Shown: in pieces, positions 1 to 64,000 of the stretch | Layout: each line of letters opens with the position of its first letter | How positions within the stretch are numbered: position 1 is the first letter of the stretch | The notes under the pieces: model-generated | Database searches by the model: none | Seen by the model: only the letters and a program-made list of their open reading frames with translations | Told to the model about the DNA's origin: nothing | Made by a program: the position numbers and the translations under genes | Source of the DNA: Bacteroidales bacterium | GTDB taxonomy: Bacteria > Bacteroidota > Bacteroidia > Bacteroidales > UBA932 | Reading direction: 5' to 3' | Assembly (NCBI GenBank): GCA_017557535.1 | Contig: JAFYYM010000077.1 | Coordinates: 48,750-112,749, forward strand | DNA length: 64,000 nucleotides

Positions 1-134
1 ATCTCGATCTCGGACTCACTGGCGTACCAGTTGCCGGTTGCCAACTCGGACAATGGCTTGATGTTAAGATCAGCGCAGGAGGCAAGAATGGCAACCACGG
101 CCGCATATACTGTATATTTGAATAAATGTTTCAT
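1..134 (-). CDS. SusD-like outer-membrane lipoprotein, N-terminus only
   Basis: The gene begins at an ATG (132-134) and runs off the window's left edge, so about 44 codons are visible. They encode a short basic N-terminus, a hydrophobic stretch and a lipobox ending ILASC, then a segment (DLNIKPLSE) of the kind found at the mature start of SusD/RagB proteins. It lies 12 bp downstream of the SusC-like gene on the same strand, the standard SusC-SusD order. SusD proteins sit on the cell surface and cap the SusC pore to capture glycans or other nutrients. The ligand cannot be judged from this fragment. Confidence 0.85.
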   Translation of the reverse strand, partial: MKHLFKYTVYAAVVAILASCADLNIKPLSELATGNWYASESEIE

Positions 135-146
135 GATCTCCTTATT

Positions 147-3100
147 TTAGAATGTGACGTTAACACCAAACAGGAAGGAAGTCAGCAGCAAGTCTCCACT
201 GCGGTTCCATTCAGGGTCATATCCTTTAGGATAATTTGAGAGAGCTGGTAGGTCATTGACCGACGTGTAAATCCTGAGGTTATCAATCTTGACACGCCTG
301 GTGAAGGTGCCCGGGATAGTGTAGCCGAGTGTGATATCTTTAACACGAAGATAGCCTCCGTTGAAGAGCCAGAAATCGCTGCCCGCATACACGTTTGTCG
401 TGTTGGTGGACAACAGCGGATATTTCGCCTTAGCATTTTCCTCATCTGTGGCGAAGGGGCTCCAATGACTGTCCATCACATTCTTCGGACAGGCATAGGC
501 CTGTAGGTTGAATGGAGTAACCGGCCATGTCCAGTATGATAGCTGGTGGCCGATTCCCTGGAAGGACAGATTGAAATCGAAGCCCTTCCATGAAGCCCAG
601 AAGGCACCGCCATACTGAAGCTCGGGAAGCGAATTGCCTCGATAGACACGGTCGCCAGAGGCGCTTATTATCCCGTCTCCGTTCTGATCCACGAACTGGA
701 GGCAACCAGGCTTGTCACTTGCGGTGAGCACCGGTATCTTCTTACCGTCGCTTCCGGTCATCGCGGCCTCATTCAGGATAATACCCTTGCTCTCGTACAT
801 GTACCACTCCTGGAAGAAAGAACCTTCCTCAGTGATTTTGTTGTTACTTATGGACTGTCTGTCAGCCATGTAACCCATGCGTGAGCGGTAGTCGGAGAGG
901 TTGAATGACGCTCCATAGTTGAAATCTCCCACATGGTCTCTCCACGAGATGGAGAATTCCCAACCTTTGGTATTCATGTCAGCCGCATTGTTCTGAGGAG
1001 CATTGAATCCGAAATATGAGGGGAATCCGATCTGGAGCAGCATATCGGTGGTTTTCTTGTAATATACATCGCCAGTGAAATGCAGTCTGCTCTTAAACAT
1101 CGCGAGATCAACTCCGGCTCCGTATGTGGTGGTAGTTTCCCAGGTGATGTCATTAAAAGCGTAGTCAACCTGCTTGACATTCTGGGCCATATCCGGAGTC
1201 GCGCCTCCGGTTGGAATATAGCTGGTACCGACTGACAAGGTCGCCATGTATGGGAACTCACTACCGATTCTCTCGTTTCCAAGCTGTCCCATAGAAGCGC
1301 GCAATTTGAGGAAGTTAACCGCACCCTTGTTATTGAACCAAGGCTCTTCAGAGATAACCCAACCAGCACTGAAGGAAGGGAATACGCCCCAGCGATAACC
1401 CTTCGCGAAACGGGAAGACGCATCCGCTCGGACATTCGCCTGAAGCAGGTAACGATTGGCGAATGAATACATCAAACGTCCGAACACCGAGTTGTAGGCA
1501 TTGTGGCCCGCAGTACCGCTGTTATACTGGAAATCCTCCGGTCCGAGATTAAGATAAGGATAGTTGTCAAGGGTGTAATTTGTCCTTGAGGCTCCAAGAT
1601 TCTCCCACTGCGTTGAGAATCCCTCATAACCCGCCATCGCACTGATATTATGACTTCCAAGGTTGACTTTATAGTTGGCGTAAAGCTGAGTAGTCATGTT
1701 GGAGCTGTTGTTGCGGGTCTCAGAGACCGAGGTCGAGCTGAACTGTGTAGCGTCTTTGTAAACCCCGCCATCGTTGAGTTGGAACTTCTTACGATGGGTT
1801 TTGCCATAACGGAAGTTATAGGTGGGAGCCGCGGCGGCAGTCAGGACGAAACCTTTGAACAGCGTGAAATCAATCTGCAGTTTTCCGCTGACCCTGTAGA
1901 AATCGCTCTGGGCTTTTCCTCCAAGATCCATCGCGGCGATGGAGTTGTCTCCACTCTTACCATAAGCGTATTCTCCCGTGGAATAATATATAGGGTAGAT
2001 AGGAGCCCTATACATAAGCGACTGCAAAACAGAGCCTTCCTGGTAGAGAGCATAGTCATAATCACCTTTGACCAGGTTGATGTCAGCGGTGGCGTGAATC
2101 CAATTGTTGATGTAATAATCATTGTTGGATCTGACAGTGTACCTTTGGAATCTCTTGCCCATGCTCAGACCGTTTCCATCGTAATAATTCACGGAAGTGC
2201 TCGTACGCAGTTTTTCGCTGCCACCAATCAGGGAGAAGAAGTGACGTTTATGGTTCGTGGATTTCTTCAGGCCCTCTCCCATCCAGTCTGTGTCAGGATA
2301 TGTATCAGGATCTTTCATGTGATATTGCTCGAAATTGTCGATGAGATCCTGAGAGTACATCGTGGTCCCTGCGTCATTATAGGAAACCTCGTTCATACCA
2401 GACATCCATAGAGCGGCTCTGGCGAATTCAGGGACAGCTGTAGGCTTGTCAATGCCATACTCGAAATTGTAGTTCATCCTGAACTCGTTTGTCTTCGCCC
2501 TCTTCGTGGTCACAAGGATAACACCAGCGGCCGCGCGGGAACCATATATAGAAGCAGACGCCGCATCCTTCAGGACCTGTATGTCCTTGACATCTGACGA
2601 AGACACATCCTCCAGACTACCGGGGACGCCATCGATGATGACAAGAGGGTCATTGGTTGAGTTGGTGGTAATACCACGGACACGGATAGTCGCGCCTCCG
2701 CTCGGGTCACCAGTGGAACGGGTGACCTGGACACCAGCCATCATTCCCTGCAACTGGGTGGAAAGCTGTGGTGTGCTCTTGGAAGAGATGCGTTCGCCTT
2801 CCACAGAGGAAGTCGCACCTGTCAGGTCGGCTTTCTTAGCTGAACCGTAACCAATCACGATGACATCGTCGAGGTATTCTGAAGAGACATCCAGAGTGAT
2901 TGTCATAGGAGAGAAAGAATTGACTGTCACCTCCTTGGTTTCATATCCGACGGATGATATCCTGAGAGATTGCCCCTTCGAGACATTTAGGGAGAAGTTA
3001 CCATCAAGATCCGTGACAGTACCGACAGTGGGATTCTGGACGATTACCACACCGGCACCCATCACGGGAGCTCCGGAAGTCTCAAGTACCCTTCCTCTGA

Positions 3101-3464
3101 TCCTTCCCTCCGAGGGAGCCGCCTTTCCTTTCGAGAAAGTGATGTAACCATTGGAATAAGTGTAGTCGAGTCCGAATTTGGAAGCGAACTCTTGCACGAA
3201 TGTGGAAAGAGGTGCTTCCTTGCGGCTGAATGTGACATTAGCAGAGGTTTGTATGTTAGCCTCGCTATATACCACAAGACAATTAGTCTGTGATTCCACC
3301 TCAGAGAAAAAATTCTCCACGGTGACAGTTGTTGAGCTCAAAGTGACACGGGAGGATGGCACCTGTGTCTGGCTCCAGGCAACAGCAGGCAATAGGAAAC
3401 ATGCCATAGAGAAGAGGACGACTCTCCATGCCGCCTTGAAATGGTTTGCTTTTTGATGACCCAT
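147..3464 (-). CDS. SusC/RagA-like TonB-dependent outer-membrane transporter with STN signalling domain
   Basis: About 1105 residues. I chose the ATG at 3462-3464 (MGHQKANHF) because it precedes a proper signal peptide; the longer reading adds 22 residues that look like leader. In order: signal peptide, an STN (secretin/TonB N-terminal) domain at about 35-105, a carboxypeptidase-regulatory-like beta-sandwich, a plug with the usual VIDGVPG and DIQVLKDAASASIYGSRAA motifs, and a large beta-barrel ending in aromatic Phe. It takes up a nutrient delivered by SusD, using TonB energy. The STN domain is known from transporters that signal through FecR to an ECF sigma factor, and both lie directly upstream in the same direction. 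The FecR gap is 34 bp, so co-transcription is likely. Confidence 0.95.
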   Translation of the reverse strand: MGHQKANHFKAAWRVVLFSMACFLLPAVAWSQTQVPSSRVTLSSTTVTVENFFSEVESQTNCLVVYSEANIQTSANVTFSRKEAPLSTFVQEFASKFGLDYTYSNGYITFSKGKAAPSEGRIRGRVLETSGAPVMGAGVVIVQNPTVGTVTDLDGNFSLNVSKGQSLRISSVGYETKEVTVNSFSPMTITLDVSSEYLDDVIVIGYGSAKKADLTGATSSVEGERISSKSTPQLSTQLQGMMAGVQVTRSTGDPSGGATIRVRGITTNSTNDPLVIIDGVPGSLEDVSSSDVKDIQVLKDAASASIYGSRAAAGVILVTTKRAKTNEFRMNYNFEYGIDKPTAVPEFARAALWMSGMNEVSYNDAGTTMYSQDLIDNFEQYHMKDPDTYPDTDWMGEGLKKSTNHKRHFFSLIGGSEKLRTSTSVNYYDGNGLSMGKRFQRYTVRSNNDYYINNWIHATADINLVKGDYDYALYQEGSVLQSLMYRAPIYPIYYSTGEYAYGKSGDNSIAAMDLGGKAQSDFYRVSGKLQIDFTLFKGFVLTAAAAPTYNFRYGKTHRKKFQLNDGGVYKDATQFSSTSVSETRNNSSNMTTQLYANYKVNLGSHNISAMAGYEGFSTQWENLGASRTNYTLDNYPYLNLGPEDFQYNSGTAGHNAYNSVFGRLMYSFANRYLLQANVRADASSRFAKGYRWGVFPSFSAGWVISEEPWFNNKGAVNFLKLRASMGQLGNERIGSEFPYMATLSVGTSYIPTGGATPDMAQNVKQVDYAFNDITWETTTTYGAGVDLAMFKSRLHFTGDVYYKKTTDMLLQIGFPSYFGFNAPQNNAADMNTKGWEFSISWRDHVGDFNYGASFNLSDYRSRMGYMADRQSISNNKITEEGSFFQEWYMYESKGIILNEAAMTGSDGKKIPVLTASDKPGCLQFVDQNGDGIISASGDRVYRGNSLPELQYGGAFWASWKGFDFNLSFQGIGHQLSYWTWPVTPFNLQAYACPKNVMDSHWSPFATDEENAKAKYPLLSTNTTNVYAGSDFWLFNGGYLRVKDITLGYTIPGTFTRRVKIDNLRIYTSVNDLPALSNYPKGYDPEWNRSGDLLLTSFLFGVNVTF

Positions 3465-3498
3465 CTTATTTTTAAATGATTGGTTTGTATAAATATTG

Positions 3499-4410
3499 TT
3501 ATTGGAGATAAATCGTATTGGAAGACTCATCCTCTCTGATGGTGAAAGGATATATCCGGCTCATAACCCTCAATATCTCCCTCACCCCATCCGTCTGACG
3601 GAACTTGCCGGTGTATGTTTTCTTGAGAAGAGACTCGTTCAAGACCACTATTCTGACATCGTAATACAACCCAAGCTTTGAAAGGATGTATTCCATGCTG
3701 CTATTGTTGAATGCATAAACCCCGTTGACCCACATGACAGGATTCTGGATGAAAATCTTCTTCACATAACCTCCATCCGACTCAACCAGCTGTTCGTTTG
3801 GATTCAGGAATAGACCAGATTCCTCTTTGCCTTCCTGATAGAGAAAAACCGACCCTTCAAGCAAAGACACAGCAAAGGAATCGTCTTTATAATCCGAGAT
3901 ACTGAATTTTGTGCCCAGGGCCTTGACTTCCAGTTTGTCTGTCGAAACTATGAAAGGATGGTTCTTGTCAGAGGACACTTCGAAGAATGCCTCACCCTCA
4001 AGAGAAACCTTTCTCTGATCATCGAATAAAGAGGGATATGTAAGCTTGGAATTCGCGTTGAGCCAAACCTGGGTGCCATCAGAAAGGACACATTGGGCCA
4101 TGTGCCCAGGAGGGGCTGAAGTGGTCATGTTTGTGACCGGGACATCCTCAAGAGATGCAGGAATCATTGAATGCCTCAAACTATCTATCGACAAGAAAGC
4201 CGCTACCAGGAGCAAGGGCAAGACTACCAAAGAATTGCGAAAAAGACGAGATATACGTCTCCTGAATATGAATCTTCGCCAACTGGAACTCGAGTCTTCT
4301 CCGTCCTGGCTTTTCAAAGCCAGGATTGAGCGGACCTGCAGGCTGGAAACCATCTCTCTTTCTCTCTCGGTCAAACACTCTTCCGAATATTCAGTGATTC
4401 TCTCGTCCAC
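3499..4410 (-). CDS. FecR-family anti-sigma factor
   Basis: 303 residues from a GTG start (4408-4410); no in-frame ATG lies further upstream before a stop, and the next ATG (residue 20) would trim the cytoplasmic part. A cytoplasmic N-terminal segment is followed by one membrane helix (about 61-75, LVVLPLLLVAAFLS), a periplasmic FecR domain (about 105-195) and a C-terminal STN-like/DUF4974 module (about 230-300). In this family the periplasmic part contacts the STN domain of the partner SusC when substrate is bound, and the cytoplasmic part then releases the ECF sigma factor. It sits between the sigma gene (41 bp upstream) and susC (34 bp downstream), which makes the partner assignment firm. 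Confidence 0.93.
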   Translation of the reverse strand: MDERITEYSEECLTEREREMVSSLQVRSILALKSQDGEDSSSSWRRFIFRRRISRLFRNSLVVLPLLLVAAFLSIDSLRHSMIPASLEDVPVTNMTTSAPPGHMAQCVLSDGTQVWLNANSKLTYPSLFDDQRKVSLEGEAFFEVSSDKNHPFIVSTDKLEVKALGTKFSISDYKDDSFAVSLLEGSVFLYQEGKEESGLFLNPNEQLVESDGGYVKKIFIQNPVMWVNGVYAFNNSSMEYILSKLGLYYDVRIVVLNESLLKKTYTGKFRQTDGVREILRVMSRIYPFTIREDESSNTIYLQ

Positions 4411-4451
4411 GTCTTTAAAACAAACAATAAAGGAAATCCGTCAAAAGCGTT

Positions 4452-4988
4452 TTAATATTTGTTGAAGAAATCCTTCAATTCTTCCCTGAGTTTAGCATAA
4501 GCTATCTTCATCTGAGACTCTACCGTGTTGATAGATATTCCGAGTTCCTCAGCGATGGCATCCTGTTTTTTGCCATCAATCTTGCTCATGACGAATATCT
4601 GGCGGCATCTGGGAGGGAGAGTGTCAAGAGCTTGGTTGAATCGTGGCTCAAAGTTATCTCTCACCGTGCTATTCACATCGAACTCTTCCAAAGCGGCAAG
4701 TGACAAACGATCCAGGAATACGGATTCATCGCCACTCAGCTTTATTGACTTTTTGCGTAGCCTATTCGTCAAGTAGTTGATGCACCGGTTTTTAACGGCA
4801 GAGAAAAGGTAATAGGTAAGATTCAAGTCCTTTGACAAGGACTTCCTTTTCTCGAATATGTTCACGAATACTTCCTGGACGATATTCTCCGCCTCTGACT
4901 CATCACGAATGTATTCCATGGCAAAACGAATCGCCCTGAAATACCATCGCTTGTAGAAAGCTTCAAAATCCACCAGATCACTCGCCAT
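4452..4988 (-). CDS. ECF-type RNA polymerase sigma-70 factor
   Basis: 178 residues from the ATG at 4986-4988 (MASDLVDFEAFYKRW). A sigma region 2 lies at about 8-75 (EAENIVQEVFVNIFEKR) and a sigma region 4 helix-turn-helix at about 115-170 (LPPRCRQIFVMSKIDGKKQDAIAEELGISINTVE, split here as family motifs LPPRCRQIF and AEELGISINTVE). Length and lack of other regions mark it as an extracytoplasmic-function sigma. It is expected to be held by the adjacent FecR protein and to drive the susC-susD genes when substrate is sensed. It begins 23 bp after the FAD oxidoreductase gene, so it may be transcribed with that gene as well as from its own promoter. Confidence 0.93.
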   Translation of the reverse strand: MASDLVDFEAFYKRWYFRAIRFAMEYIRDESEAENIVQEVFVNIFEKRKSLSKDLNLTYYLFSAVKNRCINYLTNRLRKKSIKLSGDESVFLDRLSLAALEEFDVNSTVRDNFEPRFNQALDTLPPRCRQIFVMSKIDGKKQDAIAEELGISINTVESQMKIAYAKLREELKDFFNKY

Positions 4989-5011
4989 ATCCAGGTAGAG
5001 CAGCAAGCGTT

Positions 5012-6736
5012 TTATATCCCTATTTCGGAGGCACCGGCCAAAGCCTCTTTCTGAATCTTTATGAAATCCGGATCCTCGGGGGAATGACCCTTCATATAGA
5101 CAAGGGTGGCTCCTTGTTTAAGAAGCTCGTCTTGCAATGTGGGGATGTCGACATCCTGGACAGATGTCCCCTTCTCTATAGCGAGCGCAGCTGCGGTGCC
5201 GGCAGCTTGCCCGAGCGCCATCCAACAAGGCTCCATCCTTAGAGTAGAGAAGCCGGTATGGGATCCCGACACAGGTACAGGGAACAGAAGATTAGATATC
5301 TCCTTAGGTACTATCACACCATAAGGCACATTGTAAGGCACTGTACGGTAGGACAGGAATCCCTCAAGATGAATCCTGCCGGGCTCGCGTTTGTGGTGGG
5401 CATGGGAATCCAGCGCATAATGGCTGGCCGTTATGGCATCTCTATGCAAGGGGCCCCGGTCTGTAGGTGGCTCAGCGTCATTGGCCGTGAAAAAATACAT
5501 ACCCTCAAATCTTCTACCTTCCCTAACATAGACCTGACGGGGGAAATTATCATTATCAGTGTACTCATCAGCGGCGAAACCCCAACCATTGACCTCCTCA
5601 CGGAAGCTGGCGGGAACAGCCTCATCATTAGCGGCGAACCAAAACAGTCCTTCGGTGTATTCCCGGAGTCGTTCGGCGAAAGCGTCCCTCCATTCCCACG
5701 AAGCGGTAGGCCACTGCCAGTTCTCCTCGGGCAAGTCTGTTGAGATGAAAGCCATATGCTGGTTGTTGGCATCAGTCTTGTCATTGGGAAGCTTCACCAT
5801 GTTCGTCACCTTAGCGACGCCCCAGCGGTCATCGGGAATCGTGGTCCTTCCGCCTGAAAGGATGGTCTTCTTATTCTCTTCCCTCTGTTTATCAGTTACT
5901 TCCATACTAGCGACTCCTGTGTGATAGCCATAAAGGATATCATCGACCAGCGATACATATTCCTCACGATTGTAGTTGTCCGGCTTCCGGAACGGAACCA
6001 TATTATCCTTGTTCCTTGTGAGACAGAGACGATAATTGTAAGCCTGGATAGTAGTGTCTCCTTCATAGGTGGTACCTTCCCCAACAGGACCTCCCCAGTA
6101 TTTATAAACTTTACCGGCAATAGGCTCATTGAACTCTTCCATGCCTTCACGACCAACCTTGAACGGTACTCCGGCAGCGGCGGCCAAATCCCCTTCGTAA
6201 GTGGCATCCACAAACACTTTTCCTCGGTAAACTTCTGTTTTCCCGGTTTCCCTGTTGAGTATTTTAATAGACACTATCCTATGGCCGTCCATCTTAATAT
6301 TGGCCGATTGGCAGTCAAACTGTCTCATGGTCAGCACGGTCACATTCGGACATTCCGAAAGCATCTCGAAGAAGATTTCAGCAGCCACGCTCGGCTCGAA
6401 ATGATATCCAGATGAGCAATCTCCAACCTGCTGGGAATCAGCACCGTACTCATTGACATAATGGTCCTTTACCCGATTGACGAACTCCAGGAACAATCCT
6501 GTCGTAGCCCCGCGGGTAGCGATGTCAGTAGCGCCAAGACCATTAGCGGGCAAACCTCCGACAACCTTGGTCCTCTCTAAAACAAGCACAGATTTCCCCA
6601 TTCTTGAGGCGGAGATAGCGGACATGATTCCACCGGGGGTGCCACCAACAACAACCAAATCGTAATCACTGGTACAAGAAATCAAAAGAGATGCGGTGAC
6701 TACCAGCGAGATAGCTAAAGAAAACCGTGCTTTCAT
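5012..6736 (-). CDS. Lipoprotein FAD-dependent oxidoreductase (FAD_oxidored family)
   Basis: About 574 residues from the ATG at 6734-6736. A lipoprotein signal ends LLISC (Cys21), so the enzyme is probably membrane-anchored outside the cytoplasm. It is followed by a dinucleotide-binding start (LVVVGGTPGGIMSAISA, glycines 31-36) and the later FAD-contact motif VFVDATYEGDLAAAAG. This family is frequent in Bacteroidetes polysaccharide loci; its substrates are poorly known, and oxidation or dehydration of sugars or acids is the usual guess. Here it lies between the SH3-like protein and the ECF sigma gene, in one minus-strand run with the hydrolase and glycerate kinase. The exact reaction cannot be read from sequence. 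Confidence 0.82.
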   Translation of the reverse strand: MKARFSLAISLVVTASLLISCTSDYDLVVVGGTPGGIMSAISASRMGKSVLVLERTKVVGGLPANGLGATDIATRGATTGLFLEFVNRVKDHYVNEYGADSQQVGDCSSGYHFEPSVAAEIFFEMLSECPNVTVLTMRQFDCQSANIKMDGHRIVSIKILNRETGKTEVYRGKVFVDATYEGDLAAAAGVPFKVGREGMEEFNEPIAGKVYKYWGGPVGEGTTYEGDTTIQAYNYRLCLTRNKDNMVPFRKPDNYNREEYVSLVDDILYGYHTGVASMEVTDKQREENKKTILSGGRTTIPDDRWGVAKVTNMVKLPNDKTDANNQHMAFISTDLPEENWQWPTASWEWRDAFAERLREYTEGLFWFAANDEAVPASFREEVNGWGFAADEYTDNDNFPRQVYVREGRRFEGMYFFTANDAEPPTDRGPLHRDAITASHYALDSHAHHKREPGRIHLEGFLSYRTVPYNVPYGVIVPKEISNLLFPVPVSGSHTGFSTLRMEPCWMALGQAAGTAAALAIEKGTSVQDVDIPTLQDELLKQGATLVYMKGHSPEDPDFIKIQKEALAGASEIGI

Positions 6737-6835
6737 AAGTATTGGCAAAACAGATTACTATTATTAAATAATACAAGCTAAATGTATAATCCGTTAAATA
6801 GAAGTCTGCTTTAGTGATATTGGAAATGACAATCC

Positions 6836-7888
6836 CTACGGGCAGGTGGTGACCGGATTGGCGCAAAGCCTTTCGGACTCAATCCAACCAGAAAGCTTGC
6901 CCCATTTGACTTTCACCCAGGAAGCATCTTCAGTCATGTCAACAGGATGGACAAGAGCCTCCTGTTCCGTTATCTTGCCGACCAGTTTGGCGGTCTTGGA
7001 AGGAGAAGCATACAGCGGCTCATCCTTTCCGTCATAATTACGAAGACTTATTCCCAGCACTGAATGATGTATCCAAGCCTCACCGCCTTCCTCGACAAGT
7101 TCCACGTCATCATTCTCCACCGTTGTGACGCATTCCGCGAAGATTCTCCACCATCCATCAGTGGGTTGGTAGACATCCAGCATATAGTCCTCGTCAGGAC
7201 TCAACTTGCATAGCAATGAGCCATTCGGGGCTGTACGGATATTAGTCGGGCTACTGTCCACTATGAAACATGCGACGGATGGCACCACATGTATATCCAG
7301 CTCGAAATTCCCATCACCGTCATAACGCAAGTATGCCGGCTCAGGTAAATGAGAGACATATGCCGTTATATCCTTCCCGGTCTGGGGCAGATGGTAACTC
7401 ATGAATGGCACCTCCAAATTATAAAAGCTATTGTCCAGATCAGGCTCCAGCATCCCGGTGTCTGGGTTGTAGTTGTATAGCATCAGCAGCGGGATCTCCT
7501 CCTCATAAACATTCAACATGTTGACAGCCACTAGTTTCCGTCCGTCTTTCCGATTCCAGTAGCACATCTCCATCCTGACAGTCCCGTCGCTGATAAAATC
7601 GAGGCTGCAGTAGCCATTCTTGCGATCAAGCACGAATTCGTTCACATCCTCGTTCACCCTGCCCGGGTTATCCAACTGGGCTTTAAGCTCGTCCATCAGG
7701 CTATTCCCTCGAAGAGTCTTGGCGAAAGCGTATGCGAACTCAGCTATACCGATCTTCCCTTTGACTTGGGGTACCTCCAATGAAGATTTGGACCATTCCT
7801 CCCTGATTTTGTGGATAGTAAGTTCCTGGGCACCTGCAGACAGAACGCAGAGCAACAGCGAGGCAATTGAGATGATAAGTTTTTTCAT
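6836..7888 (-). CDS. Secreted SH3-like domain protein of unknown function
   Basis: 350 residues with a clear signal peptide (MKKLIISIASLLLCVLSAGAQ). The N-terminal half (about 25-200) is an unrecognised domain. The C-terminal part holds bacterial SH3-like segments, seen as NIRTAPNGSLLCKL near 215, then PLYASPSKTAKLVG and VKWGKLSGWIESERL near the end. Such modules often bind cell-wall peptides or glycans, but no catalytic motif is visible. The gene has a possible promoter of its own at 7926-7933 and lies between glycerate kinase and the FAD oxidoreductase on the same strand. It may be an accessory envelope protein of the locus or an unrelated passenger. Confidence 0.7.
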   Translation of the reverse strand: MKKLIISIASLLLCVLSAGAQELTIHKIREEWSKSSLEVPQVKGKIGIAEFAYAFAKTLRGNSLMDELKAQLDNPGRVNEDVNEFVLDRKNGYCSLDFISDGTVRMEMCYWNRKDGRKLVAVNMLNVYEEEIPLLMLYNYNPDTGMLEPDLDNSFYNLEVPFMSYHLPQTGKDITAYVSHLPEPAYLRYDGDGNFELDIHVVPSVACFIVDSSPTNIRTAPNGSLLCKLSPDEDYMLDVYQPTDGWWRIFAECVTTVENDDVELVEEGGEAWIHHSVLGISLRNYDGKDEPLYASPSKTAKLVGKITEQEALVHPVDMTEDASWVKVKWGKLSGWIESERLCANPVTTCP

Positions 7889-7925
7889 AACTGTTAATAA
7901 TATGAAATCTACGTGATTAATATAA

Positions 7926-7933
7926 CAAATCTA
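7926..7933 (-). promoter_or_regulatory. Possible -7 promoter box before the SH3-like gene
   Basis: Minus-strand TAGATTTG matches the Bacteroidetes -7 consensus TAnnTTTG. It overlaps the last bases of glycerate kinase and lies 37 bp before the SH3-like start codon. No good -33 TTG is seen at the right distance, so this is tentative. Confidence 0.35.
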
Positions 7934-8953
7934 CACGAGAAAGTGGATGGCCGCATGGGATATATTTTTCCTGGCCACCTCCGGCCTAACCGCCTCAGAG
8001 GCCGGGACACTGTCAGGCGTAACCTGGATAACCCCGGAGAATCCTGCCGCGATCAAGCTTTCCTCATCCTGGATCCTCCCAGATAGGAGATAGACTGGAA
8101 CTCCCCTGCTTCTTCTCAGCACTCCCACCGGGACTTTTCCGGAAAGGGTCTGCTTGTCAGAAGTTCCTTCCCCCGTGATAATAAAGTCAGCATCAATCAC
8201 TTCCTCATCAAACCCCACAAGATTCAGCACTGCGTCTATTCCGGAAAGCAGCTCCGCTCCAAAGTAAGCGTGAAGAGCTCCCCCAAGTCCTCCGGCGGCC
8301 CCAGTCCGAGGCATCAGGGAAATATCAACCCCAGTCTCGGAACAAATCCGTCCCGCCTGAATTTCCATCCGCTTCTCCAGCTCTTCAACCATCTGTGGAT
8401 CAGCGCCTTTCTGCGGAGCAAAGACTCTTGCGGCCCCTCTTATTCCGATGAATGGATTATCCACATCGCAAAGGGCTTTTATCTTGACTCCTGACGCTAT
8501 ATTACTAAGACCTGGAACGCTCATCATCCCCTCTCCCCCATCGCAGGTAGCGGAGCCGCCAAGACCGATCAGCAACTCTTCACATCCGCTTTGGATAGCA
8601 GCGACAATCAACTCCCCGACTCCTTTACTGGTGGCGATAAGAGGATTTCTTTTTCCCCTCGGCACAAGATTCAATCCGCAAGCCGACGCCACGTCCAGGA
8701 TCGCTGTCTTCCCCACTTTCCCGAACCGAGCTTCAACGGTCTCGCCCATCGGCCCGGAGACCTTTACTGGAACCAATTCACCACCAAGGGATTCCGTCAC
8801 TATTTCAGCCATCCCTTCTCCCCCGTCGGAGAGAGGAACTTGCCTGACCTCAGCGTCAGGAATGACTGAATATATCCCCTCCGAGATAGCGGAAGCGACC
8901 TCTCTCGCACCTAAACACTCCTTGAAAGAATCCGGAGCTACGACAATCTTCAT
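7931..8953 (-). CDS. glxK: Glycerate kinase (GlxK/GarK family)
   Basis: 340 residues from ATG 8951-8953. The N-terminus MKIVVAPDSFKECLGAREVA, the motif PLSDGGEGM (40-48) and the glycine-rich GLGGSATCDGGEGM (130-143) are diagnostic of the glycerate kinase family, which phosphorylates D-glycerate with ATP (usually to 2-phosphoglycerate) and feeds lower glycolysis. It is somewhat shorter than the usual 370-380 residues but has no obvious gap in the motifs. It starts 4 bp after the stop of the glycoside hydrolase gene, so the two are surely co-transcribed. This pairing is the main argument that the hydrolase releases glycerate. Confidence 0.93.
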   Translation of the reverse strand: MKIVVAPDSFKECLGAREVASAISEGIYSVIPDAEVRQVPLSDGGEGMAEIVTESLGGELVPVKVSGPMGETVEARFGKVGKTAILDVASACGLNLVPRGKRNPLIATSKGVGELIVAAIQSGCEELLIGLGGSATCDGGEGMMSVPGLSNIASGVKIKALCDVDNPFIGIRGAARVFAPQKGADPQMVEELEKRMEIQAGRICSETGVDISLMPRTGAAGGLGGALHAYFGAELLSGIDAVLNLVGFDEEVIDADFIITGEGTSDKQTLSGKVPVGVLRRSRGVPVYLLSGRIQDEESLIAAGFSGVIQVTPDSVPASEAVRPEVARKNISHAAIHFLV

Positions 8954-8957
8954 ATTC

Positions 8958-10868
8958 TCAAGAATCCAGCAAGGCCATGAAACCCAGAAGCGCTCCCCAA
9001 TGGTAGAAGGTGTCGCAACTGCTGCGGTCTCCTCCCTCTCCGGTTATCGCGTTCCAATTCTCGTAGATATAACCTTTTTCATTCCAACCCATAAGCATCA
9101 ACCTCACGGATTTGTCGATGAAAGCCTTGCGGACAGACTCGTCTGGATAATTCCTAAGGCCAAGATAAACCAGGAAGTTGGTGGGGCCCCAGATGCGTCC
9201 ACGCCAATAATCCTGCTGTTGGAAAGCCGGGTCATTCCTGGGGCTCATGGGGATAACCCACTCTCCCCAGAACTCATTCTCATTCAGAAGGTGTTCCTCA
9301 ACGATTCGCCTTGCCTGCTCCTTGGTAACCGCCCCAGCTAACAAAACATAGAAATTCGTTGCGGAGGTACGGCGGTTGAATTCCCCGGTCTCTGTGTTGA
9401 TGTTGTAGAACATCCCGTCTTCCTCACACCAGAAACGCTGGATGTTTTTGCGGAAGAACTCAGCTCTTTTCCGCAATTCCTTGGCATCCTGCTTGTGGCC
9501 CAGCTCCTTGGCGATGAGGGCGAGGTGCTCGCAGTCCATAACATACATCGAAGTCAGGCCCACATCCTGAAGGTTCAGCTGTCCGGTCTCGGGATTGATC
9601 TTTACCCCATCGTACATTGAGGAATTGTCAAGACCGCTTTCCAGAATAGCGTGGTTGGTGCTGCCGGTCCCGCGCTCGCCGAGGCGGATACGCTTGACAT
9701 TACTTCCCCAGCAAAGGAGTCCATCAGTTTGACGGGCCTCGATCCACCACCTGTTCCAAGTCAGCAACCTGGGGTACAACAGTTCCAGAAGCCATTTTTC
9801 CTTGAACTGGCTGTAGATATTCCACACAGCCATTGACCCTACCGGCGGCTGGGAACAGTCGGCGGTCAAGCTGTTGTGGTCGCTGCGGGACTTGGGTACG
9901 AAACCGCACTGGTCCACGGACTTGGTCATCTCCACGACATTGCTGTAGGCCAGTTCCCGGCTCACCCGGGAAGCCATGAATGACGCGAAATACGTGTCCC
10001 AGTCGAAAAGGACATATCCGCCATAATCCTGAACCATACTCCAGCGGAGGTTCCAATTCCTGCTAACCGGTGTCACCACGATATCATCTCCCGGATCGTA
10101 AATTGTGTCCCAGCTAAGGATGCTGTGGATGGCCCTGTAAAGTTCCTTGTTCTGGCCATAAGAGGCGCAGACTTCCTCCTCGAACACCCGTTTCTTCTCA
10201 TTGAGAATCATCTCCGCCTCATTCACATTGAGGGGATCACCAGTGTAGATGAGAATAGGGCTTCCAGACTTGCAGAAATAGCTTCCATCCTGAAAACAAA
10301 GGCCTTCACCTAAGATCCCGCCAGCCATGCTGACATGCTTGTCCCTGGTCTCGAAACGGAAGGATGATTTCTCATCAAGCGTCAGCCTGTCCCTACCGGT
10401 GATGCTGTTCGCGTTCGGCCAGGCATATTCAGGTTTGATCCTGATCATTCCTTTCTGGTCAGTGTTCTCATCGGTCGGGGTGACAAGCATAAGAAGCCTG
10501 TCTCCATCTGAAGTGGAGCGCAACTTGACGGAGACTCCGTGCCAGGTGGCATCCACTTCTGAATATGAGTTATCAAACACATGGTCATAAGGATGGACAT
10601 AAGCAGCATCCTGCCTCGGGTTTCCGGCCCTGAGGTCTTCAGCCACCTCTCCTTTGGCATCGACCAGTGCCAGTTTCACGGAGAATGCTTCCGGAAGGTA
10701 TAGCTGGGTGAACATGCTTCGTGTGTCCCAGGTATTCCATCCTGTCCTCAGGCTGTCAAGCATCCTATAATAATTCCGGACCGGTTCCAGGTCGCCATTT
10801 CTTGTTTTAGCACCAGCGACCGGCATGATGGCGCAGATCAATAGTGTCAGGAACAAAGTCTTTTTCAT
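8958..10868 (-). CDS. Periplasmic MGH1/GH63-like glycoside hydrolase (candidate glucosyl-/mannosylglycerate hydrolase)
   Basis: 636 residues from the ATG at 10866-10868, which is followed by a signal peptide (MKKTLFLTLLICAIMPVAGA). Upstream reading-frame sequence is the promoter region, so the longer start is rejected. The (alpha/alpha)6-barrel motifs of the GH63/GH37-like group are present: FDWDTYFASF (288-297, with the probable acid Asp289 or Asp291), ESGLDNSSMYD (410-420), FWGEWVIPMSPRNDP (533-547) and YWRGRIWGPTNF (554-565). Known members of the MGH1-like branch split mannosylglycerate or glucosylglycerate into sugar and glycerate. A glycerate kinase gene follows directly, which favours that role. 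Other alpha-glycosides remain possible. Confidence 0.78.
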   Translation of the reverse strand: MKKTLFLTLLICAIMPVAGAKTRNGDLEPVRNYYRMLDSLRTGWNTWDTRSMFTQLYLPEAFSVKLALVDAKGEVAEDLRAGNPRQDAAYVHPYDHVFDNSYSEVDATWHGVSVKLRSTSDGDRLLMLVTPTDENTDQKGMIRIKPEYAWPNANSITGRDRLTLDEKSSFRFETRDKHVSMAGGILGEGLCFQDGSYFCKSGSPILIYTGDPLNVNEAEMILNEKKRVFEEEVCASYGQNKELYRAIHSILSWDTIYDPGDDIVVTPVSRNWNLRWSMVQDYGGYVLFDWDTYFASFMASRVSRELAYSNVVEMTKSVDQCGFVPKSRSDHNSLTADCSQPPVGSMAVWNIYSQFKEKWLLELLYPRLLTWNRWWIEARQTDGLLCWGSNVKRIRLGERGTGSTNHAILESGLDNSSMYDGVKINPETGQLNLQDVGLTSMYVMDCEHLALIAKELGHKQDAKELRKRAEFFRKNIQRFWCEEDGMFYNINTETGEFNRRTSATNFYVLLAGAVTKEQARRIVEEHLLNENEFWGEWVIPMSPRNDPAFQQQDYWRGRIWGPTNFLVYLGLRNYPDESVRKAFIDKSVRLMLMGWNEKGYIYENWNAITGEGGDRSSCDTFYHWGALLGFMALLDS

Positions 10869-10899
10869 GATTATCAGCAGTGTTGTTTTTACCCTATGA

Positions 10900-10929
10900 C
10901 AAAAATACTCTTTTTCATGGATAATCCAA
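10900..10929 (-). promoter_or_regulatory. Promoter of the glycoside hydrolase-glycerate kinase operon
   Basis: On the minus strand a TTG (10929-10927) is followed after 19 bases by TATTTTTG (10907-10900), a good match to the Bacteroidetes promoter (TTG, spacer about 19-20, TAnnTTTG). Transcription should begin near 10893, giving a leader of about 25 bases. It lies only 7 bp from the first REP-like repeat. Confidence 0.7.
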
Positions 10930-10935
10930 CATTGG

Positions 10936-10972
10936 CGGGCAAGGTCGATTTTTAGGCTTGGGACCTTGCCCG
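10936..10972. repeat. REP-like hairpin left of the RAYT gene
   Basis: A perfect 11-bp inverted repeat, cgggcaaggtc (10936-10946) and gaccttgcccg (10962-10972), with a 15-base loop. A further copy of the right arm occurs at 11037-11047. There is no T-tract, so it does not look like a terminator. Its position beside a Y1-type transposase gene suggests a REP-type substrate of that protein. Confidence 0.65.
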
Positions 10973-11036
10973 GGGAATCGGCACGTGACACGGCTAGAAG
11001 GCCCATCTTACAGGCACGGTCCCCGACACAAAACTC

Positions 11037-11047
11037 GACCTTGCCCG
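11037..11047. repeat. Third copy of REP-like arm
   Basis: gaccttgcccg, identical to 10962-10972 and inverted relative to 10936-10946. It sits about 80 bp before the small gene. Flanking bases also match in part: the reverse complement gives ttcgggcaaggtcga against gcgggcaaggtcga at 10935-10948. Confidence 0.6.
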
Positions 11048-11129
11048 AAAAATGGGGAAAAAGACACGCAATGTTGCTGTTCTTCCCGCTGAAATCTTTA
11101 TCTTAGCTGAACAATAAACGACTTGAATT

Positions 11130-11483
11130 ATGAAAAAGATTCTTGAAGTACTCCGTTACGGAAATGGCGACATCATTTTCAAGACAGATGTCGATCCCCT
11201 GAAGAACCCCGATGAGATTAACAACATCCTGATCCAGACCATGATGTCCATGGCCACAAAGCTATGGGGAGGCAATGAGCAGGCGGTTTTGGCCATGATC
11301 AGAGTGCTTTCTATAGCCGACCTTGCACTGAGCGTCAACAGAAAAGAAATGATTCGCTGGCTTGACAGGGAGTCCGGAAACCTGTACAAGGCATTTCAGG
11401 ATGCGAATGCGGCTTTTCAAAAAGATGGAGGCAAAATCATGACATTCGGCCCTGGAGTCATGCCTCCAAAGACAAAAAGCTGA
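11130..11483 (+). CDS. Small protein of unknown function paired with the RAYT transposase
   Basis: 117 residues from ATG at 11130. I do not recognise the family. The protein is mostly predicted helical, with no signal peptide or membrane segment; the middle (NEQAVLAMIRVLSIADLALSVNRKEMIRWL split about 50-80) is amphipathic, and the C-terminus is Gly/Pro rich (FGPGVMPPKTKS). Its stop codon is 2 bp before the ATG of the transposase gene, so both are translated from one message. It could be an accessory or regulatory subunit of the RAYT system. Its reading frame uses ordinary codons for this window, which supports it being real. Confidence 0.65.
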   Translation: MKKILEVLRYGNGDIIFKTDVDPLKNPDEINNILIQTMMSMATKLWGGNEQAVLAMIRVLSIADLALSVNRKEMIRWLDRESGNLYKAFQDANAAFQKDGGKIMTFGPGVMPPKTKS

Positions 11484-11485
11484 AC

Positions 11486-12418
11486 ATGAGACGGACTGTT
11501 CCCAGACAGATGCCTGACGGCAGCGTCAGGTATGTCCAGCCATATCATGTGAGCATGGAAGGCCAGGAAAAGGTAGTTCTCTGCCGGGATGCCGAAGACT
11601 ACGACGCCATGGTCAAGATCATCTGCGTATGTGCCAGAAGGAAAAACGTGATAGTTATCATCTACACGGTAGTGTCTAATCACAGTCATGCCGCCATCCT
11701 GGCGGTTTGCCAAGAGGATGCCGATGCTTTCTGCGAAGAGATCAAAAGGATGTATTCCATGTGGTTCAGCCGGAAATATGGGAGAACAGGTGTGATGAAG
11801 CAGGTCGATGTCAAAGCCCTATTATTAGACAGCGAATGGTATACCCGTAACGCTCTCGCTTACGTGCCTAGGAATGCGCTGGACAATGGATGTAATGTCG
11901 ATGAATATCCTTGGTCAGGTTATCGGGCGATGTTTTCTGGCAAGTCACCTACCGGTTGCCCTGTCGCCTCAATGAGCAAGGAGGACTGTAGATTTGTCAT
12001 GCACACTGGTGACAAGCTGAATGATGTCCCTTGGCTGGTGGATGATGAAGGCCGGCTAATTCCCAAGAGTGTCTGCGACTATTACTATCTGGAACAGGCC
12101 TTTGAGCACGACCAGGCTTTCTTTCTAAAGACAATAGGTGGTCAGAATTCAGCGGAAATGAAACACAAGCTTATTGATGCTCCTCGGAACAGGCTGACGG
12201 ACAACGAGTTCCTCAAGATTGCCGAGGAAACGAGCCTTCGGTGGTTTTCGTCAAACATCGACCAGGATTCCATCGAGCGAAAGACCCGTCTGATCCCCTA
12301 TCTTTTCAGGACAGTCAGGACTACCGTACCACAGCTCTCCAGAGTATTCGGGCTCTCCCGGGAAGCCGTTTCACGCATCCTCAGCCGCCCCAAACCCACC
12401 TTTCCTGGGAAGGTCTGA
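11486..12418 (+). CDS. RAYT-like Y1 (HUH) transposase with C-terminal helix-turn-helix
   Basis: 310 residues. The N-terminal half resembles REP-associated tyrosine transposases of the IS200/IS605 superfamily: a metal-binding HUH-type motif NHSHAAIL (65-72, with Ser in the middle where a hydrophobic residue is common), a probable catalytic Tyr126 in RNALAYVPRNAL (family motif usually YIHLNPVRAG), and YPWSGYRAMF (141-150; usually YPWSSY). The C-terminus (about 279-301, PQLSRVFGLSREAVSRIL) looks like a helix-turn-helix, as in Bacteroidetes members of this group. Such proteins nick and join single-stranded DNA at REP palindromes, and REP-like repeats flank this gene. They are usually single-copy domesticated genes rather than free insertion sequences. 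Confidence 0.75.
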   Translation: MRRTVPRQMPDGSVRYVQPYHVSMEGQEKVVLCRDAEDYDAMVKIICVCARRKNVIVIIYTVVSNHSHAAILAVCQEDADAFCEEIKRMYSMWFSRKYGRTGVMKQVDVKALLLDSEWYTRNALAYVPRNALDNGCNVDEYPWSGYRAMFSGKSPTGCPVASMSKEDCRFVMHTGDKLNDVPWLVDDEGRLIPKSVCDYYYLEQAFEHDQAFFLKTIGGQNSAEMKHKLIDAPRNRLTDNEFLKIAEETSLRWFSSNIDQDSIERKTRLIPYLFRTVRTTVPQLSRVFGLSREAVSRILSRPKPTFPGKV

Positions 12419-12455
12419 TTTTGTGCCTGGTACCACTTTAATTCGACTTTGCCCG
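12407..12455. repeat. Degenerate REP-like inverted repeat right of the RAYT gene
   Basis: gggaaggtc at 12407-12415 overlaps the last codons of the RAYT gene, and gactttgcccg at 12445-12455 differs from the left copies by one base (C to T). Together they form an imperfect hairpin with about 29 bases between the arms, matching the layout of 10936-10972. Confidence 0.5.
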
Positions 12456-12464
12456 AAACAAGGT

Positions 12465-12486
12465 AGGGCTACATGTAAAGCCAGGC
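12465..12486. repeat. Direct copy of the tRNA-Arg-end repeat
   Basis: This 22-bp unit begins agggctacatgtaaagc and ends caggc. It matches 12574-12595 with a single mismatch (t for a at the tenth base). It lies 10 bp beyond the RAYT right repeat. Between the two copies is about 87 bp with no gene, including cggagcgaagcgacc, which looks like repeat-derived sequence. Confidence 0.6.
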
Positions 12487-12573
12487 GGAAAGCGGTAGTC
12501 AGAGCGGCAAGTCGGAGCGAAGCGACCAGAGGGAGTTTGAGGGATACTTCCCTCAATGAATAATAGGCCCTTC

Positions 12574-12618
12574 AGGGCTACAAGTAAAGCCAGGCAAAAT
12601 GCCTGGCTTTACTTGTAG
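12574..12618. repeat. 19-bp perfect palindrome abutting and overlapping the tRNA-Arg 3' end
   Basis: Left arm 12578-12596 (ctacaagtaaagccaggca) and right arm 12600-12618 are perfect inverse copies around an aaa loop. The right arm shares its last three bases with the 3' end of the tRNA gene. With the flanking aggg, each arm equals the tRNA 3' end (agggactac on its strand) plus 15 bases of downstream DNA. No T-run follows on the minus strand, so it is not a standard terminator, though the RNA hairpin could affect tRNA 3' processing. Confidence 0.75.
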
Positions 12619-12687
12619 TCCCTAGTGGAATCGAACCACTATTTAAGGTTTAGGAAACCTCCGTTCTATCCGTTGAACTAAGGGACC
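12616..12687 (-). tRNA. tRNA-Arg (anticodon CCU)
   Basis: 72 bases with a full cloverleaf on the minus strand: acceptor GGTCCCT/AGGGACT (first pair G-U), D stem GTTC/GAAC, anticodon stem GAGGT/ACCTT around loop TTCCTAA (anticodon CCT, reading AGG), and T arm AGTGG-TTCGATT-CCACT. The discriminator is A and CCA is not encoded. It lies 19 bp downstream of rpmF on the same strand and is probably transcribed with it. Its 3' end lies inside a large palindrome. Confidence 0.93.
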
Positions 12688-12706
12688 AACTTAACCTCTA
12701 GAAGAA

Positions 12707-12889
12707 CTACTCGACGTTCTTCTCAATGATCTGACGACCTCTGTAATAGCCGCACTCAGGGCAAACGTGATGATACATCACAGTGGCGCCGCAGTTAGGG
12801 CATGTTGACAGGGTCGGAACCTTCGCGAAGTCATGAGTCCTTCTCTTGTCCCTTCTCGCTTTGGAGACCTTGTGTTTCGGATGTGCCAT
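12707..12889 (-). CDS. rpmF: 50S ribosomal protein L32
   Basis: 60 residues, starting MAHPKHKVSKARRDKRRTHD, the hallmark of bacterial L32. A four-cysteine zinc ribbon follows (CPNCG and CPECG, about 33-50). It is a structural protein of the large ribosomal subunit. It follows the DUF177 gene by 22 bp, the conserved yceD-rpmF order seen across bacteria, and precedes tRNA-Arg by 19 bp. The four-cysteine form does not depend on alternative zinc-free paralogues, and none is visible here. Confidence 0.97.
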   Translation of the reverse strand: MAHPKHKVSKARRDKRRTHDFAKVPTLSTCPNCGATVMYHHVCPECGYYRGRQIIEKNVE

Positions 12890-12911
12890 AATTAATATTC
12901 TTTAAATTTTA

Positions 12912-13436
12912 TCATTTCTTTCCAAGAAGGTCCTTGAGCCCCGCGAACGGAGTTGAAGAATCCTTCTGAACCAGTTCCTCTTCATCTTCTGAACTCAGAA
13001 ACCTCACTGTGTCGGGATCGCAGCCGCCTTCCTCATGAACCCTCTGCACAGGCAACGACAGGCAGATGTAGTCATAAACCGTCTGGCTTAGGTCCAGGTC
13101 GGCGTCCGTGACAGGCAGGACAACAATCTCCCTTTCCCCCTCGGCCTCGCCAGCGGAGCCCGGATCCCCGAACTTGACGCTGAGAGCGAAACCGGTCGAG
13201 ACCGGTAGCTTCAAATCCCCAAGACACCTGTCGCAAGTCACGGTGACGTCTCCATCTATCTCACAGTCAACGCCTATGAATCGGCCAGACTTCTCGACAT
13301 CGACCTCGACATCCAGACCCGCATCCAGGATCTCTGAATTCTCAAAACGCTCAAAGAACTCTTTCCCTACGCTCCAACGGAACTTAGTCCGTCCTTGCGT
13401 CAACCCGTTCAGAGGAACTATAAAATCATCTTTCAT
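12912..13436 (-). CDS. DUF177 (YceD-like) protein, 23S rRNA accumulation factor family
   Basis: 174 residues starting MKDDFIVPLNGLTQGRTKF. The conserved DUF177 core is visible as VTCDRCLGDLKLPVS (about 78-92), with a paired Cys, and the C-terminal DPFAGLKDL-like ending (here TPFAGLKDLLGKK). E. coli YceD is linked to 23S rRNA synthesis or stability, and the gene is almost always upstream of rpmF, as here. The acidic C-terminal half is typical. A -7-like box lies at 13463-13470. Confidence 0.88.
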   Translation of the reverse strand: MKDDFIVPLNGLTQGRTKFRWSVGKEFFERFENSEILDAGLDVEVDVEKSGRFIGVDCEIDGDVTVTCDRCLGDLKLPVSTGFALSVKFGDPGSAGEAEGEREIVVLPVTDADLDLSQTVYDYICLSLPVQRVHEEGGCDPDTVRFLSSEDEEELVQKDSSTPFAGLKDLLGKK

Positions 13437-13462
13437 CGCTTCGCCAAACAGATTAAGGGATG

Positions 13463-13470
13463 CAAAGGTA
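13463..13470 (-). promoter_or_regulatory. Possible -7 box for DUF177-rpmF-tRNA-Arg
   Basis: Minus-strand TACCTTTG fits TAnnTTTG and lies 26 bp before the DUF177 start. No convincing -33 TTG is seen at 19-21 bases. Confidence 0.45.
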
Positions 13471-13513
13471 TAAAAAATTTTCCTTAATAAAAATCTTTTC
13501 GGAAATAGTTTGA

Positions 13514-15325
13514 CTATTCTTCGTCACCACCATTCCCCGCTCTCTTGCGATCCATGGGATCGAGCAGGATCTTACGGATCCTCATGTGGTGCGGAGTGAC
13601 CTCCACAAGCTCGTCCTCCCGGATGTACTCCAACATCTCCTCAAGAGACATCTTGATTGCGGGAGGCAGGAGAATCTTCTCATCCGAACCCGCCGCGCGG
13701 ACGTTCGTCAGCTTCTTTGTCTTGCAGATGTTGATGTTGAGGTCTCGCTCACGGGTGTGCTCACCCACGACCTCTCCGCAATATATCTCCTCACCAGGCT
13801 CGACGAAGAACTTGCCTCTGTCAAGAAGTTTATTCATTGAGTAAGCGATTGCGTCGCCTGTCTCGAGAGAGACCAGGGAACCATTGGTCCTGTTGTCAAT
13901 CTCACCCTTGAAAGGTTGGTACTCCTTGTACCTGTGCGCCATGATAGCTTCGCCCTGAGTAGCGGTCAACAAATTGCTCCTCAAACCCATCAGGCCCCTG
14001 GTGGGAATATCGAACTGCAGCAGAGTCCTGTCCCCCCTGGGCTCCATGTGGATCAGGGCGCCCTTACGTCTTGTCGCGAGCTCGATGGCGGTCCCCACGA
14101 AATTCTCAGGCACCTCAATAGACAAATCCTCGATAGGCTCGCAGCGCTGACCGTTTATGGTCTTGTCCAGAACCTTAGGCTGCCCCACCTGAAGTTCAAA
14201 GCCCTCACGACGCATCTCCTCAATCAAAACTGAGAGATGAAGGACGCCACGACCATAAACTATGAACGAGTCAGCGTTAAGGCCAGGCTTGACTTTCAGC
14301 GCCAGATTTTTCTCCAACTCCTTGTCCAAGCGCTCCTTTATATGCCTGGAAGTCACATACTTCCCGTCTTTGCCGAAGAACGGGGAGTTATTGATGGTGA
14401 AGAGCATGCTCATCGTGGGCTCGTCAATGGAGATCGGAGGCAGAGCCTCGGGTACGTTCAAATCGGCTATAGTGTCACCGATCTCGAAACCATCTATTCC
14501 AACGACTGCGCAGATGTCTCCGCAACGCACCTCGTCCACATTGGTCTTTCCGAGGCCGTCGAAAACCATCAATTGTTTCACTTTATGCTTCTCGACAATA
14601 TCGTATCTCTTGCAAAGGCTAACCTGCTCGCCAGTATGAAGGGCTCCTCTTGTGACTTTACCGACAGCGATCCTACCCACATAGGGTGAATACTCAAGAG
14701 ACGTGACTTGCATCTGGACAGAGCCTTCCACCATCTTGGGGGCGGGAACCACCTCAAGGATGGCATCGAGAAGAGGAGTGATGTCCGAAGTCGGAGATTT
14801 CCAGTCCTCTGACATCCAACCTTGCTTCGCGCTCCCGAATATGGTCTTGAAATCCAGCTGGTCGTCATCCGCGTCAAGGGCGCACATCAAATCGAATACC
14901 TCTTCCTGCACCTCGTCCGGACGACAATTGGGCTTATCAACTTTATTTATCACCACTATGGGCTTCTTGCCAAGCTGAAGTGCCTTGTGAAGCACGAAAC
15001 GAGTCTGGGGCATACATCCCTCGAAAGCGTCAACCAGGAGGAGCACTCCGTCCGCCATATTCAGCACCCTCTCGACCTCACCACCGAAATCACTATGGCC
15101 AGGAGTGTCTATAATATTGATTTTAACGCCTTTATATGTCACAGAGACATTCTTCGCGAGAATGGTTATGCCTCTTTCCCTCTCAATGTCGTTATTGTCG
15201 AGGATAAGCTGGCCAAGGTTCTCCGGCTGACGCACCAGATTTGCTTGGTAGATCATCCTATCCACAAGCGTAGTCTTGCCGTGGTCGACGTGCGCGATGA
15301 GCGCTATATTTCTGATTTCCTGCAT
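13514..15325 (-). CDS. typA: Ribosome-associated GTPase TypA/BipA
   Basis: 603 residues, the usual length. The GTPase domain has G1 AHVDHGKTT (10-18), the switch [18 protein letters not shown], and NKVDKPN. It is followed by EF-G-like domains and the BipA-specific C-terminal domain ([36 protein letters not shown]). TypA binds the ribosome and helps large-subunit assembly and stress or cold adaptation. The gene lies downstream of the arginine operon but a terminator (15334-15370) separates them, so it should have its own promoter between 15326 and 15395. I do not see a clear one outside the hairpin. Confidence 0.97.
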
Positions 15326-15333
15326 ATATTCTT

Positions 15334-15370
15334 AAAAAAATCCTGCGAATTTACTGATTTTCGCAGGATT
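15334..15370 (-). terminator. Intrinsic terminator of the arginine operon
   Basis: On the minus strand an 11-bp stem (aatcctgcgaa and ttcgcaggatt, 15360-15370 with 15339-15349) is followed by a run of T (plus-strand A run 15334-15340). It starts 25 bp after the argH stop codon. Confidence 0.88.
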
Positions 15371-15395
15371 ATGAAAAAAAGATTCTTCACTTTTT

Positions 15396-16736
15396 TCAGA
15401 ATGACAGCAACGTCTTGATGGCGGTCTCAACTTTGTCAAACCCGAAACCCGATATGAGTTTTTCCATCCTGACGGCTACCTTGTCATTGCATAGGTTGCC
15501 TATCGATCCCTCATGGGTATGGGACAGTTTCCCGGAATACTCAAATGTCCCCTCAGCGATTGACGCAGCCACCTGCCGATAGGCGTCGCGGAACGGAACT
15601 CCTTCAGAAACAAGGTCATTGACCTTCTCGACACTGAACGAGAGCTTATACTTCGGATCCGACATGACATCGGTCTTGACCTCCATCCCCTTGACCGCGT
15701 ATTCCACGATGTCAAGGCAATCGTCAAGCTCATCAAACATCGGGAAAAACACCTCCTTGAGAATCTGCATATCCCTGAAATATCCGGACGGAAGATTCCC
15801 TGTGATGAGACGGATGTCATTCGGCACTCCCATTATCTTGTTGCAACGGGCCCTAACCAACTCAAACACATCCGGATTCTTCTTGTGGGGCATGATGCTG
15901 GAACCTGTTGTCAAGGCATCAGGCAACTTGACAAAACCGAAATTCTGGCTGGAATACATGCATCCGTCGAAAGCCAGTCTCCCAATGGTCTCAGCGACTG
16001 AGGAATAAGCGAAAGCCACCGCCCTTTCCATCTTTCCCCTGGTCATCTGGGCATATACGGAGTTGTAGTCAAGATCGTCAAATCCCAAAAGCCTTGTCGT
16101 GAGGGTTCTGTCCAGCGGTGCGGATGAACCATAACCAGCGGCAGAGCCAAGCGGATTACGATTGACTATGTCCCAAGCAGCCTTCAGCATGGTCATGTCT
16201 CCCGTGAGACTCTCAGCATAGGCACCAAACCAAAGGCCGAAAGAGGACGGCATGGCGACCTGAAGGTGGGTATATCCCGGAATCAGCACATCCTTATACC
16301 TCTCACTCGCTTCTTGCAAGGTCTTGAACAGGCTTTCCACCTTACGGACGGTCTTCACAATCCTGGCACGGGTGAAAAGTTTCAGATCCACGAGCACCTG
16401 GTCGTTGCGGGAACGACCTGTGTGGACTTTCTTTCCGATGTCACCAAGCTTACGTATCAGCATCAACTCCACCTGAGAGTGGACATCCTCAACGTCTGGC
16501 TCAATCTCAAACTTGCCTTCGGAAGCTGCTGTATATAAAACCTTTAGCTCCGGAAGCAGGATATCCAATTCCTCTTTTGACAGAAGCCCGACGCTCTGGA
16601 GCATGGTTATATGCGCCATTGTGCCAAGGATGTCATAAGGGGCCAATTCCAGGTCCAGTTCCCTGTCCTTGCCAACCGTGAAGGCATCTATGCGGGCATC
16701 CTCATCGTACCCTTTATCCCATAATTTATTAGCCAT
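15396..16736 (-). CDS. argH: Argininosuccinate lyase
   Basis: 446 residues from ATG 16734-16736 (MANKLWDKGYDEDARIDAFT); a longer reading would overlap argE's end. The fumarase/aspartase superfamily signature GSSIMPHKKNPDVFE is present near residue 270, with the earlier DVHSQVE and HTGRSRNDQV motifs. It cleaves argininosuccinate to arginine and fumarate, the last step of the pathway. It is the last gene of the operon, starting 4 bp after argE, and is followed by a terminator. Confidence 0.97.
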   Translation of the reverse strand: MANKLWDKGYDEDARIDAFTVGKDRELDLELAPYDILGTMAHITMLQSVGLLSKEELDILLPELKVLYTAASEGKFEIEPDVEDVHSQVELMLIRKLGDIGKKVHTGRSRNDQVLVDLKLFTRARIVKTVRKVESLFKTLQEASERYKDVLIPGYTHLQVAMPSSFGLWFGAYAESLTGDMTMLKAAWDIVNRNPLGSAAGYGSSAPLDRTLTTRLLGFDDLDYNSVYAQMTRGKMERAVAFAYSSVAETIGRLAFDGCMYSSQNFGFVKLPDALTTGSSIMPHKKNPDVFELVRARCNKIMGVPNDIRLITGNLPSGYFRDMQILKEVFFPMFDELDDCLDIVEYAVKGMEVKTDVMSDPKYKLSFSVEKVNDLVSEGVPFRDAYRQVAASIAEGTFEYSGKLSHTHEGSIGNLCNDKVAVRMEKLISGFGFDKVETAIKTLLSF

Positions 16737-16740
16737 ATTC

Positions 16741-17781
16741 CTATAATTCCAATCCTTCCAGAAGTTTGACATATATCTCCACTCCAAGTGCTATCTCATC
16801 CAGACCGATGTATTCATCCGGTCCATGGGAGCGGGAGGAGTCTCCGGGGCCTATCTTGATAGTCGGGAAAGAGCAGAGAGCCTGATTGCTCGTGGTCGGT
16901 GACCCGAAAGGCCGCAGGCCGAGCGAGAGTCCTCGTTGGACAACAGGATGGCTCTCAGGAAGATGCGAGCTTCCTATCCTGGTGGAACGCTCCTTGACCT
17001 CACACTTGACCGACTCCTTAATCAGTTCTAATAATTCCGGATTTGAATACATCCCATTAGGGCGTACATCCACCACGAACCGGCACTCATCGGGGACAAC
17101 ATTATGCTGCGTGCCAGATGATATCATCGTTACTGACATCTTCACCGGCCCAAGATATTCCGAGACCTTGGGGAACTGATATGACCGGAACCAATCGATA
17201 TCTTTGATAGCCTCATAGATGGCGTTTATTCCCTCATTCCTGGCCGCATGGCCGCTCTTTCCTTTCGCCGAGCAATCCAACACCATCAATCCTTTCTCCG
17301 CCACGGCCATATTCATACCCGTAGGCTCACCAATCACCCCGAAAGCGATCTCACCAACCTCAGGGAGAAGAACATCCATGCCTCCCCTGCCGCTGACCTC
17401 CTCTTCCGCCGTGGCGGAAAAAACAAGCCTGTAAGGCTGCGTATGAGCCGTAAGATCGTGATAAGCCTCCAACAAGGCGGCAAGAGACCCCCCATCATCG
17501 TTGCTTCCGAGTCCGAACAACTTCCCATCCTCGATATCCGGGGAGAAAGGATCCCTGGTGTAGCCATGCGACGGCTTCACCGTGTCGATGTGGGCGTTAA
17601 GCAGGATCGTTGGTTTGCCGGAAGGTGCCTCCGACTCCATCCAAAGATTGTTCCCAATCCTGCGAACATCAGAGAAACCGTTGGCTTTCAACCAGTTCTC
17701 AAGGTAATCGCAAGCATCCTTTTCCTCCCGGCTGAAGGAAGGAATACGAATCAAGCCTGACAGGAGTCCAATGGTGTCCAT
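16741..17781 (-). CDS. argE: M20-family deacylase of arginine synthesis (acetyl-/succinylornithine deacylase)
   Basis: 346 residues from ATG 17779-17781 (MDTIGLLSGLIRIPSFS). Metal-site motifs of M20 peptidases are seen: LLNAHIDTVKPS (about 65-76), GLGSNDDGGSLAALL (about 92-106) and SATAEEEVSGRGG (about 125-137, with the catalytic Glu pair). In the operon it should remove the N-acyl group from acyl-citrulline or acyl-ornithine. In Bacteroides, where carbamoylation happens on succinylornithine, the substrate is N-succinylcitrulline. The choice between acetyl and succinyl cannot be read from this gene alone. It starts 1 bp before the argB stop region ends. Confidence 0.9.
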   Translation of the reverse strand: MDTIGLLSGLIRIPSFSREEKDACDYLENWLKANGFSDVRRIGNNLWMESEAPSGKPTILLNAHIDTVKPSHGYTRDPFSPDIEDGKLFGLGSNDDGGSLAALLEAYHDLTAHTQPYRLVFSATAEEEVSGRGGMDVLLPEVGEIAFGVIGEPTGMNMAVAEKGLMVLDCSAKGKSGHAARNEGINAIYEAIKDIDWFRSYQFPKVSEYLGPVKMSVTMISSGTQHNVVPDECRFVVDVRPNGMYSNPELLELIKESVKCEVKERSTRIGSSHLPESHPVVQRGLSLGLRPFGSPTTSNQALCSFPTIKIGPGDSSRSHGPDEYIGLDEIALGVEIYVKLLEGLEL

Positions 17782-17782
17782 C

Positions 17783-18571
17783 TTAATCGTCAGTCTCAGG
17801 GTCTGCCAATATGGTCGTTCCTCCAGCCAGGTTCGAAGGTGATGTGATGACCACCTTCGAGACACCGTCATTGATAGCGTCAAAGGCGTTCTGGAGTTTG
17901 GGAATCATACCCTCAGAGATTATCCCGTCAGTAACCATTGGCTCGAAATCTTTCTTGGCCACCGTCTTGATCACGGAAGTGGGGTCAGCAAGGTCCTTGA
18001 GAACCCCCGGGATCGATGAGCAAAATGTCAACGTGACGGAGTATTTCTCAGCCAGAGCCCGAGCCACCGAGGAGGCGATCGTGTCGGCGTTGGTGTTCAG
18101 CATGGATCCTTCCTTGTCGTGGGTCAATGGAGCCAAGACAGGCACGGCCCCGGCTTCCAGAAGAGAGACCAAAGCCCTGGTATTCACGTATTTCACATCG
18201 CCCACATATCCGAAATTAACCAGCTCGACAGGGCGTTTCACGCTCATGATTATGTTCATGTCAGCCCCCGTCATGCCAAGAGCGTTGACTCCAAGCGCTT
18301 GTAGGCGGGCGACAATGGTCTTGTTGACCAGGCCGCCATAGACCATGGTGACAACCTTCAGCATCTCCGCGCTGGTGATCCTGCGCCCGTCAATCATCTG
18401 GGTCTCGACCCCAAGCTTTCCAGCCATCTCAGTGGCTATCTTACCACCGCCATGGACGAGAATCTTCTTTCCATGGAGACTTGAGAAAGACATTAGGAGG
18501 CCAGACAAGGATTTCTCGTCCTCAACGACCGCGCCGCCTACTTTGATTATATTCAGACTTTCCTTAATCAT
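17783..18571 (-). CDS. argB: N-acylglutamate kinase
   Basis: 262 residues from ATG 18569-18571. Amino-acid-kinase motifs are present: IIKVGGAVV (8-16), the HGGGKIATEMAGKLG loop and NTNADTIASSVARAL. It phosphorylates N-acetyl- or N-succinylglutamate, the second step of arginine synthesis. The start overlaps the argF' stop by 4 bp (ATGA), which indicates translational coupling. Length is typical of the bacterial enzyme. Confidence 0.95.
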   Translation of the reverse strand: MIKESLNIIKVGGAVVEDEKSLSGLLMSFSSLHGKKILVHGGGKIATEMAGKLGVETQMIDGRRITSAEMLKVVTMVYGGLVNKTIVARLQALGVNALGMTGADMNIIMSVKRPVELVNFGYVGDVKYVNTRALVSLLEAGAVPVLAPLTHDKEGSMLNTNADTIASSVARALAEKYSVTLTFCSSIPGVLKDLADPTSVIKTVAKKDFEPMVTDGIISEGMIPKLQNAFDAINDGVSKVVITSPSNLAGGTTILADPETDD

Positions 18572-19533
18572 ATCAAATCCTCCAACATCCTTTTCATCAC
18601 CACCTGTGCGGAAACCACCCGGTTAGCGGCTTCCGGAATGACTATGCTCTTCGGCGAATCAATCACCCCATCCGAGACGATCATGTTCCTGCGCACGGGA
18701 AGGCAATGCATGAAGTAAGCGTTGTCCGTGACAGCCATGTGACGCTCGTCCACTACCCAGCCCATGTCCTTGCTGAGAATCTTCCCATAATCAGCCGGGT
18801 TCGTTACACCAGGGCAGCTCCAGTTCTTCGCATACACGAAATCAGCACCCTCCAGGGCCTTCATCTGGTCATACTCGACTACGGCATCACCGACAAAACG
18901 GGGATCCAGCTCATAGCCTTCCGGATGGGTGATCACAAAGTCCACATCGGCGGCGTTCATCCATTCCGCGAAAGAGTTCGGGACAGCCTGAGGAAGAGAG
19001 CGGGGATGCGGAGCCCAGGTCATGACAACCTTCGGGCGGGTTTTCGTCTTGTATTCCTCAATGGTGATCAGGTCAGCGAAGGCCTGACAGGGGTGCACAG
19101 TCGCCGATTCAAGGCTTATAACCGGCTTCCCCGAATATTCTATGAATTGGGTTAGAATTGATTCCGCATAGTCAAACTCCCGGTCGGTAAGACCGGCGAA
19201 AGAGCGCACTCCGATGATGTCGCAGTAGCTGCCTATCACAGGGATAGCTTCCCTAAGATGCTCGCTCTTGTCCCCGTCCATAATGACTCCCAACTGGGTC
19301 TCGAGTTTCCAGCTATCAGCGCCAACGTTGAGGACAATAGGATTCATACCGAGATTGAGAGCGGCTTTCTGGCTACTGAGTCGTGTCCTCAGGCTGCTGT
19401 TGAAAAAGATCAGGATGATGGTTTTGTCCCGACCGAGCTCCTTCCATGCGAAAGGAGTCGCTTTGACTTGTTTGGCTTCCTGAAGGGCAGACGCCAGGTC
19501 GCCTATGTCACTCACATGAAAGAAAGATCTCAT
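18568..19533 (-). CDS. argF': N-succinyl- (or N-acetyl-) ornithine carbamoyltransferase
   Basis: 321 residues. It carries the carbamoyl-phosphate motif FFNSSLRTRLS (about 44-54), SATVHPCQAFADL and the C-terminal HCLPVRRNM. These, and the start MRSFFHVSDIGDLASAL, match the Bacteroides argF' type, which carbamoylates N-succinyl-L-ornithine rather than free ornithine. In the loop VIMDGDKSEHLREA the residue before Glu-His is Ser. From memory, the B. fragilis enzyme has Pro there and the acetyl-specific Xanthomonas enzyme has Glu, so a small side chain fits succinyl use. It overlaps argD's stop and argB's start by 4 bp each. Confidence 0.92.
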   Translation of the reverse strand: MRSFFHVSDIGDLASALQEAKQVKATPFAWKELGRDKTIILIFFNSSLRTRLSSQKAALNLGMNPIVLNVGADSWKLETQLGVIMDGDKSEHLREAIPVIGSYCDIIGVRSFAGLTDREFDYAESILTQFIEYSGKPVISLESATVHPCQAFADLITIEEYKTKTRPKVVMTWAPHPRSLPQAVPNSFAEWMNAADVDFVITHPEGYELDPRFVGDAVVEYDQMKALEGADFVYAKNWSCPGVTNPADYGKILSKDMGWVVDERHMAVTDNAYFMHCLPVRRNMIVSDGVIDSPKSIVIPEAANRVVSAQVVMKRMLEDLI

Positions 19534-20804
19534 AGTGATTCCTCCAATGCTCTAATGAATATGTCAACGTCTTCTTTACTGAGCGTCAGGGGCGCGAGGA
19601 GACGAATCATGTTCTTGCCTGACACGCCTGTGAACACACGCTTCTCGAAGAGCAGCTTCCGACGCAACTCCGCTATCGGTCCATCAAACTCAACCCCGAT
19701 CATCAAGCCCCTGCCCCTAACCTCTTTGATAGCTACACTATTCCCACTCCCGTTAGCTGAAGGTGCCTTCGGCGGCTCGACCGCCTCGCACAGCTCGGCC
19801 CCACCGCTCGCTTCGCAAAGCGAAGCTCCGATCCCCCCTCTTAACGTGCCGAGGGTGGCAGTGGTCTCGCCATCCGAAGCACCTTCAGCTAACGAGAAGA
19901 GGCGTGATTTGAGGTATTCACCGACCTCATAGGCGTTTTGGACGAGTTTCTCGTCTTTGATGATGTCGGCGACGGCGATGGCGGCGGCCATGGCGAGATG
20001 ATTACCGCCGAATGTGGTGCCAAGCATTCCTTTGACAGGCACGAACTCAGGAGAGATCAATACACCACCTATCGGGAAGCCGCCCGCCATGCCCTTGGCC
20101 ATAGTGATCAAGTCAGGACGGATTCCTGTCCATTGGTGGGCGAAATATTTGCCTGTACGCCCGCATCCGCTCTGAACCTCATCAAGAATCAGAGGCACAC
20201 CAGCCTCTTTTGTAACATCCCTGAGACTCCTCATGAAGTCGTCATCCGGGATGATGATTCCTCCCACCCCCTGGATGCCCTCAATTATGACAGCGGAGAT
20301 GTCTCCTTTGGAGAGTTCCTCCTTTACCGCCGCGATGTCATTCATCCCGACGAAAGTCACCTCGTGCCAGCTATTAAAAGGAGCCCTTATCTTTGGATTA
20401 TCGGTCACGGCGACAGCTCCGGAAGTGCGCCCGTGGAAGGCGCCCTTGAAAGCTATGACACGGCGCTCCCCAGTGTGGAAAGAGGCCAGTTTCAATGCGT
20501 TCTCATTAGCCTCAGCTCCTGAGTTGCAAAGGAATAAGGAATAATCCGGATAACCTGACAACTCCCCTATCTTCTCCGCCAGTTCCATCTGGAGAGGGTT
20601 GCGGACACTGTTGGAATAGAATCCTATTTTGCTTAGCTGGTCCGTTATAGTCTCCACGTAATGAGGGTGGCAGTGGCCTACGGATATGACTGCGTGACCG
20701 CCATAGAGATCCAGGTACTCGGTGCCCTTGTCGTCCCATATTCTCGTCCCCTTGGCCCGAACCGGCGTCACGTCAAACAAACTGTATACATCAAATAGTT
20801 CCAT
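19530..20804 (-). CDS. argD: Acylornithine aminotransferase carrying an in-frame palindromic insertion
   Basis: 424 residues; the class III PLP aminotransferase fold is clear (GGHAVISVGHCHP, GAFHGRTSGAVAVT, LILDEVQSGCGRTGKYFAHQ, MAKGMAGGFPIGG with the PLP lysine, TFGGNHLAMAAA). It converts acyl-glutamate semialdehyde and glutamate to acylornithine. Family members here would have about 376 residues. The extra 48 codons (about residues 304-352, between YLKSRLFS and SVAIKEVRGRG) coincide with a 144-bp element bounded by 16-bp inverted repeats. The insertion lies on a variable connection just before the strand that leads to RGRGLMIGVE, away from the PLP site in sequence. The frame is open, so an active enzyme with a surface loop is plausible. 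Confidence 0.95.
   Translation of the reverse strand: MELFDVYSLFDVTPVRAKGTRIWDDKGTEYLDLYGGHAVISVGHCHPHYVETITDQLSKIGFYSNSVRNPLQMELAEKIGELSGYPDYSLFLCNSGAEANENALKLASFHTGERRVIAFKGAFHGRTSGAVAVTDNPKIRAPFNSWHEVTFVGMNDIAAVKEELSKGDISAVIIEGIQGVGGIIIPDDDFMRSLRDVTKEAGVPLILDEVQSGCGRTGKYFAHQWTGIRPDLITMAKGMAGGFPIGGVLISPEFVPVKGMLGTTFGGNHLAMAAAIAVADIIKDEKLVQNAYEVGEYLKSRLFSLAEGASDGETTATLGTLRGGIGASLCEASGGAELCEAVEPPKAPSANGSGNSVAIKEVRGRGLMIGVEFDGPIAELRRKLLFEKRVFTGVSGKNMIRLLAPLTLSKEDVDIFIRALEESL
19751..19894. repeat. 144-bp palindromic element inserted in frame in argD
   Basis: The ends are perfect 16-bp inverted repeats, cgttagctgaaggtgc (19751-19766) and gcaccttcagctaacg (19879-19894); after one bulged base five more pairs follow (ttcgg/ccgaa). 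Inside are further hairpins: gcttcgc-aaa-gcgaagc (19810-19826) and ggcgg-ccgcc (19771-19785). Its length is exactly 48 codons, it has no stop in the argD frame, and it is more GC-rich than the gene around it. It resembles in principle the palindromic elements of Rickettsia that insert in genes in frame. No second copy was found in this window. Confidence 0.8.
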
Positions 20805-20808
20805 ATCG

Positions 20809-21828
20809 CTAGAATCTTGTGGCTTTCAGGTGGAGACCGGTGTCCTCAGGGAGGCCGAAAATAAGGTTCATGTTCTGGACAGCCTGACCGGAAGCTCCTT
20901 TCACCAGATTATCTATCACACTAATAACGTGCAGTTTCCGTCCGTGCTTCCTCACATTCAGTACACATTTATTGGTGTTCACCACCATTTTCACATCCGG
21001 GTTGGAGTCTATCACATGAACAAAAGGTTCATTCTTGTAATAATCCTTGTAAATAGCTACCGCGGTCTCCTCAGGGAGGTCACAGTCGAAATAGACTGAC
21101 GCGAGTATTCCCCTGGCGAAGTCACCCCTCACCGGAACGAAGTTCATATCCCCGGAATAATGGGGAGCCATAGTCTTGAGAGTCTCGTTAACCTCGCTTA
21201 GATGTTGATGGGTGAATGCCTTGTAAACAGACAGGTTATCTGTCCTCCAGCTGAAATGAGTCGTCTCAGAAGGTGCCTGCCCGGCACCGGTCGACCCGGT
21301 TATACCGGTCACATGGACCTCAGGCAGCAAGTCAGCCTTTGCCATAGGCAACAACGCAAGTTGGATAGATGTGGCGAAACAGCCGGGATTAGCGATATGC
21401 TTAGCCTTAACTATCTTATCCTTAAATGCTTCCGGAAGGCCATAGACAAAATCTCCAGCATCGGCTTTCAGGCGGAAGTCGTTCCCGAGATCGATGATGG
21501 CGCCCTTGTAGCTGTCAGGAAGCGCCTCAACAAACGGCTTGGCCTTACCGTGCCCGGAGCATAGGAACAACACATCGGTATTCCCGGTCGAACCAGGAAT
21601 GATAGAGGTGTCATGCCCGACCAGATCGGGCATCCCCGAGACGAATCTGAGGTTCGTCTCACCTAATAGATCAGCATGAGCCGACCAGACCGGCTCTCCG
21701 GCATGGCTTCCGCTTTGCGCGAAGGCTATCTCCACACAAGGATGGTTCACAAGAATCCTGAGAAGCTCACCAGCAGTGTAACCGGCGGCTCCAACGATCC
21801 CAACCTTAATCTTTTTATCTGCGGCCAT
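20809..21828 (-). CDS. argC: N-acylglutamyl-phosphate reductase
   Basis: 339 residues from the ATG at 21826-21828, which overlaps the argG stop codon by one base; a GTG one codon earlier is possible. The NADP-binding start KVGIVGAAGYTAGELLRIL, the catalytic cysteine motif IANPGCFATSIQLALLP (Cys near 149) and GSTGAGQAPSETTHFSWR are diagnostic. It reduces acylglutamyl phosphate to the semialdehyde, third step of the pathway. It lies between argG and argD with a 4-bp gap to argD. Confidence 0.96.
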   Translation of the reverse strand: MAADKKIKVGIVGAAGYTAGELLRILVNHPCVEIAFAQSGSHAGEPVWSAHADLLGETNLRFVSGMPDLVGHDTSIIPGSTGNTDVLFLCSGHGKAKPFVEALPDSYKGAIIDLGNDFRLKADAGDFVYGLPEAFKDKIVKAKHIANPGCFATSIQLALLPMAKADLLPEVHVTGITGSTGAGQAPSETTHFSWRTDNLSVYKAFTHQHLSEVNETLKTMAPHYSGDMNFVPVRGDFARGILASVYFDCDLPEETAVAIYKDYYKNEPFVHVIDSNPDVKMVVNTNKCVLNVRKHGRKLHVISVIDNLVKGASGQAVQNMNLIFGLPEDTGLHLKATRF

Positions 21829-23048
21829 CACAACTCCTTCTCAAGTTTCTCACCCTCGTCCTTATGGGCAGTGTAATAAACCCGGAGCGGCGTGGAGCTC
21901 ACTTTTATGAATCCCTTGGCATCCTCGCTGGTCCATCCCTTCTGCATCTCGCCATATTCCCCGAACTTGGTCTTCACGAGATCGCAAGGTGAATCCACTC
22001 CCACAGTCGAGAATGACCATGGACGCAGCTCCATGGTGACCTTTCCAGTCACATTGCGTTGGCTCTCAGTGAGCATTGCCTCGATGTCCCTCATCACAGG
22101 CTCAAGGTACTGGCTCTCGTGGAGGAACATCCCGTACCAGTTAGCTACCTGGTCTTTCCAATACTGCTGCCACTTGCTGAGGGTGAATTTCTCAAGGAAC
22201 TTGTGGGCAGCTATTATCAGCATCGGGGCGGCGGCTTCGAAGCCGACACGACCCTTGATGCCGATGATAGTGTCACCAACGTGCATATCGCGGCCAATCC
22301 CATAAGGGGCGGCGATTGACTCGACCTTCTGGATAGCGGCCACCTTGTCAGTGAATTCCTGTCCATTGACAGAGACTATCTCACCTTTCTCAAACCCAAT
22401 CTCAATAATCTCGGAACCTTCTTTCTCGACTTGCTTCAAATATGCGCTTTCAGGCAATCCCTGCTTCGAGTCCAAAATCTCGCCCCCGCAAATGGAGGTT
22501 CCCCAAAGGCCGACATTGTAGGAATATTTCAACTTCTTGAAATCAGCCTTGAAACCATGCTCATTGAGATAATCAACCTCAAACTGACGGGTCAGGGCCA
22601 TGTCGCGGGTAAGTGTGATGATCTCTATTCCGGGTGCCATCACCAGGAAGGTCATATCGAAACGCACCTGGTCATTTCCGGCACCGGTTGACCCGTGGGC
22701 GATAGCGTCCGCACCAATCTCTTTCGCGTAACGAGCTATGGCCATGGCCTGGAATATCCTCTCGGAAGAGACAGAAATGGGGTAAGTCCCGTTTCTCAAG
22801 ACATTCCCGAAAATCATGTACTTAAGGCTCTTGTCATAGTATTCCTTCGTCACATCCAAGGTGACATATTCCTTCGCGCCGAGCTCATAAGCGCGCTTCT
22901 CATTGTCTTTCAGCTGCTCAGGGCTGAATCCACCGGTATCGGCGCAAGCCGCATAAACCTCATAACCTTTCTCCTTCGTCAGGTACATGACCGTGAACGA
23001 GGTGTCCAGACCGCCGCTATAAGCGACAACTACTTTCTTTTTTGCCAT
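21828..23048 (-). CDS. argG: Argininosuccinate synthase
   Basis: 406 residues from ATG 23046-23048 (MAKKKVVVAYSGGLDTS). The PP-loop AYSGGLDTSF and the HGSTGAGNDQVRF motif are present. It joins citrulline and aspartate with ATP to form argininosuccinate. Placing the start at the first ATG leaves a 5-base gap from the GNAT gene stop; the TTG three codons upstream is less likely. It is typical of the branch found in Bacteroides. Confidence 0.96.
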   Translation of the reverse strand: MAKKKVVVAYSGGLDTSFTVMYLTKEKGYEVYAACADTGGFSPEQLKDNEKRAYELGAKEYVTLDVTKEYYDKSLKYMIFGNVLRNGTYPISVSSERIFQAMAIARYAKEIGADAIAHGSTGAGNDQVRFDMTFLVMAPGIEIITLTRDMALTRQFEVDYLNEHGFKADFKKLKYSYNVGLWGTSICGGEILDSKQGLPESAYLKQVEKEGSEIIEIGFEKGEIVSVNGQEFTDKVAAIQKVESIAAPYGIGRDMHVGDTIIGIKGRVGFEAAAPMLIIAAHKFLEKFTLSKWQQYWKDQVANWYGMFLHESQYLEPVMRDIEAMLTESQRNVTGKVTMELRPWSFSTVGVDSPCDLVKTKFGEYGEMQKGWTSEDAKGFIKVSSTPLRVYYTAHKDEGEKLEKEL

Positions 23049-23053
23049 ATCTG

Positions 23054-23668
23054 TCAATCGTTTGTTTCTTCTTCCTTATCAAGCTCAGCTATCCTGTCAA
23101 GCACATCCTGCGGGATCTTGGCCGGCAAATGCTCCTCCGGGTCAAAGAGCATCCCGGTGCATATACAATACTTCCTGTCAGTCCTCTTAAGCACATCCAC
23201 ATTAATGCACCCCTCGCATCCTTTCCAGAATGACTCGTCGCTGGTGAGCTCGGCAAAGGTCACAGGTTTGTAGCCGAGACGTGTGTTCATCGCCATTACG
23301 GCCGCGCCGCTGGTAAGGCTGAATATCTTTGCCTTAGGCCAGCGGGTGCGGGCCAACGTGAAAGTCAAGTCTTTGATTTTCTTGGCGATACCCAGGCCTC
23401 TGAACTCGGGACGCACTATGAGACCAGAAGTGGTCACGTAGCTCTTATGCTCCCATGTCTCAATGTAGCTGAAGCCGGCGAAGTCCTCGCCATGAAGAGC
23501 TATCACAGCCTTTGCCTCCTCCATCTTCCTGGCAATGTACTCCGGTTTCCTGCGGGCGATTCCAGTCCCCCGCACCTTAGCGGCTTCCTCAATAGATGTC
23601 AAAATCTTGTCAACATAGACGAGGTGCTTCTCTGATGCCACCTCAATCGTTATGTCCTCCAATCTCAT
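23054..23668 (-). CDS. GNAT acyltransferase of the arginine operon (probable N-acylglutamate synthase)
   Basis: 204 residues from ATG 23666-23668 (MRLEDITIEVASEKHLVYVD); a TTG start nine codons earlier would overlap argR's stop. The acyl-CoA P-loop of GNAT enzymes is VRPEFRGLGIAKKI (about 100-113). A C-terminal tail carries several cysteines (KGCEGCINVD, YCICTGMLFD). The operon holds every later step from glutamate to arginine but no classical argA or argJ, so this enzyme is the best candidate for the first step. I recall a homologous gene in B. thetaiotaomicron being implicated by mutant fitness. Acetyl- versus succinyl-CoA use is unknown. Confidence 0.8.
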   Translation of the reverse strand: MRLEDITIEVASEKHLVYVDKILTSIEEAAKVRGTGIARRKPEYIARKMEEAKAVIALHGEDFAGFSYIETWEHKSYVTTSGLIVRPEFRGLGIAKKIKDLTFTLARTRWPKAKIFSLTSGAAVMAMNTRLGYKPVTFAELTSDESFWKGCEGCINVDVLKRTDRKYCICTGMLFDPEEHLPAKIPQDVLDRIAELDKEEETND

Positions 23669-23691
23669 CTGTATCTCAGTTAATAATACTC

Positions 23692-24183
23692 TCAATTCAA
23701 TCTCACCGACTCAAGGCCTGACAATAGTCTACCCAAAGACTTCAGGAGCTCTTCCCTAGACACACCCTCACGGATAGCCAGCATAATGGTATCATCACCC
23801 GCTATTGTGCCGGCCACCTCAGGAAGAGAGACCGAATCTATCAAAGCAGCCACCATGTTGGCATGCCCAGGCATGGTCTTGACGACAGCCAGCGAGCCAG
23901 TGAACTCAATGCTGGAGACACTCACGAAAGAACTTGGGAACCTCCTGCCTGATGGCCTGGAAGAAACACCGGAAAGACTGTAATAGTACCCTTCTCCATC
24001 ATGAAGCTTGGTAATGCCAAGATCCCTGATGTCACGTGACAAAGTTGCCTGAGCCACCTGGATGCCATTATTCTCGAGAATCTCGGCAAGTTCTTCCTGA
24101 CTAGACACTTTCCCTTTCCCGACGACCTCCTTAATGATCTTATGTCTCTCCTGCTTGCTTTTCACAACTAAATAAATATTCAT
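23692..24183 (-). CDS. argR: Arginine repressor ArgR
   Basis: 163 residues. The N-terminal winged helix binds DNA ([40 protein letters not shown], split motifs) and the C-terminal part forms hexamers and binds arginine ([12 protein letters not shown] near 130). It is the first gene of the arginine cluster and is followed by the GNAT gene after 23 bp. ARG-box-like sequences lie just upstream of its start, which implies that it represses itself and the operon when arginine is plentiful. Confidence 0.95.
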
Positions 24184-24191
24184 TTACAGCC

Positions 24192-24224
24192 CAAATATAT
24201 GAATATTTTTTCAATTAATATTCA
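24192..24224 (-). promoter_or_regulatory. argR promoter box and tandem ARG-box operator
   Basis: Minus-strand TATATTTG (24199-24192) fits the -7 element. Immediately upstream are two overlapping 14-bp boxes: tgaatattttttca (24200-24213) and tcaattaatattca (24211-24224). Both are near matches to the ArgR target TGAAT-N4-ATTCA, with centres 11 bp apart. No -33 TTG is found at normal distance. The site also lies before the divergent guaA promoter. Confidence 0.6.
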
Positions 24225-24260
24225 TGTTTCGTATTTTTTTTCAGTGTTATGTTTTTATAC

Positions 24261-24268
24261 TATTTTTG
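24261..24268 (+). promoter_or_regulatory. guaA -7 promoter box, deciding the guaA start
   Basis: TATTTTTG matches TAnnTTTG. Transcription would begin near 24275, downstream of the ATG at 24271, so the ATG at 24289 is the better translation start. The -33 region is only T-rich. Confidence 0.5.
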
Positions 24269-24288
24269 CTATGGAAATCACGAACCAA

Positions 24289-25872
24289 ATGACAGAAAAA
24301 ATCATCATCCTTGATTTCGGCTCACAGGTCACACAGTTGATCGGCCGCCGCCTACGTGAGCTTAACGTTTTTTGTGAAATCTACCCGTTCAACAAAGTCC
24401 CTGTCTTGGGAGACGATGTGAAAGGAGTTATCCTTTCCGGTAGTCCCTGCTCCGTCAGGGATGCCAATGCACCCCAGATTGATCTCAGTGGGATCAAAGG
24501 TCATTTTCCCCTTCTCGGAATATGCTATGGGGCGCAATATCTGGCCCATAAATTCGGAGGCAAGGTTGAAGGCTCGCTCGCGAGGGAATATGGGAGAGCC
24601 ATGCTAGATATAGTTGATTCAGAATCACTTCTCTTGCGGGGTCTCCCACATCGCTCACAGGTTTGGATGTCGCATGGGGATACCATCTCGGCACTGCCGG
24701 AGGGAGCTAAAATCATCGCCTCTACTGAGAGCGTGGAAAACGCCGCCTTCTCATTTGACGGGGAGCCCACTTACGCCGTGCAGTTCCATCCTGAGGTTTT
24801 CCACACCACAGAAGGATCAAGGATTCTCGGGAATTTCGCTTTCAGGATCTGCGGATGCAAAGGAGACTGGACATCCGCCTCATTCATCGAGACCACAGTA
24901 GCGGCCATTAAGGAGAAGGTCGGGACCGACAAGGTGATTCTTGGTCTTAGCGGTGGCGTGGATTCCACGGTCGCCGGAGTGTTGCTCAACAAGGCCATCG
25001 GCCACAACCTCACCTGTATATTCGTAAACAACGGCCTATTAAGGAAAAATGAATATGATGATGTCCTGGCCTCGTACAAGGACATGAATCTCAACGTCAT
25101 TGGAGTTGATGCCTCGAAGGATTTCCTGCGGGAACTTGCCGGGGTGACAGAGCCGGAGGCCAAGAGGAAGATAATAGGCCGCCTGTTCGTCGAGACTTTC
25201 GACAAATACGCCCGAAAGATCGAGGGTGCCCGCTGGCTAGCCCAGGGCACGATCTATCCGGACGTGATTGAGTCCGCCGGAATCGAGGGAATCGCCTCCA
25301 AGATCAAGTCGCACCACAACGTTGGCGGGCTTCCTGAAAAGATGAATCTCAAGGTCTTGGAGCCGCTCAGGATGCTCTTTAAAGACGAGGTCAGACGAGT
25401 CGGCCGGGCTCTCGGCATCAAGGAGGAACTGGTGGGAAGGCATCCTTTCCCTGGACCATCACTCGCAGTACGCATAGTTGGAGACATAACCAAAGAGAAA
25501 CTGGATGTTCTCCGGGAAGCGGATGACATATTCATTAAAGGTCTCCGGAACTATGACTGCACCTCCTTGCATCTCCCTTCAGCTTCTGATCCGAGGGTTG
25601 AGGCCACTAACCTCTACGATGCCATCTGGCAGGCCGGAGTGATCCTTCTCCCCGTCAAGAGCGTAGGTGTTATGGGAGACGAGAGAACATACGAGAATCC
25701 TGTGGCGTTGCGGGCCATGGTCTCGACAGACGCCATGACAGCGGATTGGTTCCGTTTCCCGTACGACTTCCTCGCCCAAGTCAGCAATGACATCATCAAT
25801 AAGGTCAAGGGAGTCAACCGGGTGGTTTATGACATCTCGTCAAAACCTCCGGCAACTATCGAATGGGAATAA
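24289..25872 (+). CDS. guaA: GMP synthase (glutamine-hydrolysing)
   Basis: 527 residues from ATG 24289 ([20 protein letters not shown]), chosen over ATG 24271 because of the promoter position and family starts. The class I glutamine amidotransferase domain has the nucleophile in LGICYGAQ (Cys79) and the VQFHPE dyad (His167, Glu169). The ATP pyrophosphatase domain has GLSGGVDST (219-227), and the C-terminal dimerisation domain ends [11 protein letters not shown]. It converts XMP to GMP with glutamine and ATP. It is transcribed divergently from argR. Confidence 0.97.
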
Positions 25873-25889
25873 AACCAGCTGGATAAAAC

Positions 25890-27125
25890 CTATTTCAGGA
25901 AGCGGTCGGCGAAACTGACGTACTGCTCCCAATCGTAAAGGCGGACATTATGCTCGCCCCGGCGGATATGGTGTCCCATCCTTCCGACCACAACAGGATG
26001 CTCGATCTCAGGAACTGTTCTGTCAGTGATGCCATCGTAACCGAACAATTTATACACGGAGGCTGCTCCTACCAGGCTGTAATACTCCCCTACAGGATCA
26101 GCCCAGGCATCTTCGCTGGCGCTGGCCACATAGACAGGCCTGGGAGCGATCATGGCTACCAACTCATGCTGATCCCAAGGCATCTTTTCTTCCCTCCCGC
26201 CATAAGCGGCATAATTGCCGCAGAACCAATGCGGGAAATTCCTGTTGATAACCTCGACTGTCTCACCAGATTTCCTTCTGGCTATAGCAGCTCCGGAACA
26301 ACCTGAGTCATTGGAGATTACCAATGCGAATCTCTGGTCGGTCGCACCAGCCCACAAAGCGGTTTTACCAAGCCTTGAATGGCCAATGACGGCAACCTTC
26401 TTTGAATTTATCTCTTTCTGTGTCTCGAGGAAGTCAAGGCACCTGGATAGGCCCCACGCCCAAGCTGAAATCGTTCCCCATGACTCGCCATTCCTAGGCT
26501 TATCTCCATCCATCAATTGGTGAACCCCGTTATGGAAACCGTCATGGAAGTCAGGATCGACGTCGTTGTAGCAGAAGGTTGCCACGGCATAACCATGTTT
26601 AAGAATATATTCATATTCCCAGCGGTGACCGTTCGTATTTCTCGGTTCGACCTTGTAGCCCGGGGCGAACGTCGCCAGCTTCTCGGGAGTAGGCATAAGG
26701 ACCGCTGGATCGGTGGTTGTGGCGTGATTACCTTTGAAATTAGCCCCCAGGAAGGCCGGGACGGGGCCTTTACGATCATTGGGAATATACATGAGAAGAA
26801 CCAGGTAGTACTTCTCATCCTTGTCGAAGCTGATTTTCACCTGCTTCCTGGTCGCGAGGCCGCCGAAAGCATCATGGCTTTCCTCAAGAGTCTCGAAATG
26901 GAGATCAGGAGCCTGACCCGGTTCCCTGCCGAACATCTGTGAGCGCAACATCTCCATGAGTTCCGGCCGGCGCTCTTTCACCCATTGGTGTTTATTCTTC
27001 ACTATTCGTCCGTCCTCCATCTTGAGAGGATCCGGAAGCTCGTAAGGATTAACGGGTTGGGCATTCCCACGTAAAAACATCAAAGACATGGCAGCGACAG
27101 CCACAAGTATTATAAAAACTCTCAT
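25890..27125 (-). CDS. CE15-family glucuronoyl esterase-like secreted hydrolase
   Basis: 411 residues with a signal peptide (about 1-22). The alpha/beta-hydrolase nucleophile motif of CE15 is seen as AVIGHSRLGKTALWAG (245-260, Ser250 in GHSRLGK). It is followed by SNDSGCSGAAIARR (271-284) and the C-terminal SEDAWADP (337-344) and GRMGHHIRRGEH (381-391, with the catalytic His). CE15 enzymes cut ester links between glucuronic acid on xylan and lignin alcohols, which would suit a plant-fibre habitat. The gene is alone, convergent with guaA, with a possible -7 box upstream. Other ester substrates are possible. Confidence 0.8.
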   Translation of the reverse strand: MRVFIILVAVAAMSLMFLRGNAQPVNPYELPDPLKMEDGRIVKNKHQWVKERRPELMEMLRSQMFGREPGQAPDLHFETLEESHDAFGGLATRKQVKISFDKDEKYYLVLLMYIPNDRKGPVPAFLGANFKGNHATTTDPAVLMPTPEKLATFAPGYKVEPRNTNGHRWEYEYILKHGYAVATFCYNDVDPDFHDGFHNGVHQLMDGDKPRNGESWGTISAWAWGLSRCLDFLETQKEINSKKVAVIGHSRLGKTALWAGATDQRFALVISNDSGCSGAAIARRKSGETVEVINRNFPHWFCGNYAAYGGREEKMPWDQHELVAMIAPRPVYVASASEDAWADPVGEYYSLVGAASVYKLFGYDGITDRTVPEIEHPVVVGRMGHHIRRGEHNVRLYDWEQYVSFADRFLK

Positions 27126-27146
27126 ATCGGTTGATTATTAGTCTAC

Positions 27147-27154
27147 CAAATATA
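27147..27154 (-). promoter_or_regulatory. Possible -7 box for the CE15 esterase gene
   Basis: Minus-strand TATATTTG, 21 bp before the start codon. A TTG lies only 14 bases upstream of it, too close for a standard promoter. Confidence 0.4.
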
Positions 27155-27200
27155 GTCATTATTTCTTTCAAGCGGCTGTCATATCCTAAGTGCCTATCGC

Positions 27201-28526
27201 CTACAACGAGAAGCGTACAACCCCCATTACACGATGGTTCGTAACCCAATGGAGATTCTCCCTTGGTATGGCGTAATTATCCAATTGATTGTTAGTTCCG
27301 TACTCAACAGAAGAGTAGTTATACTCCACGGCCACTGTCAGTTTACCTGCGTTATATGCCAGAGTGGGAGTCGCGCGGATCATCTGCGAGATACCTTTGT
27401 CTCCGAATGAGGAGTAATAGATGTCCGAGTCTCGGCAGTATCCGTTAGCGTCAATTGAAAGATTGTGGGCAGTACCCAAAGTCCTCATGTATCCCCCCAT
27501 GCACATGAACTGCAGGGTCCTTCCGACGGAGAAAGACAGGAAGGAAACAGTGGATCGAAGAGGTGTGTATTTATATTCATAGATGTCACGCCAATCGTAC
27601 AAGGCGTAACCACCCATCAAACGGAGATGGTCACCGCCCTGGGCGAAGACTGACTTGGCGTTTATCTTGAATATTCCTTTCTCAAATTGGAGATAAACGA
27701 ATGGGCTTAGCATGTAGAGCCTGTCCTTAACCTTCGTGCCTATGTCGTACCAATCCTGTATGACGTAATTCCTGGTCGTGGTGCGCCATCTCGGTCTCAA
27801 GGCCAGGAAATCTGTACCAGCCTTCGCGGTGAAATGCTTTCCTGTGAATGCGAGACCGCCATACAACTCGGGGATCAGGCCATATTTGACATAATTCTCC
27901 GACTCCCCCTGGGGACCTGTCGGCACAAACTGCATAGGGTACAGGGCGCCAACCGTGTAATGGAATTTGCCAGCGAAGGCGTAATCCAACATAAGCTGGG
28001 GACTCCAATTGAAAGGCGTGAACGGAGCACCGGTCTCTACATTAACGCAATACGGCAGGTCAGCCGCCATAGGATGCCAACTTTGGCCGACCCTGAAAGA
28101 GAGCTTGCTCTCCATGTAGCCGAGCTTGTCCCAATGAATGTCCACGAAAGCATGGCGTAGCCTCAAAGACGCCGTGGAGCCATTCATCAAGTAGAAATCC
28201 GTCTCAATCTTCCCGTCCACATTCATGGAGCCATATTGATACCCTGTCACATTGACTCCAAGCCTGGTAGCGAGAGCGTAGGATTTCAGCGAGAAGTTCT
28301 CATAGATGTCCTGCCCCTGGAAATTGTACTTATAGTCCAGAGGGCGGAAATAAAACATATCCTCCGAACCGGCCTTCGAATCCCTTGTGTCGAAAATGGC
28401 GGCGGTACGGAAGAAGCCGTAAGGCGTGAACTTATTCTTAGTCTCCCGCATCCTGCTCTGGGCTGAACTGTCGACAGCCCAGAAGCAAGCGGAGATGATT
28501 ATATACACAACTATAAACTTTTTCAT
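27201..28526 (-). CDS. Outer-membrane beta-barrel protein (porin-like)
   Basis: 441 residues: signal peptide (MKKFIVVYIIISACFWAVDSSAQ), then many alternating amphipathic strands rich in Tyr and Phe, ending in a short strand with Phe near the C-terminus (VMGVVRFSL). That is the layout of an outer-membrane barrel. Features such as TPYGFFRTAAIFDTR and WHPMAADLPYCVNVETGAPFTPFNWSPQ resemble DcaP-like or uncharacterised Bacteroidales porins, but I cannot name the family with confidence. It lies 97 bp after the phosphate-selective-porin-like gene on the same strand and may belong to the same uptake group as the anion transporter. Confidence 0.7.
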   Translation of the reverse strand: MKKFIVVYIIISACFWAVDSSAQSRMRETKNKFTPYGFFRTAAIFDTRDSKAGSEDMFYFRPLDYKYNFQGQDIYENFSLKSYALATRLGVNVTGYQYGSMNVDGKIETDFYLMNGSTASLRLRHAFVDIHWDKLGYMESKLSFRVGQSWHPMAADLPYCVNVETGAPFTPFNWSPQLMLDYAFAGKFHYTVGALYPMQFVPTGPQGESENYVKYGLIPELYGGLAFTGKHFTAKAGTDFLALRPRWRTTTRNYVIQDWYDIGTKVKDRLYMLSPFVYLQFEKGIFKINAKSVFAQGGDHLRLMGGYALYDWRDIYEYKYTPLRSTVSFLSFSVGRTLQFMCMGGYMRTLGTAHNLSIDANGYCRDSDIYYSSFGDKGISQMIRATPTLAYNAGKLTVAVEYNYSSVEYGTNNQLDNYAIPRENLHWVTNHRVMGVVRFSL

Positions 28527-28623
28527 AATAATGGGGGTTCCTAATATATAAATCCCGGATTCAGATAATCTTGCATTAAGTGAGGGAAAAAGTTTATACT
28601 GTGTATTGCTAAATAAGGGTCAA

Positions 28624-29676
28624 TTAGAACCTGATATATGTCTGGAACCAGAGATCGTTGTAATCGGCTTTCGCTCCGAGGGCGGCAAGATTCTGGTCAA
28701 CATGGTGACGGAACTCAAGCTGGAAGTTGAGATTCTTGTGGAGACGGAAGTTCGCGCAAGCGGAATACATATCGTGGCTTGTGCTGGAAGTCGCCGCGCT
28801 ACGGAATTCATCCCACTTGAGATAAACCTTCAGCCAGTCCTGGATAGGCACTCCGGCTGTCACATAGAAAGCGTCAGCTCCACCGACCTGCTCCTTCTCA
28901 CCAGCGATAGCGGTGGCATACTCAGCACGGACCGTCCAGTTATCACGATTGAAATCAAGACCTGTGCTTATACGCTCGCGCTTTAGGCTGACACCGGAAC
29001 CATTGATCCAGTTACCCTTCCAACCGAAGACACCGACTTTCAAGCCTTTGATCGGCTGGAACTGAACCGTACCGATCACATCTTTCTTCTTGTCGGCATC
29101 CGAGAGGTTGATACCCTGACCATTGTAAACACCGAGCTGGTAGTGGACAAGATTATGGTTGTCACCACCGATAGGCAGGAAATCACCCTGAACCTGAATA
29201 CCGAGGTCACGTCCGCCCATATTGGCTTCTCCCAAGCGGTCACCCATACCCGCCATCTTCTGGACAAGGAATGAGAAATCACCAACACCCACATCCCAAG
29301 GATTCATAGGATTCTCGAAGGTGAAAGCCCTCTTGAACTGTCCCATCTTAACGGAGAAAGCGGTATACTTGGCCCACTCAACATAAAAGTCTTTCACGTG
29401 GGGAGTTCCACTCGCTGCCTGGAACTGGATACGATATTTGAAATCATTGAAAATGGAGCCGTCAACATAGAGCCTGATCAGCCTGCAGCCAAATCCGGGA
29501 CCACCATTGGCACCGTCCTTATCAGTGTACTTGTAAGAGCCGATAATGTATCCGCCAAACTTGGGCAAGCTCTGGAAACCGGTCTGTTTATAGCCGTATT
29601 CGGGTTGTTCCGCATTCTGAGCGAAAGCGCTGAAGCAGAAGAGGATAGCCGTAGCTACTGACAAAAACTTATTCAT
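28624..29676 (-). CDS. Porin of the phosphate-selective porin O/P family
   Basis: 350 residues with signal peptide (MNKFLSVATAILFCFSAFAQ) and an anti-parallel barrel ending LWFQTYIRF, a typical Phe-terminated outer-membrane strand. Motifs of the OprO/P family are seen: FGGYIIGSYKY near 40, IRLYVDGSIFNDFKYRIQF, FYVEWAKYTAFSVKMGQFKRAFTFENP and GGRDLGIQVQGDF. Family members admit phosphate, polyphosphate or other anions. It is 41 bp downstream of the DASS transporter gene, so a shared uptake path for an organic or inorganic anion is likely. Confidence 0.85.
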   Translation of the reverse strand: MNKFLSVATAILFCFSAFAQNAEQPEYGYKQTGFQSLPKFGGYIIGSYKYTDKDGANGGPGFGCRLIRLYVDGSIFNDFKYRIQFQAASGTPHVKDFYVEWAKYTAFSVKMGQFKRAFTFENPMNPWDVGVGDFSFLVQKMAGMGDRLGEANMGGRDLGIQVQGDFLPIGGDNHNLVHYQLGVYNGQGINLSDADKKKDVIGTVQFQPIKGLKVGVFGWKGNWINGSGVSLKRERISTGLDFNRDNWTVRAEYATAIAGEKEQVGGADAFYVTAGVPIQDWLKVYLKWDEFRSAATSSTSHDMYSACANFRLHKNLNFQLEFRHHVDQNLAALGAKADYNDLWFQTYIRF

Positions 29677-29717
29677 AATAATAGGGTTAAATAATAATAA
29701 TCAAGAGGATTAAATCG

Positions 29718-31190
29718 CTATGCGAAAGGGAATATTTTGGTAAGCCAGAAATATCCGATGACAAATCCGACGACTCCGATGATCAAGCCCACCTTAGCCA
29801 TATCCTTTGTCTCCACAAGTCCTGTAGAGGCAGCGATGGCGTTCGGAGGGGTGGAAATCGGGAAGCACATCGCTATCGAGGCGCACACAGCTATGAAAGA
29901 AATCATGGCCTTAGTGCCACCGAGAGCGAGGAACTGGGCATTATTGGCAGCTGCGGGATCAGCCATACCCAGGGCTATGACAATCAGTATAGGTATCAGC
30001 AATGCGGCTGTAGCGGAGTTACTGATGAAATTTGACAAGAAGTAGCAAACTATTCCAGCGACGATGAGAACAAGCACAACCGGCATTGTACCGAAAGGAA
30101 TGGATTCGATAAGTACCTTCGCCAAACCTGTCTCCTGCAGGCAGGTTCCAAGAGCGAAACCTCCTGCCACCAACCAGAGAACGCTCCAATTAATCTCCTT
30201 GATGTCCTCCTTGGTGAATATTCCTGTGCAAGTGAGCACTGCGAGAGGAATAAGAGCCACAACATTGGAATTGATCTTGGTGATCTGCTCAGTAGCCCAA
30301 AGTATGATGGTACCGATGAACGTGATCCAGACAATATAGTATTTCCAATCTTTCTCCTTATTGTTCTTGGGGATCGCCAGCTTCACTTCTTTGCTCTTGA
30401 ATGGGAAGAAAACCTGAAGCAGAATCCATGCGAAGATGATCATGATTATCACGAAAGGGATCATCCTGCCCATCCACTCTACGAAAGAGACTTCAGCTCC
30501 GGCCTCAGCAAGGAACTTGACAGCGGTAGCGTTCGGAGGGGTGCCGATAGGAGTACCTATACCACCGATATTGGCTGCGACTGGGATAGCCAAAGCCAAG
30601 CCCACCTTTCCCTTGTCGTCCTTCGGCAAGACCGAGAGGACAGGGGCGAGGAAAGCGAGCATCATGGCCGCGGTCGCGGTATTGCTCATGAACATGGAGA
30701 ATATGGAGATGACAATCAAGAATCCCAACAAGACCATCTTTGGATTTGTTCCGAAGGGGGCGAGCAGGAATCTGGCCAGAGTCACATCAAGCCCATATTT
30801 CTCTGCCATGATAGCGAGCACGAAACCGCCCAGGAACAGCATGACTACAGGATCGGCGAAAGCCGCCATAATGTTCTTGTAGTTCACCAACTGACCGGCT
30901 TCAGGAGTGCTGAAGAACCCGATTCCCTTATTGGATACCGTCAGAAGGGCTATCACAATCAGCAGAACGGATGTCGTCCAGTTGGGGATGATCTCAAACA
31001 TCCACATCAGGGCGGCAAAAGCGAACAGGGCAATCACACGCTGCTGGCTGAGAGTCAACGCGTCGATGCCATAGAAAGAAGTGGGCACACACCACAAGAA
31101 GAGTGTGACAAGGAGGACAATGGGAAGAAGAACGCAATACTTGATATTGAGTTTCTTCTTCCCAGCTGTTTCAATTATGGGTTCAGCCAT
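29718..31190 (-). CDS. SLC13/DASS-family sodium:anion symporter
   Basis: 490 residues with about 11-12 hydrophobic helices. The two SNT signature sequences of the divalent anion:sodium symporter family are present: FMSNTATAAMM (about 167-177) and FISNSATAALL (about 392-402). Known relatives carry succinate, fumarate, malate, citrate or sulfate across the inner membrane with sodium. The substrate cannot be fixed from sequence. The downstream porin gene is likely its outer-membrane partner. A -7 box lies 46 bp upstream. Confidence 0.92.
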   Translation of the reverse strand: MAEPIIETAGKKKLNIKYCVLLPIVLLVTLFLWCVPTSFYGIDALTLSQQRVIALFAFAALMWMFEIIPNWTTSVLLIVIALLTVSNKGIGFFSTPEAGQLVNYKNIMAAFADPVVMLFLGGFVLAIMAEKYGLDVTLARFLLAPFGTNPKMVLLGFLIVISIFSMFMSNTATAAMMLAFLAPVLSVLPKDDKGKVGLALAIPVAANIGGIGTPIGTPPNATAVKFLAEAGAEVSFVEWMGRMIPFVIIMIIFAWILLQVFFPFKSKEVKLAIPKNNKEKDWKYYIVWITFIGTIILWATEQITKINSNVVALIPLAVLTCTGIFTKEDIKEINWSVLWLVAGGFALGTCLQETGLAKVLIESIPFGTMPVVLVLIVAGIVCYFLSNFISNSATAALLIPILIVIALGMADPAAANNAQFLALGGTKAMISFIAVCASIAMCFPISTPPNAIAASTGLVETKDMAKVGLIIGVVGFVIGYFWLTKIFPFA

Positions 31191-31235
31191 TTCAAATAAT
31201 ATTATTTCTCAAATTATCATCTTGTATAGAACTTG

Positions 31236-31243
31236 CAAATATA
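31236..31243 (-). promoter_or_regulatory. Possible -7 box for the anion symporter-porin operon
   Basis: Minus-strand TATATTTG; a TTG occurs 23 bases upstream, slightly long. It lies just downstream of the gdhA terminator, where a new promoter is expected. Confidence 0.5.
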
Positions 31244-31255
31244 ATCATTAATAAA

Positions 31256-31293
31256 TTAAAAACAGGCAAATCGGTTACCCGATTCGCCTGTTT
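31256..31293 (-). terminator. Terminator of gdhA
   Basis: A 14-bp stem (31261-31274 with 31279-31292). Its single mismatch on the plus strand becomes a G-U pair on the minus-strand RNA, followed by a T-rich tail. It starts 20 bp after the gdhA stop. Confidence 0.85.
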
Positions 31294-31312
31294 CAATACC
31301 AGGTTATCAAGA

Positions 31313-32656
31313 CTAGATCACACCCTGCTCGAGCATAGCCTCGGCGACTTTCATGAAGCCGGCTATATTCGCTCCCTTGACATAATCGACTGTGCCGTCG
31401 GGGCGGGTTCCATATTTAACGCACTGCTCGTGAATACTCTGCATGATCCAGTGGAGCTTGTCATCAACCTCCTGTGCGGACCAGCTGATATGGGCGGCGT
31501 TCTGAGTCATCTCAAGACCAGAGGTGGCGACTCCACCAGCGTTGACGGCCTTTCCAGGGGCGAAGAGAATACCGTTGTTCTGGAAGAAATGGATGGCGCC
31601 AGGCTGGCATCCCATGTTGGACACCTCGCAGCAGCACCAGCAACCATTGGCGACAAGCTCCTTAGCGTCGTCCTCGCTCAGCTCATTCTGGAAGGCGCAA
31701 GGAAGGGCGATGTCAACAGGAATGCTCCAAGCCTTCTTGCCAGCGGTGAAGAAAGCCTTTCCAGGGAACTTAGTGGCCATGTCCTCAACCATGTTGCGGT
31801 TGGAGGCGCGCATATCAAGCATGTAGTCAATCATCTCGGGAGTAATGCCCTCAGGAATATGGCAGACACCATCGGGACCAGAGATGGCGACAACCTTGGC
31901 GCCAAGCTCACGAGCCTTCGTGGCGGCACCCCAAGCCACATTACCAAAACCGGACAGGGCAACCTTCTTGCCGACTATGTCCTTGCCAGCCTTCTCGAGG
32001 AGATGCTGTGTGAAATACAAAGCGCCGAAACCAGTCGCCTCAGGACGGAGGATGGAGCCACCCCATGTGGCACCCTTACCTGTGAGGACACCTGTGTGGT
32101 ACTCACGGGCGAGCTTCTGATACATTCCGTTCAAGAAACCGATCTCACGGCCACCGACACCCACATCACCGGCAGGGATATCCTGATCGGGACCGATGCA
32201 GCGCCAGAGCTCAAGCATGAAAGCCTGGCAGAAACGCATGATCTCGGCATTGGACTTCCCCACGGGGTCAAAATCAGAGCCACCCTTGGCGCCGCCCATA
32301 GGAAGAGTGGTGAGGGCGTTCTTGAAGGTCTGCTCAAAACCGAGGAACTTAAGCATAGAAGGAGTGACAGCCTTGTGGAAACGGAGACCTCCCTTGTAGG
32401 GGCCGATAGCGCTGTTAAACTGGACGCGGTATCCGAGGTTGGTCTGGACCTCGCCATTATCATCAATCCAAGTCACCCTGAAAGTGAAAATACGATCAGG
32501 TTCCACAAGTCTCTCGACTATCTTAGCCTTCTCGAACTCAGGATGCTGGTTGTAAACTTCCTCTATAGACTCAAGAACCTCCTGCACCGCCTGGAGATAT
32601 TCTTTCTCTGTAGGGTACTTGGCCTGGAGACGGGCCATGATTTCTGTGGTTTTCAT
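31313..32656 (-). CDS. gdhA: NADP-type glutamate dehydrogenase
   Basis: 447 residues, the length of hexameric bacterial glutamate dehydrogenases. The substrate motif LPMGGAKGGSDFDPVGKS (about 122-139, catalytic Lys), the upstream GPYKGGLRFH and the dinucleotide-binding VALSGFGNVAWGAATKARELGAK are clear. It makes glutamate from 2-oxoglutarate and ammonium, the main ammonium entry in Bacteroidales, so it also supplies the arginine operon. Its own promoter (32700-32730) and terminator make it a single-gene unit. A long open frame on the opposite strand mirrors it and is a codon-bias shadow. Confidence 0.97.
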   Translation of the reverse strand: MKTTEIMARLQAKYPTEKEYLQAVQEVLESIEEVYNQHPEFEKAKIVERLVEPDRIFTFRVTWIDDNGEVQTNLGYRVQFNSAIGPYKGGLRFHKAVTPSMLKFLGFEQTFKNALTTLPMGGAKGGSDFDPVGKSNAEIMRFCQAFMLELWRCIGPDQDIPAGDVGVGGREIGFLNGMYQKLAREYHTGVLTGKGATWGGSILRPEATGFGALYFTQHLLEKAGKDIVGKKVALSGFGNVAWGAATKARELGAKVVAISGPDGVCHIPEGITPEMIDYMLDMRASNRNMVEDMATKFPGKAFFTAGKKAWSIPVDIALPCAFQNELSEDDAKELVANGCWCCCEVSNMGCQPGAIHFFQNNGILFAPGKAVNAGGVATSGLEMTQNAAHISWSAQEVDDKLHWIMQSIHEQCVKYGTRPDGTVDYVKGANIAGFMKVAEAMLEQGVI

Positions 32657-32699
32657 GATTAATTATTACAATAATTAAAATATCAAGCTGATGTGGTTG

Positions 32700-32730
32700 C
32701 AAATGTAAAGAATTATGGAGAAAAACGCAA
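32700..32730 (-). promoter_or_regulatory. gdhA promoter
   Basis: Minus-strand TTG (32730-32728), 20-base spacer, then TACATTTG (32707-32700), matching the Bacteroidetes consensus. Leader about 40 bases. Confidence 0.75.
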
Positions 32731-32743
32731 TAATTATAAATAA

Positions 32744-32768
32744 AAAGACAGGCTGATAGCCTGTCTTT
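32744..32768 (-). terminator. Terminator of the nadK-uppS-bamA-ompH operon
   Basis: An 11-bp perfect stem (aaagacaggct with agcctgtcttt) and a 3-base loop. On the minus strand it is followed by a TTTTATTTAT tail. It begins 22 bp after the ompH stop. Confidence 0.88.
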
Positions 32769-32790
32769 AAATCAAGTATGTCGATCACCT

Positions 32791-33342
32791 CTACTGCTGT
32801 TGAGCCTGAAGCTCAGCCTGCAGTGTCTCAAGAGTCCTGCCGGCAGGGATTTTCAACTCTTTCCTGGCGTCCGGAGTCAGATCCTTGCACTGTGACTTAT
32901 CAACATAGAGATACTGGCTGGACTCGAAAACCATGGTATAGCCCCCCGCCTTAGCCAGCTTCTCGACAGTCTCCAAAGCCTTCTTCTGGATAGGCTCCAT
33001 GAGCTGCTGATTCTGCTGCTGAAGCTCCATCTGGATGGACTGCTGGAACTCCTGGATCCTGTTCTGGATCTCACCAAGCTCCTTCTCCTTGCTCTCTTTT
33101 ATAGCGGGAGTCCAAGTGGCCTGCTTCTGCTGATACTCGGAGAACTTGGCGTTAGCCTCGTCAACCATGCTCTGATAAGTGTCGCTAGCCTCTTTCTGGG
33201 CCGCCTGCATCTGAGTCCTGGCCGCATCTGCCTCGGGCATGAGCATAACAAGCTCATTGAAATCGACATAGGCGAACTTCACCTGGGCCGTTGCCGTGAA
33301 GGTGAGAAATGCCATAGCGGCAAACAAAAAGATCTTTTTCAT
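32791..33342 (-). CDS. OmpH/Skp-family periplasmic chaperone
   Basis: 183 residues from ATG 33340-33342 (MKKIFLFAAMAFLTFTATAQ, a signal peptide). The OmpH pattern follows: VKFAYVDFNELVMLMPEADAART, a long charged/Gln-rich coiled coil (about 50-135), and the C-terminal KAGGYTMVFESSQYLYVDKSQ strand pair. Skp-like proteins hold unfolded outer-membrane proteins in the periplasm. It is directly downstream of bamA, whose product inserts those proteins, a conserved pairing. The Gln-rich coil (MELQQQNQQLMEP) is usual for Bacteroidetes members. Confidence 0.93.
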   Translation of the reverse strand: MKKIFLFAAMAFLTFTATAQVKFAYVDFNELVMLMPEADAARTQMQAAQKEASDTYQSMVDEANAKFSEYQQKQATWTPAIKESKEKELGEIQNRIQEFQQSIQMELQQQNQQLMEPIQKKALETVEKLAKAGGYTMVFESSQYLYVDKSQCKDLTPDARKELKIPAGRTLETLQAELQAQQQ

Positions 33343-33420
33343 ATCAAATTCTAATTTATCAGTTTGCTGAATAATGGTTTTGCAAAGATTGTGCAAATTT
33401 AAAAATAAAAATGAATATTA

Positions 33421-36018
33421 TCAGAACTGTTGTCCTATCATGAAGTGGAACTGGCTCCTGTCACTCTTGGTCGGATTGTCGAATCCGTAACCCCAATCGA
33501 CTCCCAGAAGACCGATCATCGGGAGGAATACCCTTACACCGACTCCAGCGGATCTCTTGATCTGGAAAGGATTGAAATTCTTTATATCAGACCAGCAATT
33601 ACCTCCCTCGAGGAACAGCAAAGCGAATATTGTTGACTGAGGTTGGAGGATCACGGGATAACGGGCCTCAACCGTGAATTTATCATACACATTTCCGGCA
33701 TAATAGCCATTGGTGTTGTATGGAGTGGCCTCCCAAGGGGTCAGGGAGTAGTTCTCATATCCCCTCAAAGGAATGATATCCGAGCCGTAGGTGTCATATC
33801 CTGACATTCCGTCTCCTCCGACACGGAAACCCTCGAACGGTGAATAACCCCATTTGCGGTTGTAGTAGCCAAGGTATCCGAACTGGGCCCTACCCATGAA
33901 TACAAGGTCTCCGATGATTTTAGTATAGGTCTCGGCGCTTAACTTCCACTTATGGTACTCAATCCATTTGTACCTGTCAGCTGATGACCACGTGTCATAA
34001 TTGATATCCTTGTAACTGGCGACCACGGTCGGATTGCCTGAGGCGTCGAGATTGCCTAAGTCTTTCTTCCTGAATAAGGAATAAGGAGGCGTGATCTGGA
34101 GGCTGGCGGAGAACACCGAACCCCTTCTCGGATAGATCTGCTGATCCGTTGAAGTCCTGGACAGGTTGGCCGTGTAGCTCAAGTTGTGAGACGTTCCATC
34201 ATTGAACATGAAGTAGCCGTTGATCCAGTTCTTCAAATCATACACCTGCCAGCTCAATCCATTGTAGAGCACGAAATAGTCATCAGGCCACTTCAACCTG
34301 GTACCGATACCGGCTGAGAAACCGTAGATCTGCATGACCTTGTCGTTACTGAGCCATCCGATGGCGAGATAAGAGTCGGTCTGACGAGTATAGTACGCCT
34401 GAAGATTCAAGGACGTCGGTTTCTTCTGGGTCAACCAAGGCTCCGTGAAGCTGAAAATGAGTGACGTGTAATATGTTCCGTTGGTCTGGAACCTGAGCGA
34501 GAGGTTCTGCGCGTCACCCAGAGGAACAGGACGCCAAGCATTCTTGTCGAACATCCTCCTTGTGGAGAAGTTATTGAAACTCACACCGACAGTGGCGACG
34601 AAGGTGTTCATTCCCCATCCTCCTGAGAGCTCCAGCTGGCTGGAAGGTTTCTCAGTGACATTATAGACCAAGTCCACAGTGTTGTTAAGCTGGTTAGGCA
34701 CCATCGACCATCCATCCTGGCTCGATATGGCCTCAGGATCGAACTGACCAAGCGAGGCGATCTCCCTGATGGACCTCTCGAAGTTGGTCTGGCTGAAAAG
34801 ATATCCCGGCTTGGTGTATATCTGCCTTCGGACAACCTTTTCACTCGTCAGGTCATTACCGTTTATGATAATGTTGTTCAGAGTAGCCTGTTTTCCTTCC
34901 GTCACCCTCATCTCCACATCCACAGAATCTCCATCGATGTTAAGTTCCACGGGTGTGACCTCGAAGAAAAGATAACCCTCGTCACGGTAAAGCTTGGAAA
35001 CATCATAATCTGTCTGTTTCCCGCCTCCATGAAGCCTTTTCTCCATCGTTACCATGTCGTAAGCGTCTCCCTTTTTGATCTGGAGAATCGAGTTCAGCTG
35101 ATCGGCGGAATGAACGGAATTACCGGTCCAAGTGACGTTCCTGAAATAATACTTCTTTCCTTGGTCGAACTTGAAATCGATGCCAAGGCGATCAGGCTCG
35201 ACATAGTAGATGGAATCCTTGAGAATACGGGCATCCCTGAAACCAGCCTCATTGAACTTACTGATCAGGTTCTGCTTGTCCTTGGGGTATTCCTTCTCAT
35301 TGAACTTCTTACTGCTGAAGAAGTTATACAATTTCTTCGCCTTCGTCTTCTTCATCGACCTCGCGAGCTTGAAGTCTGAGACTCCTTCATTACCCTCGAA
35401 ATTGATGTCCCGGATCCTGATCTTATCTCCTTTGTTGACGGCGAAATTGACCCTGATGGCGTTCTTGATGATTGTGTCCTTCTGTGTCTGGACATCAACA
35501 TCGCAATTCAGGAATCCCTTTTCAGCGTAATACCTTTTTATGATGCCTACGGAAGTAGTGGCCACATAATCAGAGAATTCTCCACCTCTGCGGAGATGAA
35601 GCCGATCCTCGAGGTCTTTCTGCTCAGACTTGCGCACCCCGGAATAGAGCCACCTTGAGACTCTGGGCCTTTCCTTGATGACAATCTTGAACCAGGCGGA
35701 ATCACCAGCAGCATTAATCCTGTCAATCTCAAGGGATACATCCTCGAAATACCTCTGAGCCCAAAGCCTGGTGATGACAGAGGACATCTCGTCACTGGGC
35801 ACCGTGACCTTCATGCCTTTCTGAAGACCAGTCAGTGATATTATCTGCTGATCTCCGAAATGGGTGTTGCCTTCTACCGAGACTCCACCGATTATATAAC
35901 TTTGGGGATGATCATAATCAACCTCCACAGGCACTGAGCCACCTTCCGGCTCTTGCGCGAAGACACCCGCACATAAGAACGAGAAGATAAGAACAGAAAA
36001 GAGACGATATGGTTTCAT
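33421..36018 (-). CDS. bamA: Outer-membrane protein assembly factor BamA
   Basis: 865 residues from ATG 36016-36018 (MKPYRLFSVLIFSFLCAGVFAQ); an ATG five codons earlier is also possible. After the signal peptide come about five POTRA repeats (from IIGGVSVEGNTHFGDQQI to roughly residue 430) and an Omp85 barrel with the strand VGGDGMSGYDTYGSDIIPLRGYE, the family's loop region, ending FHFMIGQQF. It is the essential insertase for outer-membrane barrels. It follows uppS and precedes ompH; bamD is at 43951-44850. Confidence 0.96.
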   Translation of the reverse strand: MKPYRLFSVLIFSFLCAGVFAQEPEGGSVPVEVDYDHPQSYIIGGVSVEGNTHFGDQQIISLTGLQKGMKVTVPSDEMSSVITRLWAQRYFEDVSLEIDRINAAGDSAWFKIVIKERPRVSRWLYSGVRKSEQKDLEDRLHLRRGGEFSDYVATTSVGIIKRYYAEKGFLNCDVDVQTQKDTIIKNAIRVNFAVNKGDKIRIRDINFEGNEGVSDFKLARSMKKTKAKKLYNFFSSKKFNEKEYPKDKQNLISKFNEAGFRDARILKDSIYYVEPDRLGIDFKFDQGKKYYFRNVTWTGNSVHSADQLNSILQIKKGDAYDMVTMEKRLHGGGKQTDYDVSKLYRDEGYLFFEVTPVELNIDGDSVDVEMRVTEGKQATLNNIIINGNDLTSEKVVRRQIYTKPGYLFSQTNFERSIREIASLGQFDPEAISSQDGWSMVPNQLNNTVDLVYNVTEKPSSQLELSGGWGMNTFVATVGVSFNNFSTRRMFDKNAWRPVPLGDAQNLSLRFQTNGTYYTSLIFSFTEPWLTQKKPTSLNLQAYYTRQTDSYLAIGWLSNDKVMQIYGFSAGIGTRLKWPDDYFVLYNGLSWQVYDLKNWINGYFMFNDGTSHNLSYTANLSRTSTDQQIYPRRGSVFSASLQITPPYSLFRKKDLGNLDASGNPTVVASYKDINYDTWSSADRYKWIEYHKWKLSAETYTKIIGDLVFMGRAQFGYLGYYNRKWGYSPFEGFRVGGDGMSGYDTYGSDIIPLRGYENYSLTPWEATPYNTNGYYAGNVYDKFTVEARYPVILQPQSTIFALLFLEGGNCWSDIKNFNPFQIKRSAGVGVRVFLPMIGLLGVDWGYGFDNPTKSDRSQFHFMIGQQF

Positions 36019-36060
36019 CAAAACTGGATTCATATAAACAAGTTCGCGAATATACGGCGA

Positions 36061-36801
36061 TTATTTGACTTTTCCATATCTACGGTCTCTCTTTGAGTAC
36101 TCTTCCAACGCTGAACGGAAATCATCTTTCCGGAAATCAGGCCAGAGGGTGTCAACAAATAGCAACTCGGAATATGCGGCCTGCCAAAGCAGATAGTTGC
36201 TTATCCGGCTCTCACCGGAAGTGCGTATGATAAGGTCCGGATCAGGAATGCCAGCCGTAACCAACCTGGAGGCGAATTCCGAGGAATCGACCTTTTCAAG
36301 GCCCGCGGGATCAGAAATATAATCGGATGCCAGTTTCTTCGCGGCCTGAAGGATATCCCACTTGCCGCTGTAACTGAGGAAGATGATCAAATCAAGAACC
36401 GGATCCTCGCCCGAAGCCGGAATGGTGTATGCTTCCGCATCGTGGATCGCACTCACCAAAGATGGTTCCAGTCGGCTTAAATCACCAAGGACCCTGAAAC
36501 GTACATGCTGCTTTCTCAAAGAGTCCATCTCGTCAGCTATCGCCTTGAACATCAAGCCCATGAGGGTATTGACCTCGTCTGTGGGACGTCCCCAATTCTC
36601 CTCAGAGAAAGCGAATAGGGACAGGTATCGGACACCGTTCTCCACGGCAGCCTCGACACTGGCGCGGACGCTCTCCACACCATTTGAGTGACCGAACACC
36701 CTTTCCTTGCCCCTGAGCTTGGCCCATCTGCCATTCCCATCCATTATAATGGAGACATGGGTAGGGACCTTCAATTGTTTGTTTTCTTTAAATTCCTCCA
36801 T
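36061..36801 (-). CDS. uppS: Undecaprenyl diphosphate synthase (isoprenyl transferase)
   Basis: 246 residues. The cis-prenyltransferase motif HVSIIMDGNGRWAKLRG (about 15-31; catalytic Asp21) is complete, as are SLFAFSEENWGRP and DLIIRTSGESRISNYLLWQAAYSEL. It builds the C55 lipid carrier for peptidoglycan and surface glycans from isopentenyl diphosphate. Its first 14 bases overlap the end of nadK, suggesting coupling. The order nadK-uppS-bamA-ompH groups envelope functions. Confidence 0.97.
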   Translation of the reverse strand: MEEFKENKQLKVPTHVSIIMDGNGRWAKLRGKERVFGHSNGVESVRASVEAAVENGVRYLSLFAFSEENWGRPTDEVNTLMGLMFKAIADEMDSLRKQHVRFRVLGDLSRLEPSLVSAIHDAEAYTIPASGEDPVLDLIIFLSYSGKWDILQAAKKLASDYISDPAGLEKVDSSEFASRLVTAGIPDPDLIIRTSGESRISNYLLWQAAYSELLFVDTLWPDFRKDDFRSALEEYSKRDRRYGKVK

Positions 36802-37615
36802 TTCTGATGTCTTCTCCCCAGAACAACTTCGTCGTCAGGGCCTTTATGAAACTTGATTTCTCAAGCCTCACCCTTTTCAGCGAAAACTGTGCCACCTTTA
36901 CCTCCAGTCTCGCATCCGAAGAGAGACGGACGTTCCTGTTATCCATTGACATCGCGACAATCTTGTCCCTTGATCTCATAGAAATGGACACCACGGTGGA
37001 ATCCGGAACAACGAGCGGGCGGACATTCAAGTTATGTGGAGCGATCGGAGCTATTATTATCACCTTTGATTCCGGAACACAGATAGGGCCACCGACACTG
37101 AGGGAATATGCCGTCGACCCGGAACTGGTCGACACGAGCAAGCCGTCGGCCCAATAAGTAGGCAATGGGTTACCGTCCAAGCGGACATCGACTCCAAGAA
37201 TAGACGCTCCACCGCGCAGGACGGATATCTCGTTTAAAGTATACGGCCAAAAAGAGGAATCCGCATCCACCATGTCGCCTTCAACCTTGGTTTGGAGCAA
37301 CGCCCTGTCCTCAAGAGAGTAAGAACCGGTCATAAGAGCCTCGCACGCCTCTTCTGGGCTGTATTCGGACAAGAAGCCCAAACGCCCCATATTGACCCCC
37401 AGCACAGGGATGCCTGATGAGCCCACGCGCTTCGAGGCGGAAAGGAAAGTACCATCACCTCCCACGCTCAGAACCATGTCTGTTCCAAGGACTATATCCT
37501 GAGCGGAACGGACACGGTACAGTTCGAAAGCGCCTGAAGCCAAACGCTCCGACATGGCCTTGAATCTAGGGCTGGCCAATGCGGAGTCATCCCTGGAGTA
37601 AACCGCTATCTTCAT
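36788..37615 (-). CDS. nadK: NAD kinase
   Basis: 276 residues from ATG 37613-37615 (MKIAVYSRDDSALASPRF); another ATG lies one codon upstream. The ATP-NAD kinase signature GGDGTFLSA (52-60) and the later GLLVSTSSGSTAYSLSVGGPI and NVRPLVVPDS are present. It phosphorylates NAD to NADP and so supplies cofactor to GdhA and thioredoxin reductase. It is the first gene of the envelope operon and is divergent from pdxJ across an 80-bp gap. Confidence 0.96.
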   Translation of the reverse strand: MKIAVYSRDDSALASPRFKAMSERLASGAFELYRVRSAQDIVLGTDMVLSVGGDGTFLSASKRVGSSGIPVLGVNMGRLGFLSEYSPEEACEALMTGSYSLEDRALLQTKVEGDMVDADSSFWPYTLNEISVLRGGASILGVDVRLDGNPLPTYWADGLLVSTSSGSTAYSLSVGGPICVPESKVIIIAPIAPHNLNVRPLVVPDSTVVSISMRSRDKIVAMSMDNRNVRLSSDARLEVKVAQFSLKRVRLEKSSFIKALTTKLFWGEDIRNGGI

Positions 37616-37695
37616 CATTAACCTTATAAGTAGTTCAAAATTCAAAATTAACACATTTCTGATAAAATCTGAACATAAATCATTACTTTCGCGGT

Positions 37696-38415
37696 ATGAC
37701 GAACTTAAGTGTCAATATCAACAAGATAGCCACCATCCGCAATGCGCGGGGTGGCAACATGCCTGATGTCGAGAAGGCTGCGAGGGATTGCGAAGCCTTT
37801 GGAGCAGAGGGTATTACCGTACACCCAAGACCAGACGAGAGACACATCAGATATTCAGATGTAAGGGCAATACGCCCCGGAGTCAAGACCGAGTTCAACA
37901 TTGAGGGCAATCCGATCCCGAGCTTCGTGGATCTCGTGCTGGAGGTCGTTCCCGACCAGGTGACCCTGGTACCTGACGCCCACGATGCGATCACGTCCAA
38001 TCAAGGATGGGACACTATCGCCAACAGGGAGTTTCTGACACGAATCTGCAAGGTTTTCAAAGATAAAGGAATACGTGTCTCCATATTCATTGATCCGGAT
38101 CCCGCGATGGCCGTGGGGGCAAAAGAGTGCGGATGTGACCGTGTGGAGCTGTACACAGCCTCCTATGCCGAGCGGTTTCCCGTCAACCCGGAAGAAGCGG
38201 TCAAGCCATACCTGGAGACAGCCATCAAGGTTAGGGAGTTGGGACTCGGGCTGAACGCCGGACACGACCTGAACCTTGATAACCTCGGATATTTCATCAA
38301 GACCATTCCCTGGACAGACGAAGTCTCTATAGGCCATGCGATCATCTGCGACGCTCTTTACATGGGGCTGGAGAGAACAATCAAGGCTTATCTTGCGGAG
38401 ATTAAGAAATTTTAA
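37696..38415 (+). CDS. pdxJ: Pyridoxine 5'-phosphate synthase
   Basis: 239 residues. TIM-barrel protein with the family motifs LSVNINKIATIRNARGG (4-20), EGITVHPRPDERHI (about 35-48) and GLGLNAGHDLNLDNL (near 193). It condenses 1-deoxyxylulose 5-phosphate with 3-amino-2-oxopropyl phosphate to form pyridoxine phosphate. It is transcribed divergently from nadK. A weak -7-like TACTTTCG lies just before it. Length is standard. Confidence 0.97.
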   Translation: MTNLSVNINKIATIRNARGGNMPDVEKAARDCEAFGAEGITVHPRPDERHIRYSDVRAIRPGVKTEFNIEGNPIPSFVDLVLEVVPDQVTLVPDAHDAITSNQGWDTIANREFLTRICKVFKDKGIRVSIFIDPDPAMAVGAKECGCDRVELYTASYAERFPVNPEEAVKPYLETAIKVRELGLGLNAGHDLNLDNLGYFIKTIPWTDEVSIGHAIICDALYMGLERTIKAYLAEIKKF

Positions 38416-38424
38416 CTAAATTTG
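38393..38424 (+). promoter_or_regulatory. Internal promoter before the second OmpH gene
   Basis: TTG (38393-38395, inside the pdxJ end), 21-base spacer, TAAATTTG (38417-38424). Transcription would start near 38431 with a 25-base leader. Confidence 0.55.
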
Positions 38425-38455
38425 TAGTCTGGAATATTATTAAATACAAAATAAG

Positions 38456-39097
38456 ATGAAACAAACACCACTGATCCTAAGCATCATAGCCCTCGTGGCT
38501 GTTGCTGCTCTCGGCATTATCCAGCTGACCTCTGACGGCAGCGGAAAGAAGAAAGCCTCGACAGATGAGGCTGTAGAAACCACCGCCAAGGAAGGCGCCA
38601 TCGTTTGGTATGACCTCGACAGGGTCATAAACGAATACGATATGGCGAATGACCTTCGTTCCGTCGTGGAGACCAAGATGCAGAGCATCCAGGAGGAAAT
38701 CAACCGCAGGGGCAACAAGCTCCAGAGCGACGCCAACAAGTTCCAGTCTGACCTCAACAAGGGCCTCCTTGTCCGTTCGGTCGCCGAGCAGAGGAGCCAG
38801 AAGCTCCAGGAGCAGCAGAACAGCTTCAACAACTACGCAGCCCAGAAGGAGCAGGAAATGGCTGAGGAGCAGCAGGTTATGATGAATCAGATCGCTGACG
38901 CGATCAAGACTTTCATTGACAAGTTCAACGAGGAGCATAAATATGCCATGATCATCTCCACCCAGGGAAGTGTCCTTCCCACCCCGGTGGCTTGTGGTGA
39001 TCCTGACCTCGATATCACCGACGCCCTTCTCGAAGGACTGAACAGCGAGTACGTCAAGAACAAGGGCAAGGGAGAAGAAACCACCAAGTCCGAATAA
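38456..39097 (+). CDS. OmpH-family protein, membrane-anchored
   Basis: 213 residues. An N-terminal hydrophobic segment (LILSIIALVAVAALGIIQL, 6-24) has no clear cleavage site, so the protein may stay anchored in the inner membrane. Then comes VWYDLDRVINEYDMANDLRS, a long Gln/Glu-rich coiled coil (about 70-145), and HKYAMIISTQGSVL near 163, the pattern of the OmpH/Skp family. It is therefore a second periplasmic chaperone-like protein, distinct from the one next to bamA. It ends one base before the glycosyltransferase start. Confidence 0.85.
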   Translation: MKQTPLILSIIALVAVAALGIIQLTSDGSGKKKASTDEAVETTAKEGAIVWYDLDRVINEYDMANDLRSVVETKMQSIQEEINRRGNKLQSDANKFQSDLNKGLLVRSVAEQRSQKLQEQQNSFNNYAAQKEQEMAEEQQVMMNQIADAIKTFIDKFNEEHKYAMIISTQGSVLPTPVACGDPDLDITDALLEGLNSEYVKNKGKGEETTKSE

Positions 39098-39098
39098 T

Positions 39099-40232
39099 TT
39101 GAGGATCGCGCTTCTATCGTGCTTCTACCCTTTCAGGGGAGGGATTTCCCAGTTCAACGCGAGCCTGTACTTGGAGCTGGGGAAGGAACACACGGTCAAA
39201 GCGTTCAATTTCAAGAGGCAATACCCTGATTTCCTCTTTCCTGGAAAGACACAATACGTCACAAAGGATGATGATGCCGTACCCATCGAGAGCGAGTCTC
39301 TGTTGGATACGGCTAATCCTTTCTCTTACGTCAAGACATACAAGGCAATCCGTGACTGGAACCCGGACATGGTCATCATCAGTTACTGGATGTCTTGGTT
39401 CGCGCCTTCGCTGGGGTGGATAGCCAGAAGGCTCAAGAAGCGTTGCAAGGTCATATCGATCCTTCACAACGTTATTCCTCACGAGCCACGGTTTTTCGAC
39501 TCTCCGCTGACCAAGTATTTCCTCTCTGGTTGCTCCGGGAATATCACATTATGCCAAGAGGTATCGGACGATCTGACGGCAATCTCCCCTAAAGCGCTGA
39601 AAACCACATTGTTCCATCCAGTGTACGCCCATTTCGGAGAGAGGGTGCCTAGGAAGCAGGCGGAGGAAATGCTCGGTTTGGAGCCAGGAAAGAATAATCT
39701 GCTGTTTTTCGGTCTCATCCGGGAATACAAGGGGCTTGACATCCTTTTGGAGGCGTTCGGAGAGTTGGACGATTCCTATACTTTGATAGTCGCCGGAGAA
39801 CCTTACGGCTCTTTTGTCAAGTACGAGGAGATCATCAACGCATCCCCGGCCAAGGACCGGATCAAGCTTTTCACAAACTACATCAAAGACTCTGAGGTCA
39901 AGTATTACTTTTCCGCCGCTGACCTCGCCGTATTGCCTTACAGATCCGCCACGCAAAGCGGCATCAGCGCCATCTCCTGGCATTTCGAGGTGCCCATGGT
40001 GGTCACGGATGTCGGCGGCTTGAGGCAATCCATCGGAGATAGCGGTACCGGTTTGGTTGCAGACAGGCCTGAGCCCAAGCTCATCGCGGAGGAGATCCGG
40101 CGTTTCTTCGCCGATGAAAACCTCCGTGTCCTATGCGTTAATTCCATCAAGGCTGAGAAAGAACGGTTGTCTTGGAAGGCTTTCGCCAAGAGGCTGATCG
40201 ATTTCACCGATAACCTATACAAGCACCAATGA
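39099..40232 (+). CDS. GT4-type glycosyltransferase
   Basis: 377 residues from a TTG start at 39099. No ATG fits: the Rossmann strand RIALLSCFYPFRGGISQF must be at the N-terminus, and the upstream gene stops at 39097. The C-terminal half has the GT-B donor site: LLFFGLIREYKGLDILLEAF (about 205-224), DRIKLFTNYI and the acidic motif region LPYRSATQSGISAISWHFEVPMVVTDVGG, where the usual E-x7-E is modified. It probably adds a sugar to a surface glycan or lipid carrier. It overlaps the next gene by 4 bp. Confidence 0.87.
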   Translation: MRIALLSCFYPFRGGISQFNASLYLELGKEHTVKAFNFKRQYPDFLFPGKTQYVTKDDDAVPIESESLLDTANPFSYVKTYKAIRDWNPDMVIISYWMSWFAPSLGWIARRLKKRCKVISILHNVIPHEPRFFDSPLTKYFLSGCSGNITLCQEVSDDLTAISPKALKTTLFHPVYAHFGERVPRKQAEEMLGLEPGKNNLLFFGLIREYKGLDILLEAFGELDDSYTLIVAGEPYGSFVKYEEIINASPAKDRIKLFTNYIKDSEVKYYFSAADLAVLPYRSATQSGISAISWHFEVPMVVTDVGGLRQSIGDSGTGLVADRPEPKLIAEEIRRFFADENLRVLCVNSIKAEKERLSWKAFAKRLIDFTDNLYKHQ

Positions 40233-41947
40233 ACATGAAGCATATATTCCCCATAGCGGTAGCCTTTATGCTGGCGGCGTTTTCCCCTTCGTGGATATCA
40301 GCGCAAGAATATGTGGCACCCAAGGTGACCATATCCAAGGAGAAAGTCCGCTCCGGAGGCAAGGTGTTTTACTCCCATGTCGTTCAGGAGCGCCAGACCA
40401 TCTATTCCATCAGCAAGGCCTATGGAGTCACTATGGAAGAGATTTACGAAGCCAATCCAGCCTTGAAACTTGAGACTGAGGGCCTGAAAAAGGACCAGAT
40501 TCTCTTGATCCCATACAAAGCAGATATTCAAGAGACCGCGGAACCCGAGGTTAAGACAGTGGTTAAACCCGAGCCAGAGACCACCGTCCAGGAGAAACCC
40601 CAAGAGCCCGCCCAGGAGGTGAACGGGGAATACTTCATTCATAGAGTCAAGTGGTATGAGGACTTGGATGCCATCGCCAAGAAATACAAGGTGTCCAAGG
40701 AATCTATCAAGAACATCAACAGGATGACGTCCGACAAGGTCAAGCGCAGACAAGATCTCAAGATCCCCCGCGACCCGGCTATGTGGGAAGGCAGGACTGT
40801 GACCGAAGAACCCACCTATAACGAGCCAGAAGTGATTAGCCCTGAGGTGGATACGGACACCACGGATGTCGATGGAAAGGAGGGGAAGGATAACATCTTC
40901 GACGACCTCTTCGTCAGGGAAGGTCACCATGACGTCAGCATCACGATGCTTTTACCTTTCTCCGCCACCAAGTCCGGAGACAGGACCTCTTTCATGGACT
41001 TCTATTGCGGAGCACTGATGGCCTCGCGAGTTCTTGGAACCGATGGCGTCAATCTCGACATCCACACCTTCGATGTCGGAGGAGGGAACATGCCTGTGAC
41101 CCAGCAGAGGTTGGCCTCAAGCGATTTCGCTATTGGTCCAGTGTCCAAATCAGACTTAAGGAAGGCTGCTGGAATCAATGATGGCGCCACTTGGATCGTA
41201 TCTCCGCTTGACATGCAGGCTGAGGCACTGACCGACTCCCTTGACAGGATAATCCAGGCTCCCACACCGACGCGCATTCAGGTTAAGGACATGGTGGATT
41301 GGATAAAGTCTGACATGAGACATGGGGACAGGGTGATTGTCGTGACTCCGGCAACACCAGAGTCCGAATACCTCGACATGGTTCAGAGCGAGATGGCCGA
41401 GACTGGATTGCCTCATATCACAACCACGTTGGGGTCCATGCGCTCCCAGATGGTCTCCGGGGGCGTCAACAGGATTGTGCTGGCTTGTGAGTATACGGAG
41501 AGAAGCACCGTCTTCCTGATCGAGGCTTTGAGGAACCTCTACATGTATTCCGGCAAAAGCAACGAGATTGTGCTATACAGCACTTCAAAGATAAGGACAT
41601 ATGACCAGATCGAGGTAGAGCAACTCCACAAGGTCAATCTTCACACCAGCGTCACCTACGCCGTGGATTACGACTCAAAGGAGGTCAAAGACTTCCTACT
41701 CCAATACAGGGCGCTATACAATACGGAGCCAAGCCGATCCGCTTATTCTGGATATGACCTCATGAAGTACTTCGTCACGCTGTCCCACAAATATGGGAAA
41801 CGGTGGCCAAGAGCTCTTGATAAGGTTGATTATAAAGGACTTCAATCGGACTTCAAATTAGTCAAGACCGACTCTGGCAGTTACGTCAACAACGCTGTCA
41901 GAAGGGTTGTCTATAATCCCGACTATTCAGTCAGCATAGTCAGATAA
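40229..41947 (+). CDS. LysM protein with periplasmic-binding-protein-like domain
   Basis: About 572 residues with a signal peptide (1-25). Two LysM modules follow: YSHVVQERQTIYSISKAYGVT (about 48-68) and FIHRVKWYEDLDAIAKKYKVS (about 135-155). After an acidic linker there is a type I periplasmic-binding fold (VSITMLLPFSATKSGDRTSF onward, about 230-570) like LppC or amino-acid-binding proteins. LysM binds peptidoglycan, so the protein likely sits on the wall and may regulate wall synthesis, as LpoA-type proteins do, but this is inference. Its start overlaps the glycosyltransferase stop by 4 bp, and its end overlaps recN by 21 bp tail to tail. Confidence 0.8.
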   Translation: MNMKHIFPIAVAFMLAAFSPSWISAQEYVAPKVTISKEKVRSGGKVFYSHVVQERQTIYSISKAYGVTMEEIYEANPALKLETEGLKKDQILLIPYKADIQETAEPEVKTVVKPEPETTVQEKPQEPAQEVNGEYFIHRVKWYEDLDAIAKKYKVSKESIKNINRMTSDKVKRRQDLKIPRDPAMWEGRTVTEEPTYNEPEVISPEVDTDTTDVDGKEGKDNIFDDLFVREGHHDVSITMLLPFSATKSGDRTSFMDFYCGALMASRVLGTDGVNLDIHTFDVGGGNMPVTQQRLASSDFAIGPVSKSDLRKAAGINDGATWIVSPLDMQAEALTDSLDRIIQAPTPTRIQVKDMVDWIKSDMRHGDRVIVVTPATPESEYLDMVQSEMAETGLPHITTTLGSMRSQMVSGGVNRIVLACEYTERSTVFLIEALRNLYMYSGKSNEIVLYSTSKIRTYDQIEVEQLHKVNLHTSVTYAVDYDSKEVKDFLLQYRALYNTEPSRSAYSGYDLMKYFVTLSHKYGKRWPRALDKVDYKGLQSDFKLVKTDSGSYVNNAVRRVVYNPDYSVSIVR

Positions 41948-43576
41948 AAGAGATTTCGCGTTTTCCACGGCCGCTGAGGTAACGTGGCTCCCTGACAGCA
42001 TTCTGGCTATTTCCATAACCCTGTCCTCCCCTTCTATAGGGTGGATAGAGGTCATTGCCTCGTCGCCAGAGAACGATTTCTCCACAAGATAATGCACATC
42101 ACCTTTAGCGGCGACTTGAGGCAGGTGGGTGATGGCGAATACCTGCATGTCACGGCCCATAGAGCAAATCATCTGTCCCATCTTGTCAGCGACACTACCC
42201 GAAACCCCTGAGTCAATCTCGTCAAATATGAGGGTAGGCATGCTTACAAACCGTGCCATCAACGCCTTAAGGCTAAGCATAAGCCTGGACAACTCGCCAC
42301 CGGAAGCGCACTTTGAGACATCCACAGGGTTGCCTCCCGAGGCAGAGAACAAGAAACGGACGCTGTCAGAACCATAGGGACCGGGGACTGATTCCTCCAA
42401 TTCAACCTCAAATACAGACCTTTCAAGTTCCAGAGAACGAAGAGATTCCATGATGGAATCAGCCAGACGTTTCTTCGAGGCGTTTCTGGAAGTGTGGAGA
42501 CTGGCGCGGGTCTCATCATAAACCTTCTTCTCCGAGTCTATTTCTTTGGATATAGACTCCAGGCGCTCCTTCAGATCATCAGAATCAGCCAAAGATCCTG
42601 ATAAGCTATCCCTCTGGGTTATCAGCTCAGAAATTGAAGAAGCTGAATACCGCTTCATGAGGTCATACAAGAACGACATCCGCTCTTCCACAGCAGCGAG
42701 CCTCGACTCGGAAATCTCTGTATGTGAATTGATTGAGGAAACCTCGTCCAGAATATCATTCAACTCGACCCTCGCCGACTCGAGTCTCTCCCCCAACGCC
42801 CGCACCTCCGGCAGGAAGCCGCCGGCCTTTTCCAGAAGCTTTCTGGCCTCTTTTAAAGAAGCGGTGTCTATAAGGTTCTCGGCACCAGTCAACGATTCCT
42901 TGATTGACTCAGCGTTCGCAAGCATGGACTGCTCCTCCTCCAAGGACTCCAGTTCGCCTTCCACGAGACCGGCAGCCTCAAGGCGTTTCAGGCGTGACTG
43001 AATATAATCACTCTCCTCATCAAGGCGGGACAACCTCGCGGAAACATCCTCATACTCACGCTCTAGAGATTTGAGACGTTTGTAACTCGACGCGCACCTG
43101 TCCAACAGTGATTCATTCCCTGCCAGATGATCCAGCATCGAAAGCTGGAAAGACCTGTCTGTCAGCAAAAGGGTCTGGTGCTGGGAATGGATATCCACAA
43201 GCCTTGAGCAAACCCCTTGGAGAATCTGAAGATTAACTGGAGAGTCGTTGATAAAAGAACGGGAGCGGCCAGACGCCGACACTACCCTTCGAGCGACAAC
43301 CTCCCTGGAATTATCATCCAGGTCGTTGTCTCTCAGCAGGTTCCATATCACCTCATCGCCTTCGGGAATCTCAAAGACAGCTTCCACAACGCAGTTATCC
43401 CCCCGTGGTCCGATTACTGATGATTCAGCCTTGGAACCGAGAAGCATGGATAACGCGCCGAGAAGGATAGACTTCCCTGCACCGGTCTGTCCGGTAATAA
43501 TGATGAGACCCTCCGGAAAAGTAACATCCAGAGAGTCTATCAGAACATAATTCCTAATCTGAAGGGACTTGAGCAT
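41927..43576 (-). CDS. recN: DNA repair protein RecN
   Basis: 549 residues. SMC-like ATPase: Walker A IITGQTGAGKSILLGAL (about 26-42), long coiled coils in the middle, the ABC signature ASGGELSRLMLSLKAL and Walker B LIFDEIDSGVSG. RecN helps repair double-strand breaks by organising DNA ends. It follows rpoZ by 15 bp on the same strand. Its 3' end overlaps the LysM gene by 21 bp in convergent direction. Confidence 0.96.
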   Translation of the reverse strand: MLKSLQIRNYVLIDSLDVTFPEGLIIITGQTGAGKSILLGALSMLLGSKAESSVIGPRGDNCVVEAVFEIPEGDEVIWNLLRDNDLDDNSREVVARRVVSASGRSRSFINDSPVNLQILQGVCSRLVDIHSQHQTLLLTDRSFQLSMLDHLAGNESLLDRCASSYKRLKSLEREYEDVSARLSRLDEESDYIQSRLKRLEAAGLVEGELESLEEEQSMLANAESIKESLTGAENLIDTASLKEARKLLEKAGGFLPEVRALGERLESARVELNDILDEVSSINSHTEISESRLAAVEERMSFLYDLMKRYSASSISELITQRDSLSGSLADSDDLKERLESISKEIDSEKKVYDETRASLHTSRNASKKRLADSIMESLRSLELERSVFEVELEESVPGPYGSDSVRFLFSASGGNPVDVSKCASGGELSRLMLSLKALMARFVSMPTLIFDEIDSGVSGSVADKMGQMICSMGRDMQVFAITHLPQVAAKGDVHYLVEKSFSGDEAMTSIHPIEGEDRVMEIARMLSGSHVTSAAVENAKSLLSDYAD

Positions 43577-43591
43577 GGGCTGGAACCGATG

Positions 43592-43921
43592 CTACTTCTC
43601 GCCCTCCTCCTTGCCGGCCATCCTATAATAAAGATCCCCGTCCTCAAACTCGGTGATGGCGATAAGATCCGGCTTAGGGAGCTTCTCATAATACTTCGAG
43701 ATCTCAATCTGCTCCCTGTTCTCAAACACTTCGTCCATAGTGTCCCTGTCCGTGCGGAAATCCTCAAGCTTCTTCGCGAGCTCTTTCTTCTCAGCAAGAG
43801 AAATCTGATTGGCCCTTTTGGAAAGGAGGACGACTGTCTCATAGATGTTGCCAGTAGGTTCGGCAAGATACTTCACGTCACGCGTGATAGTGTTGGTAGG
43901 CGTTGTTTTCTTTATATCCAT
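43592..43921 (-). CDS. rpoZ: RNA polymerase omega subunit (Rpb6-like), Bacteroidetes type
   Basis: 109 residues starting MDIKKTTPTNTITRDVKYL. The core YETVVLLSKRANQISLAEKKEL (about 27-48) is the RNA polymerase Rpb6/omega motif in the divergent Bacteroidetes form. Omega helps assemble and stabilise RNA polymerase. The gene lies between bamD (29 bp upstream) and recN (15 bp downstream) in one minus-strand run, an order I associate with this phylum. Confidence 0.85.
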   Translation of the reverse strand: MDIKKTTPTNTITRDVKYLAEPTGNIYETVVLLSKRANQISLAEKKELAKKLEDFRTDRDTMDEVFENREQIEISKYYEKLPKPDLIAITEFEDGDLYYRMAGKEEGEK

Positions 43922-43950
43922 TGTATTGATATTATCTTCCTATTTATTTA

Positions 43951-44850
43951 CTACTCTCCAGACTCGGATTGTTTCAATAATTTCTTTCTCTCTTTCTCGA
44001 ATTCTTTCTCTTTGGCCTCCAGGTCCTCCTCTGAACCGGTATATCTTCCCAAAGCCTTTTGCGCACGCTTGTACAAAACATCCAGCTCCTTACGATAAGC
44101 GGAATCAGGAAGTTCACCAATGAAATTGTAGTAATCATCCACAAAGGTGAGGTAGCGCTCCTTCTGCTTCGCCTCCACGCTGAGCTGGGCGAATTTGAAG
44201 GAAGACTTAGCTATATAGTACAATATATCCTCGCGGTAGATATTGTCGGCATCATCTTTAATGACATTACGGAAAGCCACCCTGGAAGCCCTGTAATCCT
44301 CCATCTTGTAGTAGAGCTTCGCACTTTCATAAGCCTTTTTATCCAACCTGTCATTCAATTCCTTGAGCATTCTCTTGCAGGTGGCGGCATGGGTGCTGTT
44401 CGGACTCTCGGCCAGATACTGCGAGATGACAGCGATGGCATTATATGTGGGCTTCTGGTCCAGCTCCGAACGGTAGGTTGACCTGTAAAGGCAATCTATC
44501 CGGAGGAAATAAGCCTCGTCAGCGAATGGGCTCCTCGGAAAGTTCACGAGGAACTTGGCGAAATTAGTCTCCGCGGTATAATAGTCCTTGAAACGGTAAT
44601 TGCTCATCCCCCAATAGAACTGTACCGTGTCATCCTTGGAAGTACCGTTGGTCTGGATTGCCAGGCTCTCGAACAATCTGGCAGCTTTGTTGTACTTGCC
44701 ATGATTGAACAAGTCGAAAGCTGCGGTATATTTCTGATCCACATCGTTGCTGCTCAACAAAGTGTCGTACTCAGACTTGCATGAGCGGGAAAGCGTGAGA
44801 ACCGCTCCCATCACGACAACGAGCCTTATGATAATCTTTAAAAAACGCAT
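43951..44850 (-). CDS. bamD: Outer-membrane assembly lipoprotein BamD
   Basis: 299 residues. A hydrophobic N-terminus ends in a lipobox-like LSRSC (Cys24). Five TPR-like repeats follow, including YTAAFDLFNHGKYNKAARLFESL, FYWGMSNYRFKDYYTAETNFAKFLVNFPRSPFADEAYFLRIDCLY (split), and SYRASRVAFRNVIKD-like segments. BamD is the lipoprotein partner of BamA in outer-membrane protein insertion. It starts 4 bp after trxB. The C-terminus is a charged, lysine/glutamate-rich tail (about 275-299). Confidence 0.93.
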   Translation of the reverse strand: MRFLKIIIRLVVVMGAVLTLSRSCKSEYDTLLSSNDVDQKYTAAFDLFNHGKYNKAARLFESLAIQTNGTSKDDTVQFYWGMSNYRFKDYYTAETNFAKFLVNFPRSPFADEAYFLRIDCLYRSTYRSELDQKPTYNAIAVISQYLAESPNSTHAATCKRMLKELNDRLDKKAYESAKLYYKMEDYRASRVAFRNVIKDDADNIYREDILYYIAKSSFKFAQLSVEAKQKERYLTFVDDYYNFIGELPDSAYRKELDVLYKRAQKALGRYTGSEEDLEAKEKEFEKERKKLLKQSESGE

Positions 44851-44854
44851 AATC

Positions 44855-45784
44855 CTATTTAGTCATAAGGTATTTTTCCACCTCAAGAGCGGCCTTGCAT
44901 CCCGATGCGGCCGCTGTTATCGCCTGCCGGAAGCTCGGATCCTGAACATCCCCGGCAGCGAATACCCCATCAACATTGGTTTTCGTAGACTTACCCTCTG
45001 TGATGATGTATCCGTTCTCGTCCGTGTTAATGAACTCTTTGAACACATCAGAGTTGGGATGATGCCCTATAGCGAGGAAAAACCCGTCGACTGTGATATC
45101 AAAAACCTTACCATCTTTCCTGACAAGACGGACTCCCGTAACGCCGGAATCATCCCCGAGGACCTCCTGGGTGTTGCAATTCCACAAAACCTCGATGTTG
45201 GGAGTGTTCTTCACTTTCTCCTGCATGGCCACAGATGCCCTGAACACATCCCTGCGCACGATCATATAGACTTTCTTGCAGATATTGGCGAGATAGGTAG
45301 CCTCCTCACAAGCCGTGTCTCCGCCACCGACGACAGCGACATCTTTCTTCCTGTAAAAGAATCCGTCGCAAGTGGCGCAAGCGCTCACACCCATTCCGCG
45401 GAACTTACGCTCCGAAGGTAGCCCGAGATACTTGGCGGCAGCTCCAGTCGCGATGATCACGGCCTCGGCGACAATTTCGGTCTCCCCATCCACCACGAGG
45501 CGGAAAGGCTTCTCAGAGAAATCAACGGAGGTGATAGTACCCCTGCGGATATCAGCGCCGAACCTCAATGCTTGAGCCCTCATGTCGCCCATAAGCTGAT
45601 TGGCGTCAACTCCCTGGGGGAAACCAGGAAAATTCTCGACCACTGTTGTGGTAGTGAGTTGGCCACCAGGCTCCATTCCCTCATATAGGACAGGAGTCAA
45701 ACCAGCCCTGGAGGCGTAAATCGCGGCAGTGTAACCGGCAGGGCCACCTCCTATTATCAGACATCTGACACTTTCCATTTCCAT
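44855..45784 (-). CDS. trxB: Thioredoxin reductase
   Basis: 309 residues. FAD motif CLIIGGGPAGYTAAIYASRAG (8-28), redox-active cysteines in SACATCDGFF (Cys136, Cys139), the NADPH motif AVVGGGDTACEEATYLA and the C-terminal GVFAAGDVQDPSFRQAITAA. It reduces thioredoxin with NADPH in the cytoplasm. It may also start at the ATG two codons later (45778). A -7 box TATCTTTG lies 16 bp before it. Confidence 0.97.
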   Translation of the reverse strand: MEMESVRCLIIGGGPAGYTAAIYASRAGLTPVLYEGMEPGGQLTTTTVVENFPGFPQGVDANQLMGDMRAQALRFGADIRRGTITSVDFSEKPFRLVVDGETEIVAEAVIIATGAAAKYLGLPSERKFRGMGVSACATCDGFFYRKKDVAVVGGGDTACEEATYLANICKKVYMIVRRDVFRASVAMQEKVKNTPNIEVLWNCNTQEVLGDDSGVTGVRLVRKDGKVFDITVDGFFLAIGHHPNSDVFKEFINTDENGYIITEGKSTKTNVDGVFAAGDVQDPSFRQAITAAASGCKAALEVEKYLMTK

Positions 45785-45800
45785 CGATTATAACAATCTG

Positions 45801-45808
45801 CAAAGATA
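45801..45808 (-). promoter_or_regulatory. Possible -7 box for trxB
   Basis: Minus-strand TATCTTTG, an exact TAnnTTTG match, in the 37-bp gap between phoH and trxB. No TTG at the standard distance was found. Confidence 0.5.
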
Positions 45809-45821
45809 GTCATAAAATTCC

Positions 45822-46766
45822 TTACTCCGACTCATGTCTGTCAAAGGCTTTGACAATCTTTGTGACAAGTGGATGACGGACGATGTCCTCGTTGGAGAAG
45901 AATATCGTCTCTATCCCTTTGATATTCTTCAAAAGGCTTATTCCTTTCAACAAACCGGAGTCCTCTTTCTTGGGAAGGTCTACCTGGGTGGCGTCTCCTG
46001 TGACAATGAATTTGGCGTTTACACCCATCCTGGTCAAGAACATTTTCAGTTGGGAGATATTGGTGTTCTGCGCCTCATCGAGAATAACGCAGGCACGGTC
46101 GAGGGTGCGGCCTCTCATGTAAGCTAGAGGAGCTATCTGGATTATTCCCTCTTCCATGAAATCCTGCAGTCTTTTCGGTGGAATCATATCCCCGAGAGCG
46201 TCGTACAGAGGCTGGAGATATGGGTCCAACTTGTCTTTCAGGTCTCCTGGCAGGAAACCTAGCCTCTCCCCCGCCTCAACGGCAGGACGGGTCAGGATGA
46301 TCCTTTTTATCTCCCGGTTTTTCAGTGCTCTGACAGCCAAAGCGATCGCCACGTAAGTCTTTCCAGTTCCAGCCGGACCGACAGCGAAAACCAGGTCGTT
46401 ATCGAAATAGGCCTTAACCATTTTCTTCTGGTTCTCATTCCTTGCCTTGATTGGCTTGCCATCGGTCGTGTGGACAATTATGGCATCCCCCGATGGTCTG
46501 AGTCGATCCCGACCTCCGTCCCCATCGAATATGTCCTCAACATCAAAGACAGTGAGGTTCATCTTGTGGTGGCGTCTGTGAACCAACTCGGAGAATTTCT
46601 GCTCAAACTCCTTGATGTCATCCTCCTTCCCTTCCAGATGGATCTCGTTCCCCCTGGCGACTGCCTTGAGGCCTGGGAAATAGGAGACGAACTCCTCGAG
46701 AATCTTATTACCGGCGCCGAATATCTCGACAGGATCCACAGCTTCAAGCGTGATAGTTCTCTTCAT
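45822..46766 (-). CDS. phoH: PhoH-family ATPase
   Basis: 314 residues from ATG 46764-46766 (MKRTITLEAVDPVEIFGAGN). Walker A AVGPAGTGKTYVAIALAVRAL (about 132-152), then ILTRPAVEAGERLGFLPGDLKDK, the Walker B ILDEAQNTNISQLKMFLTRMG and KFIVTGDATQVDLP. PhoH-like proteins (YbeZ in E. coli) are RNA-linked ATPases tied to ribosome maturation through YbeY. No ybeY is visible nearby. It follows the capA-like gene by 16 bp. Confidence 0.95.
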   Translation of the reverse strand: MKRTITLEAVDPVEIFGAGNKILEEFVSYFPGLKAVARGNEIHLEGKEDDIKEFEQKFSELVHRRHHKMNLTVFDVEDIFDGDGGRDRLRPSGDAIIVHTTDGKPIKARNENQKKMVKAYFDNDLVFAVGPAGTGKTYVAIALAVRALKNREIKRIILTRPAVEAGERLGFLPGDLKDKLDPYLQPLYDALGDMIPPKRLQDFMEEGIIQIAPLAYMRGRTLDRACVILDEAQNTNISQLKMFLTRMGVNAKFIVTGDATQVDLPKKEDSGLLKGISLLKNIKGIETIFFSNEDIVRHPLVTKIVKAFDRHESE

Positions 46767-46782
46767 CAATATTATTTATTAA

Positions 46783-47910
46783 TTAATCTTCTATTCCGGT
46801 CTGAGCTTTCACCCTCAGGTATGACCTAACCATGTTATCATGATCAGCCGGCCTCTTCCAGAGCTCCTTCTTGTCTATGAAGTCCTTGACCGGAACCGTC
46901 GCGTAACTGTCTGTGAGAGTGCCAGGTCTGGTGCACCATGTGAAAATGAGCCTGGGAGGAAGCATGGTCTTGACGCCATCCTCATCTGTCACGATGCTCA
47001 GACAAGCGATCATGCCCACCTGGGTATTGGTGGCGCTCATATTTGAGACAATATTACCAAGTGAATATACCACGGGCACCTTCTTAATGCTTCCTTCTGA
47101 AAAGGTAGACACCATGCCACAGTCCTGGACGACGTGAGGATGCGCACCGATGACAGCGTCACAGCCTATCCCCGCAAGCCAATCCGCCAAAGCCTCCTGC
47201 GAAGAGGAATGGCTCAAGACATACTCCGTCCCCCAATGCGGTAGGGCGATCACAAAATCCGCCCCGGATCTCCTGGCCCTACGCACCGCCGCCTCAATCT
47301 CCTTCTTATCCGTGAGATGGACTTTAGGGAAGTCGCTGTCTCCCTTGATATTAGTGCCATAAGTGAAATTCACGAGGGCCACCCTCACCCCTTTCACAGC
47401 CACCATCAGAGGGAACCTAATCCTGTCATCCTCCTCTGTGGAGGAAACTCCTGTGTGCTTCACAATCCCGGATGACTCCATATCAGAATACCTCGAAAGG
47501 GTCCTCTCCAAGCCATGCTTGCCCTTATCGAGAATATGATTGTTAGCGGTCAGGAATACATCCACCCCACACGAGGCCACATAATCCTCATACCCGTCAG
47601 GGGCCGAGAAACAAGGATACCCGGTATAAGGGCTCCCTGCCAGAGTGAATTCCATGTTAGCTATGGATAGATCCGCCTTCTCGATCATCGGCTTGATATT
47701 GGCCAGATATGTGGAGAAGTCATAGGTGCCATCAGGCCTTGCGGCATTGGAGATCTGATCCCTGTGCATCATTACATCCCCCATGACAAGGATGGTGGCG
47801 GTGTCCGGAAGCTGGCGAAGCGGCCTTGCCGGAGGCACTGACACATGGATCTGGGCGACTACCAAAACCGGAAGCGTGAGGAAGATGGCGAAAGTGAAGA
47901 ATCTCCGCAT
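46783..47910 (-). CDS. CapA-family metallophosphatase-like protein
   Basis: 375 residues from ATG 47908-47910 with a signal peptide (MRRFFTFAIFLTLPVLVVAQ). CapA/PgsA motifs are present: ILVMGDVMMHRDQISNA (about 40-56), ADLSIANMEFTLAG, DVFLTANNHILDKGKHGLERT and IGAHPHVVQDCGM. The family is named for poly-gamma-glutamate capsule synthesis in Bacillus, but no capB/capC is seen here, and most Bacteroidetes members have unknown roles in the envelope. It is divergent from tRNA-His. Confidence 0.85.
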   Translation of the reverse strand: MRRFFTFAIFLTLPVLVVAQIHVSVPPARPLRQLPDTATILVMGDVMMHRDQISNAARPDGTYDFSTYLANIKPMIEKADLSIANMEFTLAGSPYTGYPCFSAPDGYEDYVASCGVDVFLTANNHILDKGKHGLERTLSRYSDMESSGIVKHTGVSSTEEDDRIRFPLMVAVKGVRVALVNFTYGTNIKGDSDFPKVHLTDKKEIEAAVRRARRSGADFVIALPHWGTEYVLSHSSSQEALADWLAGIGCDAVIGAHPHVVQDCGMVSTFSEGSIKKVPVVYSLGNIVSNMSATNTQVGMIACLSIVTDEDGVKTMLPPRLIFTWCTRPGTLTDSYATVPVKDFIDKKELWKRPADHDNMVRSYLRVKAQTGIED

Positions 47911-47939
47911 GCACAAAGATAAATATTATTCAGAAATTC

Positions 47940-47968
47940 TTGTTAAGAAAGATTTTTTTGTATCTTTG
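47940..47968 (+). promoter_or_regulatory. tRNA-His promoter
   Basis: TTG (47940-47942), 18-base spacer, TATCTTTG (47961-47968). This is a near-ideal Bacteroidetes promoter, placing the start near 47975, a few bases before the tRNA. Confidence 0.85.
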
Positions 47969-47981
47969 CAACCTCTAACAC

Positions 47982-48058
47982 GGTGCGATTAGTTCAGTTG
48001 GTAGAGCACCAGATTGTGGTTCTGGGTGTCGTGGGTTCGAGCCCCACATCGCACCCCA
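47982..48058 (+). tRNA. tRNA-His (anticodon GUG)
   Basis: Acceptor GTGCGAT/ATCGCAC, anticodon loop TTGTGGT (GTG), T arm GTGGG-TTCGAGC-CCCAC, and a discriminator C with encoded CCA (48056-48058). The extra G at 47982 can serve as the G-1 that histidine tRNA needs. A strong promoter precedes it and an intrinsic terminator follows, so it is a single-gene unit. Confidence 0.96.
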
Positions 48059-48067
48059 AGTTGGTTT

Positions 48068-48098
48068 GAGAGCGATTTTCAGAGTCGCTCTCTTTTTT
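48068..48098 (+). terminator. Terminator of tRNA-His
   Basis: gagagcga (48068-48075) pairs with tcgctctc (48085-48092) around a 9-base loop, then six T. Confidence 0.92.
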
Positions 48099-48212
48099 GT
48101 TTCCCTGTAAGCGCTTGGTTTCCTTGAAGATAAGGTTGAGAATTCCATTGAAGGACTTGGTTCGATATTTTTTCCCGTCGAATAACAGTATAAAACTATA
48201 AAATTTAATAGC

Positions 48213-48220
48213 TATATTTG
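48213..48220 (+). promoter_or_regulatory. -7 box of the GIN-domain lipoprotein gene
   Basis: TATATTTG exactly matches TAnnTTTG and places transcription about 18 bases before the ATG at 48245. The -33 position lacks TTG. Confidence 0.6.
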
Positions 48221-48244
48221 GATGGTTTTTTGCGCTTTTTGCAT

Positions 48245-48997
48245 ATGACAATGAAGAATATTCTTTTTCTCACGGCCATGGTGGCCTTGTCCTCCTGCCA
48301 ATTACTGGATGTGGAGGTTGGCAATGGCAATTCCATCGATACTGTGATCAACGTGGGAGAATTCGATTCCATTTCTTCCTGCTGCTCGCTTGACATCATC
48401 TATACACAAACGGATGGGAATCCTGGTGTAACGCTCACCTGCGATGAAAACCTTGTCGGGTATTACCGGATCGTTGTGGAAGACGGCACGCTTGTGGTGG
48501 ACACAAAGAACTTTGTCATGATCAAGCCCACGGTAAAGTCTTTCCTCACGATCAATTCGCCCTCCCTTGAAGGCGTTTCCGTTTCCGGCTCGGGCAGTTG
48601 TCAGATTACAAGTCCTTTGACATCAGCTGGTGATATCGACTTCACGGTGTCGGGAAGCGGCAGTATTCACGCCGAAGGGAAGGTTGAATGTCGGGAGTTC
48701 TCTTCGACCATCTCCGGTTCGGGTAAGATAAATGTTTCCGGTGTGCTGGCCGATGTCGCCAAGTTCAAGGGTACCGGCAGCGGCTCCACCCGTGTCGAAC
48801 TCCTTACTGCCGATAAGGTATCCGTGACTCTTAGCGGGAGCGGCGGTAATAACCTTGCCTGCAAGGACGCCGGCGACATCGACGTGTCCATCAGTGGAAG
48901 CGGTAGCGCACGCCTCAGCGGCAACGCTCGCTCCCTGAAGAGCAGCACCTCCGGAAGCGGCCGTGTCGACTCCAAGAACCTGACACTGGGAGAATAG
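48245..48997 (+). CDS. GIN-domain (DUF2807) lipoprotein
   Basis: 250 residues from ATG 48245 (an ATG two codons later is equally possible). A signal peptide ends in the lipobox VALSSC. The rest is a right-handed beta-helix-like GIN domain with repeated SGSG turns: GVSVSGSGSCQITSPL, DFTVSGSGSIHAEGKVEC, STISGSGKINVSG, TLSGSGGNNLACKDAGDIDVSISGSGSARLSG (split). Bacteroidetes encode many such head-GIN proteins; their function is unknown, with adhesion or envelope roles proposed. It stands alone between the tRNA-His terminator and the putative small RNA. Confidence 0.88.
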   Translation: MTMKNILFLTAMVALSSCQLLDVEVGNGNSIDTVINVGEFDSISSCCSLDIIYTQTDGNPGVTLTCDENLVGYYRIVVEDGTLVVDTKNFVMIKPTVKSFLTINSPSLEGVSVSGSGSCQITSPLTSAGDIDFTVSGSGSIHAEGKVECREFSSTISGSGKINVSGVLADVAKFKGTGSGSTRVELLTADKVSVTLSGSGGNNLACKDAGDIDVSISGSGSARLSGNARSLKSSTSGSGRVDSKNLTLGE

Positions 48998-49090
48998 GTT
49001 TTATCTCCAACCGCAAGAAACCCGTTTAGACGACTCCCATTGGGCTCGCGTCGCAGAGGTGGATTATTCAGCCAAATTATGACAACACCC

Positions 49091-49120
49091 TTGCTGGATC
49101 AAAAAGAAGTTGTACCTTTG
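49091..49120 (+). promoter_or_regulatory. Promoter of the putative small RNA
   Basis: TTG (49091-49093), 19-base spacer, TACCTTTG (49113-49120). The spacing and sequence match the Bacteroidetes consensus, so transcription should begin near 49127, with no protein gene downstream on this strand. Confidence 0.8.
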
Positions 49121-49126
49121 TACCGT

Positions 49127-49263
49127 CATCGAGAGTTAGAACGATAGACGAAGATATGGACAGGCATCTACCCTTAATAGGTGCCTGTTTGTTATAAAGA
49201 AACACAACCGAGGGGAGGTGCCCTGTGCCGCAAGGCACTCTACTCTTTCCCCTCGGTTTTTTC
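49127..49263 (+). ncRNA. Putative free-standing small RNA, family unknown
   Basis: Between a strong promoter and a strong terminator lies about 137 bases with no convincing gene. Two hairpins are visible. The first is an 11-bp stem (49160-49170 with 49178-49188, one G-U pair, loop cccttaa). The second is a larger stem: outer 11 bp (49206-49216 with 49248-49258), an asymmetric internal loop, and an inner gtgcc-gcaa-ggcac hairpin capped by a GNRA loop. The G-U pair fits plus-strand RNA. A 13-codon frame (ATG 49156) exists but overlaps the first stem. I do not recognise SRP, tmRNA or RNase P signatures; 6S RNA is not excluded. Confidence 0.65.
49206..49262 (+). terminator. Terminator of the putative small RNA
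   Basis: The outer stem aaccgagggga/tcccctcggtt runs directly into six T (49257-49262). Together with the inner hairpin it forms the 3' end of the small RNA. Confidence 0.85.
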
Positions 49264-49295
49264 TTCATATTAAGCAATTGCAGTTCCCAAAAACA

Positions 49296-49321
49296 AAGGG
49301 TCAGCCGATCGGCTGACCCTT
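49296..49321 (-). terminator. Terminator of the gyrA-TPR transcription unit
   Basis: A perfect 26-bp palindrome (left arm aagggtcagccga). On the minus strand it is followed by TTGTTTTTGGG. It begins 24 bp after the TPR gene stop. Confidence 0.8.
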
Positions 49322-49345
49322 AAAAATTGATAAATGTCATTTTGA

Positions 49346-50665
49346 CTACTCGCTGAGGAGTTTGGAGTACTTGTCGTAACCAGCCTGGTACTTAGGATCC
49401 TCATCGCGGAAGCGATAGTAGGTATTCTTAAGGTACTCGGCGATGCTCGACTTGATGCTTTCGTCCTTAGTCATGTTCAAAGCCTTCTCGAAGGGCTCGA
49501 TGCAGCTCTTGAGAGCGGTCTCGAACTTCTGGACAAGGGCCAAGTACTTGTTGTCATCAGTCTCATTCTGAGCCTCCTCCTGGATCTTGGCAGCCAAGTT
49601 GTAGAACATGACACCCTCACCGATGAATCCGTACTCATAGTTAGGATCGACCTCAACGCACTTCTCGTAAGCCTTAACAGCCTCCTCGGTCTGGCCGAGC
49701 TGGCCATGGATATTACCCTCAACATAATAGAGGGACGCATTGTTAGGCTCGTTGGCCTTGGCCTCGTCAATCAAGGAGAACAGTTTCTCGGTGTCTTCAC
49801 CACTAGATACATAGTAGTTGATAAGGCCGATGAGGATGCTCTGGCTCTGAGGGAACTTTGAGAAGCCCTTCTCGAGGTATTCCTTCTGGAGAGCCTTTCC
49901 GTCATCGCCCTTGTCAAGCTTGCTGACGCAATCGGCGAGTTTTGAGAAAACCTCACCATCCTTGGCGAAATAGTTGTACCCAAGGCACTTGTCGAAGTAA
50001 TCCTTAGCTTTGGCGAAATCACCGGCGCCATAGGCGACAAAACCGGCATTGTAAAGCGCGCTGGTGTCGACAGCCTCGCTGATCTTCTCACAAGAAGTGT
50101 TGAAAGCCTTCGCGAAAAGGGACTCAGACTTAGCGAAGTCACCAAAGGTGTAGGCGTTGTAAGCCTCAGTGTTGTACTTATCGACAATCCTCTTTATACC
50201 GGCAGTGATGTCCTTGGCCTTGGAGCCCTTGGTGTCAACCTCGGCGGCCTTCTTGTAAGCCTCGACAGCCTTGTCAAGAGCGTTCTCCACAACAGGCTTT
50301 GTGACCTCTACTATCTCAAGCAGACCATTGGCGTTGAAATAAAGATTCTTGTTGTCATAGATCTGCTTTACATACTGGGCGCCACCAAGAACAACATTCT
50401 CGACAGAAGTGGGTTTATCATTACCCATAGCGAGTTTGAGCTCGTTCTCATTGGCTCCGATCCACACATTCCCGGAGGGAGCGTTGTAAGCCTCCACATA
50501 GGACTCGGCCAGTTTCGTCCAAGTGGCGACCTTGGTGGCCTTTTTAGCGTTCTGCGAAGCCGCGAGAGCAGCGTCAAGAGCCTTCTTGGCGGCAGCAGGG
50601 CCTCCCTGGGCATTCGCTACCTGGAAGGAAGCGAGCAATGCCAAAACAATCATTAACTTTTTCAT
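49346..50665 (-). CDS. Secreted TPR-repeat protein
   Basis: 439 residues with a signal peptide (MKKLMIVLALLASFQVANAQ). The body is helical with TPR units, for example ALDKAVEAYKKAAEVDTKGS (about 132-151), ALYNAGFVAYGAGDFAKAKDYFDKCLGYN and ASLYYVEGNIHGQLGQTEEAVKAYEKCVEVDPNYEYGF (split near 305-340). It is a likely periplasmic scaffold protein; no enzyme motif is seen. It follows gyrA by 11 bp and should be co-transcribed with it; the link to gyrase is positional only. Codon use is strongly biased, suggesting high expression. Confidence 0.85.
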   Translation of the reverse strand: MKKLMIVLALLASFQVANAQGGPAAAKKALDAALAASQNAKKATKVATWTKLAESYVEAYNAPSGNVWIGANENELKLAMGNDKPTSVENVVLGGAQYVKQIYDNKNLYFNANGLLEIVEVTKPVVENALDKAVEAYKKAAEVDTKGSKAKDITAGIKRIVDKYNTEAYNAYTFGDFAKSESLFAKAFNTSCEKISEAVDTSALYNAGFVAYGAGDFAKAKDYFDKCLGYNYFAKDGEVFSKLADCVSKLDKGDDGKALQKEYLEKGFSKFPQSQSILIGLINYYVSSGEDTEKLFSLIDEAKANEPNNASLYYVEGNIHGQLGQTEEAVKAYEKCVEVDPNYEYGFIGEGVMFYNLAAKIQEEAQNETDDNKYLALVQKFETALKSCIEPFEKALNMTKDESIKSSIAEYLKNTYYRFRDEDPKYQAGYDKYSKLLSE

Positions 50666-50676
50666 GATTATCGGAT

Positions 50677-53217
50677 TTAGTTGTTAATATTCTCGTTTTC
50701 TGTTACTTCTAAACTGTCTACATTCTCGTTCTCAAGGGTCTCGTCGCTCTTCTCAACAGTGGAAAGCGAGGCTATCGAATCGCCTTCCTTGATGTTGATG
50801 AGTTTTACACCCTGAGTGGCTCTACCAGCCACTTTTATGCCAGATACAGCCATCCTGATCGTCAGGCCGGATTTCTCGATGATCATCAAGTCATCCTTCT
50901 GGGTCACATTCTTAATGGCGATCAACTTGCCTGTCTTCTCGGTGATATTGATGGTCTTGACTCCCTTTCCTCCCCTCTTGGTAATCCTGTACTCATCGAA
51001 ATCAGACCTCTTACCGAATCCATTCTCACTCACTACCAGCACGGTATGCTCAGCGGCATCCTCGGCGGCCGGATCGTAGTTGATAGCGCCAATCACCTCG
51101 TCTGCCTCTTCAATATTGATGCCACGCACACCAGTCGATGTCCTACCCATCTCACGGGCATCGGTCTCATTGAAGCGGCAGCAGCGTCCGTCGCGGGCGG
51201 CGATAAGAATCTCGTCGTTTCCACCGGTCAGCAGTGCCTCAACCAGGACATCCCCGTCACGGAGATTGACAGCGTTGACACCTGCGGCCCTCGGGTGGGA
51301 ATAGGCCGAAAGAGCCGTCTTCTTGATGATACCCCTCTTGGTCACGAGAGCGATGCTATGTGACTCCACATATTCCTGATCCTTAAGAGTCTTGACGTTA
51401 ATATAAGCTTTTATCTTGTCATCAGGGATACTTAGCACATTCTGGATCGCGCGTCCCTTGGACGCCCTGGAGCCTTCAGGAATCTCGTAAACCTTTAACC
51501 AATAGCACCTTCCGCTCTCAGTGAACAGGAGCATGGTGGAATGCATATTAGCTATATAGATATGCTCGATGAAATCTTCGTCACGAGTGGAACTGCCCTT
51601 CATCCCGACACCTCCCCTGGCCTGGGTGCGATACTCAGTCAGAGGAGTGCGTTTGATATATCCAAGATGAGAGATCGTGATGACGACATCCTCATCGGCG
51701 TAGAAATCCTCAGGGTTGAACTCTTCCTCGGAGGGACGTATCTCAGTCCTTCTGGGATCAGCATACTTGTCCTTGATCTCAAGGGTTTCTGCCTTGACTA
51801 TCTTGAGCTGCTCCTCGACGCTACCAAGAATCTCATTGCAGCGGGCGATGAACTTCTCCAGCTCATCATACTCGGCCTGAAGCTTCTCGCGCTCGAGTCC
51901 GGTGAGCTGCCTGAGCCTCATCTCAACGATGGCCGTGGCCTGGATCTCGGTGAAATCGAAACGCTTGATCAACTCAGCCTTAGCCTCGTCCACACTCTCG
52001 GAGTGACGGATGATGTGGATGATCTCGTCAATCACGTCAATGGCCTTCAGGAGACCTTCGAGAATATGAGCCCTCTTCTGGGCCTTATCCAACTCAAACT
52101 TGGTCCTGCGCACCACGACCTCGTGGCGGAAGTCCACGAAATTGGAGATCAACTCCTTTAGGGACAATGTCTTTGGACGGCCGTTAACAAGGGCCACATT
52201 GTTGAAGGCGAAACTGGACTGGAGCTGGGTGTACTTGAAGAGCGTGTTCAGGACAACATTGGAGTTGAATCCCTGCTTCACCCTAAGAATCACCCTGACA
52301 CCCTCGCGGGAAGTCTCGTCGTTAATGTATGTGATGCCCTCCAGCCTCTTATCCTCAACCATCTGGCCGATCTTCTCGATCATCTCCTTCTTGTTGACCA
52401 TGTAGGGGACCTCGGTCACCACGATGGTCTCACGTCCGTTTTCTCCGACCTCAATATCGGTCTTGGACCTGACAACGACCCTTCCGCGGCCGGTCTCGTA
52501 GGCCTCCTTGATGCCGCTCATGCCCATGATGATACCTCCCGTAGGGAAGTCCGGGCCCTTGACATAACGCATCAACCCCTCCGTGTCGATGTCCGGGTCG
52601 TCAATATAAGCGCATATCGCGTCACAGCATTCCCCGAGGTTATGGGGAGCCATATTCGTGGCCATACCGACAGCGATACCCGCCGAACCGTTCAGAAGAA
52701 GCAACGGCAGGCGCGTGGGAAGCACAGTGGGTTCTTTCTCGGTATCATCAAAATTATTGACCATGTCCACCGTGTCTTTCTCGATGTCCCCGAGAATCTC
52801 CTCGGTTATCTTCTGAAGCTTCGCCTCAGTATACCTCATCGCGGCGACGGGGTCTCCATCCATCGATCCGAAATTGCCTTGACCAAAAACGGTGGGATAT
52901 CTCTGATTCCAAGGCTGGGCCAGACGCGCGAGAGCGTCATAAACGCTCGAGTCGCCATGAGGGTGATACTTACCAAGGACCTCACCTACTATCTTTGCGC
53001 ATTTGCGGGTCGGGCCGGAGAAAGGCAGGCCAAGGCCGTCCATTCCGTACAAAACTCTTCTTTGAACCGGCTTGAGACCATCCCTGACATCAGGGAGAGC
53101 TCGGGACACGATAACGGACATCGAATAATCGATGTACGCTGAACGCATCTCCTGGTCGATCTCAACCGGTTCGATAACGCCTGTCTGTCCTTCTACAATC
53201 TTTTCCTCACTATCCAT
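50677..53217 (-). CDS. gyrA: DNA gyrase subunit A
   Basis: 846 residues. The catalytic tyrosine is in [10 protein letters not shown] (Tyr129). The quinolone-determining region [10 protein letters not shown] (85-94) has Ser90 and Asp94, the wild-type residues matching E. coli Ser83 and Asp87. The GyrA-box-like KRGGKGVKT lies in the C-terminal beta-pinwheel, which favours GyrA over ParC. The enzyme introduces negative supercoils. A good promoter (53253-53283) precedes it, divergent from the Clp ATPase gene. Confidence 0.97.
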
Positions 53218-53252
53218 AAAATCGCTTTATGATTACCTTTTACTTAAACATG

Positions 53253-53283
53253 CAAATATAACAAAAAAATACGACACTGGCAA
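53253..53283 (-). promoter_or_regulatory. gyrA promoter
   Basis: Minus-strand TTG (53283-53281), 20-base spacer, TATATTTG (53260-53253). Leader about 30 bases. Confidence 0.8.
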
Positions 53284-53381
53284 TAGTGACAAAGTGGCAG
53301 CGGGATAACTCTCGCATAGTTGTTGCAGAATAGGCCGATTATTACTATAATTGCCTTTCGCAGCACTCAATTGAAGAAAAT

Positions 53382-55742
53382 ATGGAAATCAGAATATCCG
53401 ACGAGCTAAACAGCATCATCCGTTACGCCCGAGAGGAGGCTATGCGGACAGGCAGTTACGGCATAGGCCCGGACCATTTGTTCCTCGGCATGATGCGCCA
53501 GGGGGACAACGACGCCTGTAAAGTCCTCGTCGCTTTGGGGGTGGATATTGACGCCTTCAAGCGTTTCATTGACAGCCACATATTCACCAACGAGTCGATC
53601 CCCTATTCTGAGGCAGACAAGATCTCATTCTCGAGATATGCCCAGAACGTATTGAGTATCACCGTGATGGAGGCTTCAAAGATGAATTCAGCCGAGGCCA
53701 CCTCGCTTCATCTGCTCCTTGCCCTCTGCCGTACGACCGAGAACTACGGTCAGGCTTATCTCCGCCAGCATGGTGTGGATTACGGCAGGCTCCTGGCCCA
53801 CATGCGGGACGAGGGACTTCTTGGCCAGCAGCAGGCTCCCAAGAATCAGCAGGATGCCGATCCACAGGGAGACGAGGACCAGGAAGAGGATGGAGAGCCC
53901 GGCCAGGGTAACAACCCTTCCGGGAAAGTCAATCTAGAGGACTTCGGCTTCGACCTGACAAAGGCCGCCGCGGAAGGAAAGCTTGATCCTGTTGTGGGAA
54001 GGGATATCGAGATAGCGAGGGTAATCGAGATTCTCGGGAGACGCAAGAAAAACAACCCGATGTTGATCGGCGAGCCGGGAGTGGGCAAGTCGGCGATTGT
54101 CGAAGGAATAGCCCAGAGAATCGCCGGAGGCAGCATATCTCCAGTCCTGGCCAAGAAAAAACTGATTTCCTTGGATATCGCCTCCGTCGTGGCCGGCACA
54201 AAATACCGCGGCGACTTTGAGAAAAGACTCAAGGCGATCATCAAGGAGGCCAGCACCAACCCGGACATAATCCTGTTCATCGATGAGTTCCACACGATTG
54301 TCGGTGCGGGTGGAGCGCAGGGCAGCCTGGACGCCGCCAATATGCTCAAGCCAGCTCTCGCGAGAGGCGAGCTGCAATGCATCGGAGCGACCACGATGGA
54401 CGAGTTCGCGAAGATCGTGGAGAAGGACGGCGCCCTTGACAGGAGGTTCCAGAAGATTGTCGTGGAGCCGACCGACATCAAGCAATCCATCTCGATCCTC
54501 AACAACATAAAGGCAAACTACGAGGAGTTCCACAGCGTCACCTACAATGAGGAGGCGATTGAGGCTTGCGCCCGCCTGACAGACCGTTATGTGACTGATA
54601 AGTTCTTGCCCGACAAGGCGATAGATGCCATGGACGAGGCCGGTTCAATGGTTCGCCTGAGCCTCACTAAGGATAAGAAGACCGGTAATGTGGTAGACGC
54701 CGAGGACATCGCCACCGTGGTCTCCAAGATGACCGGAATCCCGGTTAACAAGGTGGCCGAGAGCGAGGGTAACAGGATCCTGAAGATGAAAGAGCGCCTC
54801 CAGGGCAGGATTATCGGCCAGGATGAGGCTATCGACAAGGTCGTGAGAGCGATACAGCGCAACAGGGCGGGATTGAAAGACCCTAACCGCCCGATTGGCA
54901 CCTTCCTGTTCTTCGGTCCTACAGGTGTAGGCAAGACTCAGTTGGCAAAGTGCCTGGCTGAATATCTCTTCGACTCGGAGGAGAATATGGTCAGGATCGA
55001 CATGAGCGAATACATGGAAAAGTTCACGGTGTCCCGCCTCATCGGAGCTCCTCCCGGATATGTGGGTTACGAGGAGGGTGGCCAGCTCAGCGAGAGGGTG
55101 CGCCGCAAGCCCTATTGCGTCGTGCTCCTGGACGAGATCGAGAAAGCCCACCCGGACATATTCAACATTCTGTTGCAAGTGCTTGACGACGGTCACCTCA
55201 CCGACAGCAACGGCAGGGTCGTGAATTTCAAGAACACTATCGTGATCATGACTTCCAACGTGGGCAGCCGCGAGCTTGATGAATATGGAACAGGGGTAGG
55301 TTTCGCCACGGCCGGCAAGAATGTGGTGCAGAACCGTCAGAGCGTGCTTGAGAAGGCCATAAAGAAAAACTTTCCTCCCGAGTTCATCAACAGGGTGGAC
55401 GAGCAGATTTTCTTCAACTCGCTTACCAAGGAGGACATCGAGAAGATCATCGACATCGAGTTGCGCGAGCTTCGGGAGAGAGCCGAGGAATCGGGGTACA
55501 AACTGACCATCACTCCTTCCGCGAAAAAGTTCATCGCAGAGGCAGGATACGACCCGGCATTCGGAGCGAGGCCGCTTAAGAGAGCTGTGATGCGCTATGT
55601 GGAAGATCCTGTGTCTGAATTCATTATCTCAGACAGAATCCTTCAAGGCAAGAATAAGAAAGGCTCCTCAGAGCTCCGGGTCCTGAAGGTCGGACTCACC
55701 CCCGAGAAGGACAACACCATGGTCACTCTTAAGGAAGACTGA
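53382..55742 (+). CDS. clpC: Clp protease ATP-binding subunit (ClpA/ClpC type)
   Basis: 786 residues. An N-terminal Clp repeat domain (about 1-145, GPDHLFLGMMRQGDNDA, SLHLLLALCRTTEN) is followed by a short acidic linker (QQDADPQGDEDQEEDGEPG) and two AAA+ modules with Walker A GEPGVGKSA (230-238) and GPTGVGKTQ (512-520). Walker B motifs ILFIDEFHTIVG and VVLLDEIEKAHPD are complete. It unfolds proteins for ClpP. ClpA versus ClpC naming is uncertain: no UVR motif is evident between the AAA+ modules. It is divergent from gyrA across 164 bp that hold the gyrA promoter. Confidence 0.93.
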   Translation: MEIRISDELNSIIRYAREEAMRTGSYGIGPDHLFLGMMRQGDNDACKVLVALGVDIDAFKRFIDSHIFTNESIPYSEADKISFSRYAQNVLSITVMEASKMNSAEATSLHLLLALCRTTENYGQAYLRQHGVDYGRLLAHMRDEGLLGQQQAPKNQQDADPQGDEDQEEDGEPGQGNNPSGKVNLEDFGFDLTKAAAEGKLDPVVGRDIEIARVIEILGRRKKNNPMLIGEPGVGKSAIVEGIAQRIAGGSISPVLAKKKLISLDIASVVAGTKYRGDFEKRLKAIIKEASTNPDIILFIDEFHTIVGAGGAQGSLDAANMLKPALARGELQCIGATTMDEFAKIVEKDGALDRRFQKIVVEPTDIKQSISILNNIKANYEEFHSVTYNEEAIEACARLTDRYVTDKFLPDKAIDAMDEAGSMVRLSLTKDKKTGNVVDAEDIATVVSKMTGIPVNKVAESEGNRILKMKERLQGRIIGQDEAIDKVVRAIQRNRAGLKDPNRPIGTFLFFGPTGVGKTQLAKCLAEYLFDSEENMVRIDMSEYMEKFTVSRLIGAPPGYVGYEEGGQLSERVRRKPYCVVLLDEIEKAHPDIFNILLQVLDDGHLTDSNGRVVNFKNTIVIMTSNVGSRELDEYGTGVGFATAGKNVVQNRQSVLEKAIKKNFPPEFINRVDEQIFFNSLTKEDIEKIIDIELRELRERAEESGYKLTITPSAKKFIAEAGYDPAFGARPLKRAVMRYVEDPVSEFIISDRILQGKNKKGSSELRVLKVGLTPEKDNTMVTLKED

Positions 55743-55766
55743 CTGCCAGCATGATCTTAGATCACG

Positions 55767-57866
55767 CTACTCGACAACGCAGAAGTTCCAGAAGATGTCA
55801 TCCGAGGAGGTGTAAAGGACTTTATCGTTCTTGGTCATGTAGTTGATGCCGTCATCATCAGACCACGACACATAGATATCGCCGTTGGAAGTCACCCACA
55901 GACGATTTGTAGAGTAACCGAGATAAGCTCCCTTCCCCTTACCCAGGGTCAGGACTTTCTTACCGTCCTTATGTACCCGTAACTCTTTCATATTACGATC
56001 AGCTACCGCGGTATACACATGGTCACCGGAACAGAAGAGAGAGGACTGGAAGTTACTCTCCACTTCATCCACATCCTTAAAGAACTTACCGTTCTTGTAG
56101 AGACGGCCGGCATAGCTTGAGCTCTTCTCATAATATGCGAAAATGTAGACGTCACCCTTGTCAGATACGGCAATCCTGGGACGATTGGTGTATGTCTTTT
56201 CGACAAGTTGTTCTGTCACCTTACCATCCGGCGATATCTTGTACCAGTACAGGCAGTAATCCCAGAAAGTATCCTTGAAAGCGGAGACAGCGTGGATCGT
56301 CCCGTCCGGAGCGACGGCTATAAAGACATCGATAAGGTTATTGGCTGCAGTGTGGACCACAATATCCTTATAATCGCCTTCCGCTGTAACCCTCAGCACA
56401 TGGAAATCGTATTGGCCAACCCGGCCTAATATCGCGAACACTCCATTTCTGGCAGCAAAATCTTTAAATTCATATGACAGGCGCCAGGAATAATCCTCGA
56501 ATCCATCAAGCTTGACCACAGGCCTACGGTTCACGCATAGCCAATCCCTATAGCTATAACGCTCGAGTGAATACAGGTCTTTCCCATCGTAGTCAATCGA
56601 GTATGTGGATTTGTAATAATTCTCGACTCGATCATTATCCTCAATAATGACACTGTCAAACACACCGTCAAGCGGATCACGGGAGCCATCGATAAGAATA
56701 TGCCCTCCATCATGATAGTAAACAAACGGTCCCTTTGCCTTCGATACCGTCACAACACACTCCGCGGTGAATCCTCCTTCCTCGGAAGTAGCTGTGACCG
56801 TGGCCGTTCCTTCCTTCAAGGCGACAACTTTCCCATCGTTGACCGTAACGACCGAAGGATCCGAGGATGCCCATGTCACTTTCTTGTTGGCGGCATATTC
56901 AGGGGTATAAATGACAGAGAGTGTCTTGCTCCCTCCCACATTCAAATTCATATCTGACGCACTTAGAGCGATACCCTTCAACGACACATCCTGAGTGACA
57001 GTCAAATCACAATAGCCCTGCACATCAATGTCGGCCTTTGACCTGGCGATTATCCTCGTCGTCCCGGGAGCGACCGCCGTGACAAGCCCATTTTGATCCA
57101 CTGTGGCGACCAGGGAGTTCTGCGCGGCCCATTCTATCTCCTGGTCAGCGTCAGCCGGACTTATCGAGGCCTTCAGCTGGGCGGTCTCGCCTTCCTGAAT
57201 CTCAAGGGTCTCCGGCTCGACAATAACACCCTCGACAGGAATTACCTTCGGGTTGACTTTCACCGAGCATGTGGCCGTCTTGCCACCATCCTTCGTCTTG
57301 ACCGTTATCGTAGCGGTTCCAGCGTCAACTGCCGTTACCTTGCCAGTATTGTCGACCGTGGCGACCTTGGCATCCGAGCTGGACCATTCCATGGATTTAT
57401 CGGTGGCGTTATCAGGACTGACGGAAGCCGAGAGTTGTGCCGTCTCTTCCTTGGTCAACTCCAGTTCTGTCTTGTCAAGGCTTACGCCAGAGACCGTAAC
57501 GGTCTTCACCGATACAGTCACAGAGCAGGTCGCAGTCTTGGAACCATCTGTGGTTGTGGCGGTTATCGTGGCGGTACCAGCCTTCAAGGCGAACACATTG
57601 CCGGTGACGTCGACCGTTGCGACAGTGGCGTCAGAGGATTTCCAGCTGACAGTCTTGTTAGTGGCGTTGTCGGGAGACACGGTTGCCGTGAGGATCTCAG
57701 TTCCACCCTCAACCAAGGTAAGAGACGTCTTGTTCAACGTCACCCCGGTGACGGCCACAGTAGTGGGACCGTTGTTTTCCGGCTCATCGGGCCCGCAAGA
57801 GAACAATGCCAGGGAAAGAAGCGCGGCGGCCATCGCCGTAATAGATGTCCTAAGTAGCTTTTTCAT
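55767..57866 (-). CDS. Secreted protein with four BIG2 Ig-like repeats and a C-terminal propeller-like region
   Basis: 699 residues. Signal peptide with a lipobox (LALFSC, Cys24). Four BIG2 repeats follow in order (about 35-370), each with the pattern GVTLNKTSLTL...TVSPDNATNKTVSWKSSDATVATVD...AGTATITA. The C-terminal 330 residues (from FVYYHDGGHILIDG) show repeated short strands with Tyr/Trp and VSDKGDVYIFAYY, VTSNGDIYVSWSDDDG, like a beta-propeller. It is probably a surface-exposed lipoprotein for adhesion or ligand binding; no catalytic motif is visible. A good promoter lies just upstream. Confidence 0.85.
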   Translation of the reverse strand: MKKLLRTSITAMAAALLSLALFSCGPDEPENNGPTTVAVTGVTLNKTSLTLVEGGTEILTATVSPDNATNKTVSWKSSDATVATVDVTGNVFALKAGTATITATTTDGSKTATCSVTVSVKTVTVSGVSLDKTELELTKEETAQLSASVSPDNATDKSMEWSSSDAKVATVDNTGKVTAVDAGTATITVKTKDGGKTATCSVKVNPKVIPVEGVIVEPETLEIQEGETAQLKASISPADADQEIEWAAQNSLVATVDQNGLVTAVAPGTTRIIARSKADIDVQGYCDLTVTQDVSLKGIALSASDMNLNVGGSKTLSVIYTPEYAANKKVTWASSDPSVVTVNDGKVVALKEGTATVTATSEEGGFTAECVVTVSKAKGPFVYYHDGGHILIDGSRDPLDGVFDSVIIEDNDRVENYYKSTYSIDYDGKDLYSLERYSYRDWLCVNRRPVVKLDGFEDYSWRLSYEFKDFAARNGVFAILGRVGQYDFHVLRVTAEGDYKDIVVHTAANNLIDVFIAVAPDGTIHAVSAFKDTFWDYCLYWYKISPDGKVTEQLVEKTYTNRPRIAVSDKGDVYIFAYYEKSSSYAGRLYKNGKFFKDVDEVESNFQSSLFCSGDHVYTAVADRNMKELRVHKDGKKVLTLGKGKGAYLGYSTNRLWVTSNGDIYVSWSDDDGINYMTKNDKVLYTSSDDIFWNFCVVE

Positions 57867-57909
57867 ATCATAACAGGTTAATAATTTCGCGGCACTGATG
57901 CAATATAAG

Positions 57910-57940
57910 CAAATATATTCAATATCACCGTAATAAGCAA
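57910..57940 (-). promoter_or_regulatory. Promoter of the four-BIG2 lipoprotein gene
   Basis: Minus-strand TTG (57940-57938), 20-base spacer, TATATTTG (57917-57910). Leader about 38 bases. Confidence 0.8.
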
Positions 57941-58046
57941 ATCTTTAACCTGTTTCATGCAGGCCGCCAGCAGACACCGCCGCCACCTGGCCACGGCCGC
58001 GTCCACTCCCTCTTCGCCGCGGCCGAGTACGGCCTTAGGCAAGGAG

Positions 58047-58175
58047 CTAAGCGATGCGGGAGACTGAATCGAGCTCAAGGCCCATATCACCCATCATTTC
58101 CAGAAGGGCGGAAAGGGAGGATTCGGATGAAATCACCGATGAGAGGGTGTCGAGATTGTATTCCGTGTTCTTCAT
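58047..58175 (-). CDS. Small 42-residue protein of unknown function
   Basis: ATG at 58173-58175 and TAG at 58047-58049. The peptide begins MKNTEYNLDTLSSVISSESS and ends ELDSVSRIA; it is acidic and Ser/Leu/Met rich, with no signal peptide. Codon choice (CTC, TCC, GCC, ATC) resembles neighbours. A promoter and a palindrome lie upstream (58233-58281). After its stop, a second frame (about 58060 to 57950) stays open with GC-rich codons and reads PKAVLGRGEEGVDAAVARW, so the pair could also be a frameshifted relic of one longer gene. A peptide leader or precursor role is speculation. Confidence 0.45.
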   Translation of the reverse strand: MKNTEYNLDTLSSVISSESSLSALLEMMGDMGLELDSVSRIA

Positions 58176-58232
58176 GGCTTGATATTTTTAATTGTTTCTT
58201 TATTTGTTTTCCTATCGCGAAGGTAGCTCCAG

Positions 58233-58281
58233 CTTGTGCCTATCTAAGGCACAAGTGTAAGAATTTCCCAATATTTCACAA
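58233..58281 (-). promoter_or_regulatory. Promoter with overlapping palindromic operator for the 42-codon gene
   Basis: Minus-strand TTG (58281-58279), 19-base spacer, TACACTTG (58259-58252; one base off TAnnTTTG). A 9-bp inverted repeat, cttgtgcct (58233-58241) and aggcacaag (58247-58255), overlaps the -7 box and the expected start near 58245. This is the place for a repressor site or a 5' hairpin. Confidence 0.5.
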
Positions 58282-58323
58282 ACTTTTCAAGACTTTTTCG
58301 TAAGTTTAGACAAATCAATAGAA

Positions 58324-59493
58324 ATGGGCGAGGAAAGAAGTTCGGACAAACTTGCGAGATACATCATGTGGGTGGCCGCCGCGGTTGCCATTATCGCGCT
58401 TTGCTGGTATTTCAGGAGCGTCATCATTTACATTATTCTCGCCGCTGTTGTGTCATTGCTGGGGCATCCCTTAATGAGGCTGTTCCGCAGAATCAAGATC
58501 AAGGGCAAAAGCGCCCCTAACTGGCTGTTGGCCATCCTGACCCTGATTATTATCATGGCGCTTATTGTCGGGATTGTCACACAAGTCATACCTGTGGTGT
58601 CAGGAATCATACAAAGCGTGACCAACAATCTTCAGACAGCGTCTTTCAGCACTTCTGAGATAGCTCGATGGGCAGACAAACTTAACGTCTGGCTCATTGA
58701 CCGCTTCCCGACTCTAGGGAGAGACTTCAAGATACAGGAATCCGTAGCGGACTGGATGAAAAACGCCTTCGACGTGTCTTCTATCACTTCGGTGGTGGGC
58801 TCTGTGGCTTCAACACTCGGGTCGCTGCTCATAGGACTGTTCTCCGTGGTGTTCATCGGCTTCTTCTTCATCAAGGACGAGAATTTGTTCAGGAGGATCA
58901 TAGCCTCCCTCGTCCCTGACAGGATAGAAGGAGAAGTGATTAAAGCTGTCGGCGACATCGAGCACCTGCTGACCAGATATTTCGGCGGTCTTCTCATGGA
59001 AGTCATCGGAGTGGCGACTCTGGATTTTCTGGGCCTGTGGCTTATAGCCAGGATAGGTCTCTATCCTGCGTTGGGTATCGCTTTCATGGCGGGCCTGCTG
59101 AACATCATTCCCTACGTGGGCCCCTGGATAGGGACCGCCATAGGCACGATTCTAGGGCTTGTCCTGAAATACAGCAGCGCCGCCGCTTTAGGGGTATACC
59201 CCAATTTCTGGGTAGCGTTGGTAACCCTACTCGCTGTATTCCTGTTCACACAACTGGCGGACAATTTCCTGTTCCAGCCTCTGATCTACTCTAAAAGCAT
59301 CAAGTCCAGCCCGCTTGAGATATTCATAGTGCTTCTCATGGCCGGGCATGTTGGTGGTATCCTGGGAATGTTGGTAGCCATACCCGCCTACACTGTGATC
59401 AGGGTCATAGCGGCCCGTTTCTTCACAGGATTCAAACCAATCGGAAGACTCATAGAAGCGACAAGCGGAGACAATGATATTCAAGAGAAATGA
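58324..59493 (+). CDS. PerM/AI-2E-family membrane transporter
   Basis: 389 residues, with about seven to eight hydrophobic helices. The AI-2E transporter/PerM family pattern is present: paired N-terminal helices (AAAVAIIALCWYFRSVIIYIILAAVVSLLGHPLM, split), a polar middle region (about 95-160), and the conserved C-terminal region IGLYPALGIAFMAGLLNIIPYVGPWIGTAIG. Family roles include autoinducer-2 export, sodium/proton exchange and permease functions; none can be chosen here. It overlaps the dehydrogenase gene by 4 bp. Reading starts with ATG 58324; a weak -7 (TAAGTTTA) lies 16 bp before. Confidence 0.9.
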   Translation: MGEERSSDKLARYIMWVAAAVAIIALCWYFRSVIIYIILAAVVSLLGHPLMRLFRRIKIKGKSAPNWLLAILTLIIIMALIVGIVTQVIPVVSGIIQSVTNNLQTASFSTSEIARWADKLNVWLIDRFPTLGRDFKIQESVADWMKNAFDVSSITSVVGSVASTLGSLLIGLFSVVFIGFFFIKDENLFRRIIASLVPDRIEGEVIKAVGDIEHLLTRYFGGLLMEVIGVATLDFLGLWLIARIGLYPALGIAFMAGLLNIIPYVGPWIGTAIGTILGLVLKYSSAAALGVYPNFWVALVTLLAVFLFTQLADNFLFQPLIYSKSIKSSPLEIFIVLLMAGHVGGILGMLVAIPAYTVIRVIAARFFTGFKPIGRLIEATSGDNDIQEK

Positions 59494-60425
59494 AAATAGT
59501 GTTTCTTGACGCGGCGACCATGGGCTCCACGCCGCTTACCGAGATCGAGAAGCTCGGCGAACTGACAACATACGACTCATCCACTGCCGAGGACGCGCGT
59601 GAGAGAGTTAAGGATGCGGACGTGGCAATCCTTAACAAAATCATAGTCGACAAAGAGTTCCTGGACTCCGCCCCAAAATTGAAGCTTATCTGTGAGGCGG
59701 GAACAGGGATGAACAACATAGACCTGGGACTCTGCCAGGAGCGAGGAGTGGCCGCGAGAAATGTCGCAGGCTATTCGACAGATTCTGTAGCCCAGATCAC
59801 CTGGACCCTGATCCTAGCCCTATCTGGGAGACTGTTCCATTATGACGCCTACGCCAAGGACGGCCGCTATTCGGCCGGGAAGATCCACACCGATTCGGCT
59901 CATCCCTACACCGAGCTGACCGGCAAGACTATTGGAATCGTCGGCATGGGAGCTATCGGGAGCAAGGTTGCCAGAATCGCCGAGGACTTCGGGATGAAGG
60001 TCATATATTACTCTACTTCAGGAACTTCCCATTGCAAGGAATATCCTTCTGTCCCGATAGAGACCCTTCTGCGGGAGGCTGATGTCGTCAGCATCCATGC
60101 CCCATATAATGAGAGGACTGCTGGCTTGATCGACTACGAGAAGATGCTTCTTATGAAGCCCACAGCCTGGCTGGTCAACACCGGCCGAGGCGGGATAGCA
60201 GTCGAGGCTGACCTCGCCAGGATAATCGATGAAGGAAGGATCGCCGGTGTCGGTCTTGACGTCTACGAGAAAGAACCCCTACCTCTTGACAGTCCCCTGC
60301 TCCACACCAGCCATCCGGAGAGAATAATCCTCACCCCGCACATCGCATGGTCCAGCGTCGAGGCTCGCCAGCGTCTCGCGGACGAGATGGCCCGCAACAT
60401 AAGAGATTATTTCAAAATAAACTAA
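59490..60425 (+). CDS. D-2-hydroxyacid dehydrogenase (hydroxypyruvate/glycerate dehydrogenase-like)
   Basis: 311 residues. The NAD-binding motif IGIVGMGAIGSKVA (148-161) and the catalytic triad region (Arg in LVNTGRGG, Glu in VYEKEPL, His in LTPHIAWSS) are intact. Family members reduce 2-oxoacids such as hydroxypyruvate, glyoxylate or pyruvate to D-2-hydroxyacids, or oxidise 3-phosphoglycerate. The lack of an ACT or ASB domain makes serine-pathway SerA less likely. Its start overlaps the PerM gene by 4 bp, suggesting that the transporter and enzyme are linked. Confidence 0.9.
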   Translation: MKIVFLDAATMGSTPLTEIEKLGELTTYDSSTAEDARERVKDADVAILNKIIVDKEFLDSAPKLKLICEAGTGMNNIDLGLCQERGVAARNVAGYSTDSVAQITWTLILALSGRLFHYDAYAKDGRYSAGKIHTDSAHPYTELTGKTIGIVGMGAIGSKVARIAEDFGMKVIYYSTSGTSHCKEYPSVPIETLLREADVVSIHAPYNERTAGLIDYEKMLLMKPTAWLVNTGRGGIAVEADLARIIDEGRIAGVGLDVYEKEPLPLDSPLLHTSHPERIILTPHIAWSSVEARQRLADEMARNIRDYFKIN

Positions 60426-60437
60426 CCTTATAACGCC

Positions 60438-63400
60438 ATGAGTATCAAACGTTTCCTTATCCTTTCCATCATCTTGGCCTTTGCGGCGTCCCTGGGTTCC
60501 TGCAAAAAAGAGGATCCCATCGTGGAGGTTACCGGTGTCTCATTAAGCCAGACTACCCTCTCCATCGCCAAAGGAGGCAAGACGAGCTTGACCGCGACGG
60601 TCAGCCCTTCTAACGCCACCGACAAAACAGTGACCTGGTCAAGCTCGAATTCATCAGTGGCGACGGTTGACGCCGGTACCGTGACCGCCATCGCTGTTGG
60701 AAGCACTACCATCACCGCTTCAGCTAGCGGTAGAACGGCTAGTTGTGAAGTCACGGTAACCCCTAAGGGAGTGACTTCGATCAGGCTGGATAAGGGGGCG
60801 GCTTCCATGAACGTCAAAGATGTTTTAACTCTAGTAGCCACGGTTGAGCCCGCTGACGCTGACGACAAGACTCTCACCTGGACATCCAGTGATGAGAGCG
60901 TCGCGACAGTTGACAATGGGAAGATTACGGCTGTAGGAAAGGGAGAAGCCGTGATCACAGCTTCTGTCGGAACTCTGAAAGTCACTTGCAAGGTGACTGT
61001 CAGCTTCCCTATCAATTCCATATCCCTTGACAAGAGTACCGCTCAGGTTGAGGAAGAACAGACCTTCACCCTGAAGGCAAGTGTGGACACCGAGGATCCT
61101 GACCTGACGGTGTACTGGTCTTCCGACAATAAAGATGTGGCCACCGTCGACGCCAACGGCGCGGTCATGGGAATAGCGGTCGGAGAGGCAACCATAACCG
61201 CCAAGGCCGGTGACAAGACCGCCACTTGCAAGGTCACCGTGAAGGAAGGGTCATATAAAGCCAAGGAGAGAGCGGCGTTGATTAAGTTTTTCAACTCGAA
61301 CAATGGGAATAACTGGAGAGACTATTATAAGGAGTATTGGTGCACGGACAAAGACCTGAGGCTTTGGCCAGGCATCGAGATGACTGCCGACGGCAAGCAT
61401 GTGAGGAAATTGTGGATAACCGATGAGAATCTAAGAGGACAGTTACCGAAAGAAATCGCGGATCTTACCGAACTTGAAGTCCTTCATCTGATGAATGAAG
61501 GCGATTTCACCCAAACCTATCCCTTGCCTAAAGAGATCGGACAGCTCAAAAAGCTCAAGGACCTGACAACCTGGAGGTATCCTATCTCCGGGAAGCTTCC
61601 GGAGTCCCTATTCGACCTTCCTGATCTTGAGATATTAGCATTAAAACATACCCCCCTGGATAAATGGACCATTCCAACCTATATAACCAAATTGCGGAAA
61701 ATCAGGGAGCTGCATTTCTTTGACTGCAACCTTACCGGGAAGATTCCGGAAGAGCTGGGCCAACTTACCGGTCTGGAAGTCCTTTATCTCGCGAACAATG
61801 ACCTGTCCGGCACATTGCCCGCCTCGATGGGAAACCTCATCAATTTGAAGAGGATCAACTTGAGCGCGAACAAGCTATCAGGCTCGATCCCTACTTCGGT
61901 AGCCAACATGGATTATTACTGGTGGCTATGGTCCGGGATATTCGAAGGCAACCAGTTCACGATGGATAACCTTCGTGATTCAAAGGTTCCGGCACCGAGA
62001 AGTCCCAAGGTAAAGATGCTCTCCGGGAAGGAAGTGGATATCGAACAAGAGTTCCTGAAGAACCAGTACACCGTGTTGATGAGTATGAATCCTGAGTCCG
62101 GGGATGCGATTGAATGCCTCACCCAGCTTGTTTCTTTATACAACGCAAACAAAAGCAAAGGACTTGGAATCATCACATACTATGACAACAACATCTCCTC
62201 TGGTTCGTTAAAGGATGAAAGGGACGAGATATTCAAACAGGACCTCAGCAAATGCGGTGCTACCTGGGATTCTTTCATAAGGTACATGTACGATGATTAT
62301 CCTAACGGAGCACCTTTCCATGCGGAATATGGGTTGGGAATGTATCCTAGTGGCAGAGAGAACGATATCGTCATCATAGGGCCTGACAATACCTTGGTCT
62401 ATTCCACGGTAATCGACCGTTCCAGGGATTACCTGAACAATGCGGTCGCATTCCTTCAGAAAGAGTTCAAGACCACCGTCACACACTACGAATCAAAGGA
62501 TTACACCCAGGACGGGAAGGTTACGACACTGCAGAAAGCCAGCAAGGGCAAGGGAATCGACCTGGTGATCACCGGCGATGCATTCTCGGACAGGAAGATC
62601 AGCGACGGAACATTGAAGAACTCCGCCGACCAGGTCGTGAAAGACCTCTTCTCCGTCGAACCGTTCAAGTCGATGAAAGACAGGTTCAACATCTACCTTG
62701 TCAATGCGGTATCCAAGCATGAAGAATACTTCAACGGCAACTCGACGGTCTTCAGTGGAGGCTTCGGATATGGCTCCGCCGTCGGAGGTGACAATCAGAA
62801 GGTGCTCGAGTACGCGAAGAAGGCCGTGCCCGACAACACTCGAATGGACAACGTCGCCGTACTGGTCCTGATGTACAGCGTACGCAACGGAGGAACCACT
62901 TACATGATGGATCCGAATAATTCCAATGTCTATGCAGGTGGTGCCTCAGTGTGCTGGGTGCCTTACAAGGACGCTTCCATCAGCGGAGGAATATCTGAGC
63001 ATGCCAGCACTGTCATCCACGAACTGGGCGGCCACGGTATCGCCAAACTAGGCGATGAATATGCCTACCGCGACCAGGGCAGGATAAGCGAGGAAGAGGT
63101 GAACTATACCAAGAACGAGCAGAAGAACAAGAACTGGTATTTGAACGTCGACTTCACTTCAGACCCCAGTAAGGTCCTCTGGAGCCAGTTCATCGGGGAC
63201 AGCGCCTTCGCTTCCGAAAACATCAGTGTCTATGAAGGAGGCTTCACCTACTGGCTCGGAGTCTGGAGACCTACGAAGCAGAGCGTGATGAATGACAATT
63301 ACTCATATTCCACATTCAACGCCCCGTCCCGCTCGCTGATTTGGACCAGGATAATGAAGCTTTCCGAAGGCGAAAGCTGGAAGTACGACTATAATGATTT

Positions 63401-63533
63401 CAAGACCTGGGACAAGGCCCATCCTACCACCAGGGCAACCACCAGAAGCATCGTGGAGACTGACGGCGAGGTTCCTGTCCACGTGCCGCCTGTCATTGTC
63501 AGGAAGACTTGGGAGGAAGTAATTGGATATTAA
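60438..63533 (+). CDS. Multidomain surface lipoprotein: BIG2 x3, LRR, thioredoxin-like fold, M64 metallopeptidase
   Basis: 1031 residues. Lipoprotein signal ends SLGSC (Cys22). Three BIG2 repeats (about 30-275) are followed by leucine-rich repeats (about 330-500: LTELEVLHLMN, LTGLEVLYLANNDLSGTLPASMGNL). Next is a thioredoxin-like segment (about 530-660) without a CxxC pair, and an M64-type peptidase (about 690-1000). The zinc motif IHELGGHGIAKLGDEY has His861, Glu862 and His866, spaced HExxxH, then Asp873-Glu874-Tyr875. M64 includes IgA-cleaving enzymes, but the substrate here is unknown. It is probably displayed on the cell surface and binds and cuts a host or dietary protein. Confidence 0.88.
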   Translation: MSIKRFLILSIILAFAASLGSCKKEDPIVEVTGVSLSQTTLSIAKGGKTSLTATVSPSNATDKTVTWSSSNSSVATVDAGTVTAIAVGSTTITASASGRTASCEVTVTPKGVTSIRLDKGAASMNVKDVLTLVATVEPADADDKTLTWTSSDESVATVDNGKITAVGKGEAVITASVGTLKVTCKVTVSFPINSISLDKSTAQVEEEQTFTLKASVDTEDPDLTVYWSSDNKDVATVDANGAVMGIAVGEATITAKAGDKTATCKVTVKEGSYKAKERAALIKFFNSNNGNNWRDYYKEYWCTDKDLRLWPGIEMTADGKHVRKLWITDENLRGQLPKEIADLTELEVLHLMNEGDFTQTYPLPKEIGQLKKLKDLTTWRYPISGKLPESLFDLPDLEILALKHTPLDKWTIPTYITKLRKIRELHFFDCNLTGKIPEELGQLTGLEVLYLANNDLSGTLPASMGNLINLKRINLSANKLSGSIPTSVANMDYYWWLWSGIFEGNQFTMDNLRDSKVPAPRSPKVKMLSGKEVDIEQEFLKNQYTVLMSMNPESGDAIECLTQLVSLYNANKSKGLGIITYYDNNISSGSLKDERDEIFKQDLSKCGATWDSFIRYMYDDYPNGAPFHAEYGLGMYPSGRENDIVIIGPDNTLVYSTVIDRSRDYLNNAVAFLQKEFKTTVTHYESKDYTQDGKVTTLQKASKGKGIDLVITGDAFSDRKISDGTLKNSADQVVKDLFSVEPFKSMKDRFNIYLVNAVSKHEEYFNGNSTVFSGGFGYGSAVGGDNQKVLEYAKKAVPDNTRMDNVAVLVLMYSVRNGGTTYMMDPNNSNVYAGGASVCWVPYKDASISGGISEHASTVIHELGGHGIAKLGDEYAYRDQGRISEEEVNYTKNEQKNKNWYLNVDFTSDPSKVLWSQFIGDSAFASENISVYEGGFTYWLGVWRPTKQSVMNDNYSYSTFNAPSRSLIWTRIMKLSEGESWKYDYNDFKTWDKAHPTTRATTRSIVETDGEVPVHVPPVIVRKTWEEVIGY

Positions 63534-63553
63534 GAATTTAACAAAACTACAAT

Positions 63554-64000
63554 ATGAGAATAAGTGCCCTGGCCGCTCTCGCGGCGATCACCACCCTCTT
63601 CGTTGCCTGCGGGCCGAAGGAAGAACCGATTGAGCCAACTCCGGCAAAAGTGGAGGTGACAAGTGTGACTTTAAACCAAGCCACGTTGGCTCTGGAAACC
63701 GGACAGACCAGTAGTCTGACAGCAACAGTGCAGCCTTCTAACGCCACTGATAAGACAGTAACGTGGTCAAGCTCAAATGCTTCCGTCGCAACTGTCTCCA
63801 ATGGGACCGTCACCGCGGCAAGCGAGGGAACCGCTACGATAACAGCAACCGCAGGTGGGAAATCCGCCACATGCCAGGTGACTGTCAGCAAGAAAGTGGT
63901 GCCGGTCACAGCGATCGAGTTCATTGAGACCGATCATAGCGTATATATTGGCAAGAGCATCCAATTAAGCGTCAAGCTCACTCCCTCCAACGCCACGGAA
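63554..64000 (+). CDS. BIG2-repeat lipoprotein, N-terminal part only
   Basis: Starts at ATG 63554, 20 bp after the M64 gene, and continues past the window's right edge (149 codons visible). Signal peptide with lipobox (TLFVAC), then one full BIG2 repeat (VTSVTLNQATLALETGQTSS to about residue 115) and the start of a second (VTAIEFIETDHSVYIGKS). The first repeat is very close to the first repeat of the M64 protein at both DNA and protein level (SNATDKTVTWSSSNASVATV against SNATDKTVTWSSSNSSVATV), so the two are recent paralogues in part. The C-terminal function is unknown. Confidence 0.85.
   Translation, partial: MRISALAALAAITTLFVACGPKEEPIEPTPAKVEVTSVTLNQATLALETGQTSSLTATVQPSNATDKTVTWSSSNASVATVSNGTVTAASEGTATITATAGGKSATCQVTVSKKVVPVTAIEFIETDHSVYIGKSIQLSVKLTPSNATE

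Follow-up and report, generated by a model that had tools for sequence, protein, structure and literature searches.

The 64-kb window (the whole stretch of DNA that was analysed) carries an argD gene on its reverse strand, and inside that gene, read on the opposite strand, lies a palindromic element with a structured core between two paired arms. The features of the locus are as follows:

19530..20804, reverse strand: argD, the host gene, a 424-aa protein of the acetylornithine/succinylornithine aminotransferase family (assigned from the ORF, the family model and the solved relative 1vef_A)
19751..19894, forward strand (the orientation of the core, antisense to argD): the whole palindromic element, its limits uncertain by a few bp
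19751..19782, forward strand: left arm, private to the argD copy, with an outer 16 bp that pairs perfectly with the right arm
19783..19799, forward strand: core hairpin H1, in which GCC/GGC covaries with GTC/GAC in other copies
19803..19832, forward strand: core hairpin H2, with an ACCG/CGGT base of which one pair is mismatched in the argD copy
19836..19862, forward strand: H-type pseudoknot, part of whose motif served to select copies
19836-19840 with 19851-19855: pseudoknot stem S1, CCCTC with GAGGG
19844-19850 with 19857-19862: pseudoknot stem S2
19863..19894, forward strand: right arm, complementary to the left arm

A sequence-only reading of this DNA had described perfect 16-bp ends, the lack of a stop codon and a local rise in GC at 19751-19894, and all three were confirmed. 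The element is 144 bp long with terminal inverted repeats of exactly 16 bp, both perfect, the argD frame passes through it without a stop, and its GC content is 0.653, against 0.526 in the remainder of argD and 0.507 in the window. Folded as RNA, the 144 bp reach -73.1 kcal/mol compared with -47.0 +/- 3.5 kcal/mol for 200 shuffles (z = -7.5). Perfect 16-bp inverted repeats within 200 bp of each other occur at two places in the window, the argD element being one; the second is a 19-bp perfect inverted repeat that forms a hairpin (12578-12618) after a Y1 transposase-like frame (11366-12416, forward strand).

At the protein level, the argD family model covers residues 4-307 and scores 361 bits against a curated whole-protein cut-off of 410. 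Alignment with 1vef_A pairs query residues 304 and 357 with 323 and 327, which sets 52 residues against 3, and the net excess amounts to 49 residues relative to 1vef_A and 47-51 compared with relatives (counted by hand from hit coordinates); the large in-frame excess proposed earlier therefore stands, though not as exactly 48 residues. The alignment places the insert, which may, as the sequence-only reading proposed, form a surface loop. The loop is empty in 26 of 29 other homologues aligned, the five most distant of which may be paralogous class-III aminotransferases, while the remaining three comprise one with the same element (genome G032), one with a different repeat (G026) and one truncated before the loop. 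The gap anticipated in ArgD relatives is thus present, and the opposite outcome that the sequence-only reading had envisaged—the segment in most ArgD homologues—did not occur. Although the frame is open through the segment, as it would be in an old ArgD domain or around a chance palindrome, these 26 homologues without the insert and the 28 matches in the own genome (below) led us to reject both readings, to which we assign a negligible probability. In the ArgD of G026 (L067), the same loop is occupied by a GTCATCCTGAGCG-type repeat (CHPERSD...) in six tandem copies, all in frame; the loop thus accepts unrelated translated repeats.

The argD insert is one of many. BLAST of the 144 bp against its own genome returned 34 places (E up to 10), and a covariance model built from 32 copies returned 28 matches (E up to 0.01). 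Across the genus, 58 of 101 genomes (own included) have a match to the model at E up to 1e-6, the number per genome ranging from 0 to 30. Among 295 genomes drawn from the order, matches were found in the own genome and in one of another genus of the same family, though this survey may miss weak copies because the best 13 candidates per genome were scored. A scan with the pseudoknot motif over one genome per species found at least 116 stretches; among the matches listed all are from Bacteroidales and none is from Rickettsia, the record titles read Bacteroidales, Bacteroidia or Rikenellaceae, and the source, where these titles name one, is ruminant stomach or horse faeces. The dispersed repeat belongs to one Bacteroidales genus and a few relatives. 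An Rfam search gave no match near a curated score, a phage search with argD gave no match, and viral carriage was set aside, as the sole viral motif match (L211) was missed by the covariance model and looks like chance. In the open-licence literature searched, we found no description of such an element in Bacteroidales. Copy number, distribution, empty sites and host genes bear out the earlier proposal of a family in Bacteroidales that resembles the Rickettsia palindromic elements (RPEs) and sits in frame in protein genes, and we consider it almost certain that this is a mobile repeat family with in-frame copies in genes.

What the copies have in common is a core of ~80 bp made up of hairpin H1, hairpin H2 and the H-type pseudoknot; the arms outside it are unlike between copies and complementary within each copy. 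The 16-bp ends had been offered as a signature of the family, and in this the sequence-only reading was mistaken: arms vary among copies, the ends are private to the argD copy, and a 14-base arm pattern searched in the own genome recovered its two arms plus one unrelated place with one change. Conserved ends between copies were not found, inner arms being common to orthologous or young copies only. In a test of 107 copies (those of 163 motif hits with a recognised H1 and enough flank), the mean arm pairing score was 28.1 for a copy's own arms and 10.9 for swapped arms, under a lenient score that carried some arms into the flanks. The larger set of 195 copies requires the motif CCTCT N2-5 TGCCGAGGGTG[G/T]CA, and this requirement by itself accounts for part of the invariance seen there.

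Pairing was also examined in a structural alignment. The loci held 44 motif hits, one of which, at a contig end, was dropped; with three copies lacking a recognised H1 added by hand and one span shortened, the alignment had 43 rows, and exclusion of eleven (ten short-H1 copies and the copy at L062:1339) left the 32 rows of alignment A2. In A2, 92.5% of cells are paired and the covariation score was reached by 0 of 500 shuffles and 0 of 6 slid versions. Covariation is seen at the arm pairs, at a single H1 pair and at both pairs by which the pseudoknot stem is lengthened. Each of the four innermost arm pairs occurs as two or three pair types and is Watson-Crick in every copy. Doubly changed pairs show a modest excess (13 vs 11 in shuffles; equalled in 7 of 500) and further pair types none (31 vs 30.3; 223 of 500).

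The kinds of mismatch in the arms indicate at which level they are kept paired. With a stricter score, in which G-T and A-C weigh the same (copies scoring <8 dropped, 104 kept), the arms contain 3043 Watson-Crick pairs, 189 gaps, 64 G-T and 79 A-C mismatches, and 215 mismatches of other kinds, for the most part C-T, as seen in the internal loop of one subfamily. Because selection on RNA should favour G-U, and G-T is not preferred over A-C, arm pairing points to DNA. Inner arms are better paired than outer arms, a gradient that fits structural selection no less than correction. One subfamily (L112, L130, L155, L199, L206) has short arms and a common outer sequence (GCGCTC ... CACCCGC) and may be a larger composite element.

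Many copies lie within protein genes. In 75 of the 195 copies a frame runs open across the element and for 70 codons or more to either side; 65 copies are outside coding sequence, 12 are at contig ends, and the other 43 have long frames on both sides with no through-frame, a class that may include copies between two genes. The in-frame copies comprise 44 antisense and 31 sense to the gene, and two of the six possible frames dominate (40 and 19 of 75), yielding two recurrent peptides. Ten hosts were examined with NCBIfam, several at scores below curated cut-offs, and were named as ArgD, IspH, aldehyde dehydrogenase, an RsmF-like protein, MATE, E2 of 2-oxoacid dehydrogenase, MetH (two copies), chorismate synthase, FtsK and IspE. 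Pfam adds GH3, ribosomal RNA dimethylase, PurD and QueH; its match to chorismate synthase runs straight across the insert (residues 11-377), and it places both MetH inserts between domains. Three further hosts we take, from their sequences by eye, to be fmt, TrmO and an ABC protein. The host proteins at L030, L033, L045 and L057 contain further repeat-like peptides (by eye; LHPQGGLRGVPLRH, AAELRPYSAGTPA, LASPDRSHPRLVRGRG), which suggests additional families of translated repeats.

The insert is very probably translated as part of the enzyme. A different outcome would follow if the element acted as a bypass or splicing element, its mRNA segment being skipped or removed and the protein left normal; bypass elements have been reported for Magnusiomyces mitochondria (PMC6649704). 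The strong mRNA-level hairpin and the conserved enzymes that serve as hosts would fit such an element, yet skipping would not need the dominance of two frames among six, and copies stand in both orientations, so that we hold bypass or splicing to be very improbable.

Orthologous copies reveal how the arms change. In 19 orthologous pairs, picked by hand and for the most part with arms that could be aligned (the E2 pair and two of ispE were left out), 466 stem pairs could be compared: 404 are the same, 34 are double changes with pairing kept, 25 are one-sided and 3 are double changes without pairing, a tally that leans towards pairing because it is restricted to pairs present in both copies. One-sided changes are the only kind between the close copies of ispH and of ftsK, and double changes appear in more distant pairs. 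When the argD copy of G000 is set against that of G032, 23 pairs can be compared, of which 9 show double changes and 1 a one-sided change; with arms only 62% alike, these two copies are likely, though not certain, to be of shared origin.

Cores, by comparison, are strongly conserved. Core identity exceeds that of third codon positions in 14 of 14 pairs (0.80-1.00, mean 0.90, vs 0.43-0.87), with 3 of 17 pairs lacking measurable arms. Unrelated copies have cores that resemble each other almost as closely (means 0.80-0.87), so the core is either constrained or turning over everywhere. In 5 of the 14 pairs the arms are at most 67% alike, and there separate recent insertions are possible. Insertion under arm correction alone does not need such high core conservation; some selection or turnover is required, or, for those five pairs, independent recent insertion. 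For the arms themselves, upkeep at the DNA level, by template switching or conversion between arms, is in our view somewhat better than an even proposition.

The core can also be found turned around at one and the same site. When sites were grouped by conserved flanks, 34 groups resulted (the first of which merges several sites through other repeats), and in 11 both flanks are kept with cores opposed. Flips with clearly related arms occur, among others, at a G000 site that lies in no long frame (L038 and L189 vs L102 and L264), in ispE (L036 vs L103), between L102+6276 and L254, where flanks are 91-94% alike, and between L041 and L114, L202 and L265, and L047 and L284. For 10 of the 14 flipped pairs measured, the cores have an identity of 0.58-0.77 as they lie and of 0.87-0.98 once one of them is turned; in the other 4 (L102/L254 and three fmt pairs) the in-place values of 1.00 are artefacts of free end gaps, and for L102/L254 the inversion is visible in the printed sequences. 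As the asymmetric inner arm parts of L102+6276/L254 are turned together with the core, the exchange points lie in the perfect outer arms. With named records that are all MAGs or uncultured assemblies, misassembly could account for an inversion, an explanation disfavoured at the frame-less G000 site and in fmt because two genomes agree on each side. At the E2 site, arms differ between the opposed copies and independent insertions are possible.

These patterns bear on a reading in which the element is a functional structured site, RNA or DNA, kept by selection at each locus, e.g., as a regulatory RNA or a protein-binding cruciform. Conservation of the core beyond third codon positions in every pair speaks for such a site, as does the fact that inner arms, H1 and the extension of the pseudoknot covary, and some copies seem by eye to lie just upstream of start codons. 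A site of this kind is harder to reconcile with the use of both orientations within genes, with both core directions at a single site, with G-T mismatches that are not in excess over A-C, and with 43 of 101 genus genomes that have no match at E 1e-6; we regard it as unlikely. The copies seen near start codons are short-H1 copies at L028, L050, L052 and L054, seemingly a few dozen bases upstream and antisense to the gene.

Empty and recently filled sites show what is added on insertion. At the site of L031, the DNA of G065 is 80% identical, lacks arms and core, and has a single CTAG, whereas the occupied site has CTAG at both ends. The TrmO site is empty in G000, G072 and three more relatives and holds the full element in two relatives; in G065 (L290) it carries an arms-only palindrome, CTTCTGCCAG-T-CTGGCAGAAG, composed of the outer arms, which is possibly an excision or deletion scar. 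Young copies in several genes have a common 122-bp unit that starts with GCCAG and ends with CTGGC, a pattern present in 9 copies at 7 sites. Outside this unit, a mean of 7.8 further bases are complementary, private to each site, against 2.6 with swapped flanks, although 16% of swapped values reach 7.8 and the outer pairs number only 2 in one copy. Counted by hand, the net lengths at TrmO and GH3 agree with the unit plus 13 to 16 bp. We infer that insertion or later repair may make an inverted copy of flanking DNA, the assignment of the native side being a tentative one from few residues. Direct repeats at the palindrome ends were close in number to those of shuffled flanks, i.e., we found no general target duplication. 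The chorismate synthase gene at L036 (aroC) retains half of an older copy in the right flank (near 2056-2183), and the element there appears to be nested in the older one or to have replaced part of it.

Could the arms predate the element? Were only the core to move, inserting into pre-existing hairpins that become its arms, arms would differ between copies as they do, and a site with arms and no core would be expected, as in G065. The empty sites (L031, ArgD, IspH, GH3) are without arms, and young copies at unrelated sites have the inner 20 bp of their arms in common, both of which count against pre-existing palindromes, an improbable account overall. The related proposal that arms are taken wholly from the target was rejected because neither arm is present at empty sites; the target may have supplied the outer, site-specific part and no more.

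As a possible mover we considered transposases. A Y1 transposase (Y1_Tnp) is present in 78 of 101 genus genomes, and the element occurs in 55 of those 78 and in 3 of the 23 that lack Y1 (p = 1.2e-6, on raw genome counts that ignore kinship); in the 47 best genomes the figures are 31 of 38 with Y1 and 0 of 9 without. Viewed from the element, 55 of 58 bearing genomes have a Y1 transposase, and the other three, in which no Y1 gene was detected, are incomplete. A DDE transposase as driver was dismissed, as the element occurs in 18 of 36 and 40 of 65 genomes (p = 0.30), i.e., with no association. A model search of ten fetched Y1 loci (2-3 kb each, from 34 matches in 13 genomes) found no copy. Of 16 Y1 matches in five genomes, one is 1.6 kb from a copy among those listed. 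Mobilisation by a Y1/HUH transposase is on these sequence associations a candidate to which we give somewhat less than even weight.

Several observations on Y1 genes stand beside this. The match near a copy is Y1-like, below cut-off (G032:C8:29719-29982), and lies ~1.6 kb from the ksgA copy (L045). In the window, the frame at 11366-12416 (forward strand) encodes 350 aa, is Y1 transposase-like below the curated cut-off, and is 8.2 kb from the argD copy. Differing Y1 genes at L233, L234, L235 and L236 are each flanked by their own distinct hairpin (by eye). An argD arm and a Y1 flank seemed to share 14 bases, but only 13 of 14 agree and the likeness was put down to chance.

Taken together, the element is probably a selfish, RPE-like palindromic DNA element that moves as a folded strand and whose arms are renewed by foldback template switching. 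In this conceptual model (i) the element would move as a folded single DNA strand; (ii) a unit of ~120 bp, core plus inner arms, would insert; (iii) in foldback synthesis the 3' end would pair with its own 5' arm and copy a few flank bases, giving the site-specific outer inverted repeat; (iv) later template switching or recombination between arms would keep drifting arms complementary and sometimes flip or delete the core; and (v) insertions would survive in tolerant loops and linkers when length and frame fit, and then be translated. A bolder version, which we put forward tentatively and hold to be less probable than not by some distance, is a self-rewriting palindrome in which each insertion copies host DNA into a new arm, the arms evolve as one and the core flips within housekeeping genes. 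If true, one DNA stretch would provide a single enzyme loop with two alternative peptides, both free of stops, and the element would be both a mobile element defined by shape rather than end sequence and a protein-coding invertible segment.

Copies of RPEs share arm sequence, and Wolbachia has elements similar to RPEs. Compared with RPEs as known by description, the Bacteroidales element is in another phylum, its arms vary among copies and its core inverts in place. The two are alike in being ~150-bp palindromes dispersed in one bacterial group with copies in frame in genes; in Rickettsia many are in frame in unrelated genes and are regarded as selfish (PMC10969869). RPEs are reported to lose repeat identity over time (PMC6649704), whereas the arms described here stay complementary via double changes. 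Nematomorph mitochondrial coding palindromes, for which template switching has been proposed, likewise have matched inverted repeats within coding sequence, but their arms are the genes' own coding sequence and no shared mobile core is described for them in the sections consulted of that article (PMC6649704).

Among systems with a transposase, REPIN/RAYT offers dispersed hairpin DNA repeats linked to Y1 transposases, and the Bacteroidetes Y1 subclass 2.6 is listed with atypical secondary structures (PMC6006769). The likeness lies in a dispersed hairpin repeat and in the co-occurrence with Y1 transposases noted above; the Bacteroidales repeat differs in its length (~110-150 bp), its frequent location in genes, its pseudoknotted core and variable arms, and in having no copy in the ten Y1 loci. 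Like MITEs, the element is short, non-autonomous, palindromic and dispersed, and unlike them, as they are characterised in the consulted part of the source (PMC10969869), it is without conserved terminal repeats and without general target duplication. No parent transposon with the same ends was noticed among the sequences examined. What goes beyond the known kind is the combination of private self-matching arms, concerted DNA-level evolution of those arms and in-place inversion of the core.

For annotators, the family accounts for odd inserts in otherwise ordinary enzymes. With dozens of copies at known codons, orthologous sites, flips and a possible scar, it makes testable how palindromes stay palindromic and, likewise, how elements without conserved ends are recognised. 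Selfish palindromes that sit in frame have passed for a peculiarity of Rickettsia and Wolbachia; if gut Bacteroidales harbour a second family, abundant and unrelated, translated mobile DNA would prove a recurrent source of new protein segments.
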